NCBI RefSeq assembly: GCF_900009135.1
Contig: NZ_LT797704.1
Location: forward strand, 73,897 to 116,744
Source of the DNA: Planktothrix sp. PCC 11201
Lineage (GTDB): Bacteria; Cyanobacteriota; Cyanobacteriia; Cyanobacteriales; Microcoleaceae
Length of the DNA: 42,848 nt
Reading direction: 5' to 3'
The position numbers and the translations under genes were made by a program. Each line of letters begins with the position of its first letter. Within the stretch, counting starts at the first letter, position 1. Shown piece after piece: positions 1 through 42,848 of the stretch. The notes under the pieces are model-generated. The model was given only the letters and a program-made list of their open reading frames with translations. It had not been told where the DNA came from and did no database searches.

Positions 1-401
1 GATTTTAACTTGGATTTAACTGGAGTTGGTGGTTCGGGGGTTGGGGTTGGGGACGGCGGGGTTTCCTCAGTCTCCTCATCTTTGGGAGATTCGGTTTCCA
101 CTTCCGGGGGAGAAGATTCAGCCATGACTAATCCCCTTTGTTTAACCCGACGAATCAATAAATTAGCCACTAATGCGGTAGCTCGGTTATCACTTTCTAA
201 GTTAAATTCCGAATCATCGGTATCTATTTCTACATAACGAGATACCACTTCCATAATTTCTTTTCGCATGGCTTCGACCATTTCCGCCGATAAATCAGCC
301 CGGTCATGGGCTAATACCAACTTCAGGCGTCGTTTGGCCTCCTCTCGACTGGTTTGATGAGTTCGAGGAAAAAGTCGTTCTATGAGTTCATTAATTTTCA
401 T
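1..401 (-). CDS. minE: Cell division topological specificity factor MinE (C-terminus cut by window edge)
   Basis: The minus strand from the ATG at 401 reads [13 protein letters not shown], then a helix rich in [16 protein letters not shown] and the segment [21 protein letters not shown]. This is the MinE pattern: an amphipathic membrane-binding N-terminus, the MinCD-antagonising helix and the dimeric topological domain. MinE triggers MinD ATP hydrolysis and drives the oscillation that keeps FtsZ rings at mid-cell. It lies 56 bases after minD in the order minC-minD-minE. After about residue 92 the protein runs into a Pro/Glu/Thr/Ser-rich tail of at least 40 residues that continues off the window, so the true stop is not visible. 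The family assignment is sure; the end is partial. Confidence 0.93.
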
Positions 402-457
402 GGGGGTTTGGAGGATGAATACAGAAGCAGTCAGATCAACAATTTCAAGATATATTT

Positions 458-1264
458 TTAGCCAACTTTAGAGGAAAGCAAGCGACGCAGTTTGGCAAAA
501 AAACCTTCTGGACGGGGGTTAAGGTCAAGGAACGCTACTTTTTCTCCTTCAATTCGACGCACCACATTCGTGAACGCTTGGGCTGCTTGGGATGGGGTTT
601 CTGATAACACCAAAGGTTCTCCTTTATTGGTAGAAACAATCACATTTTCATCATCGGGAACCACCCCAATTAAAGGAATCGCTAAAATTTCCTCCACATC
701 CTGTACCGACATCATATCGTTAGCTTCCACCATTAAGGGCTTAATCCGATTAATTAATAACCGAATTTTTTTCACCGAATTTGCCTCTAATAAACCAATC
801 ACCCGATCCGCATCTCTAACGGCTGAAACTTCGGGAGTAGTGACAATAATTGCTTCTTTAGCAGGGGCGATCGCATTTTGAAACCCCTGTTCAATTCCCG
901 CCGGACAATCAATAATAATATAGTCATATTTCCCCTCTAACATCGCCACTAATTGCTTCATTTGATCGGGTGTAACGGCTTCTTTCATGCGATTTTGAGC
1001 CGCAGGTAATAAAACCAAGCGGGATTCTCGTTTATCTTTCACTAAAGCTTGTTCCAGGCGACATTCTCCCGATAAAACCTCCATTGCGGTATATACAATC
1101 CGATTTTCTAAACCTAGAAGTAAGTCTAAATTTCTCAGACCAAAATCCGCATCAATCACCACAACACTGTGGCCCCGTTTTGCCAAACTCATGCCCACAT
1201 TAGCGGTACAAGTAGTTTTTCCCACCCCTCCTTTTCCAGAGGTAATCACAATAACACGACTCAT
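458..1264 (-). CDS. minD: Septum site-determining ATPase MinD
   Basis: This 268-residue ParA/MinD-type ATPase opens with [18 protein letters not shown], so the deviant Walker A motif lies near residues 10-18. The [14 protein letters not shown] segment follows, and [10 protein letters not shown] carries the Walker B-type aspartate. The C-terminus [14 protein letters not shown] is an amphipathic membrane-targeting helix. ATP-bound MinD dimers coat the membrane and recruit MinC, and MinE stimulates hydrolysis and release. The length is normal for the family. It sits between minC, 86 bases upstream, and minE, in the standard cyanobacterial order, and is probably cotranscribed with both. Confidence 0.98.
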
Positions 1265-1334
1265 ATTTTAAAAATTTGTATTCAGCAATAATCGATCCGG
1301 TGTTCAGAATAACCTATTTTATTGACACTTGGCG

Positions 1335-1358
1335 CATCACCCATCACCCATTACCCAT
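1335..1358. repeat. Short heptamer-repeat remnant at the 3' end of minC
   Basis: On the minus strand this is a run of TAATGGG and TGATGGG units, the same family as the long tandem array near 3.9 kb. The first unit encodes the last residues and the stop of minC. Confidence 0.6.
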
Positions 1359-2184
1359 TTATATCCAGGGTCAAAACTCTAGCCTTGGCCACTTCCTTCG
1401 CGGGACTAATCCTAATCCCGGTACTATTGATATAGGCGACTTCCGGGTAAAACTGTTCGGGGGAGGTTTCTGGGCCGCGCGCCACTTGATCCGCAATCCG
1501 AATTAACTTAGGTTCCATTTGCAAAGCCATAATTAAACTATTCCGGTTGCCTTTTGCCCCGGCGTGGGCGTTTCCCCGTAACCGTCCCCAAATAATAATA
1601 TCTCCATCGGCAATCACTGAACTACCTGGGTTGACATCCCCGACAATTACAATGGTTCCTGGGTGACGAATATCCACCCCAGAGCGCACGGTCATTTTCA
1701 AATATAATGGTTCTGCTAAGGGCTCTGTAGTCGTCTCTAACACGGGTTGAGCCAAGGTTTCTCGTTCCATATCCTGATCAACGCTATAGCCCGCCATAGC
1801 TGCTGCTACTGCGGTTTGGCGACGGCTGGTTTTAACCCGTTTGAGTTGGAGTTGGACTTCCGTTAGTGCCTCAGCAATATCTTGGAGTTGACGCCCATCT
1901 AATAACCTATTTTCCGCCATTAGATAAACTTCCGTATAATCTTGTTCTGCGTGTTCACCCCCGTTCAGGCGATGTTTTAACTGTTGCCAGAGTTCTGTCC
2001 AGGTATTATTAAGGTTAGCATTAGTCTCGGTATCTTCACGGTTGTTTTCTGGAGGTAAAAATAACAATAACCGTCCCGCTTCAGTTTTGAACCGAACTTG
2101 TAAATTAGGATCAATCTCAGGTGAAATTACAGGAGATTCAGATTCAGTTATTATTGGTTCAGATGTTGGGGTATCTAAAGACAT
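1351..2184 (-). CDS. minC: Septum site-determining protein MinC
   Basis: This 277-residue protein is the inhibitor of FtsZ assembly that MinD brings to the membrane. The first 25 residues are a low-complexity Ser/Pro/Glu stretch. Residues of about 30-105 form the N-terminal FtsZ-binding domain, and a linker follows. The C-terminal right-handed beta-helix contains RSGVDIRHPGTIVIVGDVN and GDIIIWGRLRGNAHAGAKGN, typical of MinC. It is the first gene of minCDE. The final codons (Leu-Asp-Ile-Asn-Gly-stop) come from a short run of the TAATGGG heptamer found in spacers elsewhere in the window, so a repeat seems to have set the end of the gene. Confidence 0.96.
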   Translation of the reverse strand: MSLDTPTSEPIITESESPVISPEIDPNLQVRFKTEAGRLLLFLPPENNREDTETNANLNNTWTELWQQLKHRLNGGEHAEQDYTEVYLMAENRLLDGRQLQDIAEALTEVQLQLKRVKTSRRQTAVAAAMAGYSVDQDMERETLAQPVLETTTEPLAEPLYLKMTVRSGVDIRHPGTIVIVGDVNPGSSVIADGDIIIWGRLRGNAHAGAKGNRNSLIMALQMEPKLIRIADQVARGPETSPEQFYPEVAYINSTGIRISPAKEVAKARVLTLDING

Positions 2185-2198
2185 ATTAGAAGGGAATA

Positions 2199-2289
2199 GG
2201 GATCACGGATTTAAGAGGATTTCATGGATTTCACGGATTTTAATCTGTCCCCCAATCAAGTCGAGGGCAGGGTTAATCTGCGTAATCCT
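2199..2289. repeat. 91-bp dispersed repeat, copy 1
   Basis: This block between minC and the GTPase gene recurs almost exactly (about three mismatches in 91) near 27.0 kb. It contains repeated units of the type GATTTCACGGATTTCACGG followed by AATCTGTCCCCC and GTCGAGGGCAGGG. It lies just upstream of minC on the minus strand. No open frame or terminal repeats are evident, and its function is unknown. Confidence 0.85.
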
Positions 2290-2325
2290 GTAATTATTGT
2301 AAGCGATTAAGGACAATCCCTAACC

Positions 2326-2363
2326 CCCCAGTAGAAACCTTACAGGCAACGTCTCTACTGGGG
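2326..2363 (-). terminator. Hairpin after the GTPase gene
   Basis: CCCCAGTAGA (2326-2335) pairs with TCTACTGGGG (2354-2363) in a perfect 10-bp stem with an 18-base loop. It lies 38 bases past the GTPase stop. There is no strong T-tract, so termination is inferred from position; it could also be another mobile palindrome. Confidence 0.5.
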
Positions 2364-2400
2364 TGAATGCTAAAATATATAATTTGAATTTCCAACAGAA

Positions 2401-3813
2401 TTAAATTTCCCCAATTCTTTTTTGAACATTAATTTTCTTCCATAATTCCTGTTTAATTCGGTTGAGAATTGAAGTTTCATCTAAGGTTTCTAAAATATGT
2501 TGAACCACCGCTTTTGGCCCTTCTTCTCCCCAGGATGCACCATTGGCTAAATAAGCTTTTGTCACCTGTCCAATAGCATAACCAGAAACCCCGGCGATCG
2601 CAGCTTGGGGAATAGCAACAGATAGATAGGGAATTAATGATAATCCCCCGGTTGCTGGAGCGGTTAATCCTAATAGACTTTTTAAAGAACTTAAACCAAA
2701 ATTTGCCACTAATTCACTAGCAGTAATTCCTCCCATACTTAAGGCAATTTTTTGTAATAATTCCACCGCCCCCTGTTGAGTCATGGAAATTCCATATAAT
2801 TTAGATAGGGTTAATATTAACGCCACATCGATCACCGCCCCGCTTAATAAATCAATCATCATCATGGGATTTAAGGCGATCGCAATTGATTTAGTCATCA
2901 CCCCATTCCAAATTATTCGGTTAGCACTAGATCCTCGAATTTCCATTTTTCGCCGGACTAATTTTTCATTCACATCCCCGGCATATAACATGGTATTTAA
3001 GGCGACTAATGATTTCCCTTCCTGATCCAAAATCTCTAAAATTTTTAACTTTAATTCCTCAATTTGAGGTTCTCCTCGGGTAATTTCGGCACTTAAAGTT
3101 CCATCGGGGCGACGAATAGCTTTAGCGACTAAAGGAGAAGCCGCCGCCATCACAATTTCATCGGGAGATAACAATTCTTTAACTCTTTCATCTCTAATTT
3201 TTTCATAAATTGCCTGTCGATCCGCTTCGGGATATTGATCAATTTTATTAAAGACTAATAACATTGGTTTTCCCGCTTCTCGTAATTGCGAAAGGGCATC
3301 ATATTCAACTTGGGTAATATCCCCGGCGATGACAAATAATAATAAATCCACTTGTTGCGCCACCTGACGAGCAATTTGTTCCCTGGTTTCCCCATCTACT
3401 TCGTCAATTCCTGGGGTATCAATCAGTTCAATTTGAGAAATTTTATAGGAAACCGTAGGAATATTAGATGTCTGGTTATCGGTCATTTCCCATGGCTGAA
3501 TTTGAGTAGTTTGGGTGACCCCATGAATTGGGCCAGTGATAAATACTTCTTGACCTAATAACGCATTTAATACCGAAGATTTTCCCCGTCCTACCATTCC
3601 AAATACGGCAATTTGTACACAGGTACGGTCTAATTTATCCATCATTCTTTGCAACCCCCCAATATCGGGTTCTAAACCTTCTCTTTCTGTGGGAGTTAAG
3701 TCAAGATGGTCTACAATCTCCCGTAGGGCGTCTTGGGCATGACGTAAATTTAATTCCGCTTGTAGGTCGGTGAAACTCAGTAGAGTTGTATTAAGTTCGT
3801 CATCTAAAGTCAT
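2401..3813 (-). CDS. Membrane-associated GTPase (Era-like G domain plus DUF697-type tail)
   Basis: This 470-residue protein has a short helical N-terminus and then a TrmE-Era-Septin-type G domain. G1 is GMVGRGKSS (residues 72-80), G3 is DTPG (132-135) and G4 is NKID (189-192). The C-terminal third (about 300-430) is hydrophobic and Gly/Ala-rich, as in the DUF697 proteins found with GTPases in cyanobacteria, and probably inserts in or lies on a membrane. The family may act in membrane or stress processes, but no precise role is known to me. It lies upstream of minCDE on the same strand, separated by a repeat and a hairpin, so shared transcription is uncertain. Confidence 0.85.
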   Translation of the reverse strand: MTLDDELNTTLLSFTDLQAELNLRHAQDALREIVDHLDLTPTEREGLEPDIGGLQRMMDKLDRTCVQIAVFGMVGRGKSSVLNALLGQEVFITGPIHGVTQTTQIQPWEMTDNQTSNIPTVSYKISQIELIDTPGIDEVDGETREQIARQVAQQVDLLLFVIAGDITQVEYDALSQLREAGKPMLLVFNKIDQYPEADRQAIYEKIRDERVKELLSPDEIVMAAASPLVAKAIRRPDGTLSAEITRGEPQIEELKLKILEILDQEGKSLVALNTMLYAGDVNEKLVRRKMEIRGSSANRIIWNGVMTKSIAIALNPMMMIDLLSGAVIDVALILTLSKLYGISMTQQGAVELLQKIALSMGGITASELVANFGLSSLKSLLGLTAPATGGLSLIPYLSVAIPQAAIAGVSGYAIGQVTKAYLANGASWGEEGPKAVVQHILETLDETSILNRIKQELWKKINVQKRIGEI

Positions 3814-3826
3814 AAAAACCTCGTTT

Positions 3827-3944
3827 AATGGGGAATGGGGAATGGGGAATGGGGAATGGGTAATAGGTAATGGGTAATGGGTAATGGGTAATGGGTAATG
3901 GGTAATGGGTAATGGGTAATGGGTAATGGGTAATGGGTAATGGG
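3827..3944. repeat. Tandem heptamer array
   Basis: About 17 head-to-tail units of a 7-bp repeat lie just upstream of the GTPase start. The first three or four are GGGGAAT, and the rest are nearly perfect TAATGGG. Short heptanucleotide arrays of this kind are typical of filamentous cyanobacteria. The array is likely variable in length between strains. Confidence 0.97.
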
Positions 3945-4014
3945 AGTTAAATAAAAATCAATTCTAAATTGGTTTTATGGGTTGAGAATATATCCCAATT
4001 TTGTTTCAACCTTT

Positions 4015-4638
4015 CTACATATTAAAAATCTGCTGTGCGGATAAGTTGAACTGGGGAAAGGTCGGGGAAATAAGGGTTGTGTTCTCTCTAAATGGATTCA
4101 TTTGATATTCTCCATCCTCTAAATTACAAACAAATAATGTAGGTTGCTTGGGGCTACCAATAAGCTTTCTCGGCCCCAATGCTGCGTAATCCAGAATCCA
4201 ATATTCTTCAATTCCCATTTCTTCATAATCTCGAAATTTATTATAATAATCATCACGCCAATTCGTTGAAACCACTTCGACAATTAATTTCACTGAATCA
4301 TAATTTTCGATAATTGATTCGCTTTCCCATCGAGGTTCAGACCCTAAAACTTCTTGATTTAAAACAATAATATCCGGTTCATAACCAGATTGTCCACGCT
4401 TGGGTTTGATAATCGATTCTCTAGGAATAGTCCATATACCACCTTTGCCCATCTGCCTAATTATAATTAATAATTGTTCCATCAGGGAACCTGTTAGATT
4501 TGAATGTTTTCCCCTGGGTTTGGGCATTTCAATAATTACTCCTTCATGCAGTTCATAACGAACTTCTGAGTTTTCGGGATACCAGTTGATAAATTCATCA
4601 AAGCTGTAGATTTTGGGTTCGGTTTGGGCTGAAGTCAT
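4015..4638 (-). CDS. Uma2-family (DUF820) endonuclease-like protein
   Basis: This 207-residue protein has the full layout of the Uma2 PD-(D/E)XK family, which is greatly expanded in cyanobacteria. FDEFINWYPENSEVRYELHEG lies near residues 14-34, PKPRGKHSNLTGSLMEQL follows, and YEPDIIVL and KLIVEVVS hold the active-site Asp and Glu (near 88 and 121). RDYEEMGIEEYWILD is the family's C-terminal signature. The fold is nuclease-like, but the biological role of these proteins is largely unknown. It stands alone between two unrelated genes, after the heptamer array. Confidence 0.93.
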   Translation of the reverse strand: MTSAQTEPKIYSFDEFINWYPENSEVRYELHEGVIIEMPKPRGKHSNLTGSLMEQLLIIIRQMGKGGIWTIPRESIIKPKRGQSGYEPDIIVLNQEVLGSEPRWESESIIENYDSVKLIVEVVSTNWRDDYYNKFRDYEEMGIEEYWILDYAALGPRKLIGSPKQPTLFVCNLEDGEYQMNPFRENTTLISPTFPQFNLSAQQIFNM

Positions 4639-4780
4639 CGGTCTTTCAAGAAAGTATCTGTTCTTATTGTGGCAAAAAAGTCAGTTATTGGGTCAATAAA
4701 AAAATTTTGCTGTCAGAAGATTTTACCTCTGCTGATGAAACTGTTCTCCATTCTTATTGACCATTTTAATTTTTTCAAGT

Positions 4781-6073
4781 TTATCTGATGAAAGACAAAT
4801 CAACCCCGCCAAAGTTGGTACTTAAAGCAATATTTAAGTTTTCTAAGACTTTTACTAACCAGAGAACTCCATCTTGAGAACAGGACTCGTAATGATTAAA
4901 TAAAATGGCGAATCGTTTTTCTAGGTAGGGTTTGACTTTTCGACAAATTAAAACTATTTTGAGTAATAAACCTACGGTCATGGTTGGCCCCACGTTGGCA
5001 ATCAAATCGATAAAGACAAAATGATTGGGTTTTTGGGAACTTTCAACCACCAGAAAGTTTAATATTTGGTTACAAGTTCTCAGGAGGAGAAATTCATTAA
5101 AATTTTCATCATCACTATGGGGAATGGTATTCTGTAACTGTTTGTATAATTTATCATTGAATTGATTACGGATATAGGATGAATCAATAGATGTTGGGCT
5201 GATATATTCATATAAACTGTCTTTAAATTCTCGAAAAGATTGATTGGTTTGAGTGTGGGATAAAAAATTTTGAGCTAAATCTTTATAGGTTTGTGTCCCT
5301 TCTATTTTGCCCACAAATTGTTTCAAGGCTGCAAACAGTTCTCTATTATTTAAAAAAGTGGGATTAGGAACGGGAGAAACAATTTTTCTGGCTTCTTCTA
5401 GGGATGTCCGTCGGGCGATGGTGGCGAGTCGCATTTGATGGGCTGCATACTGGGATAAATCCAGTTCGTATTTCCGTTGTTTCTGAACTTGAATTAGTTG
5501 AATCATTTGTTGATGTTCATAGGAACTATCATCACTGAGTAAACAATGTTTATAAAGATAGGGATAGCGAGGAATTAAAACTCTCAATGGTTCGGAAGAT
5601 TGGGTTTTATAATCTAATTCAGCCGGCTGGTTAATGACTTCTGCAAATCGTTTTAAGGCGAGATACTGCTCACTTTTGGTAAATTCATAAACTAAATCTC
5701 CCAACTGACGAATATTTCGAGCATAGGAATAAACTTTGCGAATTTTAGGAATAGATTCATCAAAAAGTTGAATTAATTTATTAATTGCTGTTTTCCGTTG
5801 GGGAGAAGTATGCCAGCGATTCACTAAAATATAAAAACAGCGATTCAGGATATGATTAAAGTCCTGAACCTCTAATTTTGATACCACTAATTTATTTAAG
5901 GCTTTAGAAACCTCTAAATCTGGATATTCCGTTCCTTCAATAAATAATACATTCAGCCTTTCGATCAGTTGCTTAGGCTCCTCTATTTCTACCTTTTCGA
6001 GCAAATGATCATAGAGAATTTGTTCTTCTTTGAGGGTGGCTCGGTTAAAAGGATTGGCTAGATTGTTGTTCAT
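4781..6073 (-). CDS. Uncharacterised alpha-helical protein, 430 residues
   Basis: I do not recognise a named domain. The protein is soluble and helical throughout, with no signal peptide or membrane segment. It starts MNNNLANPFNRATLKEEQIL and contains regularly spaced amphipathic helices, for example residues of about 85-125 and 310-350. The composition is that of a normal, well-expressed gene and no low-complexity region is seen. The start is the first ATG and is followed by a good reading frame. A leader of 465 bases separates it from the divergent murF. It is probably a conserved cyanobacterial protein of unknown function. Confidence 0.8.
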   Translation of the reverse strand: MNNNLANPFNRATLKEEQILYDHLLEKVEIEEPKQLIERLNVLFIEGTEYPDLEVSKALNKLVVSKLEVQDFNHILNRCFYILVNRWHTSPQRKTAINKLIQLFDESIPKIRKVYSYARNIRQLGDLVYEFTKSEQYLALKRFAEVINQPAELDYKTQSSEPLRVLIPRYPYLYKHCLLSDDSSYEHQQMIQLIQVQKQRKYELDLSQYAAHQMRLATIARRTSLEEARKIVSPVPNPTFLNNRELFAALKQFVGKIEGTQTYKDLAQNFLSHTQTNQSFREFKDSLYEYISPTSIDSSYIRNQFNDKLYKQLQNTIPHSDDENFNEFLLLRTCNQILNFLVVESSQKPNHFVFIDLIANVGPTMTVGLLLKIVLICRKVKPYLEKRFAILFNHYESCSQDGVLWLVKVLENLNIALSTNFGGVDLSFIR

Positions 6074-6538
6074 TTTTGATTACCCATCTACTCAATTTGA
6101 GTGTGATTGTCTGGTTAGGTTTTCTGATCACTATAAATCTATGATTTTGACCCTGATTAAATTTTAAAATCAACCCTAAAATAGCAGTGTAGAGACAGGA
6201 ATATTGGGTCGGATTACAGATGATAGAACTTAGATTAAAAACTATGCAAAAAAAGTTTTTAAAAAGAAGTTGAACCCTTGATATTCTGGGCAGATACTTC
6301 CTAGAATATCTCGGTTATCCTGACCCGAGATCAAAGACTAACACCGCTATTCAGTTTAACAGATTTATAAAAGAACTATTAGGGGGAATAGTTGCAACTA
6401 ATAATATATTTTCTGTGCTTGTTATGCTATTTTCAACAACTAGGGTTGAAATCTCAATAAAAATCGCTACAAAACCCGAGATATTTTAGAATATCATAAC
6501 TGGGTAATCAACAACAATCTATTTTTAAGAGCCAGAGA
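6074..6538. other. Divergent intergenic region with inverted repeats
   Basis: This 465-base spacer between the 430-residue protein (leftward) and murF (rightward) has no credible gene. It holds an inverted repeat GATATTCT (6280-6287)/AGAATATC (6303-6310) with a 15-base spacer, and a second palindrome, GATATTTTAGAATATC (6480-6495), about 43 bases before murF. The first site's right arm with CTCGG is also complementary to the sequence around the second site. Regulatory function is possible but unproven. Confidence 0.5.
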
Positions 6539-7924
6539 ATGTCTAATCTCCTCACTCTCGGTCAGGTTGCTAAAATTCTAGCGATTAACTCACCATTTTA
6601 CTGTGATTTCAACGATCCTACAACCGTGATCGGAATCACAACCGATACCCGCAGCATTCAACCCGGAGAGGTTTTTTTGGCTTTACAGGGGGAACACTTT
6701 GATGGCCATAACTTCGTGGAACAGGCAATTAACCAGGGAGCTATTGCTGCGATTGTGAACACGGATTTTGCCCAAAATCACCCGGATTTACCCCTTTTCC
6801 CCGTTCCTAACCCTTTAAAAGCCTATCAACAGATTGCCCGATGGTGGCGGGATCAATTTCAGATTCCGATTATCGGGGTTACTGGGTCGGTGGGGAAAAC
6901 CACAACCAAAGAATTAATCGCCGCCGTACTTGGAACTCAGGGCAAGGTTTTAAAAACCCAAGCTAACTATAACAATGAAATTGGGGTTCCTAAAACCCTA
7001 TTACAACTCACGGCCGATCATGATTTTGCGGTCATCGAAATGGCCATGCGGGGAGCCGGACAAATTGCCGAATTAACCCAAATTGCGCAACCCACAATTG
7101 GGGTAATTACTAATGTGGGGACGGCTCATATTGGACTGTTGGGGTCAGAAGATGCGATCGCTCGGGCCAAATGTGAACTCTTAGCGGAAATGCCGAAAAC
7201 CAGTTTGGCGGTATTAAATCAGGATCAAGAACGTTTGATCAAGACCGCCGCTAAAGTTTGGTCGGGAAATACTATGACCTATGGTTTGGCAGGGGGAGAT
7301 CTGCGAGGAGAATTAATAGACACCCAAACCCTACGAGTCGAAGGAGTAGATTTACCCTTACCCCTACCCGGAGAACATAACGCCTCTAATTTCCTGGCTG
7401 CATTAGCCGTATTCCGGGGAATTTATGGGTCGCAAACCTCCTATGCACCTTTTGAGGCGGGAATAGCCGTACAGTTACCCGATGGCCGGGCGAAACGCTA
7501 TCAGTGGGGGGAAGATATTGTGATTTTAGATGAAACCTATAATGCCGGGTTGGAATCAATGTTGGCGGCTTTGCGGTTACTAGCTCAAACTCCAGGAAAA
7601 CGCCATATTGCGGTATTAGGGACGATGAAAGAGTTAGGGGCGCGATCGCTAGAATTCCATGAACAAGTGGGGCGCAAGGTGCGGGAACTGAATTTGGACG
7701 GATTATTGATTTTGGCAGAGTTTGAAGAAGCCAATGCCTTAGCAAAAGGGGCAGGGGGCATACCCTTAGTCGCCATTGTAGATAGTCAAACCGCCGATGC
7801 TCACCACCAAATGGCACAACAGTTAAAAGCCTTAATTCAGCCCGGGGATCGGATTTTATTTAAAGCTTCCCATTCGGTGCAACTGAATCGGGTTGTAGAA
7901 TTATTAGGATCGGATTTTCAATAG
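6539..7924 (+). CDS. murF: UDP-N-acetylmuramoyl-tripeptide--D-alanyl-D-alanine ligase MurF
   Basis: This 461-residue protein catalyses the last cytoplasmic step of peptidoglycan precursor assembly: it adds D-Ala-D-Ala to UDP-MurNAc-tripeptide using ATP. The N-terminal UDP-binding domain carries TTDTRSIQPGEVFLAL (34-49). The central ATP-binding domain has GVTGSVGKTTTKE (113-125) and NYNNEIGVP. The C-terminal ligase domain contains DETYNAGLESMLAAL and AVLGTMKELGA. Length and motif order are normal for MurF. It is monocistronic by appearance, 125 bases ahead of atpD on the same strand. Confidence 0.97.
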   Translation: MSNLLTLGQVAKILAINSPFYCDFNDPTTVIGITTDTRSIQPGEVFLALQGEHFDGHNFVEQAINQGAIAAIVNTDFAQNHPDLPLFPVPNPLKAYQQIARWWRDQFQIPIIGVTGSVGKTTTKELIAAVLGTQGKVLKTQANYNNEIGVPKTLLQLTADHDFAVIEMAMRGAGQIAELTQIAQPTIGVITNVGTAHIGLLGSEDAIARAKCELLAEMPKTSLAVLNQDQERLIKTAAKVWSGNTMTYGLAGGDLRGELIDTQTLRVEGVDLPLPLPGEHNASNFLAALAVFRGIYGSQTSYAPFEAGIAVQLPDGRAKRYQWGEDIVILDETYNAGLESMLAALRLLAQTPGKRHIAVLGTMKELGARSLEFHEQVGRKVRELNLDGLLILAEFEEANALAKGAGGIPLVAIVDSQTADAHHQMAQQLKALIQPGDRILFKASHSVQLNRVVELLGSDFQ

Positions 7925-8034
7925 AATCAAAGGGCAGTCATGATCAGTGATCACGCTTGAGTGATACCCTGAAAGATGGCAATATTAAATTCTTCTAAAG
8001 CTTTCCGAGACAAATCGGAATCAACTTGTATTAA

Positions 8035-9498
<1,464 letters not shown>

Positions 9499-9510
9499 GG
9501 TTGACCGACT

Positions 9511-9549
9511 GTTGTTGGGCTAGGATTGGGAGGGCTAAAGCCCAACAAC
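9511..9549 (+). other. Intercistronic hairpin between atpD and atpC
   Basis: GTTGTTGGGCT (9511-9521) and AGCCCAACAAC (9539-9549) form a perfect 11-bp stem with a 17-base loop, followed by another GCCCAACAAC copy and a T-rich run (near 9563-9570). It could attenuate transcription into atpC or stabilise the atpD message, giving unequal beta and epsilon levels. It may also be a mobile palindrome. Confidence 0.5.
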
Positions 9550-9603
9550 GGCCCAACAACCGTTATTTTTTGATCTCGATAATATTTTATTAACTCTTGA
9601 CAA

Positions 9604-10017
9604 ATGACATTAACTGTGCGTGTAATCGCCCCGGATCGGACGGTCTGGGATGAAAATGCTGATGAGGTGATTCTTCCGAGTACAACGGGTCAAGTGGGTA
9701 TTCTGACGGGTCACGCTCCCCTGCTAACCGCCTTAGATACCGGGGTTCTGCGGGTTCGGTCGAAAAACAAATGGACTCCCATTGCCTTGATGGGTGGGTT
9801 TGCTGAAGTGGAAGCCAATGAAGTCACCATCTTGGTGAATGGTGCAGAACGGGGTGATACTATTGATTTAGAAGCAGCCCGTACTGCCTACACCAAGGCT
9901 CAAGCTGATTTAGAAGCGGCTGAAACTGGTGATTCTAAAAAAGCCAAAATTAAAGCGACAAAAGCAATTAAAAGAGCCAGAGCGCGGTTACAAGCGGCTG
10001 GTGGTAGCGTCGAGTGA
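9604..10017 (+). CDS. atpC: F1Fo ATP synthase subunit epsilon
   Basis: This 137-residue subunit is called atpE in many cyanobacterial annotations. It has the N-terminal beta-sandwich ([46 protein letters not shown]) split by the usual conserved GILxGHAPL core, and a C-terminal pair of helices rich in Ala, Lys and Arg. Epsilon is part of the central rotor stalk and regulates ATPase activity. It follows atpD by 105 bases on the same strand, in the usual cyanobacterial beta-epsilon order. Confidence 0.98.
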
Positions 10018-10022
10018 CAAAC

Positions 10023-10089
10023 AAGAAACCGGGTTTCTACCTTAACCTTTGCTACTAACAGAAAGCTCAATTAAGAAACCCGGTTTCTG
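10023..10089. repeat. Two copies of the palindrome AGAAACCNGGTTTCT
   Basis: AAGAAACCGGGTTTCT (about 10024-10039) and AAGAAACCCGGTTTCT (about 10073-10088) lie 34 bases apart, just after atpC. Each is a near-perfect palindrome. They may act as terminators, but they resemble the small dispersed palindromes of filamentous cyanobacteria. Confidence 0.75.
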
Positions 10090-10126
10090 AGCCGTGCCAG
10101 GTATGCCAATTATTGAAATAAAACCC

Positions 10127-10375
10127 GTAGGGGCGGGTTCGACAAAATCTTTCAAATCTGACAAATAATCTTGATAAACCCGCTCCACCCCACCAAAATT
10201 TAACGTTAATAAAACCGGGTTTATATTGATTTCTATTATGGGGTTGGGCGGGTTTATTTAGGTTAATTATTATTAACAAAAATCCCGGCGAACCCGCCCC
10301 TACATTCAGGGGTTGGGCGGGTTTATTTAGGTTAATTATTATTAACAAAAATCCCGGCGAACCCGCCCCTACATT
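10127..10375. repeat. Cluster of GGGCGGGTT/AACCCGCCC palindromic repeats
   Basis: One unit (about 10127-10190) runs from GTAGGGGCGGGTTCGAC to AAACCCGCTCC. It is nearly identical to a block at 31.7 kb. Two tandem units follow (about 10238-10304 and 10305-10375), each running from GGGTTGGGCGGGTTTATTT to GAACCCGCCCCTACATTC. Each unit can fold into a hairpin through its GC-rich ends. Related copies lie near 31.6 kb, 40.3 kb and inside pheT. Confidence 0.9.
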
Positions 10376-10463
10376 CAATCGATGTCATAAATCTTAGGGA
10401 AAATTATCAATATCTTCAGGTCTTAACATTCCCGCCTCTGTTCTTCCGGCAACTTCTAACATT

Positions 10464-10748
10464 TTATAGTCCCAATTCTGTTAATAATTCCTGCATCATT
10501 TCCCAGGTTAATCCCTGTTGAATATAATGGGGTTCGGTGGGATTGTAAGGACTTAATAGACGATCAATTTCCAGGATTTTGGCCGTATTAGGAATAACAG
10601 GAATATCAGGATCAAAAGCTGTGGGACGCATTAAGGAACTAGAAAATCCTTTAAAAATGGCAATTTCATCGAATTCGCCATCGATTTCAATTTTAACAAT
10701 TAAAACTTCTTGAGGACGTTTAGTGGTATATTGTTCTAAGCGATTCAT
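10464..10748 (-). CDS. Small conserved cyanobacterial protein (DUF7734-like)
   Basis: This 94-residue acidic, soluble protein has the core QEVLIVKIEIDGEFDEIAIF, then KGFSSSLMRPTAFDPDIPVIP. I recall similar proteins as widely conserved in cyanobacteria and plastids under a DUF name (DUF7734, from memory). It has no signal peptide or membrane segment, and its function is unknown. It lies 11 bases downstream of the hybrid kinase on the same strand, so the two are probably cotranscribed, though a functional link is not implied. Confidence 0.8.
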   Translation of the reverse strand: MNRLEQYTTKRPQEVLIVKIEIDGEFDEIAIFKGFSSSLMRPTAFDPDIPVIPNTAKILEIDRLLSPYNPTEPHYIQQGLTWEMMQELLTELGL

Positions 10749-10759
10749 GATTAAAGTTC

Positions 10760-13357
10760 CTAATGACTTGAATTAAACGAGGCTAAATAGGAAAATTTTT
10801 GCAAGGGAAAATTAATAGTAAAAGTAGCTCCTTTTCCCTCCCCTTCACTTTCAGCTTTAACCGTTCCTTGCTGCAATGTCACTAACTGTTTGACAATCGC
10901 TAATCCTAACCCTAATCCTCCATGTTGTCGAGTGATGGAACTATCTGCTTGTCGAAAAGATTCAAAAATAGATGATAAGGAATCCTGGAGAATCCCTTGA
11001 CCCGTATCCTGAACTTGAATACAAGCTTGAGTTGAATTAGCAGTTAAACTGATGGTTACCGCTCCTCCTGGGGGTGTAAATTTAATTGCATTATCCAAAA
11101 GATGCTCTATAATTTGTTGTACTCGTTCTGGATCTCCAGCCACACTATCAACAGATTCATCTATTTTTATTTGTAGTTCAATTCCTTTAGTTATTGCCAA
11201 AGGTTCAAACATTTGTAAAACCGATTGAATCACCGACCGTAAATTAACTGAACTCAAATTAATCTTAGTTTTCCCTTGTAATAAATTAGAAATATCTAAT
11301 AAATCTTCAATTAATTTCGTCAAAGCTTTAGCATTACGTTCCATGGTTTCTAAAGCGATTTGGGAACGTTCCGGGGTTAAAGAACGGGTACGCAAGAGAT
11401 ATAACCAACCCAAAATAACATTTAAAGGCGTTCTTAATTCATGGGAAACAATAGCTAAAAATTCATTTTTTAACTGATTAGCTTTAGCTAATTCTTCCGT
11501 TTGTTGTTGCAGTCCGGTTAAAGCTAGTTGTAATTCTCGTTTTCTTAATGCTAATTCCTGGGCTAAGGTTTCTAAATCAACACTTTGAGTGGTTAATTCC
11601 TGCTGCAATAAATCTCTTGTCCGTTTAATAATAATCCAATTACTCACCCTTGCCCGTAATTCTTCCACAGAAAAGGGTTTCATCAAATAATCTTGCGCCC
11701 CTTCTCGTAACAATTGTACCCGAGATTCATCATCTGTTTTAGCAGTTAAGATCACAATGGGAGTAATATTCAATTCTGGATAAGTGCGAACTTTCTGCAC
11801 CATTTCATCCCCACTCATGCCCGGCATCATAATATCACTAATAATTAAATCGGGATGGAGGGCGAGTGCTTGATATAAACCTTCCTCTCCATTCGTCGCA
11901 ATTGCGGTGTTATAGTCCGAGGCTAAAGTTGTACAGACAAAATGACTCATGGTTGGATTATCTTCTACCACTAATACCAAAGGTTTTTCCGGTTGGGAAA
12001 ACATTGATAGGGGTGGATCAGATCCCAAAGTTTTGAGTTCATCTAACCAAGGTTGAACCTTCTTGTTATTATCTATATTCGGAGTAAAAATCAAAGATTC
12101 ATCTACCGTTTCAGAGGTTGTTTTTAAGGGAAACTCCACGATAAACAATGCACCTCCCTGGGGTGCTTCCTCAACGGTAACATTCCCTCCTTGAAGCTCC
12201 ACAAATTCCTTAACAATGGCTAATCCTAATCCCGTCCCCCCAAATTGCCGACTCAAACCCGTATCAACTTGACGAAACCGTTCAAAAATTGCCTGTCTCA
12301 GTTCAGGAGGAATACCAAATCCAGTATCTTGAACCTGTAAAATTGCCCAAGGAGAATTATTTTTCTCAGACAGGGATAAACCGCAATAAATTCTACCGCC
12401 TTGGGGTGTAAATTTAAAGGCATTTGAAAGTAAATTCAATAAAACTCTTTCTATTTTTTCTCCGTCTATTTCTACTAAAATCTCATCGGGTGTATTCACA
12501 ACAAATTCTATATTTTTTTGCTGTGCTAAACCCTCAAAATTTGCTGCCATTACTCGCACTAACTGAGCAACATCCACCGAACTATAGTGAAGCTGCATTT
12601 GACCTTCTGCTAATTTTGAAACATCTAATAAATCATTAACTTGTTTCAGTAATAAGCGAGCATTTTGTTCAATAATTTTAAGATCTTTATGATGTTTTGG
12701 AGTAATTTCTGGTGAGCTTAATAGTTGTTCCGTTGGCCCCAGAATCAAGGTTAAAGGAGTCCTCAGTTCATGACTCATATTGGCAAAAAACTGAGTTTTT
12801 AGGTGGTCTAATTCCTTGAGTTGACCGTAAATACTTTCTAATTTTTGATTAGCAACCTCTAAATTTTGATGACGTTTTTCTGACAGATGAGCCGTTTCAA
12901 TTAAGCCTAGGGCTTGGGGAACTAAAGGAGGTAATGCTAAAGCAGTAACGACAGAAACAAAAGCCGTAATCACTTTAATCATCCCTGATAACCAATACAT
13001 CGGATTCCAGAGTGTCCAGACCTCCATAACATGAGTAATTCCACAGGCAATAATAAAGGTTCCAAAGGCTAAAAACATCCAATGAAAAGGAATTTCTCGA
13101 CGGGATTTATGAACAAAATAAACCAATGTAATGGAAATCGAAAGATAGGCTAAAGCAATCATCAGATCGGAACTAACGTGCATCCATACCAGTCCGGGTT
13201 TCCACAGAAAACAATGACCATGGGGAATAAAACTAGACCCATTAAATAGGATATTGAAAACGTCTGGTATAACACTTTCAATTGAAATCGGAATCGATAG
13301 GATAACCAGAGGAATTGAAAGAATCGGATTGCATGGAGTTGTGATCATTGTCACCAC
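10760..13357 (-). CDS. Hybrid histidine kinase with ethylene-receptor-like N-terminus
   Basis: This 865-residue protein starts with three membrane helices (about 57-145) that match the ethylene-binding domain of plant ETR1 and cyanobacterial Etr1. They include MHVSSDLMIALAYLSI and the copper-ligand pair Cys105-His109 (ACGITH). A coiled coil leads to a first HisKA (H196 in MSHELRTPL) and HATPase domain. A receiver domain follows (D508, K560), then a second coiled coil, a second HisKA (H639 in VSHELRTPL) and a second HATPase. The duplicated kinase around an internal receiver is unusual. No PAS or GAF domain is seen. The start may be GTG at 13357 or ATG at 13348. The input signal is likely ethylene or a similar small molecule, by homology only. 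Confidence 0.92.
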   Translation of the reverse strand: MVTMITTPCNPILSIPLVILSIPISIESVIPDVFNILFNGSSFIPHGHCFLWKPGLVWMHVSSDLMIALAYLSISITLVYFVHKSRREIPFHWMFLAFGTFIIACGITHVMEVWTLWNPMYWLSGMIKVITAFVSVVTALALPPLVPQALGLIETAHLSEKRHQNLEVANQKLESIYGQLKELDHLKTQFFANMSHELRTPLTLILGPTEQLLSSPEITPKHHKDLKIIEQNARLLLKQVNDLLDVSKLAEGQMQLHYSSVDVAQLVRVMAANFEGLAQQKNIEFVVNTPDEILVEIDGEKIERVLLNLLSNAFKFTPQGGRIYCGLSLSEKNNSPWAILQVQDTGFGIPPELRQAIFERFRQVDTGLSRQFGGTGLGLAIVKEFVELQGGNVTVEEAPQGGALFIVEFPLKTTSETVDESLIFTPNIDNNKKVQPWLDELKTLGSDPPLSMFSQPEKPLVLVVEDNPTMSHFVCTTLASDYNTAIATNGEEGLYQALALHPDLIISDIMMPGMSGDEMVQKVRTYPELNITPIVILTAKTDDESRVQLLREGAQDYLMKPFSVEELRARVSNWIIIKRTRDLLQQELTTQSVDLETLAQELALRKRELQLALTGLQQQTEELAKANQLKNEFLAIVSHELRTPLNVILGWLYLLRTRSLTPERSQIALETMERNAKALTKLIEDLLDISNLLQGKTKINLSSVNLRSVIQSVLQMFEPLAITKGIELQIKIDESVDSVAGDPERVQQIIEHLLDNAIKFTPPGGAVTISLTANSTQACIQVQDTGQGILQDSLSSIFESFRQADSSITRQHGGLGLGLAIVKQLVTLQQGTVKAESEGEGKGATFTINFPLQKFSYLASFNSSH

Positions 13358-13599
13358 TGATAATATAAAGATGGGTATTTAGGGGATATATATTCTTAGT
13401 CTAAGCTACTCTAGGGCAAACAGAGTTTTGAACACCAGCACGACAACTACTCAGGGATATATCAACGCTTCCCACCATGATCGAAAAATTGGGTTTAAAA
13501 TCCCTAACTTCGTAGTTAGGCTTTATCAAGAAAATGGGTTCCACTTCGGCAGGCTCAGTACACGGCTTCTAGGACGGCTTTATATTGGTGGGTTGTCTA
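13358..13599. other. Spacer before the folded element
   Basis: This stretch holds the kinase promoter region at its left edge and then sequence with no supported gene. A short phrase around 13545-13565 (CACTTCGGCAGGCTCAGTAC) resembles a motif that is common in cyanobacterial spacers. A 60-residue frame at 13428-13610 has no recognisable features and I do not believe it. Confidence 0.4.
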
Positions 13600-13975
13600 T
13601 TGGCATCTGATGGTGCTACTATTTCCCATAACACCGAAAGGTAAAAAACCTGTCTAAAAACCTAGTCGCCTAACGGCAAAACGCGCTCACCTTGACAGTT
13701 GGAATCTATAGGGTTCTACTGCAAAGTTCTAGCTCTCCCCAGCAGTGGGTAAAAGATTCATGGGAGCTAAACAACCAGTTTTTTGAAACAAATTTGTTTC
13801 AAGTTAAAAAAGAACTCGCAGCAGTTCAACAGGCTCACTGCGAATAGGGTAGGGCATACCCGAATTTACGCTTGGGGAGAATCCCACCTCTGGTCAGAGC
13901 ACCCAAAGGTACTTTAGATTAAGTGGTTTCGCTGAACCAAGAATCCCCACGCCTTTAGGCAAAGGGAGTGTCAAA
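13600..13975 (+). ncRNA. Candidate structured RNA element with an IS605-type right end, no protein
   Basis: There is no credible reading frame, but stems follow one another closely: ACC-GAAA-GGT (13633-13642, a GNRA-type tetraloop), GCC-taac-GGC (13668-13677), a bulged stem 13731-13739/13762-13768, and the perfect 20-bp palindrome 13783-13802. Further on are CGCAG/CTGCG (13817-13821/13838-13842), GGGT/ACCC (13847-13861), CTCTG/CAGAG (13888-13899) and TGGTT/AACCA (13924-13939). It ends in a right end nearly identical to that of tnpB near 41.55 kb, and 13852-13940 still resembles the 3' part of that gene. This fits an omega-RNA (HEARO- or TnpB-type) element without its nuclease; a decayed transposon is the alternative. 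Confidence 0.4.
13941..13974 (+). mobile_element. Solo IS200/IS605-type right end
   Basis: GAATCCCCACGCCTTTAGGC followed by AAAGGGAGTGTCAA differs from the right end of the tnpB element at 41548-41581 at one or two positions. It forms the subterminal hairpin typical of IS605 ends. No transposase gene lies beside it. Confidence 0.75.
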
Positions 13976-14028
13976 TTAGAATGTGGAGGCAGTTGCAAAG
14001 AAGCACCAAACCTAAATCTTGAGGTTTA

Positions 14029-14064
14029 GGAATCGTCGCACTTTTAGGGCGGTGAGGGTGTCAA
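14029..14064 (+). mobile_element. Second solo IS605-like right end
   Basis: GGAATCGTCGCACTTTTAGG followed by GCGGTGAGGGTGTCAA has the same layout as the end at 13941-13974: GAATC, a GC-rich stem around TTTAGG, then GTGTCAA. A hairpin, CCTAAATCTTGAGGTTTAGG (14010-14029), precedes it. The sequence is diverged, so it may come from a different element. Confidence 0.5.
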
Positions 14065-14104
14065 TAAGGCAACTTTGAAAGATCGTACCGAATAAGGCGA
14101 ATTC

Positions 14105-16246
14105 ATGACAATGCCACAGTTTGACAAAACCCATGTCTCTCCATCGGAACCCAACGAGGAAGTTTCGAGTCCCACCCTATCGGAAAATGCTTTAGAAACC
14201 CCGGTAGAGGAAAACACCAAGACCCAGAAAAAAATCCCGTTGAAACTTCCGGCTTGGTTTTGGGGATGGCCGTTTCTGTGGCTGATTGTCTTACTGGGGT
14301 TTGGGACGATGGGGACAGGGGCGTTGTTGTGGTTATTGACGATGCCACCCGTCCCAAACTGTGAGGATATTTCGTCCCTATCTCCCGATAGCGAACATTT
14401 GTATTGTGCCGATATGGCTACAAAGTCGGGCAAAATTGAACCCTTACGTCAAGCCTTTGCCCTGGTTGCTAGTTGGCCGGCTGACCATCCCCTCCAGGGA
14501 CTCGCCCAGCAAAAAATGAAAGAGTGGTCACAGGCTTTAATTACCATTGCAGAGCAGAAGATTGAAACGGGAAATTTAGAAGATGCCTTAGCCATTGTTA
14601 ATATTGTCCCGAAAAATACCCCCGCCTATGAGTCGGTTGCCGTTGCCATTGAGGGATGGAAAAATAATTGGGATCAAGGGCAAAAAATTTATGACAAAGC
14701 CCAAGCAGCAATGAAGGCATTAGATTGGAGTAAAGCCTTTGAATATGCCCAGGCTTTATCTAAGTTAAATAATAGTCATTGGAGTGAAAAACGGTTTGAT
14801 GAAATCATGGATCGTTTGAGCTTAGAGCGTCAAGGGAATCAACGACTGAATGAAGCCCGGGAGTTGGCTAAAGACAACACCCCGGAAAAGTTAGCGGAAG
14901 CGATCGCCTTAGCTAATCAAATTGATAAAAAACTTTATATTCAAGCGGGTGCAATTAAAGAAATTAAAAATTGGAGTCGATCTTTACTCGATTTAGCCGC
15001 TAAACAATTAAAGGAAAAAAATATAGACGGTCTGACAAAAATTGCGGGTTTAGTTCCTAACTATTCTCCTTTATATTCAGAAGCACAAAATTTAATTTTA
15101 ATGGCCCAAGTGAAAGCCCTCAGTTGGAATCAAGCTAGTAGCAAACCCATTTGGCAACAAATGGCGATTCTGTGGGAAGGACAAGCAACCCTCGATCAAA
15201 TGGGCAATCAGTCCCTGCCCTATGAGGAAGCCAAAGTCACCTCCAAAGAAGTCTCAGGACAAATCCAGGATCTGATCAATTTACAGTTGGCGACGGCGGT
15301 GGCAACTATTCAGCATCCTTTTGCCTTACAACTGGCGATTGATCAAGCTCAGATGATTACCCCCCAACAGCCTCGGCGGGTTCATGCTCAAACCTTAGTC
15401 GCCCATTGGCGTAAGGAAATTCAGCGTCTTGAGGATCGACCCTATCTGGCTTTAGCACAACGGTTGGCCCAGACGGAAACCCCGCAAGGATATTCCCTGG
15501 CGATACAACAAGCCCTTCAGGTGGCTTTGGGGAGTCCCCTGCGGGTGGAGGCTCAAACCTTAATTGCTGAATGGAACAAACGGATTGAGATTATTGAGGA
15601 TCAACCTGTCCTGAATGAAGCTTTAGCCTTAGCCAAGGCAGGTAACCTCAGTGCGGCGATTGACAAAGCCTCCAAAATTGGCAGCCGTCGAGCGTTGTAT
15701 AAGCAGGCACAGGATAAAGTTTCCGGTTGGGTGGCTACAGTTCAAACCGCCGAAGATCGGCCAATTTTGGATCGAGCTTATAATTTAGCGAAAAAGGGAA
15801 ATCTGAGTGGGGCGATCGCCGAAGCTGCTCAAATTCGCTATGGTCGGGCATTATATTCTGAAGCTCAAGGGGCGGTGGCAGGTTGGGCAGCCGAAAGAGA
15901 TGCGGCGCTTGCGGTACAACAAGCCCCCACAGAACCCGCTCGTCCCGCGTATCAAGATTCCTACTCGAATGATTCGGGTTATTCTAACAATTCCGAACCC
16001 AGCTATTCCGAACCCAGCTATTCAAATGATTCGGGCTATTCTAACAATTCCGAAGCACCTAGCTATTCCGAACCTAGTTATTCCGAACCACCTAGTTATT
16101 CACAACCTAGCTATTCCGAACCCGCAGCACCTCCGGCTCAGGAGATTGCACCCGCCCCGGCTGAACCCGCACCAGAACCCGCCCCGGCTGAACCTGCCCC
16201 TAGTGGTGGAAATAATGCACCCGATCCTAATTTATTCTTGGAGTAG
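14105..16246 (+). CDS. Membrane-anchored helical-repeat protein with Tyr/Ser- and Pro/Ala-rich tail
   Basis: This 713-residue protein has an acidic cytoplasmic N-terminus (1-50) and one membrane helix (about 55-80, FLWLIVLLGFG to LLWLLTMPP). A long run of TPR-like helical repeats follows (about 90-600), built from units such as A(L/I)(D/E)xAxxIxxxxALYxxAQ. The tail from about 615 is a low-complexity block of SYSEPSYSNDSGY units and then APAEPAP units. Similar cyanobacterial proteins are often auto-annotated as chromosome segregation ATPases, but I see no ATPase motif. It could organise an extracytoplasmic assembly. Function unknown; the gene itself is sure. Confidence 0.88.
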   Translation: MTMPQFDKTHVSPSEPNEEVSSPTLSENALETPVEENTKTQKKIPLKLPAWFWGWPFLWLIVLLGFGTMGTGALLWLLTMPPVPNCEDISSLSPDSEHLYCADMATKSGKIEPLRQAFALVASWPADHPLQGLAQQKMKEWSQALITIAEQKIETGNLEDALAIVNIVPKNTPAYESVAVAIEGWKNNWDQGQKIYDKAQAAMKALDWSKAFEYAQALSKLNNSHWSEKRFDEIMDRLSLERQGNQRLNEARELAKDNTPEKLAEAIALANQIDKKLYIQAGAIKEIKNWSRSLLDLAAKQLKEKNIDGLTKIAGLVPNYSPLYSEAQNLILMAQVKALSWNQASSKPIWQQMAILWEGQATLDQMGNQSLPYEEAKVTSKEVSGQIQDLINLQLATAVATIQHPFALQLAIDQAQMITPQQPRRVHAQTLVAHWRKEIQRLEDRPYLALAQRLAQTETPQGYSLAIQQALQVALGSPLRVEAQTLIAEWNKRIEIIEDQPVLNEALALAKAGNLSAAIDKASKIGSRRALYKQAQDKVSGWVATVQTAEDRPILDRAYNLAKKGNLSGAIAEAAQIRYGRALYSEAQGAVAGWAAERDAALAVQQAPTEPARPAYQDSYSNDSGYSNNSEPSYSEPSYSNDSGYSNNSEAPSYSEPSYSEPPSYSQPSYSEPAAPPAQEIAPAPAEPAPEPAPAEPAPSGGNNAPDPNLFLE

Positions 16247-16272
16247 AGACCGATCATGGTCGGTCTCTACTC
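16241..16272. terminator. Bidirectional terminator hairpin
   Basis: GAGTAGAGACCGA (16241-16253) pairs perfectly with TCGGTCTCTACTC (16260-16272): a 13-bp stem with a 6-base loop. It overlaps the stop of the helical-repeat protein and lies 22 bases beyond the stop of the convergent oligopeptidase gene, so it can serve both. Confidence 0.75.
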
Positions 16273-16294
16273 GTAGGCGAATCCAACCTAATAA

Positions 16295-18391
16295 TTAAGC
16301 CGCAACTAAACCACTATGAATTAATAAAGGTTTTGTACTCGGTTCCCGTCCTCGGAAGGCTTTAAATACTTCCATGGGATGCAAACTTCCCCCTAGGGCT
16401 AATACCGTATCTCGGAAGCGTTGCCCAGTTTCAGACACCGCATTTTCATTATCTAATCCGGCTTCTTCAAAGGCGGCAAAGGCATCAGCACTTAATACTT
16501 CTGCCCATTTATAACTATAATATCCAGCCGCATAACCCCCGGCAAAAATATGACCAAAGGCGCATAAAAACGCATCTTCAACTATTGGTTTTAAAACCAT
16601 AGTATTCTCGGCAATCCGGTTACGAACATCATTAACGGTTTCATTTCCTCCGGGTTGATAACGGTGATGTAATTCGATATCCACAAAGGCAAAATGTAGC
16701 TGTCTTAACATGGCTGTCCCGCTCATGTAGGTTTTAGCCGCTAATAACTTTTGATAATAATGTTCGGGTAAAGTTTCTCCGGTTTGATAATGTTTTGCCA
16801 TGCCAAATAATGTGGCTTGGTCATAACACCAATTTTCCATAAATTGGCTAGGCAATTCCACCGCATCCCATTCCACGTTATTAATTCCCGCCGCTCCAGG
16901 ATAGTCAACGATGGTTAACATATGTTGCAGGCCGTGACCAAATTCATGAAATAAGGTTTCTACCTCTCCAAAGGTCATTAAACTGGGTTTATCATCCACC
17001 GGGGGCGTTTGATTACATTGTAAATAAGCCACAGGTAATCGGACTTTAGTTTCGCCATTTTCGACGAATTTAGCCCGGTTAATACAGTCATCCATCCATG
17101 CCCCTCCCCGTTTTTCTGCGGGGCGACTATAGGCATCTAAATAGAAAAATGCGATGGGATTTCCGCTTGAATTAGCCACTTGAAAATAGCGCACTTCTGG
17201 ATGCCAAATGGGAGCTTGACCATCGGCGGGAGTAATTATAATTCCAAAGATACGTTGAACTAATCCAAATAACCCATCTAGGACTTGGGGTAAGGCAAAA
17301 TAAGGCCGTAATTCTTCATCGGTAAAGGCAAATTTTTCTTCCCGTTGTCGCTCTGACCAAAAACTAATATCCCAATGTTGTAAATTCTCGGCTTCTGTGG
17401 CTCCTTTTGACCGCGCAAAGGCTTTTAAATCTTCAAATTCCTGTTGAGTTGCGTCATAACTGACAAGGCGTAATTCTTCTAATAAGGCTTCTACGGCTTC
17501 CACATTGGGAGCCATTTTGCTCTTTAAACTCAGTTCGGCAAAACTATTGAAACCGAGAATATTGGCTTTCTGTTTTTTGAGTTCTAAAATCCGTTCAATT
17601 AAGGGAAAATTATTCCATTCCCCACTCGATGCCCGACTAATATAACCGCGATAAACTTGTTCTCGCAGGTCTCTCCTCTGACTGTATTTTAAGAAGGGGC
17701 TAAAACTGGGTAAATCTAAAGTAATCTGCCAGGGGCCGTTTTCGGCGGTGGCATTTTCCGACCCCGATGAACGGGCAGCTTGAGCAGCTAAACTGAGTAA
17801 ACTTGGGGGTAATCCGGCAATTTCTTCCGGTGTTGTTAAGGTTAAACTAAAGGCTTTTGTCGCATCTAAAACGTGATTAGAAAACTTAGTTGAAAGCTCG
17901 GCTAATTCTAACTGAATGGCATTAAAGCGATCGCGATCTTCTCCTTCTAATCCAACTCCAGATAATTCAGCATCTCGTAAAGCCGTATTCACAATTCGTT
18001 GTTGAGCCGAATCTAAATTATCCCATTCATCGCTATTTCTTAATTGTTTAAAAGCCTGATAAATTGCTTTACTTTGATTGAGTTTATTGATAAATTGAAC
18101 AATATTAGGCTGAACCGTTGCATGGGCTGTTCTCAATTCAGGACTATTTTTAACTCCCATTAAATGACCGACAATTCCCCAACTCCAGGTTAACCGTTCC
18201 TGTAGTTTTTCTAAGGGTTCAACTAAATCCTTCCAAGTGGGTTTGACATTAGTTTCTAACTGAGTTAGATCCTGTTCTAATTCTGTTAACAGTTGCGTGA
18301 TCCCAGGGACAACCTGATCGGGTGTAATCTGTGGAAAAGGGGGTAATCCCTGACCAATTAATAGGGGGTTTTCTGTGATCGTGGAACTCAT
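16295..18391 (-). CDS. prlC: M3-family oligopeptidase A
   Basis: This 698-residue zinc metallopeptidase of the thimet/oligopeptidase A family has HEFGH at 482-486 (two zinc-ligand His and the catalytic Glu). A downstream Glu in VEWDAVELPSQFMENW (near 512) is the third ligand. The N-terminal helical lid and the C-terminal FGHIFAGGYAAGYYSYKWAEV block are typical. It degrades short cytoplasmic peptides, including released signal peptides. The length matches the family. It converges on the helical-repeat protein gene. Confidence 0.95.
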   Translation of the reverse strand: MSSTITENPLLIGQGLPPFPQITPDQVVPGITQLLTELEQDLTQLETNVKPTWKDLVEPLEKLQERLTWSWGIVGHLMGVKNSPELRTAHATVQPNIVQFINKLNQSKAIYQAFKQLRNSDEWDNLDSAQQRIVNTALRDAELSGVGLEGEDRDRFNAIQLELAELSTKFSNHVLDATKAFSLTLTTPEEIAGLPPSLLSLAAQAARSSGSENATAENGPWQITLDLPSFSPFLKYSQRRDLREQVYRGYISRASSGEWNNFPLIERILELKKQKANILGFNSFAELSLKSKMAPNVEAVEALLEELRLVSYDATQQEFEDLKAFARSKGATEAENLQHWDISFWSERQREEKFAFTDEELRPYFALPQVLDGLFGLVQRIFGIIITPADGQAPIWHPEVRYFQVANSSGNPIAFFYLDAYSRPAEKRGGAWMDDCINRAKFVENGETKVRLPVAYLQCNQTPPVDDKPSLMTFGEVETLFHEFGHGLQHMLTIVDYPGAAGINNVEWDAVELPSQFMENWCYDQATLFGMAKHYQTGETLPEHYYQKLLAAKTYMSGTAMLRQLHFAFVDIELHHRYQPGGNETVNDVRNRIAENTMVLKPIVEDAFLCAFGHIFAGGYAAGYYSYKWAEVLSADAFAAFEEAGLDNENAVSETGQRFRDTVLALGGSLHPMEVFKAFRGREPSTKPLLIHSGLVAA

Positions 18392-18482
18392 ACTTCTATT
18401 GTTTTCAATTTAGGGGGTAAGACATCTTATATAGTATCAGAAATTTGAATATTGTTAAAATATTTGTGCAGCTTACCCAGCT

Positions 18483-20159
18483 TTAAAACCAGAACCACCA
18501 CCAACTTTTTCGTTTTCCATTCGGTCTAATCGTACGCCCATTCATTTTAGCCGTGGCTAATTGTTCATCGGTGACAATGGCATCGGTCAGATTAGCACCA
18601 CAGAGATTCACCCCTCGCAAATTAGCCCGATTTAAACAGGCATTTCTCAAATTTGCACCCCGAAGATCCGCCCGTTCCAAATTAGCATTACTCATATAGG
18701 CTTTAACTAATTTAGCATTTCTGAAATTAACAGAAGTTAATCTTGCCCGACCAAAATTAACTTCTGTTAAATCGGCTCCTTGAAAATTCGTATTACTTAA
18801 ACGGGATTCGTAAAAATTAGCTCCAGACCCATCAAAATTTTCTAAATTTAAACCACTTAATTCACAGTCTGCAAAATCCCGTCTGCCCTTTATATATGCA
18901 GTTTTTAATGTGTTTTCATTCCATTTTGGGGCTGAATTTACCGGGACAGAAGCAGAATTAAATTTATTACTTGCACTAGAATCAGAGATCATGCTGACTG
19001 GAGCGCCTTGATTGGAACTGAAACTACTGATTAGAGCAGTTTGATCATGAATATCCTGATCTCCTCCCAGGTTTCCTGGTTTTTTCTTAGCTAACCGTTG
19101 TTTCCTTTCCCGAATTTGTGCACCTATTTTTTCTGAAGTCAACATCAACCCGGTATTTTCATTGAAAACAGTAGGTTCATTCGTAGAAGTTGGTAATTTC
19201 GAGTTAGAAGTTGAGTTAGACTTCTGCTGCATTACCATGCCTTCTGAAAGACCTCCATAACTAAATTCAGAATCTAATGCTCGCAGAACATCTTGCGCCG
19301 ATTGATAGCGATACTGCACCGAAAATTCTAACATTCGTTGCAATATACTGCAAAAAGAATCACTCACATCCAGATGGGGTTGCCACAAAATTTCCCCCGT
19401 AATTTGATTACTTTCAAAGGAATTAGGAGACTTCCCGGTCATCAAATAAACGCAGGTCATTCCCACCGCATAAATATCACTGGCATAAACCGGACGCAAA
19501 GCCATCTGTTCGGGAGGAGCAAACCCCGATGTGCCGATGGCAAAATTAGTAAAAGCCGTTTGTCCAGTTCCCATCATTGTGGCTTGGTTAACTTGATCTT
19601 TAACGGCTCCAAAGTCAATTAAAACCAGATTTTGATCAATTCGCCGACGTAAAATATTAGCAGGTTTAATATCTCGGTGAATCACTTCTTGACTGTGAAT
19701 ATAATCTAATATGGGAAGAATTTCCCGCAGAAATTTTTTGGCTTCTGCCTCGTCAAAAATACCCTTTTCCTTGACCTCTTGTTTTAAGGTACAGCCATCC
19801 ACATATTCTTGTACCAGATAAAATTGTTTTCCCCCGACAAAATAATCAATCAGGCTAGGAATCTGAAGATGATCACCAATTTTACCCAGGGTTTTTGCTT
19901 CCCGTTGAAATAACTCCCGTGCCATTTCTAAAATTCGAGCCGATGTCGCCGTGGGTCGCAGTTGTTTGACCACACAATTCGGCTGTTCGGGTAGGGACAT
20001 ATCAGCAGCCAGAAACGTTGCCCCAAATCCTCCTTTGCCCAAAGGTTGAATCACCTGATAGCGATTTCTCAGCAGCAATTTTGAACCACAAGCCTTGCAC
20101 TTGAGGGCATCATCTAAATTTTCAGGTTGAGGGCAGGCTGGATTAACACAGTAGCTCAT
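18483..20159 (-). CDS. spkB: Serine/threonine kinase with N-terminal zinc ribbon and pentapeptide repeats (SpkB-like)
   Basis: This 558-residue protein begins with four cysteines in a zinc-ribbon layout (C4, C9, C21, C24). A Hanks-type kinase domain follows: GKGGFGATF at 41-49, VVK with Lys65, HRDIKPAN with Asp163 and DFG at 182-184. A Ser/Asn-rich linker of about 120 residues leads to some 18 pentapeptide units (about 440-535) of A(D/N)LXX type. The same order occurs in Synechocystis SpkB, a kinase linked to oxidative stress tolerance. The substrate here is unknown. The symbol is given by architecture only. Confidence 0.88.
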   Translation of the reverse strand: MSYCVNPACPQPENLDDALKCKACGSKLLLRNRYQVIQPLGKGGFGATFLAADMSLPEQPNCVVKQLRPTATSARILEMARELFQREAKTLGKIGDHLQIPSLIDYFVGGKQFYLVQEYVDGCTLKQEVKEKGIFDEAEAKKFLREILPILDYIHSQEVIHRDIKPANILRRRIDQNLVLIDFGAVKDQVNQATMMGTGQTAFTNFAIGTSGFAPPEQMALRPVYASDIYAVGMTCVYLMTGKSPNSFESNQITGEILWQPHLDVSDSFCSILQRMLEFSVQYRYQSAQDVLRALDSEFSYGGLSEGMVMQQKSNSTSNSKLPTSTNEPTVFNENTGLMLTSEKIGAQIRERKQRLAKKKPGNLGGDQDIHDQTALISSFSSNQGAPVSMISDSSASNKFNSASVPVNSAPKWNENTLKTAYIKGRRDFADCELSGLNLENFDGSGANFYESRLSNTNFQGADLTEVNFGRARLTSVNFRNAKLVKAYMSNANLERADLRGANLRNACLNRANLRGVNLCGANLTDAIVTDEQLATAKMNGRTIRPNGKRKSWWWFWF

Positions 20160-20452
20160 GATGTTTGAGATTGCTTTTTACCAGTGAACGGGGAACTTGC
20201 AAAACCCACAGGACGGACGATATGATACTGGATTTGTGTTTTACTTATTCCTCAACGACTATGCCACCCTTGAAGCATAAACATTCGTTTTCTATTAATC
20301 TTGCTCTTGTAGCAATATTTGAACGCATTGACACCCCGATTATAACACAAAATCCTTAGAGTTTCAGTGGTTGAGCTTCAACACCTTAATAATCAACACT
20401 TAACACCCGACTTGATGCAACAATGGATTAGGAACATTGAAAGCGAATCACG

Positions 20453-22948
20453 ATGCGTATTTCTCTAAATTGGTTACAAGAACTGGTAGATATCCAGATG
20501 ACCCCCCAAAATTTGGCAGAAACCCTAACGGTGGCGGGGTTTGAAGTAGAAGATATTGAAGATTGGCGTTCCTGGGCTGATGGGGTTGTCCTGGGAAGAA
20601 TTATTCAGGCCGAACAACACCCCAATGCCGATAAATTAAGGGTTTGTCTAGTGGATATTGGGGGTTCAGAACCCCTGAATATTGTCTGTGGAGCACCCAA
20701 TGCAGCAGCAGGAATGGTTGTGGCTGTAGCAACCCTAGGAACTTATTTACCTAAAATTAATTTAACCCTGAAAAAAACTAAATTGCGGGGAGTTTCCTCC
20801 GAGGGGATGATTTGTTCTTTAGCTGAATTGGGATTAGAAAAAGAGTCCTCGGGAATCCACAGTTTTAACCTAGAAAATCCAATATTAGGCAGTGATATTA
20901 GACCCTTATTAGGGTTAGATGATGTCATTTTAGATGTCACCGCCACGGCTAACCGCGCCGATGGTTTAAGTATGGTAGGAATTGCCCGGGAAATTGCCGC
21001 ATTAACCGGGGCAAATTTAAGAATTCCTGAACCGCCGGAGTTGTTAATTACACAGCCAGATGAATCGGAATATTTAGCAATTGAAATTGCCGATAAAACC
21101 GCCTGTCCCATCTATATTGGCACGATGATTAAAGGAGTGAAAATTGCTCCTTCTCCCGATTGGTTACAACGGCGTTTACAAGCCGCGGGAGTGCGTCCAA
21201 TTAATAATGTGGTAGATGTCACGAATTATATTTTATTGGAATGGGGACAACCGCTTCATGCCTTTGATTTAGATCGGCTAAAACAGGTAACTCACTCTCA
21301 AGATTTAACCGTGGGTGTGCGGTTTGCTAAATCCGATGAATCCATTAAAACCTTAGATGGTCAAACTCGGAAATTACAAGAGCAAAATCTGTTAATCACG
21401 GCTAATGATTATCCGGTAGCTTTAGCTGGAGTTATGGGAGGGGAAGAAACAGAAGTTTTTGCCCAAACTCAAAATATATTGTTAGAAGCAGCTATTTTTT
21501 CCCCCATCACTATTCGTCGTTCCGCCCGGGCGCAAGGTTTACGCAGTGAGTCTTCTACCCGTTATGAACGTGGGGTAAATCAGGCGGAATTAGAAGTCGC
21601 TTGTCGGCGGGCTATTTTATTACTAAAAGAGTTGGCTTCTGGGACTCCAACTCGTCAAGAAAGCGATCGCAGTTCCCTAGAAATTCAGACTCCTGAAATT
21701 ACATTAAGGTTAGATAGAATTAATGCTATTTTGGGACAACTGAAACGAGCCGAATCTCCCTATTTATTACCCGAAGAAGTAGAGAAAACCCTGACGGCTT
21801 TAGGATGTAAATGTAGGGGCGGGTTCATTCAAATTCCGGCAATGAGCAAAGATATCACAGAACCCGCCCGTACGGAGTCTCCCAATAATTCTGTGGTTTG
21901 GCAAGTTACGGTTCCCCCCTATCGTTATCGAGATTTAGAACGGGAAATTGACTTAATTGAAGAAGTTGCCCGTCTCTACGGATATGATCAATTCCGTGAC
22001 ACTTTACCCCGTCAAGGAGTATCGGGTTATCTCCCCTTAGAACAGGTGGCAACCCGACAAATTCGGGCGGCTTTTCGCGGGGAAGGATTAACGGAATTAA
22101 TGCACTATTCCCTAGTCAAAACAGAGGGGGATAATCAAGTGGTTTTAGATAATCCTTTGTTTGTGGAATATTCGGCTTTACGCACCGAAATGTTAACCGG
22201 ATTAATTGATGCCTTTGTCTATAATTTAGAAAATGGCAATGGGCCGTTAAATGGCTTTGAAATCGGTCGAATTTTCTGGAAAGAAGGAGATGAATATAAA
22301 GAACAAGATGCTGTTGCTGGGATTATGGGAGGCGATCGCAGTTTTGGCCGTTGGGTTCGCAGTGGTCAAGAGCAACCCCTAACTTGGTTTGAAGCTAAAG
22401 GGATTTTAGAAGCGGTATTTCAGCGCTTGAATTTAACCGTTGAATATAAACCGGAATCTACCCTAGAATTGTTACACCCCGGACGCACCGCTTCTTTATG
22501 GTTACAGGGAAAACGGTTAGGAATTTTCGGACAATTGCATCCGCAACTGTGTCAAAAACAGGATTTACCGAATCAAGTTTATGCCTTTGAATTCCAGTTA
22601 TCGGTATTATTAGAAGGGATGAATCGCCCCTCTAATTTAGTTCGTAAGTTCAAACCTTTTTCAGCTTTCCCCGCTTCCGATCGCGATATTGCTTTTTTCG
22701 TCCCCGTCGAGGTAGCGGTCGCAGATATTCAACGCTGTATTACCAAAGCCGCCGGAAATTTATTAGAATCGGTGGAGGTTTTCGACGAATATCGGGGTAA
22801 AAATGTACCTGAAGGTCAACGGAGTTTGGCTTTTCGTTTAGTTTATCGTGTGAGTGATCGCACCTTAACTGATAGCGATATTGATCCCTGCCAACAAAAA
22901 GTCCGAGATGCTTTAGTGCAACAATTTAACGTCAGTCTCAGAAGTTAG
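20453..22948 (+). CDS. pheT: Phenylalanyl-tRNA synthetase beta subunit, with a repeat-derived insertion
   Basis: This 831-residue subunit recognises and holds tRNA-Phe in the alpha2-beta2 enzyme. It contains the N-terminal tRNA-binding OB fold ([19 protein letters not shown]), the B3/B4 editing domain ([20 protein letters not shown]), the B5 region ([26 protein letters not shown]) and the C-terminal ferredoxin-like anticodon-binding domain. Between LGCK and VWQVTVPP it carries about 20 extra residues encoded by a palindromic spacer repeat (21813-21873). The protein is about that much longer than I expect for cyanobacterial PheT. The frame stays open, so the enzyme is probably active. Confidence 0.97.
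21813..21873. repeat. Palindromic GGGCGGGTTC repeat inside pheT
   Basis: GTAGGGGCGGGTTC (21813-21826) and GAACCCGCCCGTAC (21860-21873) are inverted copies with one mismatch. They belong to the family seen in spacers near 10.1-10.4, 31.6 and 40.3 kb. The element is translated in frame at a domain boundary of PheT. Confidence 0.85.
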
Positions 22949-22985
22949 ATATTAGTCAACAATCAACAATCAATCAGCAACAATT

Positions 22986-23255
22986 ATGCCAAAATATGTC
23001 ATGTTCGGAAGCTATTGTGAGAACGTTCTTGAGAAACGAGAACCCTATCGGGCGGAACATTTAGAACGATTAAAACAACAAAAAGAATCGGGAGTTTTAT
23101 TAACCATTGGCCCGACTCAGGATGTTACTAAAATATTTGGGATTTATGAGGCGGAGGATGAAGCAACCGTGCGTCAGTTAATTGAGTCTGACCCCTATTG
23201 GCAAAATGGGATTTGGACGGAATATGATGTTAAAGCCTGGATTCAAGTCTATTAA
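22986..23255 (+). CDS. YciI-family protein
   Basis: This 89-residue protein has the ferredoxin-like YciI fold. It contains the conserved early His in YRAEHLERLKQQKESG and the aspartate-rich end in ESDPYWQNGIWTEYDVKAW. The family may act on small molecules, but its reactions are poorly known. It follows pheT by 37 bases on the same strand, so cotranscription is likely. Length and motifs are normal. Confidence 0.9.
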   Translation: MPKYVMFGSYCENVLEKREPYRAEHLERLKQQKESGVLLTIGPTQDVTKIFGIYEAEDEATVRQLIESDPYWQNGIWTEYDVKAWIQVY

Positions 23256-23322
23256 GATTAAGGCTAAATTTATCCCACCCAAAATTTCAAAAATTATCCA
23301 TTTTTGATTTGTTGAAGTAGAT

Positions 23323-23357
23323 GAAATCCCCGCCCATTCACGGCGGGGGGGTGTCAA
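23323..23357 (+). mobile_element. Third solo IS605-like right end
   Basis: GAAATCCCCGCCCATTCACG followed by GCGGGGGGGTGTCAA repeats the pattern of the IS605-type right ends: AATCCCCGCC pairs with GGCGGGG, then GTGTCAA. It lies between convergent genes and could double as a terminator. Confidence 0.55.
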
Positions 23358-23359
23358 CC

Positions 23360-23830
23360 CTAACCCCCTAAAAAATACTGTAATTTAATATTAATCTTAG
23401 TGTTTTCCCCCGCTACCACCACCGCCGCATCACTGAATTTGGGGGGCCCGGTGAGAATGGTGGGATTTTTAGAAAAACCAAATCCTTCGGTGGGAATTCC
23501 TAAAGCATTTCGGTTAGCCGTTTTATCGTTATTCGCATCATGAATAACGGCAATAGCATAACTACCAGGTTGTAAATTATCAAAATTCATCACCACAGGA
23601 ACTTCTGTAATACTCACACAACCGCTTTTTATGGCATCATCTCCATTACTGGGGAAGCCTTTATTACTCGCAAATAAACTCGCACAAACTTGTCCATTTT
23701 TATTTTTAAACCCATCAATAGTCAGGGTTATTTTACTTTTGGTTTGAGCTTGAACATTAACAGAAACGGAAAAAATACTGACGAAAAGGAAAGAAGTCAG
23801 AAACATTAAGGGTTTTGTAGATTGAATCAT
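23360..23830 (-). CDS. DUF2141 family exported protein
   Basis: This 156-residue protein has a Sec signal peptide (a basic start, a hydrophobic stretch to about residue 25, and a likely cut after VQA near 28). The mature part follows the DUF2141 pattern: GQVCASLFASNKGFPSNGDDA, FDNLQPGSYAIAVIHDANNDKTANRN and EGFGFSKNP. These are small beta-sandwich secreted or periplasmic proteins of unknown function. It converges on the yciI-type gene and is followed upstream by tsaE on the same strand, 108 bases away. Confidence 0.9.
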   Translation of the reverse strand: MIQSTKPLMFLTSFLFVSIFSVSVNVQAQTKSKITLTIDGFKNKNGQVCASLFASNKGFPSNGDDAIKSGCVSITEVPVVMNFDNLQPGSYAIAVIHDANNDKTANRNALGIPTEGFGFSKNPTILTGPPKFSDAAVVVAGENTKINIKLQYFLGG

Positions 23831-23938
23831 TGGGGGATTTTAGGAAATGGGTTGAACGGGGATTAGTCTGTTTAAATTATCCCATAATTCAATGGTTTTG
23901 TAAAGTTGTTTTGTTTGGCGATCGCCTCCAATTCATAC

Positions 23939-24412
23939 TCAATTTAGAAATTCAATCTGATCTAAATCCAGATTAAAATTCTCCTGACCGATATTAAATA
24001 AAGTGGCAAGACGATCACCTTTTTCTGTATAAGTTAATTCTATTTTTAGATAACTTTCCGGTTTATAGGGCAAACGATCCGCCCATTCAATGGCAATAAT
24101 TCCGGGTTCTACTTCGATTCCTTCCCAATATTGTTCTAAGTTCAAGTGTTCAATTTCCGATGCTTCTAATCGATATAAGTCTAAATGGTAGAGAGGAATC
24201 CTGCCATTTAGATATTCATTAATCAAAGTAAATGTCGGACTTTCAACGCAGTCAGAAATGTCTAAACCTGCTGCTAAACCTTGAACAAAAGTTGTTTTTC
24301 CGGCTCCTAAATTCCCTTCTAATAATAGCACACTATTGGCTGGGAGCGATCGCCCTAATTGTTTCCCTAATTCATGGGTTGCTTGGGCATTGGGTAAATG
24401 GAATTGAGTCAT
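23939..24412 (-). CDS. tsaE: tRNA threonylcarbamoyladenosine biosynthesis ATPase TsaE
   Basis: This 157-residue P-loop ATPase has the Walker A motif GNLGAGKTT (33-41). SPTFTLINEY and HLDLYRLE follow, together with the family's IAIEWADRL motif. TsaE drives turnover of the TsaB-TsaD complex that makes t6A37 in ANN-decoding tRNAs. The length is normal. It lies between the DUF2141 gene and the YvcK-family gene, all on the minus strand, but hairpins separate it from the latter. Confidence 0.96.
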   Translation of the reverse strand: MTQFHLPNAQATHELGKQLGRSLPANSVLLLEGNLGAGKTTFVQGLAAGLDISDCVESPTFTLINEYLNGRIPLYHLDLYRLEASEIEHLNLEQYWEGIEVEPGIIAIEWADRLPYKPESYLKIELTYTEKGDRLATLFNIGQENFNLDLDQIEFLN

Positions 24413-24440
24413 AATTTTATATGAATAGTTTAGAAAAGAT

Positions 24441-24486
24441 TAAGCCCTAAAGGGCTTACTACTTTGTAGTGAGTCCTTTAGGACTC
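24441..24486. terminator. Three consecutive hairpins
   Basis: TAAGCCCTAAAGGGCTTA (24441-24458), ACTACTTTGTAGT (24459-24471) and GAGTCCTTTAGGACTC (24471-24486) each fold back on themselves. They lie just after the stop of the YvcK-family gene on the minus strand, where a terminator is expected. The first is shared, in the opposite direction, with the hairpin after sdhA near 38.39 kb, so this is also a dispersed repeat. Confidence 0.65.
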
Positions 24487-24492
24487 TCTAAC

Positions 24493-25875
24493 CTATGGGT
24501 TAGTTTTGCCAAACCATCTTAATAAAACTTGGGCTAACCGATAGGGATCATGGCGTAAATATCCGGTATCGGGATCAACATCCATAACATTACTCATCAC
24601 AATTCTGCGACCCAATTGTTTAACCAGATCTCGATCTAAAATAACTGGATGAGAGTCCTCTTGAGCATAGCGAATTAAAGCATTAGCTGGGGGAACTGTT
24701 CCTTGAGTTAACACCGCATCAAATAATTGATAACCGCAGGCTTTATCAATGGCTTTAATATGATCGGAAACGGTATAACCATCGGTTTCCCCTGGTTGCG
24801 TCATAATATTACAAATATAAATTCGAGGAACATTTCGAGAAGCAATGGCAGCGGCGATTTCTGGAACTAATAAATTAGGAATTACACTTGTATATAAACT
24901 ACCAGGGCCAATAATAATCAAATCTGCCTCTAAAATCGCTTGCACTGCTTTCGGTAGGGCGGGAGGGTTGGGGGGAATACAACCAATTGTCAAAATTTTT
25001 CCCTTAGCTTCAGTAATACTAGATTCCCCATGAATTCGGCGACCATCGGCTAATTTTGCCCATAAATTAACATCTGTTAATGTGGCGGGTAGGACTTGAC
25101 CTCTAATGGCTAATACCTTAGAACTAGCGGCAATTGCCTGTTCTAAATCTCCTTCAATTTCACTCATTGCAGTTAAGAATAAATTTCCGAAACTATGTCC
25201 GGTTAATCCATCTCCGGCGGTAAATCGGTATTGAAATAATTCCGTTAATAATCGTTCTTCATCAGCTAGGGCGGCGATACAATTCCTAATATCTCCCGGC
25301 GGCAATACCCCCATTTCTCGACGTAACCGTCCTGAAGATCCGCCGTCATCTGCCACAGTAACAATGGCGGTAATATTCGCACTATATTCCTTCAATCCCC
25401 GCAATAGAGTCGATAACCCAGTTCCGCCCCCAATCCCCACGATTTTCGGCCCCCGTAATAATCGGCGATGACTCAACAAACGATCGACTAATTGTTCATC
25501 TCCGACCGGATAAAAGGCTTCGCTAATGGAATTGAGACTGCGGGTTTGACTCCAAAGAACTAGGACAACCCCCAAGGCAATCATTAATGGCCCCGAGATA
25601 TAATTTGGCACAACGGTGGTAATCCATCCTAATAAATTTTTCAGCAGTTGTAGGATGTAATAAATCGGAGTCATTCCCGTCGAGATTGCCAACCCTAAAC
25701 TAGCCACTAACACCCCCGTGGCGCTAACCGCCATCCACCGCTTGATAAACAACCCAGGAGATAACCATTTAAACCATTGGTTAATCATCCGGGGAGAACG
25801 ATAGTTCGATAGGCCAAGATGGAGTCTGAGTTTCATAATTCTGCGGAGGGTGTGTTTGAACAAACCAGTTGACAT
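24493..25875 (-). CDS. yvcK: YvcK/CofD-family UDP-sugar-binding protein with membrane N-terminus
   Basis: This 460-residue protein has two hydrophobic segments (about 45-65 and 90-112) and then the YvcK domain. It starts with [20 protein letters not shown] and [21 protein letters not shown] and continues with GNLFLTAM and [18 protein letters not shown]. In other bacteria YvcK binds UDP-GlcNAc and supports cell-wall synthesis and growth on gluconeogenic carbon. The membrane-anchored form is common in cyanobacteria. The start at 25875 gives a basic N-terminus; M14 is an alternative. It is divergent from the ABC ATPase gene. Confidence 0.93.
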
Positions 25876-26091
25876 AGATAGTGTTTTACTCTGATATACA
25901 GGCTTTTACAGACAATTTAGACTACGCGAGGTTGTACTGATCGTAAAATAACGGACTAGAGGTTAATCCCATCGGGCTATCGGTGTTTTTAATTTTTCTC
26001 AACGAGGGAGATCAAAGTGATGATAACGATTAAATCGTTTGCTTAACAACCGTATCGGGTAGAAGTTACATGATAAGAAGGGTTTAGCGAA

Positions 26092-26967
26092 ATGATCAAA
26101 GACGGTAACAAGGGAAAAACTCCAAGGATTAAAGTTGAACCCGTCGATTTTAAGGATAACTTGGTTTTATCAAAGCAATCAGAATCTTTAGAACCTTTAA
26201 TTGAATTAAAAGGAGTGAGTAAAGCCTTTGGTTCGCAACGGATTTTAGATCGGGTTGATTTAACGATTTATCGGGGAGAAGCCTTGGGAATTATCGGCCC
26301 TTCAGGAACGGGAAAATCAACGATTTTGCGAATTATTGCTGGACTTTTGCCCCCCGATGAAGGGGAAGTTTATGTGTTAGGAAAAAAACGGCAAGGATGG
26401 GTAGATGATATTACTGATCCGATTGGAATTGCTATGGTATTTCAACAGGCGGCTTTATTTGATTCTTTAACGGTGACGGAAAATATCGGTTTTTTACTCT
26501 ATCAACATACGAAATTACCTACTAAAAAAATCAGGGAATTCGTGAATGAGAAATTGGAAATGGTCGGGTTGCCTAATATTGGCGATCGCTATCCCGCCGA
26601 ATTATCGGGAGGAATGCGAAAACGGGTGAGTTTTGCCCGGGCAATTATGCCAAATCCAGAAAATCCTCGGGAGACTCCAGAGGTGATTTTATATGACGAA
26701 CCTACCGCCGGGTTAGATCCGATTGCATCAACGGTTATTGAAGATTTAATTAGGGATTTACAACATAGTGGAAAAGGTTGCAGTACCTATAGTATTGTCA
26801 CCCATCAAGATAGTACGATTCGACGCACAGCGGATCGGATTGTTTTTCTATATCAAGGTTTAGTGCAATGGCAAGGAACAATTCAGGAAGCATTTACCAC
26901 CGATAGCGCGATCGTAAAACAGTTTTTTAGTGGTAGTATTGATGGGCCGATTAAAGTGGCTAAATAA
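26092..26967 (+). CDS. ABC transporter ATPase, Mla/TGD3 type
   Basis: This 291-residue nucleotide-binding subunit has Walker A GPSGTGKST (about 83-91), Q-loop VFQQAALFDSLTV, signature LSGGMRKR, Walker B VILYDEPTAGLD and the H-loop in IVTHQDS. The closest family is the MlaF/TGD3 group, whose transporters carry phospholipids between membranes with an MCE-domain protein. Neither the permease (MlaE) nor the MCE subunit is nearby. A charged N-terminal extension of about 40 residues precedes the core. The upstream 216 bases are the divergent promoter region with yvcK. Confidence 0.9.
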   Translation: MIKDGNKGKTPRIKVEPVDFKDNLVLSKQSESLEPLIELKGVSKAFGSQRILDRVDLTIYRGEALGIIGPSGTGKSTILRIIAGLLPPDEGEVYVLGKKRQGWVDDITDPIGIAMVFQQAALFDSLTVTENIGFLLYQHTKLPTKKIREFVNEKLEMVGLPNIGDRYPAELSGGMRKRVSFARAIMPNPENPRETPEVILYDEPTAGLDPIASTVIEDLIRDLQHSGKGCSTYSIVTHQDSTIRRTADRIVFLYQGLVQWQGTIQEAFTTDSAIVKQFFSGSIDGPIKVAK

Positions 26968-26977
26968 TATATTAATG

Positions 26978-27068
26978 GGGATCACGGATTTAAGAAGATT
27001 TCACGGATTTCACGGATTTTAATCTGTCCCCCAATCAAGTCGAGGGCAGGGTTAATCTCCGTAATCCT
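26978..27068. repeat. 91-bp dispersed repeat, copy 2
   Basis: It has the same direction and almost the same sequence as the block at 2199-2289. It follows the stop of the ABC ATPase by 10 bases and faces the end of the PIN toxin gene. Confidence 0.85.
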
Positions 27069-27101
27069 CTTAAATCCTTGATAGATAATGGGGAGTAGAT
27101 A

Positions 27102-27521
27102 TTAAGGATTTTCTAATAATAAAGCTCTAAAACCAGCTTGTATAAAATGAAGGTCAGCCGTTACTGCATTGATTAAACCTTTATCTGCCATAACAATAAA
27201 TGAAATACAGTCTGTTAAACCCCAAGTTTTATCAGGGCGTGCTTGATAAAGTTGAAGCGCACGAGTTAGTAAATTTGTATCTACAGTAACAACATAAATA
27301 TTGTCTGTCTGATAACATTGTTGAATAAATCTAACAGCCGGATTCCGATTAATAGCACTCAACGCATTAGCAACTTCCGTTAAAACTGCTTCTGTTACCC
27401 ATACTTCATCTGCATTTCTAACGGGATTTAACCATTTTTTAGCTTGATCATGATACTGATCACGAGGATTTAATAAGGCTTGAATAAAAACCGTATCTAG
27501 CAGTAAACGGGAATTGCTCAT
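27102..27521 (-). CDS. PIN-domain toxin (VapC type)
   Basis: This 139-residue protein has the PIN fold, with acidic residues at D9 (LLLDTVFI), E49 (VLTEVANAL), D104 (GLTDCISF) and D123 (TADLHF). PIN toxins are RNases that cleave tRNA, rRNA or mRNA when free of antitoxin. Its start overlaps the stop of the upstream small gene by 4 bases, the classic toxin-antitoxin coupling. It is the last gene of a three-gene minus-strand operon with the HTH-nuclease protein. Confidence 0.9.
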   Translation of the reverse strand: MSNSRLLLDTVFIQALLNPRDQYHDQAKKWLNPVRNADEVWVTEAVLTEVANALSAINRNPAVRFIQQCYQTDNIYVVTVDTNLLTRALQLYQARPDKTWGLTDCISFIVMADKGLINAVTADLHFIQAGFRALLLENP

Positions 27522-27796
27522 TGAGAATTATCTGGATAACGTTTTGCTGTTCCATATAAGTAATGATCGTGATTGATTGACCAATCTGGAGGAGCCTCAA
27601 CAGTTCCCATCACTGATTCTAAGACATCCCAAGCATTTTGTTGATTTTGAACAAAAGTTATCTTTTGCTCGGTTTCTTTTTCGTGTTCTGTATTCCCTTC
27701 AGTATTCAAATAAGTTTGTAACCATTCTGCCAGTTGACGGACTTCAATAGCAGATAATTTTTGAATAGCCGCTTCAACTTCTGTTAGTGAATTCAT
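27518..27796 (-). CDS. Antitoxin-like protein for the PIN toxin
   Basis: This 92-residue acidic protein has an N-terminal helix-rich part (LTEVEAAIQKLSAIEVRQLAEWLQTYLN). A flexible, highly charged middle and a C-terminal end with PPDWSINHDHYLYGTAKRY could wrap the toxin. No standard DNA-binding fold is obvious. Position and translational overlap with the PIN gene are the main evidence. The gene for the HTH-nuclease protein ends 11 bases upstream. Confidence 0.8.
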   Translation of the reverse strand: MNSLTEVEAAIQKLSAIEVRQLAEWLQTYLNTEGNTEHEKETEQKITFVQNQQNAWDVLESVMGTVEAPPDWSINHDHYLYGTAKRYPDNSQ

Positions 27797-27807
27797 CCTA
27801 TTTGATC

Positions 27808-28605
27808 CTAAATGAACTTAATTATAAATTCCTGCACAATCTGATCTGGATCTTCTAAACATTGAACTGGATCACAGTATTCAATCAAAAAAATTCCCTG
27901 TTTTGATAAAAAATAATCTCGTTGTTCCTGTTTTTCAGTATCGGAATATTGAATCTCTAAAACACCTAATTTGCTATTATAACAAATTAAAAAATCTACC
28001 TGTTTATAGGGTTGATCTTCAAAATTTGGTAATTGAGCTTTAGAGTTAGGAAAAAATAGCACTCCCGCTCTATCCAACGCTTCCGCTATTTTAACTTGTT
28101 CTAAGGAATGAAAACGCCATTTTTTCCAAAAATATTCGGTTTTCTGTAAATGAGTTAAAGTCTCTGATAGCTGTTTTTCTTCAAAATCATCTATTGTTTC
28201 ACTTAGTTCTGATTCATTTTCTTTTATAAATGATTTATGAGATTCATTAAAGCAAGAATATAATCTTACATTTCTAAAGACTTTATCACCGGTTTTTCCA
28301 CTAACATTAACTCCAATAATTTTAGTTTTATGAATTGTTAAACTTTGCCTTCGTAAATACCGCTTTAAAACGGATTTTAGATTATTTCTTTTAACCTTTT
28401 CTTCAAAAACCTCTGAAAGTTGCTTCCACAATTTCGCCGCCGTCGATTTTATATATTCATTATCATAATTTCCCTGTTTGGCAATTTCTTCGTAGGATTC
28501 TCGACCTAGCCAACACTGCTTAAATATTAACTCCTGCACATCATTTAACTGTTCATCATCGTCTAAAACAGTTTCGATGATAGCCAGTGCTTCATCAATA
28601 TTCAT
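27808..28605 (-). CDS. HTH (vMAP-N-type) plus PD-(D/E)XK nuclease-like protein
   Basis: This 265-residue protein has an N-terminal helical HTH-like domain (about 16-70: DVQELIFKQCWLGRESYEEI to STAAKLWKQLSEVF). I recognise it as the domain at the front of cyanobacterial vWA-MoxR-associated, NACHT and similar conflict proteins. The middle (90-150) is low in motifs. The C-terminal part (about 165-262) matches the endonuclease domain often joined to this HTH: E175 in VKIAEALD, FFPNS, VDFLICY with D204, LGVLEIQY with E217 and Q219, then GIFLIEYCDP. That is a PD-(D/E)XK-like pattern. It starts a tight operon with an antitoxin-PIN pair. A role in defence is inferred, not shown. Confidence 0.75.
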   Translation of the reverse strand: MNIDEALAIIETVLDDDEQLNDVQELIFKQCWLGRESYEEIAKQGNYDNEYIKSTAAKLWKQLSEVFEEKVKRNNLKSVLKRYLRRQSLTIHKTKIIGVNVSGKTGDKVFRNVRLYSCFNESHKSFIKENESELSETIDDFEEKQLSETLTHLQKTEYFWKKWRFHSLEQVKIAEALDRAGVLFFPNSKAQLPNFEDQPYKQVDFLICYNSKLGVLEIQYSDTEKQEQRDYFLSKQGIFLIEYCDPVQCLEDPDQIVQEFIIKFI

Positions 28606-28956
28606 ATCAATAATATGGGATGAATGGTTTTTTACACAACCACAGATTCAGTACACAAGGGAAATACGGGTTTGGACGAGTGATTAAAAATCAAACTCCC
28701 AGGGTTTCCGGCTAGAGCCTCTGTGATATTGGGGTCAGTATATATCTTAGCAGCACTCGCCAAAATTAGCTACTTTTTATCACTTTTTGTTACTTTTTCT
28801 CACTGTGCAATCAACCGTTGAGTTGCTACAGTTTTAAAACAACTGTGAGCGATCGCACTCTACCTTACAGCCAGTAACAGCTAAAAACCAGATATATTCA
28901 GGATTCTAGCCATCAGACTCATATAAATTTAACCCATAGATAACCAGGAGATCAGG
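28606..28956. other. Divergent promoter region
   Basis: These 351 bases separate the leftward HTH-nuclease operon from the rightward RTX-calpain gene. They hold a pyrimidine-rich stretch (28769-28800) with three copies of ACTTTTT, an inverted repeat ACAGTT-N7-AACTGT (about 28828-28846), a HIP1 site, and AGGAG eight bases before the ATG at 28957. No gene is seen. Confidence 0.6.
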
Positions 28957-31578
28957 ATGTTTGGCCCCAGTAATGACGGATCTTTATACATTTTAGATGA
29001 CCAGTCCAATACTTTTTCCCTACAACCTAATTTTTTAACCCCCTACCCTGGTGGGTTACTAGGACTGGCCGGAAACGATAATATCACGGGTTCAGTTTCT
29101 CCAGAAATCATCAACGGAAATCAAGGAGATGACCTCATCCTTGGACAAGGAGGTGCAGATACCCTCTATGGCGGACAGAATAACGATACCCTCGATGGGG
29201 GAGATGATGATGATCTCCTGTTTGGAAACAAAGAGAATGATCTTATTGATGGGGGTTTAGGCAACGATAACCTTTTCGGTGGCCAGGGTGATGATTTTAT
29301 TATCGGTAATGATGGCAATGATCAGATTTTTGGCGATTTGGGTAACGATATCCTAGAGGGTGGTGCAGGTCAGGATACCTTAGAGGGTGGTGCGGGTCAG
29401 GATACCTTAACCGGGGGCGATGGTGCAGATGTCTTTATCCTAGAGGAAGATGCAGGTGCAACAGCAACAACTGTGGATGTGATTGATTTTGATAATGCTT
29501 CTGATAGTGTTGCTTTAGCGGGTGGAATCGGTAAAGCCGATATTACTTTAGAAGTAACTTCCGATGGAACGTTAGTTAAAAATCAACAATCCGGTGCAAT
29601 TTTAGCAAAATTAAGACCCCCACTTGAAGAAATGCCCCAACCTACATTTGAAGTGATAGGTCTAGATATGCCGCCACCTGTATCTGTACCTGTTACGGGA
29701 CTATTACAAGGGATTTCTGGGAATGACACCCTTGAAGGAAGTCTTGTAAACGGAACTAATGAGAATTTTGTCTTATCCGGTGTGCTGGCCAATCAAACGG
29801 TAACAGTTCAGTTGAACTCAACGGGATTTGATCCGAAGTTGCAAATTGTGGATCGTTTGACAGGAAATGTTATTGCTGAAAATAGCGATATCAGTAGTAC
29901 CGATACCAATTCAGAACTGTCTTTCAAGGCACAACTCGGTCAAAAATATGACATTGTTGTAGTCAGTGAAAATGGACAGAGTGGCAACTATACCCTTACC
30001 ACTTCTACCTCACAGCGACCCGTGGGAGAACTGGCTTTAAATCAGACCATTAATGCTGATTTGAGTGGGACGGATGACATCGAAAACCCGTTGCGTAACC
30101 GTAGCTTTAGTGAAGATTTCCGTTTAACCAATCTTCCTTCTGGTGAAGAAGTTGCGATTAACTTAAACTCCGGTAATTTTGACACCTATCTGCAACTGAT
30201 TAATCGTCAAACGGGGCAAGTTGTTACCGAAAATAATGATGTTTTAAACGCTTCTCCACCCACAGACGATTCTCAAATCAACTTTACTCCAGAAGCCGGG
30301 GTTGAATATATTGTTCGTGTCACCAGTTCGGCAGAAAATACGACAGGAAACTATACCCTAACTGCAACAAGTTCAACACCTACCCCCGTACCCTCGGACT
30401 TTTTCTCCACCTTCACCGATGATCAATTAGAAGCAATCTCCCGTGATAAAGCATCCGATGGGGAATTAAGCCGACAAGATATGTTAGATATTTTTGCCGA
30501 TGCCCAAGATGGAGGTACTGTTGATGCTAACGAGTTACAAGACTTACAGAAAATAACGGATCGAGTTAGCAATTCCACACCCTTTACCATGAAAGATTCG
30601 ACTTGGTATCTCTCAGATAAAGTGGTTGAAGATGTAAAAACCAAGAGTATTACTACTGCAATTGATAAATGGTTTAAAGGAACGGACAGACCTCCTGCTT
30701 CATTTACTTCATTTACTGTAAAAGATGGGAAAAGAGAATATAATCCAACAGTTTCTCTGCAATACACAACTTTACAGGGTTCCTTGTTTGGTAGTGATGG
30801 AGAAGCTCGAATCAAACATATTGATCAAAGACAATTTGGTGATTGTGTCCCACTAGCTATTCTGGGAGCAACCTTTGGTTCCCAGACCAGTGATGCTGAT
30901 AATCGTGCTAGTTCCATTATCCAAAATATGATTGAGGATAATGGAGATGGCACCTATACTATTCGTTTTTATAACGGCAGTAGTTCAGAGTATGTAACAG
31001 TTGATCGTCAGGTTGTAACCCAAAATGGACAACTCTATGGAGCCGCAACTGGTGATGGTAAATTAGATCCTAATAACCCTAACAATGGTGCAATCTGGGT
31101 ACCATTAGTTGAAAAGGCTTATGCACAGTGGTATCAAGATAGTCAGGGTGTTACTAATGGTTATAACGGTATTGGTAACGGGGCATCTATAAACGATGTA
31201 TTTCCTAGAATTACGGGACTTTCTGTTAACAATCCCCCATCCCCAGTATCTTCAACACCTTTTGATCAAATACAATCAGCGTTAAATAATGGCAAGTTTG
31301 TTGCTGTAGGTAGTAATAACGAAGCTGAGAAAAACTCAAGCTCTTTGATTTCCGGTTCTTCAGGAGGAACCCATGCTTATTCTGTAACCAATGCTTACGT
31401 TAACTCATCAAGTGAACAACGAATTATTGTTCGTAATCCTTGGGGTTATGACGGATATAATGTCGCAACTAAAAAGTATGTAAAAAGAGATGGTGATCAG
31501 GATGGATTCGATGGATTCATTGATCTTTCTTACAATGAATTCACATCTTACTTCTCCAATGTCGTGATAACGGTGTAA
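28957..31578 (+). CDS. RTX repeats plus two PPC-like domains plus calpain-type cysteine protease
   Basis: This 873-residue protein has an RTX block (about 40-160) with units such as GGQGDDFIIGNDGND that bind calcium. Two bacterial pre-peptidase C-terminal-like beta domains follow (about 245-350 and 360-470). A segment rich in Asp (DGELSRQDMLDIFADAQDGG) looks like an EF-hand-type calcium site. The C-terminal domain (about 540-873) is a C2-family calpain protease: C630 in RQFGDCVPLAILG, H806 in GGTHAYSVTNA and N827 in VRNPWGYDGY. It has no Sec signal peptide. RTX blocks usually sit near the C-terminus of type I-secreted proteins; here they are at the N-terminus. AGGAG precedes the ATG. It may be a calcium-controlled secreted or intracellular protease. 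Confidence 0.92.
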   Translation: MFGPSNDGSLYILDDQSNTFSLQPNFLTPYPGGLLGLAGNDNITGSVSPEIINGNQGDDLILGQGGADTLYGGQNNDTLDGGDDDDLLFGNKENDLIDGGLGNDNLFGGQGDDFIIGNDGNDQIFGDLGNDILEGGAGQDTLEGGAGQDTLTGGDGADVFILEEDAGATATTVDVIDFDNASDSVALAGGIGKADITLEVTSDGTLVKNQQSGAILAKLRPPLEEMPQPTFEVIGLDMPPPVSVPVTGLLQGISGNDTLEGSLVNGTNENFVLSGVLANQTVTVQLNSTGFDPKLQIVDRLTGNVIAENSDISSTDTNSELSFKAQLGQKYDIVVVSENGQSGNYTLTTSTSQRPVGELALNQTINADLSGTDDIENPLRNRSFSEDFRLTNLPSGEEVAINLNSGNFDTYLQLINRQTGQVVTENNDVLNASPPTDDSQINFTPEAGVEYIVRVTSSAENTTGNYTLTATSSTPTPVPSDFFSTFTDDQLEAISRDKASDGELSRQDMLDIFADAQDGGTVDANELQDLQKITDRVSNSTPFTMKDSTWYLSDKVVEDVKTKSITTAIDKWFKGTDRPPASFTSFTVKDGKREYNPTVSLQYTTLQGSLFGSDGEARIKHIDQRQFGDCVPLAILGATFGSQTSDADNRASSIIQNMIEDNGDGTYTIRFYNGSSSEYVTVDRQVVTQNGQLYGAATGDGKLDPNNPNNGAIWVPLVEKAYAQWYQDSQGVTNGYNGIGNGASINDVFPRITGLSVNNPPSPVSSTPFDQIQSALNNGKFVAVGSNNEAEKNSSSLISGSSGGTHAYSVTNAYVNSSSEQRIIVRNPWGYDGYNVATKKYVKRDGDQDGFDGFIDLSYNEFTSYFSNVVITV

Positions 31579-31599
31579 CTTTTTTTCTCGTTCCCAGAC

Positions 31600-31766
31600 A
31601 ACCCGCCCCTGCATTTGTGGACAGATAGGGCGGGTTTATTTGGGTTAATGATCATAACAAAAATTGACTCGAACCCGCCCCTACATCTCACAAAATCTGT
31701 AGGGGCGGGTTCGACAAAATCTTTCAAATCTCACAGATAATCTTAATAAACCCGCCCAACCCCACC
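31600..31766. repeat. GGGCGGGTT palindromic repeats
   Basis: Two adjacent units lie here, about 31600-31690 and 31696-31766. Each has AACCCGCCCCT or GGGGCGGGTT ends. The second is almost identical to the first unit near 10.13 kb. They follow the calpain gene and may also stop its transcription. Confidence 0.88.
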
Positions 31767-31768
31767 AA

Positions 31769-31840
31769 TGCTTACTTGATCTTGAGATTTTTGGGTTAAT
31801 TGTTATTATAGCAATTTAGGATCGTAGGAAATGCGATCGC
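31769..31840 (-). repeat. TA-island promoter repeat, copy A
   Basis: This is a roughly 70-bp repeat from ATGCTTACTTGATCTTGAG to ATGCGATCGC. Read on the minus strand it contains the extended -10 box TGCTATAAT (hexamer 31805-31810). No intact minus-strand gene lies ahead of it. Confidence 0.75.
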
Positions 31841-31952
31841 ACTGCATTGTTAAAAATGCGATCGCCCTTTTCTTTCCTAAAGTGCGATTTTTATGATCAA
31901 CTTCCTTTTTTGCCTAAAGTGCGATCTGGTTATGCTATATTATAAGTGCGTT

Positions 31953-31964
31953 TTGTATATACAA
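31953..31964. promoter_or_regulatory. Candidate BrnA operator at the brnT promoter
   Basis: The 12-bp palindrome TTGTATATACAA lies 4 bases before the brnT ATG and just after a possible -10 (TATATT near 31936). BrnTA operons are self-repressed by BrnA, so this is a plausible binding site. It is inferred from position and symmetry. Confidence 0.4.
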
Positions 31965-31968
31965 TATC

Positions 31969-32253
31969 ATGCAGTTTGAATGGGATGAAAATAAAAACGC
32001 CCAAAATCTCAAAAAACATGGCATTAGCTTTGAAGAAGCTCAAGAAATCTTTGATGGAATCGTTTTTAATGCCATTGATGAGCGTTTTGACTACGGAGAA
32101 ATCCGAGAAATCAGTATTGGTGCCATACAAGGTGTCGTTATCGTCACCGTAGCGCATACTGAAAAAAATGGAGTTATCCGCATCATCTGGTGCAAGAAAA
32201 GCCACTCGTCGAGAAAAAAATACCTACTATGACTATCTCGCCCAAACGACTTG
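31969..32253 (+). pseudogene. brnT: BrnT-family toxin, probably frameshifted near its end
   Basis: The frame from 31969 reads MQFEWDENKNAQNLKKHGIS, FEEAQEIFDG and GVIRII, the BrnT RNase pattern. After position 32190 it continues as WCKKSHSSRKKYLL and stops at 32232. The next frame reads ARKATRRENTYYDYLAQTT and stops at 32253, which is the expected BrnT end and includes the conserved ARK and RRE. One extra base near GG 32189-32190 explains this. The toxin core is present, so activity is not excluded. The in-frame TGA at 32232 overlaps the brnA ATG. A sequencing error is possible. Confidence 0.75.
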
Positions 32254-32483
32254 AGGAATTAGAAAATATTCCAGAATCTGCGATCGATACCTCTGATATT
32301 CCTGAATTAGATGCGAATTTCTGGGAAAAAGCAAAACTTGTAACACCACTGACAAAACAAGCTATTTCTTTAAAAGTTGATAGCGATGTATTAGATTGGT
32401 TTAAAAACCAAGGAAAAGGTTATCAATCTCTAATGAATGCCGTGCTGCGCTCTTATGTTGAACATCATATAAAGAACAGTTAA
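32229..32483 (+). CDS. brnA: BrnA-family antitoxin
   Basis: This 84-residue protein starts at the ATG at 32229, giving MTISPKRLEELENIPESAID. The C-terminal part (ISLKVDSDVLDWFKNQGKGY, QSLMNAVLRSYVEHH) is the ribbon-helix-helix-like DNA-binding region of BrnA/CopG-type antitoxins. It neutralises BrnT and represses the operon. The gene overlaps the end of brnT. A longer frame upstream of this ATG is only an overlap artefact. Confidence 0.88.
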   Translation: MTISPKRLEELENIPESAIDTSDIPELDANFWEKAKLVTPLTKQAISLKVDSDVLDWFKNQGKGYQSLMNAVLRSYVEHHIKNS

Positions 32484-32510
32484 TAAATATGCGATCGCAC
32501 TCTGATCTTC

Positions 32511-32580
32511 ATGCTTGATGTTGAGGTTTTTGGGTTAATTGTTATTATAGCAATTTAGGATCGAGGGAAATGCGATCACC
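32511..32580 (-). repeat. TA-island promoter repeat, copy B
   Basis: It has the same layout as copy A, from ATGCTTGATGTTGAGG to ATGCGATC, with the minus-strand extended -10 TGCTATAAT (hexamer 32544-32549). It directs transcription into the end of brnA, with no gene to drive. Confidence 0.75.
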
Positions 32581-32607
32581 TTTCTTTTCCCTTCCAAAAA
32601 TACTCCC

Positions 32608-33052
32608 TCAAATTCTCAAATTCTCCAACACTAAAACCGTTAACTCCGGTAAAGAAGGCAACCGGGCATCATTTGTCAAAAAAAATGAAGCACCCTCACA
32701 GATAGCTGTAGCCATTAAAATAGCATCGGGCGATCGCAAACTATAAATTGCCCTCAGTTGTGCTGCTTTTTCAGCAATATCTGGAGTTAATTCAACCACA
32801 GTTAAACCTTCTTGATTGAGCAATATTTCACGATATTCTTGAGCCAAGATAGTGTTTTTTTGTTGCAGGGGATGAACTAGCACTTCTAAAGAGCGTTACT
32901 GTTGATGTCACCAGCCTAAAATCACCGCGATCAAACGATTTAAAGAAAAGCCGCATCATCTCTATATACTTGGGATTTCGCTCCATAAAGTAAATCAAAG
33001 GCGCGGTGTCTAATCCCACAACTTTTCCCTGTAACCGGGCTATCCATTCCAT
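32608..33052 (-). pseudogene. VapC-type PIN toxin broken by one extra base
   Basis: The frame from 33052 reads MEWIARLQGKVVGLDTAPLI, the start of a PIN domain with its first Asp, and runs to VTSTVTL. It then goes off as FRSASSSP and stops at 32828. The next frame continues EVLVHPLQQKNTILAQ and later SPDAILMATAICEGASFFLT to the end at 32608. An extra A in the triple A at 32888-32890 (T on the coding strand) explains the break. With it removed, a full PIN protein of about 147 residues appears. Its start overlaps its antitoxin gene. Toxin loss is a common fate; a sequencing error is the alternative. Confidence 0.85.
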
Positions 33053-33255
33053 GAATTTCGTTCGTGATTCACATATTCTTGAGCATCAATCCCATGCCAA
33101 ATTTCCTCACCCAATCCTTCTAATTCTAAAATACTCCGTTTAGGTTTAGGCTGAAATCGGTGACGAACATATACTAATAATTCAGAGATAAGTCGCAGTT
33201 GCTCATCTGGTGTAAGTCTTAGAACCTCAGTCAGTACGCTGCTATAAGTAGACAT
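33040..33255 (-). CDS. Antitoxin of the broken VapC
   Basis: This 71-residue protein, MSTYSSVLTEVLRLTPDEQL and on, has a helical N-terminus and a basic/acidic C-terminal tail ending WHGIDAQEYVNHERNSWNG. It overlaps the toxin start by 13 bases. Its first 25 residues closely match the antitoxin at 35659-35913, which is paired with a MazF-type toxin. Just upstream lies repeat copy C with an extended -10. Confidence 0.82.
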   Translation of the reverse strand: MSTYSSVLTEVLRLTPDEQLRLISELLVYVRHRFQPKPKRSILELEGLGEEIWHGIDAQEYVNHERNSWNG

Positions 33256-33256
33256 T

Positions 33257-33324
33257 ATGCTTGATGTTGAGATTTTTTTACTGGTTGTTATTATAGCAAT
33301 TTACGATAGAGGGAAATGCGATCG
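33257..33324 (-). repeat. TA-island promoter repeat, copy C
   Basis: From ATGCTTGATGTTGAG to ATGCGATCGC, with the extended -10 TGCTATAAT on the minus strand (hexamer 33290-33295). It ends 2 bases from the ATG of the antitoxin it should drive, giving a leader of about 30 bases. Confidence 0.85.
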
Positions 33325-33359
33325 CCCTTAATTTTCCGAAGTGCGATCGCCCATCTTTC

Positions 33360-33605
33360 TTAAGCCTCAAACGGGTTAATCAATGTGATCTCAGCAATCC
33401 ACCGAAAATCGTCTATATTTCTTGTCACTAAAGTTATGCCATAAACCAAAGCTGTTGCCGCAATAATAGCATCCCCAAGAGTCATTCTCCTTATCTGTCG
33501 CAACGCCACTGCTTGATCAAGTACAGTGTTAGAAATCGGTAAAACCTCCACAACATCAAAAAACTCCTCAAAATACAATCTATAATCTTCAGTTAGTCGG
33601 TGATA
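33360..33605 (-). pseudogene. C-terminal part of a PIN toxin split by an IS630-type element
   Basis: It reads YHRLTEDYRLYFEEFFDVV to TLGDAIIAATALVYGITLVT and RNIDDFRWIAEITLINPFEA. It holds the third and fourth PIN acidic sites (D in LGDAI, D in IDDF). Its N-terminal part lies on the far side of the element at 34793-34914. Joining at the TA site gives a 121-residue PIN protein in frame. Confidence 0.9.
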
Positions 33606-34794
33606 AGCTGTTAAGCATCTAAATAGGGTATAATAAAAAACTAAGTTTAGAAAAATCAATAAAAAGATGCCTGCTAAAAATCACTTAAATGAAAAGCAAG
33701 TAGAGAAACTACAGAAAAGATTGAAAGAGGAAGAAAATGGACAAATTAGAGAAAGAATCTTGATTCTACTATTGCTAAATGATGGTAAAAAACAAAGTGA
33801 AATTGCCAATTTTTTGGGATGTTCAATAAATAAAGTATGTTATTGGTGTGTACATGGAGATCCGGACAAGTTAGAAAGCCTAAAAGATGAAAGAATGAAA
33901 GGAAATTATAGAAAAGCCACAGATAAATATATAGAGATATTATTAGAAACTGTAGAAAAAGAACCGGAAGAATTAGGATATGAATTTGGGAGATGGACAG
34001 GAGAAAGATTGGCAACTTATTTAGAACAAATCACAGAAATAAAATTAAGTGGTTCACAAGTGAGAAGGATATTAAAGAAAAAAAAGTATGTTTACTTGTG
34101 GGCAAAGTATAGCTTGGAAGAGAAAAGAGATCCAGAAAAAAGGAAATTATTTAAAAATAAAATAGAAGAGTATTTAAAAATAACAAAAGAAAGTCCAGAA
34201 CAATTACAGGTATGGTTTTGGGATGAAAGTGGATTTAATTTAAGAGTAATAAAAAGAAAGAACTGGTGTAAAAAAGGAAAGAGGAGAAAGATTAGAGGAG
34301 ACAGAAGAAAAGGAAAAGTTAATGTTATGGGAGGATTGAGGTACTCGGACAAAAAAAGATTTGTAGAATTTCTGGATAAAGGGAATGCAAATAATTTTTA
34401 TCAAGTGTTAAAAAGTTTTTATCAAGAGCTAATTCATGAGTGGGTATTAGCGGGAAATCAAGCAGAAGAATTTGTAGAAAAAGGAGCCAAGATTGTCATT
34501 ATTCTTGATAATGCAAGTTTTCACAAAAAAGAAGAATACCTAGAAAAAATCAAAGCAGAAATGCCGAATATCTATTTAGAATTTCTTCCAGAATATAGTC
34601 CAGATTATAATTTAATTGAATTGGTCTGGCATTCAGCTAAAGAATATATTGCTAATCGACTCTTTAAATCAGTTGATGAGCTAGAGTGTTTATTGCATCA
34701 GCTTTTAAATGAGGGACAGTTATCTATTAAATGGGGACGTAAACTTAAAAACAAAGGTAATGCTATAATCACAGTTTAAATGCACAACAGCTTA
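33604..34794 (+). mobile_element. IS630-type insertion sequence with TA target duplication
   Basis: The element proper spans 33606-34792 (1187 bp). Its ends are inverted copies: AGCTGTTAAGCATCTAAA on the left and AGCTGTTGTGCATTTAAA on the right. TA dinucleotides at 33604-33605 and 34793-34794 flank it, as expected for IS630/Tc1-mariner. It sits inside a PIN toxin gene. Confidence 0.92.
33667..34779 (+). CDS. IS630-family transposase
   Basis: This 370-residue protein has an N-terminal HTH pair (QKQSEIANFLGCSINKVCYW) and an HTH/winged segment to about 140. The DDE catalytic domain has D186 (WFWDESGF), D281 (IIILDNASFHKK context) and E318 (YNLIELVW). The D-to-E spacing of 36 residues fits IS630 (DD34-36E). 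No frameshift is seen, so the element may be active. Its AT-rich, Lys-rich composition differs from its neighbours. Confidence 0.95.
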   Translation: MPAKNHLNEKQVEKLQKRLKEEENGQIRERILILLLLNDGKKQSEIANFLGCSINKVCYWCVHGDPDKLESLKDERMKGNYRKATDKYIEILLETVEKEPEELGYEFGRWTGERLATYLEQITEIKLSGSQVRRILKKKKYVYLWAKYSLEEKRDPEKRKLFKNKIEEYLKITKESPEQLQVWFWDESGFNLRVIKRKNWCKKGKRRKIRGDRRKGKVNVMGGLRYSDKKRFVEFLDKGNANNFYQVLKSFYQELIHEWVLAGNQAEEFVEKGAKIVIILDNASFHKKEEYLEKIKAEMPNIYLEFLPEYSPDYNLIELVWHSAKEYIANRLFKSVDELECLLHQLLNEGQLSIKWGRKLKNKGNAIITV

Positions 34795-34914
34795 GCCCAA
34801 GACTTCAACGTAACTTATTGCCGATACAACTATGTCATGTTCGCCAATAAACTGCCTAATCTTCGAGTTTTCCAGTTGGGAAGCGTAGATAATAATATTA
34901 CTATCAAGTAGCAT
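34793..34914 (-). pseudogene. N-terminal part of the split PIN toxin
   Basis: From ATG 34914 it reads MLLDSNIIIYASQLENSKIR, then QFIGEHDIVVSAISYVEVLG, with the first two PIN acidic residues (D4, and E in SYVEVLG). It is cut at the TA site by the IS630-type element. The ATG overlaps the antitoxin stop in TAATG. Confidence 0.9.
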
Positions 34915-35177
34915 TATTCATCCCTACTTGGAAGTGGACGATCTTGACGCAATTCTCGCTGCCATTCCACAGGATCGCTAATATCAGCACAGACATTACT
35001 TGCTGCAATTTTTTCCAATATTTCAACTGTTTTTTGGCGGCGAAACTCAGCACTTAGACTTGATCGATCTTCTTGTAAAGTAACGTAAACTCTGATCGGG
35101 TGATCGCTCTGTTTGGGAACCTCCCGCGCCCATTCTAAAAGGTTTCCCTTCAATATAGCTTCATATATTCTCTGCAT
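34914..35177 (-). CDS. Antitoxin for the split PIN toxin
   Basis: From ATG 35177 this is an 87-residue protein, MQRIYEAILKGNLLEWAREV and on, with an N-terminal beta-helix region and a charged C-terminus (DPVEWQRELRQDRPLPSRDE) able to wrap a toxin. A TTG at 35189 would add four residues but is less likely. The stop overlaps the toxin ATG. A mutated second copy of this gene and its upstream region lies at 37.94-38.13 kb. With its toxin disrupted it is now an orphan. Confidence 0.83.
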   Translation of the reverse strand: MQRIYEAILKGNLLEWAREVPKQSDHPIRVYVTLQEDRSSLSAEFRRQKTVEILEKIAASNVCADISDPVEWQRELRQDRPLPSRDE

Positions 35178-35310
35178 ACCATCTCTCAACTATTTTTTTA
35201 CTATTCTAACTCTTGAATGACTGTTTCGTCCCTGTCTTCCCCAAACGGTGATCGCACATTTCTATCTTCCCCAAAAATGTGATCGCACTCTGATCTTCTC
35301 CAAAATGCGA

Positions 35311-35658
35311 TTAAACTTGACCAGGCAAATCCAACGCAATTAATAGAGCTTGATTCAGCAGAAGTATTGCTTCATCACTAAGTATTCCTCGTAAACTCAA
35401 TAAACGAGATTTAGATAATACCCGTACTTGATCTGCCATAGCTATAGAATCGTTGGTTAATCCACCGTCGGGAGCTTTAATTAATACTTGAGTCGGATAA
35501 ACTCGTTTACCAGTTTGATAAGTAGTGCAGGGAATAGCTAAAACTACAGGGCTATATGTATTGATTGTAGCTCGACTAACGATAATAACAGGACGGGTTC
35601 CTCCTTGTTCAGAACCCTCAACAGGTTCAAGTCGAGCATCATAGACTTCTCCCTGTGT
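35311..35658 (-). pseudogene. MazF/PemK-type toxin without a start codon
   Basis: The frame reads TQGEVYDARLEPVEGSEQGG, then TRPVIIVSRATINTYSPVVL and LLNQALLIALDLPGQV. This is the MazF fold, with the conserved GEV start and the GSEQGGTRPV loop. MazF-type toxins are endoribonucleases. Upstream the frame meets TAA, the stop of its antitoxin, and no ATG, GTG or TTG occurs before the conserved part. An ATG just before ACACAG would restore a normal 4-base overlap, so the start was probably lost by a small change. Confidence 0.83.
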
Positions 35659-35913
35659 TTATACTGAGGATTCCCCCAATTGCAACGCTTCCCAACTCGC
35701 TACCGCAAACTCAGCCTCCATCTGTAGCACTTGAGATTGATACTCTGGATCTTGTGTCATTTCAATCAGTGCTGCATCAATTTCTGATCGTTTACCCTGA
35801 GTTTGGGTTGTTACCCGATCGCGCATCAATGCTAACAATACTTCTAAAAGTTTTTGTTGCTCGTCAGGAGTGAGATTTTGAGCCTGACTCAGTACCTCGC
35901 TGTAAGTAGACAT
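35659..35913 (-). CDS. Antitoxin of the MazF-type toxin
   Basis: This 84-residue protein, MSTYSEVLSQAQNLTPDEQQ and on, is acidic and helical and ends EAEFAVASWEALQLGESSV. The N-terminal third matches the antitoxin at 33040-33255, but the C-terminal part differs, in keeping with a different toxin partner. Repeat copy D with an extended -10 lies just upstream. Confidence 0.82.
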   Translation of the reverse strand: MSTYSEVLSQAQNLTPDEQQKLLEVLLALMRDRVTTQTQGKRSEIDAALIEMTQDPEYQSQVLQMEAEFAVASWEALQLGESSV

Positions 35914-35914
35914 T

Positions 35915-35984
35915 ATGCTTGATGTTGAGATTTTTTTTGTTGGTTGTTATTATAGCAATTTAGGATGGAGGGAAATGCGATCGC
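35915..35984 (-). repeat. TA-island promoter repeat, copy D
   Basis: From ATGCTTGATGTTGAG to ATGCGATCGC, with the minus-strand TGCTATAAT (hexamer 35949-35954). It has the same spacing to the antitoxin ATG as copy C, so the two control regions are probably duplicates. Confidence 0.85.
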
Positions 35985-36107
35985 ACTTCGTTTTCAAAAA
36001 TGCGATCACCCTTCTTTTACCTAATCAAATGGATTTAATATACTTTTAAAAGGAAATACAAAAGTATGTTAGGATCTAAGAGGTATAAGTCCTGAAGATT
36101 TAACTCC

Positions 36108-36425
36108 ATGACTCAATCACTACCAAAAAAAAGCCCACCTCGCGGCAGAATATTCCCAGAACACACCTTATCACCCGAAGCACTAGCTCGACGCAAAGCT
36201 GAACGCGAAGTATTTCATAAGCGTTGTCGAGCAATTTTTGAGCAAGTTCGCCCCGATCTCATCGCAGAACACTATGGCTGGTATATTGCCATTGAACCTG
36301 ACAGCCGCGATTATTTCATTAACAAAGATCAAGAAGTAGCTAGTCAAGAAGCACGTCATAAACACCCTGATGCCGTACACTGTATGTTTTGCTTAAATGA
36401 AAGTGGAGCTACTGGCAAAATATGA
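36108..36425 (+). CDS. Small conserved protein upstream of the aspartic-protease-like gene
   Basis: This 105-residue basic protein has a disordered start (MTQSLPKKSPPRGRIFPEHT) and a core FEQVRPDLIAEHYGWYIAIE, PDSRDYFINKDQEVASQEAR. It ends with a possible metal-binding pair of cysteines (HCMFC). I know no named domain. The stop overlaps the next ATG by 4 bases, and pairs of this kind with retropepsin-like genes are common in cyanobacteria. A toxin-antitoxin role is possible but not established. Confidence 0.82.
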   Translation: MTQSLPKKSPPRGRIFPEHTLSPEALARRKAEREVFHKRCRAIFEQVRPDLIAEHYGWYIAIEPDSRDYFINKDQEVASQEARHKHPDAVHCMFCLNESGATGKI

Positions 36426-36655
36426 TTCAGGGTACTTTTGGAAGTAGGGGTGAACTGTTTTTTGAAATTGATTTGATTGCTGCTGATGGCTTAAATCTAA
36501 CTGTGGAGGCAATGCTAGATACGGGATTTACAGAATTTCTGGCAATTAATAAACAAGATTTAGATGGTCTGGATTGGCAATTCATCCGGCAAAATGAAAT
36601 GATCACAGCACAAGGAGAAAGCACTTTTGATGTTTATGCTGGCAAAATACTATTA
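36422..36655 (+). pseudogene. Retropepsin-like aspartic protease gene, 5' part, split by an IS5-like element
   Basis: It reads MIQGTFGSRGELFFEIDLIA, then VEAMLDTGFTEFLAINKQDL with the catalytic DTG, and reaches YAGKILL. The frame then enters the insertion and stops at 36700. The 3' part is at 37801-37929. Joining them gives a 120-residue clan AA protease-like protein. Confidence 0.88.
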
Positions 36656-37800
36656 GACATCTCCGAAAATCCTCAAATGCCCTCTATCGCTACTTTTTGA
36701 GTCTCTAGCACTCCTGTGCCGGTTTCTCCTAAAGTAACGGATTCATAGGCTTTTTCAGTTACATTAATAATAATTAATGAATTTTATTTCTGATATTCAA
36801 TCATTTTTCAAAAGTATTCTGGGCAATTCTTAGATGATAATACAATCGCTCCTATTCGCCATCTTATTAGTCCACATACTGTCAAGATTACTGCTTCATA
36901 ATTTTGGCTCTTTAACCGAAATCTTTCTGAAGCAACTCGATAAATTTTTATCAGTCTTATTAAATGTTCGACTACAATCCTTTGTTTGGCTTTTAACCGA
37001 TTTTCTTCTCGATTTTCAAGGGATATTTCTTGATTCCTCGGTTTCTTATGTGGTGTATTAATTGCTGTTTCCCCTACATAAGCTTTATCCCCCCTGTATT
37101 TTTGATGATTCCCCAATTCCTCCCTTCTTTCTCTCCACAATTTCAGATCGCTTGTTGCTCCGGTATAACCCACAGCTACATCCACTATTTCTTTCCCGCT
37201 CGGCATGACAATGACTTGATTTTTAAAGGTATGTGTTTTTTTCTTTCCTGAGTAATATTTTTTCTGCTCTTCATTGTCTGTTGGTCTTTGCATGGGCTGT
37301 TCATAGCTATCTACTACTAACTCATATTCCAGCAGAATTTTTTCTACCCACTCCCAATCACTCTCGTTTTTTTTTACTTGCTCAAGTAAACTGGCTGGCA
37401 GTAATTCTCTCAATATTTTTATCCCGTTATGGAAAATATCATTCGCTGTTGATTCACTCACTTCAAACTGTAACCCTAACATTTGAAATGTGGGCATCTG
37501 ATGCAGATAAATTAGAGTTAGTAAGATTTGTTCCTCCACAGATAATTTCTGGTGACGACCCCCACCTGCTTTAATCAACCTGATCTTAGCTTTTTCTCGT
37601 TCTTGTCGTTTTTCTTGTTCTAATAACTCCGCGGCTTGAATTAGTTCTATCAACTGTTCATATTCCATCCCTAATAGCCTTTTTGTTTGCTGGGGATTCT
37701 TGTCCAGATAGCCTCTTAATTTAGTCATCTCTCCTTGGGGTAAAATCAAATTTTACCATCTTGCTATCCCTCCCCATTTTTATTTCGGAGATGTCTATTA
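36651..37800 (-). mobile_element. IS5-like insertion sequence
   Basis: The element spans 36656-37795 (1140 bp), with inverted ends GACATCTCCGAAA. TATTA direct copies flank it at 36651-36655 and 37796-37800; the duplication may be shorter, since flanking bases also match. It interrupts the retropepsin-like gene. Its transposase reads on the minus strand. Confidence 0.9.
36808..37749 (-). CDS. IS5-like transposase (HTH_Tnp_4/DDE_Tnp_4 type)
   Basis: This 313-residue protein (or 306, if it starts at M8, MTKLRGYLDKN) has an HTH region (LSVEEQILLTLIYLHQMPTF, then GLQFEVSESTANDIF). The DDE domain has Asp in ELVVDSYEQP, Asp in RGDKAYVGE and Glu in RIVVEHLIRLIKIYR. The reading frame is intact, so the element may be active. 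The IS5 subgroup was not assigned. Confidence 0.92.
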   Translation of the reverse strand: MILPQGEMTKLRGYLDKNPQQTKRLLGMEYEQLIELIQAAELLEQEKRQEREKAKIRLIKAGGGRHQKLSVEEQILLTLIYLHQMPTFQMLGLQFEVSESTANDIFHNGIKILRELLPASLLEQVKKNESDWEWVEKILLEYELVVDSYEQPMQRPTDNEEQKKYYSGKKKTHTFKNQVIVMPSGKEIVDVAVGYTGATSDLKLWRERREELGNHQKYRGDKAYVGETAINTPHKKPRNQEISLENREENRLKAKQRIVVEHLIRLIKIYRVASERFRLKSQNYEAVILTVCGLIRWRIGAIVLSSKNCPEYF

Positions 37801-37929
37801 GGTGAACAAGAATTCGAGATTCCAGTTTTTGCAGGTGATGAGATTCCTGAAGTTTTACTCGGTTCGAGATGGTTAACAATCTTGCCGTTGGCGGTGAATT
37901 TTTTGGCGGGAGTTCTCACATTGGGGTAA
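37801..37929 (+). pseudogene. 3' part of the split retropepsin-like gene
   Basis: It reads GEQEFEIPVFAGDEIPEVLL, GSRWLTILPLAVNFLAGVLT, LG and stop, in frame with the 5' part at 36422-36655. The GSRWL motif is the usual C-terminal mark of this cyanobacterial family. Confidence 0.88.
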
Positions 37930-37935
37930 TAACTG

Positions 37936-38030
37936 ATTCTGTCAATCGATCTTGACGTAACTCTCGCTGCCATTTCACCGGATCACTAATATCAGCACAG
38001 ACATTACTTGCTGCAATTTTTTCCAAGCAT
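37936..38030 (-). pseudogene. Antitoxin pseudogene with internal deletion
   Basis: 37950-38024 matches the antitoxin region at about 34940-35020 at more than 90 percent. It then jumps to the sequence around the antitoxin ATG (like 35173 and up), so about 150 bases are missing. The upstream part to about 38129 is also shared. A broken ATG-to-C-terminus remnant is all that is left. Confidence 0.82.
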
Positions 38031-38053
38031 ATCATCTCTCAACTATTTTTTTA

Positions 38054-38347
38054 CTATTCTAACCCTTGAATAATTGTTTCGCCCCTTTCTTCCCCAAAGT
38101 GTGATCGCACATTTCTATCTTCCCCAAAATCTGGTAATGGTGCATCAAAATCATTACTTGTCCATATTTCTCCCCGGTGTAGTCCGGCTATTCGAGGTAC
38201 ATTTTGTTGAGAAATAGGAACTAGACGAGCCAACGGGTTATTACCATCTGTCAGTAAAATCTCTGTCCCTTCATTAACCAGGTGTAATAATTCTTGTACA
38301 CTCATTTGTGCTACACTAATATCTACTATTTTTTGAACTGTGGTCAT
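38054..38347 (-). CDS. Phd-like antitoxin with a repeat-derived C-terminus
   Basis: This 97-residue protein, MTTVQKIVDISVAQMSVQEL and on, has the Phd/prevent-host-death fold (LLTDGNNPLARLVPI) and then the toxin-binding part RIAGLHRGEIWTSNDFDAPL. After PD, the usual FW-containing end is replaced by about 24 residues (FGEDRNVRSHFGEERGETII and on) encoded by the duplicated upstream region of another antitoxin. No toxin gene follows. It looks like a deletion fusion between two toxin-antitoxin modules. Confidence 0.8.
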   Translation of the reverse strand: MTTVQKIVDISVAQMSVQELLHLVNEGTEILLTDGNNPLARLVPISQQNVPRIAGLHRGEIWTSNDFDAPLPDFGEDRNVRSHFGEERGETIIQGLE

Positions 38348-38383
38348 ATTAAGTTACCATATTGTTACTATTATATCTCGATT

Positions 38384-38426
38384 GTAGTAAGCCCTTTAGG
38401 GCTAGGAGGCGTGAACGCCTCACTAC
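38384..38426 (-). terminator. Branched hairpin after sdhA
   Basis: GTAGT (38384-38388) pairs with ACTAC (38422-38426) around two inner stems, AGCCCTTTAGGGCT (38390-38403) and AGGCGTGAACGCCT (38407-38420). It sits just past the sdhA stop. The first inner stem is shared with the hairpins after yvcK. Confidence 0.65.
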
Positions 38427-38427
38427 T

Positions 38428-40155
38428 TTAATATTTGCGTTCTTGGGGTTCAAATAGGGTAATTTTTACCGGACGATAGGCTAAATCAATACCCGCCGGA
38501 GAATAATAAGCCAAAGTATGTTTGAGGAAACTTTCATCATTGCGTTGAGGATAATCTTCTCGACTATGGGCACCTCGACTTTCCTGGCGGTTTAAGGCAG
38601 AAGTTAAAATCATATTTCCTACGATCATCAGACTTTTTAACTCCAACGCTTCAATTAATTCTGTATTCCAACATTTGCCTTTATCATCTAAATAAATCCG
38701 TTGATAACGATTTTGCAATTCTTTAATTTGACTTAACCCTTCTTGCATAATATGATCAGTTCTAAACACACCACCATGAGAGGTCATGGCATCTTGGAAC
38801 TCTTGGCGCAGTTTCGCAATTCGATAGTCTCCTGACTGATCTAATAACCCTTGTAATTGCGTTTGGGATTCTTTCAAATAACGCTGTTCATCAATTGTTG
38901 GTAACTTGCGATTTTGCACAAATTGGGCAATAGCCGCCCCGGTTCTTTTTCCATAAACCACACATTCTAATAAGGAATTACTGCCTAAACGATTGGCTCC
39001 ATGTACCGACACACAGGCGGCTTCCCCTGCGGCAAATAAGCCATCCACAAAACTATCAATACCGCTTAAAACTTGCCCATTAATATTAGTCGGAATACCT
39101 CCCATAGAATAGTGAACTGTTGGACGCACAGGCATGGGTTCCACTGCCGCATCAATTCCTAATAAACGGTGGGCTTCTTCCCAACAAAAGGGAATCCGAC
39201 TCATGATTTTTTCCCGTCCCAAATGTCGCAAATCTAAATAAATATAAGGCCCCCCAGAACTGCCATCGGGGTTAATTCCTCGTCCGGCTCGAATTTCTAA
39301 AGTAATCGCCCGAGAGGTAATATCTCTGGGTGCTAATTCCATCCGACTCGGGGCGTAGGTCGCCATGAACCGTTCCCCATTACTATTAATTAAATAGGCG
39401 CCTTCCCCCCGCACAGCCTCGGAAATTAATACCCCCACCGGATATAAACCCGTGGGATGGAACTGGACAAACTCCATATCTTGCAGGGGAACTCCCGCCA
39501 TTGCCGACATCGCCAACCCGTCCCCCGTTGAGGCGTAATCATTGGAAGTCGTATTAAATGCCCTACCATACCCCCCGGTGGCGAACATCACCGCCTTAGC
39601 CCGCACAACGGTTAACTGTCCGTCATTAATGCGGAACATGACCACACCCTTCGCCTGTCCATCTTCTAAGATCAGACGCAGGACGTACCATTCATCATAA
39701 ATCTGCACACCATAGCGTCGCAGGTTGTTCACCAGTTCGTGTAAAATCGCATGACCAGTTTTATCGGCGGCGTAACAGGTGCGATTATGGGAATGGCCGC
39801 CGAAGGCGCGTTGAGCGATGCGACCATCGGGAAGACGGGAAAATAAGACGCCTAAATGTTCTAAATCAATAATGACATCCGGGGCTTCTTTGGCTAAAAT
39901 TTCGACGGCATCTTGGTCAGCTAAATAGTCTGAACCCTTGACCGTATCAAAGGCGTGGGCTTCCCAACTATCACTTTCATCAATATTTTTTAAAGTAGCC
40001 GCAATACCCCCTTGGGCGGCCACGGAATGGGAGCGGATGGGGTGAGTTTTGGCAACAATGGCTATATTTAAGCTGGGGTTAGTCCGGGCAATTTCTACCG
40101 CCGCCCGACATCCTGCCAACCCGCCCCCAACAATAATCACATCATGTTCTAGCAT
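38428..40155 (-). CDS. sdhA: Succinate dehydrogenase/fumarate reductase flavoprotein subunit
   Basis: This 575-residue protein has a GGGLAG dinucleotide-binding motif at 10-15 and the FAD-attachment region [10 protein letters not shown] with His43. It also has [20 protein letters not shown] and the substrate/active-site segment [21 protein letters not shown]. It oxidises succinate to fumarate and passes electrons to the iron-sulfur subunit. In cyanobacteria this feeds the thylakoid plastoquinone pool. The other subunit genes are not adjacent, which is usual in cyanobacteria. Confidence 0.94.
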
Positions 40156-40161
40156 CTTAAT

Positions 40162-40289
40162 CAGTTATCAGTCATCAGTTAAGGAGTTATCAGTTAAGGA
40201 GTTATCAGTTAAGGAGTTATCAGCATAAGAGTTATCAGCATAAGAGTTAATCAATTAACTGTAAACTTCTTAACTATTAACTGATAACT
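40162..40289. repeat. 15-bp tandem repeats within an inverted arrangement
   Basis: Three copies of AGTTAAGGAGTTATC (40177-40221) and two of AGCATAAGAGTTATC (40222-40252, the last with one extra base) lie between imperfect inverted copies of CAGTTATCAGT...AGTTAAG. The block is in the 5' region of sdhA and could shift its leader length or structure. Confidence 0.85.
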
Positions 40290-40290
40290 G

Positions 40291-40352
40291 GTACGGGCGG
40301 GTTCTTTTAGATTTTTGTTAATCACCTAAATTTTGATGAACCCGCCCCTACA
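40291..40352. repeat. GGGCGGGTT palindromic repeat
   Basis: GTACGGGCGGGTTC to GAACCCGCCCCTACAC, a single unit of the family seen near 10.1-10.4, 21.8 and 31.6 kb. It lies after the small membrane-protein gene on the minus strand. Confidence 0.85.
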
Positions 40353-40368
40353 CTGATAACTGATTTGT

Positions 40369-40659
40369 TTAGGAAGCCGGAAATTCAGCACGACTGGGTT
40401 CGTCTTCAATCAAGGGATCTACGGATAAAATTTCAATATGGTTAAATAAAGTGGTGACGAATGCAAAGAGCAGGAAAGGTAAAGACAGCACAACAATTAG
40501 GCCAACCGTCGCTAAAGCATAAATTTGACGGGTTGTACTCCACAGGGCTAGGGAAGTTGCTAAGGCGATAAAGATGACAATTAACCAAACGATGATTTGG
40601 CTATAGATATCGCCATAGGTTAGTGTGCATCGAATACGATACTTTTTCAGATCTTGCAT
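40369..40659 (-). CDS. Small two-helix membrane protein
   Basis: This 96-residue protein has two hydrophobic helices (about 22-41 and 49-73) between a basic N-terminus (MQDLKKYRIRCTLTYGD) and an acidic C-terminus (DPLIEDEPSRAEF). I do not recognise the family. It lies 213 bases upstream of sdhA on the same strand, with repeats between, so cotranscription is doubtful. Confidence 0.72.
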   Translation of the reverse strand: MQDLKKYRIRCTLTYGDIYSQIIVWLIVIFIALATSLALWSTTRQIYALATVGLIVVLSLPFLLFAFVTTLFNHIEILSVDPLIEDEPSRAEFPAS

Positions 40660-40932
40660 TGGTTCTCTCTCGATAATATTACTTTAAACTTCCAGGTTAA
40701 AGGATTGATTCAATTTTGGAAAATTTCTCAACATTTTAATCACAGTTGTAATTTAACTTTACATTCTGTCAAACATTCGGCATCGAAAATACTCAATTCT
40801 TTATTCTTTCAGGGATTCTTAACATCTAACTTTAATTCTTATTGCTTAAGAGATATGAAATCACTCTACTTTCTTTGCTTTTTGACTTAGCAGAGCAAAT
40901 TAAAATTTGTTATGGTAAACTCGATGAAGTAT
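40660..40932. other. AT-rich spacer, no gene seen
   Basis: The stretch holds the upstream region of the small membrane-protein gene. A 78-residue frame in it lacks coding character. I find no hairpin or repeat of note. Confidence 0.5.
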
Positions 40933-40987
40933 AAATCACAAGATTTAGAGAGCCTAGATTGGCAATTCATCAGACAAAATGAAATGA
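40933..40987 (+). pseudogene. Fragment of a second retropepsin-like gene
   Basis: About 55 bases match 36549-36602 in the split retropepsin-like gene, including GATTGGCAATTCATC and CAAAATGAAATGA. The rest of the gene is missing. The fragment runs into the start of the pentapeptide gene. Confidence 0.75.
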
Positions 40988-41551
40988 ATGGGATTTAGGC
41001 TGAATATTATGGATGGGTTGGAATTATTGCAGCGAAAGGCAAAAGGAGAATGGAGTTTTAAAGGGGTGGATTTAAGAGGGGCAGATTTGCAAACTTGTGA
41101 TCTAAGTAAGTTAGTCTTTATCGGGGCGGACTTGAGTGGGTCAAATCTCAGTTACGCAAATTTAAGTCGAGCTTCGTTGCGCGGGGCCAACTTAATGGGG
41201 GCGAATTTGAGTTATGCCATTTTGAAACAAACCAGTTTATATAGCACCCAAATGATGGGGGCAAATCTTTCCCATATTAATCTCAATGGAGCGAATTTAA
41301 CTCAAGCTAATTTAAGTTATACTAATCTTTATCAAGCAGATTTAAGCGATGCAACTTTATATGAATGTAATTTAGAAAATGCCTGGTTAGTGGGGGCAGA
41401 TTTACGCGATACCGATTTACACAAAGCCAATTTTAAAGCCGCTAATTTAACCGATGCTAACCTAACCGATGCCATCGGGTTTAATCATGAAGATGCCATG
41501 ATTTACAATACGATTATGCCCAATGGTCAAGTCCTATTATCAATGTTTTGA
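40988..41551 (+). CDS. Pentapeptide-repeat protein
   Basis: This 187-residue protein (180 from M8 at 41009, MDGLELLQRK, which I prefer) has a short helical N-terminus and then about 25 A(D/N)LXX units from about residue 27 to 165. They fold into a right-handed quadrilateral beta-helix. Such proteins are abundant in cyanobacteria and mostly of unknown function. The TGA stop is made by the first bases of the tnpB right end, so insertion may have trimmed the natural end. Confidence 0.9.
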   Translation: MGFRLNIMDGLELLQRKAKGEWSFKGVDLRGADLQTCDLSKLVFIGADLSGSNLSYANLSRASLRGANLMGANLSYAILKQTSLYSTQMMGANLSHINLNGANLTQANLSYTNLYQADLSDATLYECNLENAWLVGADLRDTDLHKANFKAANLTDANLTDAIGFNHEDAMIYNTIMPNGQVLLSMF

Positions 41552-41581
41552 CACTCCCTGTGCCTAAAGGCGTGGGGATTC
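41548..41581 (-). mobile_element. Right end of the IS605-type tnpB element
   Basis: On the minus strand: GAATCCCCACGCCTTTAGGC then ACAGGGAGTGTCAA, with a subterminal hairpin. It lies within the last codons of tnpB and beyond. In TnpB systems the guide part of the reRNA is copied from the bases just past this end, here the 3' end of the pentapeptide gene. Confidence 0.8.
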
Positions 41582-42778
41582 TTTGTTCATAGAGCCAACT
41601 TGCTCGAACAGGATTTCTCCAGCCCGAGTAGAGGTCGATTCTCCCAAAGCGTTGCTCATGTCTAGCATGAAAGTTCCCGTATGCCCTACGGTACTCAATC
41701 CTCGACTAAGGATATTTCTAGCTGCATTTTCATCTCTATCCATGACACAACCGCACCTACAAACATGGGTTCTAGTGGATAGCGTTTTCTTAACAATTTC
41801 ACCGCAACTAGAGCAATATGAGCTGGTATATTGCGGATTTACCGCTACCGTGACTCTTTCAAATACTTTCCCAAAATATTCAATCCAGACCCGAAACTGA
41901 TACCAAGATGCGTCATTAATAGACTTAGCTAAACAATGATTTTTTACCAGATTTTTAATTCTCAAATCTTCGTAGGCTATCAAGTCGTTAGACTGAACTA
42001 CGCACCGTGCTAATTTCACAGCATGGTCTTTACGTTGCCTACTTATTTTGAGGTGGCGTTTCCCTAAAATCTGTCTAGCTTTGCCTCGATTTTTTGAACC
42101 TTTGACTTTTCGGGAAATCCGACGTTGTGAACGTTTAAGAACCTTTTGACCTTGACGGAGAAATTTAGGATTCTCAACCGTGACTCCATTTGAATCGGTG
42201 TAGTATTCCTTCAAGCCCACATCTAGTCCAATAGTATTTCCAGAAGGTTTTGTATTTTCTTTCCGGTCAACATCGACACAGAATTGAACATACACGCCGT
42301 CTGCACGTTTTACTAATCTCACCCGTTTTATTTGGCTAATTTGGTAAAAGTGTAAGTCGCGTGTGCCTTTTAACTTGAGTTTACCAATATTTTTTTTATC
42401 GGTAAACTTTATGGATTTTCTATCATCTGCAAGTTTCCAACCCGTTGATTTATACTCAACAGAACGGCAGTTTTTCTGGAATTGGGGATATCCTTTTTTA
42501 CCCGGAATTGACTTTTTGCAGTTCTCGTAAAAACGGGAAATAGCAGACCAGGCTCGTTCAGCACAAGATTGTCTGGCTTGAGAATTGAGTTCATTAGCAA
42601 ACGGAAAATTCTTCGCAAGCACGGCGCAATATTTATTTAAATCATACTTATCTATTTTTTGATTATCCATCCAATAGCGTAAACAGCTATTGCGGACAAA
42701 TTGTGCTGTACGAATTGCTTCCTTTACTGCTTCAATCTGACTGGCTTTTCCGTAAGTTTTGAACTCAAATACTAACAT
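41564..42778 (-). CDS. tnpB: RNA-guided endonuclease TnpB (IS200/IS605 group)
   Basis: This 404-residue protein has an N-terminal helical/WED-like region, then a RuvC-type nuclease with D186 (GLDVGLKEY), E270 (IAYEDLRIKN) and an Asp of the MDRDENAA block (347 or 349). A zinc-finger insert has C322, C325, C340 and C342. All catalytic positions are present, so it may be active. TnpB uses an RNA from its own 3' end to cut DNA next to a short motif, favouring element persistence. No TnpA gene is seen within the window. The left end lies at or beyond the window edge. Confidence 0.95.
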   Translation of the reverse strand: MLVFEFKTYGKASQIEAVKEAIRTAQFVRNSCLRYWMDNQKIDKYDLNKYCAVLAKNFPFANELNSQARQSCAERAWSAISRFYENCKKSIPGKKGYPQFQKNCRSVEYKSTGWKLADDRKSIKFTDKKNIGKLKLKGTRDLHFYQISQIKRVRLVKRADGVYVQFCVDVDRKENTKPSGNTIGLDVGLKEYYTDSNGVTVENPKFLRQGQKVLKRSQRRISRKVKGSKNRGKARQILGKRHLKISRQRKDHAVKLARCVVQSNDLIAYEDLRIKNLVKNHCLAKSINDASWYQFRVWIEYFGKVFERVTVAVNPQYTSSYCSSCGEIVKKTLSTRTHVCRCGCVMDRDENAARNILSRGLSTVGHTGTFMLDMSNALGESTSTRAGEILFEQVGSMNKESPRL

Positions 42779-42848
42779 TGCCTTACCTCTCGCCTGATTT
42801 TTTATACTATATCTTTGGGCACAAGATTGGCTGATATTTTAACAAAGG

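Follow-up and report, generated by a model that had tools for sequence, protein, structure and literature searches.

Short, ORF-free mobile elements are familiar in the IS200/IS605 family, whose PATEs and MITEs carry left-end (LE) and right-end (RE) hairpins and insert without target duplication. Guide-RNA loci that lack a neighbouring nuclease gene reportedly exist as well, namely the stand-alone HEARO/IscB omega-RNAs of Weinberg in 2009 and Altae-Tran in 2021, and Meers is said to have described in 2023 a TnpB-based retention that works by cutting of the empty site.

In the parts of the literature examined, the guide RNA of TnpB is encoded at the 3′ end of its nuclease gene or immediately past it. 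PMC10278001 presents retention by cutting of the empty site as part of TnpB biology, PMC11061315 identifies RAGATH-18 (RF03064) as the guide RNA of the IS607 TnpB, and PMC4227781 describes the IStron as an IS605 plus a large RNA. Our literature search, which covered titles and abstract openings and had most subscription papers and bioRxiv outside its scope, returned no description of an element such as the one analysed here.

This element lies in a 42,848-nucleotide stretch of DNA from Planktothrix sp. PCC 11201 (the window). It is a non-autonomous IS200/IS605-type transposon, and its sole product is predicted to be one structured RNA of ~340 nt. We consider it likely that this ORF-less element is moved by TnpA and makes its own TnpB guide RNA, which would probably act in trans to cut empty sites, so that the element is retained or spreads.

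Limits, parts and mobility of the element

In two relatives (G001 and G002), the bases to the left of 13527 run straight into 13975, and because this empty site is kept in both, the limits of the element are set at 13527-13974. The original prediction had placed it at 13600-13975, a span that omits the left end as well as the -35 region. The parts of the element and its surroundings are as follows.

13527-13974 (448 bp), + strand: whole mobile element, from the left end to the right end ...GTGTCAA; empty site in G001 and G002, multi-copy in the genus
13523-13526, + strand: TTAT target and presumed TAM in the left flank; pattern found at the junction, and TTAT at the phage empty site
13527-13577, + strand: IS605-type left end with hairpin; left-end type as in the tnpB element at 42 kb
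13593-13622, + strand: promoter-like -35 TTGTCT (13593-13598) and -10 TACTAT (13617-13622), spacing 18; the -10-like box is shared among copies
13628-13782, + strand: 5′ domain with P1 hairpin, loop pseudoknot, P2 and large H-type pseudoknot; from covariation and model R2
13702-13707/13754-13759 and 13716-13722/13742-13748, crossed by 13727-13732/13767-13771 and 13738-13741/13761-13764, + strand: the H-type pseudoknot; from covariation
13783-13802, no strand: perfect 20-bp palindrome; a variable hairpin, absent from several copies
13846-13974, + strand: 3′ domain, TnpB guide-RNA (reRNA) scaffold, including a hairpin at 13847-13861 and the RE hairpin; from pair counts and model R1
13975-13994, + strand: right flank directly after RE, read as the putative guide by the rule of known TnpB systems
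13482-14064, + strand: older mini IS605-type element of ~135 bp (13482-13526 plus 13975-14064), host of the insertion; insert-free in G001 and G002
41548-42778, - strand: intact tnpB (41564-42778) with its own reRNA/RE (41548-41665); Pfam OrfB_IS605 and Cas12f1-like_TNB; candidate partner nuclease

A pattern search finds TTAT at the junction in 35 of 38 Planktothrix rows (aligned copies including that of the window), and the copies in the Planktothrix alignment end in GTGTCAA. At the empty site of G001 and G002, the target now reads TTGT. Right ends related to that of the ~135-bp mini element are also present elsewhere in the genome.

Several features read earlier from the letters of this DNA are borne out. 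No ORF of at least 80 aa overlaps 13527-13974, in line with the claim that the region holds no credible frame; the perfect 20-bp palindrome is present; and the IS605 right end is, as proposed, nearly identical to that of the intact tnpB element (95% over 43 bases). Two left/right-end types are found around one core, each matching a tnpB element of the genome. With its LE and RE hairpins, its lack of an ORF and its insertion after a short motif without duplication, the locus has the characters of a non-autonomous IS200/IS605 element. It is mobile and ORF-free, has inserted after TTAT without duplication, and has ends like those of tnpB elements in the same genome. Six Y1 TnpA matches occur in this genome, and we infer that the element is moved by TnpA supplied from another element.

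Copies and distribution

The element recurs at three further places in the genome of the window and has many copies in Planktothrix, where all 10 genus genomes searched contain some match, a few with only parts or ends. Alignment A1 comprises 37 of 40 fetched stretches (L089, L101 and L105 left out) plus the window copy. Across the order, a DNA search of 291 genomes gave matches in 178, many of which are merely tnpB 3′ ends or right ends; a profile search of 102 loci fetched from these matches yielded 82 full-length homologues outside Planktothrix, a set that excludes L139, L246 and truncated matches. Model R2, a covariance model of the 5′ domain, was applied to 386 genomes of the phylum with strict filtering and eight candidates scored per genome; it matches 57, three of which lie outside the order. 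A pattern scan of named genomes found at least 80 loci; among the matches listed, 77 have cyanobacterial titles and three are in metagenome bins otherwise labelled. TnpB is encoded in all 40 element-bearing genomes tested (of 57 found), which is weak evidence because TnpB is common in cyanobacteria.

So wide a spread, together with strong conservation, would suit a domesticated guide RNA with a host role, for example regulation by a nuclease-dead TnpB. Yet the flanks, and hence the guides, differ among nearly all copies read, and the copies are still mobile, so that we regard a host role as very improbable.

Conservation of the RNA structure

The original prediction had described a strongly folded element. 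Folding energy of the single window copy does not bear this out (z = -1.74; 6 of 100 shuffles fold equally well, which is not significant), and the structural claim therefore rests on covariation among homologues. The alignment of homologous loci that had been proposed as a check did reveal strong covariation. In the main alignment (93 sequences, 72% mean identity), the named helices are paired in 86-99% of cells, versus 2-69% after sliding by one to three columns. The exception is P2, which pairs poorly as aligned, both here (72%) and in a 34-sequence alignment of the 5′ domain (69%).

Compensatory events, defined as changes on the same tree branch and scored as pair-keeping versus not pair-keeping, are most numerous in helices g (41:0), R3 (26:5), RE1 (26:3) and RE2 (20:3), followed by c (16:0), a (14:1), h (12:1), helix R1 (9:1), R2b (9:0), d (7:2), e (7:1) and helix R2 (5:0). 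For P2 the count is an unfavourable 10:14. No compensatory event at all is seen for pairs b (GGTTC/GAACC) and t (TTGACA/TGTCAA), whose pairing is not claimed. Both are nearly invariant within 13692-13974, TTGACA/TGTCAA spanning from the core to the right end, and they may be long-range or tertiary contacts.

Shuffling gives a similar picture. In the 3′ domain (36 sequences) 93.3% of cells are paired versus 78.8% in shuffled alignments, and in the 5′ domain (34 sequences, P1 omitted) 91.1% versus 78.8%, with 0 of 500 shuffles reaching the observed value in either case. Strict testing pair by pair against a tree-based null picks out few, 11 at E<=0.2, of which eight lie inside named helices; of the other three, 200/221 would extend hairpin g, 6/23 reflects the misaligned P1 and 182/282 fits no helix. 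P1 and its loop pseudoknot also covary in the 101 of 120 sequences that could be parsed (19 unparsed), with P1 counted at the best register found, which favours pairing, and the loop pseudoknot counted without a register search. Pseudoknot pairs were tallied by alignment column, an earlier regex parse having covered just 33 of the 120 sequences.

Helices d and e cross helices a and c, and the 5′ domain is therefore a pseudoknot. Judged from the aligned homologues, the RNA is conserved by compensatory changes in nearly every helix, including those of this pseudoknotted domain, for which there is no match in Rfam. Model R2 gives the 5′ domain of the window copy 123.9 bits. Read from its sequence, this copy has two P1 pairs and one helix d pair broken; with these departures from the consensus in P1 and helix d, it may be less active than others.

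A promoter-like signal precedes the RNA. A -10-like box stands at the corresponding place in 100 of 106 parsed copies (14 of 120 sequences unparsed), 9-18 nt 5′ of P1; it is present in 67 of the 71 copies from outside Planktothrix and in 33 of the 35 from within it. By the same criterion, a control stretch in the 71 non-Planktothrix copies contains the box in just two; the control covers these copies only, and the Planktothrix copies are closely alike. A -35-like hexamer (at least four of six positions, at the right spacing) accompanies the box in 29 non-Planktothrix and 22 Planktothrix copies. The RNA is thus probably transcribed from a promoter of the element itself.

These results bear on whether the locus could be an ordinary MITE or PATE, conserved through mobility or recent amplification, with the apparent RNA being merely DNA hairpins for TnpA. 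The IS605-type ends, the mobility and the modest energy z-score of the window copy would all fit such an origin. What makes it quite unlikely in our view is that compensatory changes occur in internal helices, far from the ends used by TnpA, at the mean identity given above, and that the promoter-like box is fixed.

The 3′ domain resembles TnpB guide-RNA scaffolds

The resemblance of the tail of the element to the 3′ end of tnpB, noticed at the outset, extends over its last ~129 nt, which are homologous; a decayed full-length tnpB frame was sought and not found, tnpB-like sequence being confined to this stretch. Model R1, a covariance model built only from 36 ORF-less copies and run over 50 loci, gives the 3′ domain of the window copy 117.7 bits. 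It also matches 10 of 20 tnpB loci from the window's own genome at E<1e-5, ten that include two sets of identical copies, with three further loci matched more weakly; the scaffold fold is thus common to the element and the tnpB 3′ end. The window TnpB locus at 42 kb receives 63.1 bits (E 6.6e-14), and its protein contains putative D, E, D motifs. A decayed tnpB in L156 is matched too. By this model, none of 29 loci of another cyanobacterial TnpB lineage carries the scaffold at its own end, the single match among them (L181) falling at a neighbouring place off the TnpB end.

The comparison identifies the last ~129 nt of the element, which make up the 3′ third of its RNA, by homology as a TnpB guide-RNA (reRNA) scaffold that ends at the right end. 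The proposal that the RNA is reRNA-like is supported by this homologous scaffold, the RE end, TTAT on the left and ends shared with the TnpB element at 42 kb. The locus differs from RNAs encoded at a tnpB 3′ end and processed from its mRNA, since it has no ORF of at least 80 aa and has its own promoter-like box. Scores of tnpB ends with E<1e-5 range from 33 to 97 bits, below the 118-148 bits of the solo copies of the window, of two other places in its genome and of phages, and cross-binding is therefore uncertain. The 5′ domain was not detected beside tnpB: across all 48 tnpB loci searched with its covariance model the best E is 0.97, and both controls (a nested copy and the window element) were found.

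More distant genomes contain variants of this arrangement. Solo scaffolds of G351 and G540 score 26-83 bits with model R1. In G351 a short form (L432, L435 and L438, compared by eye) has P1-P2 followed by the tnpB-like 3′ end, with the pseudoknot absent, and is perhaps an evolutionary intermediate. L432 still reads TVGHTGT in its tnpB-like 3′ end. In G312, a distant cyanobacterium, 17 places match model R2 at E<=0.1, and model R1 has no match at these loci. The last ~112 nt of the G312 solo copies recur elsewhere in that genome at 83-92% identity, and 11 of 16 such further loci have a 410-453-aa ORF ending inside this stretch; the four of these 11 ORFs that were checked all encode TnpB. Thirteen G312 solo copies (L450-L462) are nearly identical, 98-100% over the 3′ 152 nt, which suggests recent activity.

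Insertion sites and the intron question

A large pseudoknotted RNA with IS605 ends could also be an IStron-like self-splicing intron or another ribozyme. In Rfam there is no group I or group II match, a very divergent group I intron being a remote possibility. When insertion sites are joined across the element, 5 of 89 are spanned by an open frame, versus 48 of 89 at the midpoint of the left flank and 58 of 89 at that of the right flank; in 48 of the 89 the left end was unrecognised and taken to lie 60 nt upstream of the RNA. Restricting the count to the 41 sites with a recognised left end gives 2, versus 25 and 24 at the controls. Similarly, at least one frame stays open over the first 240 nt of the right flank in 29 of 89 cases, versus 60 of 89 for a control stretch further out. 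Insertions thus mostly, though not always, avoid genes, and the element is therefore not a splicing IStron. With counts so far below the controls we reject the intron reading and hold a ribozyme of any such kind to be extremely improbable.

One copy (L139, which has tnpB inside) might seem to favour an intron. At L139/L246 (G284:C1, near 2236000-2237800), a tnpB IS apparently interrupts a loop of one solo RNA. The RNA was absent around the gene at all 29 related tnpB loci; the tnpB of L139 therefore seems to be a nested IS, and L139 was rejected as an autonomous form with tnpB inside.

Insertion polymorphism in phages

Five records of Nodularia phages contain a nearly full-length copy, one of the five being the RefSeq version of another. 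An Aphanizomenon phage shows a short, partial match. In phage kac65v151 the profile match covers 4-328 of 328 (E 4.5e-86), and the solo RNA is intact in L480 at 3003-3308 (MK605242.1) and in L484 at 1501-1808 (MK605246.1). The element-bearing Nodularia phages also encode TnpB, 57-59% identical to that of the window over its full length. Model R1 finds the scaffold at the TnpB 3′ end of kac65v151 (97.4 bits) and kac68v162 (88.2 bits). The kac65v151 TnpB adjoins a Y1 TnpA; no TnpA is annotated in the 4.4 kb surrounding the TnpB of kac68v162.

Phages kac68v161 and 2AV2 have identical flanks with the element absent, the empty site reading TTAT directly followed by TATAAGG. The comparison delimits a 437-bp insert with 864 flanking bases identical; Nodularia phages therefore show a precise insertion polymorphism among isolates. 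The element-free phages carry TnpB too. Having the same site with and without the element makes trans-guided retention or homing directly testable in these phages.

A model for retention and spread

If the element makes a guide that acts in trans, the RNA would be transcribed from its own promoter, running past GTGTCAA into the flank, and would be loaded into TnpB encoded by a different element. Such an RNP would recognise and cut the empty site, TTAT joined to the flank, whether this site arose by excision or lies on a sister DNA molecule, and repair would then copy the element back. Excision and insertion would be carried out by TnpA of another element. The pseudoknotted 5′ domain may add stability to the RNA or help it compete for TnpB. 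Guiding in trans to the empty site is suggested by the established retention biology of TnpB.

The same competition could serve another end. As a decoy or regulator, the RNA would bind TnpB (or TnpA) to titrate or inhibit it, for example in defence of the host or of a different element; its tnpB-like scaffold would be a competitor for TnpB, and the 5′ domain, being absent from the tnpB loci searched, could alter RNP activity. However, the RE end and the TTAT junction are kept, as a guide needs, though TnpA needs both too, and a decoy seems unlikely to us. We return, then, to a guide that directs TnpB to empty sites. In its broadest form, which we put forward only tentatively, the element would be a selfish one consisting of a guide RNA alone: independently transcribed, it would take both TnpA and TnpB from others, home into empty alleles guided by its flank, also between co-infecting phages, and use its new 5′ pseudoknot domain to win TnpB from the reRNA that belongs to TnpB itself. 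If true, so widespread an RNA-only element would mean that a guide can turn into an independent parasite of a nuclease, and its 5′ domain may offer new guide-RNA parts.

Comparison with known systems

No Rfam family matches at threshold, and below threshold nothing is convincing besides RAGATH-18. The original prediction had also thought of HEARO, for which there is no support: the RF02033 covariance model has no match in 13360-14110 even at E<10. The element is like the stand-alone HEARO/IscB omega-RNAs in being a guide-RNA locus without an adjacent nuclease gene, but the RNA is unrelated, and its guide position is 3′, of the TnpB type.

With RAGATH-18 it shares the outer stem, the GGAG and TGAA motifs and the second stem. 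Of 20 diverse loci, 11 have a sub-threshold match at the homologous position, with E from 0.12 to 5, and the best reaches 27.7 bits versus a gathering cut-off of 44.9 bits. The two differ in their ends, which are of the IS605 type in the element and of the IS607 type in RAGATH-18.

IS605 ends combined with a large RNA recall the IStron, from which the element departs in that no group I intron is detected and its insertions mostly avoid genes. Like PATEs and MITEs of the IS200/IS605 family, it is short and ORF-free, with LE and RE hairpins and no target duplication; unlike them, it carries a conserved structured RNA gene. To the TnpB reRNA/omega-RNA of IS200/IS605 it is linked by the homologous 3′ scaffold, the RE end, a flank in the guide position and TTAT on the left. 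It differs from this RNA in lying outside any tnpB mRNA, with its own promoter-like box, a pseudoknotted 5′ domain of ~150 nt and an element that is free of a nuclease gene.
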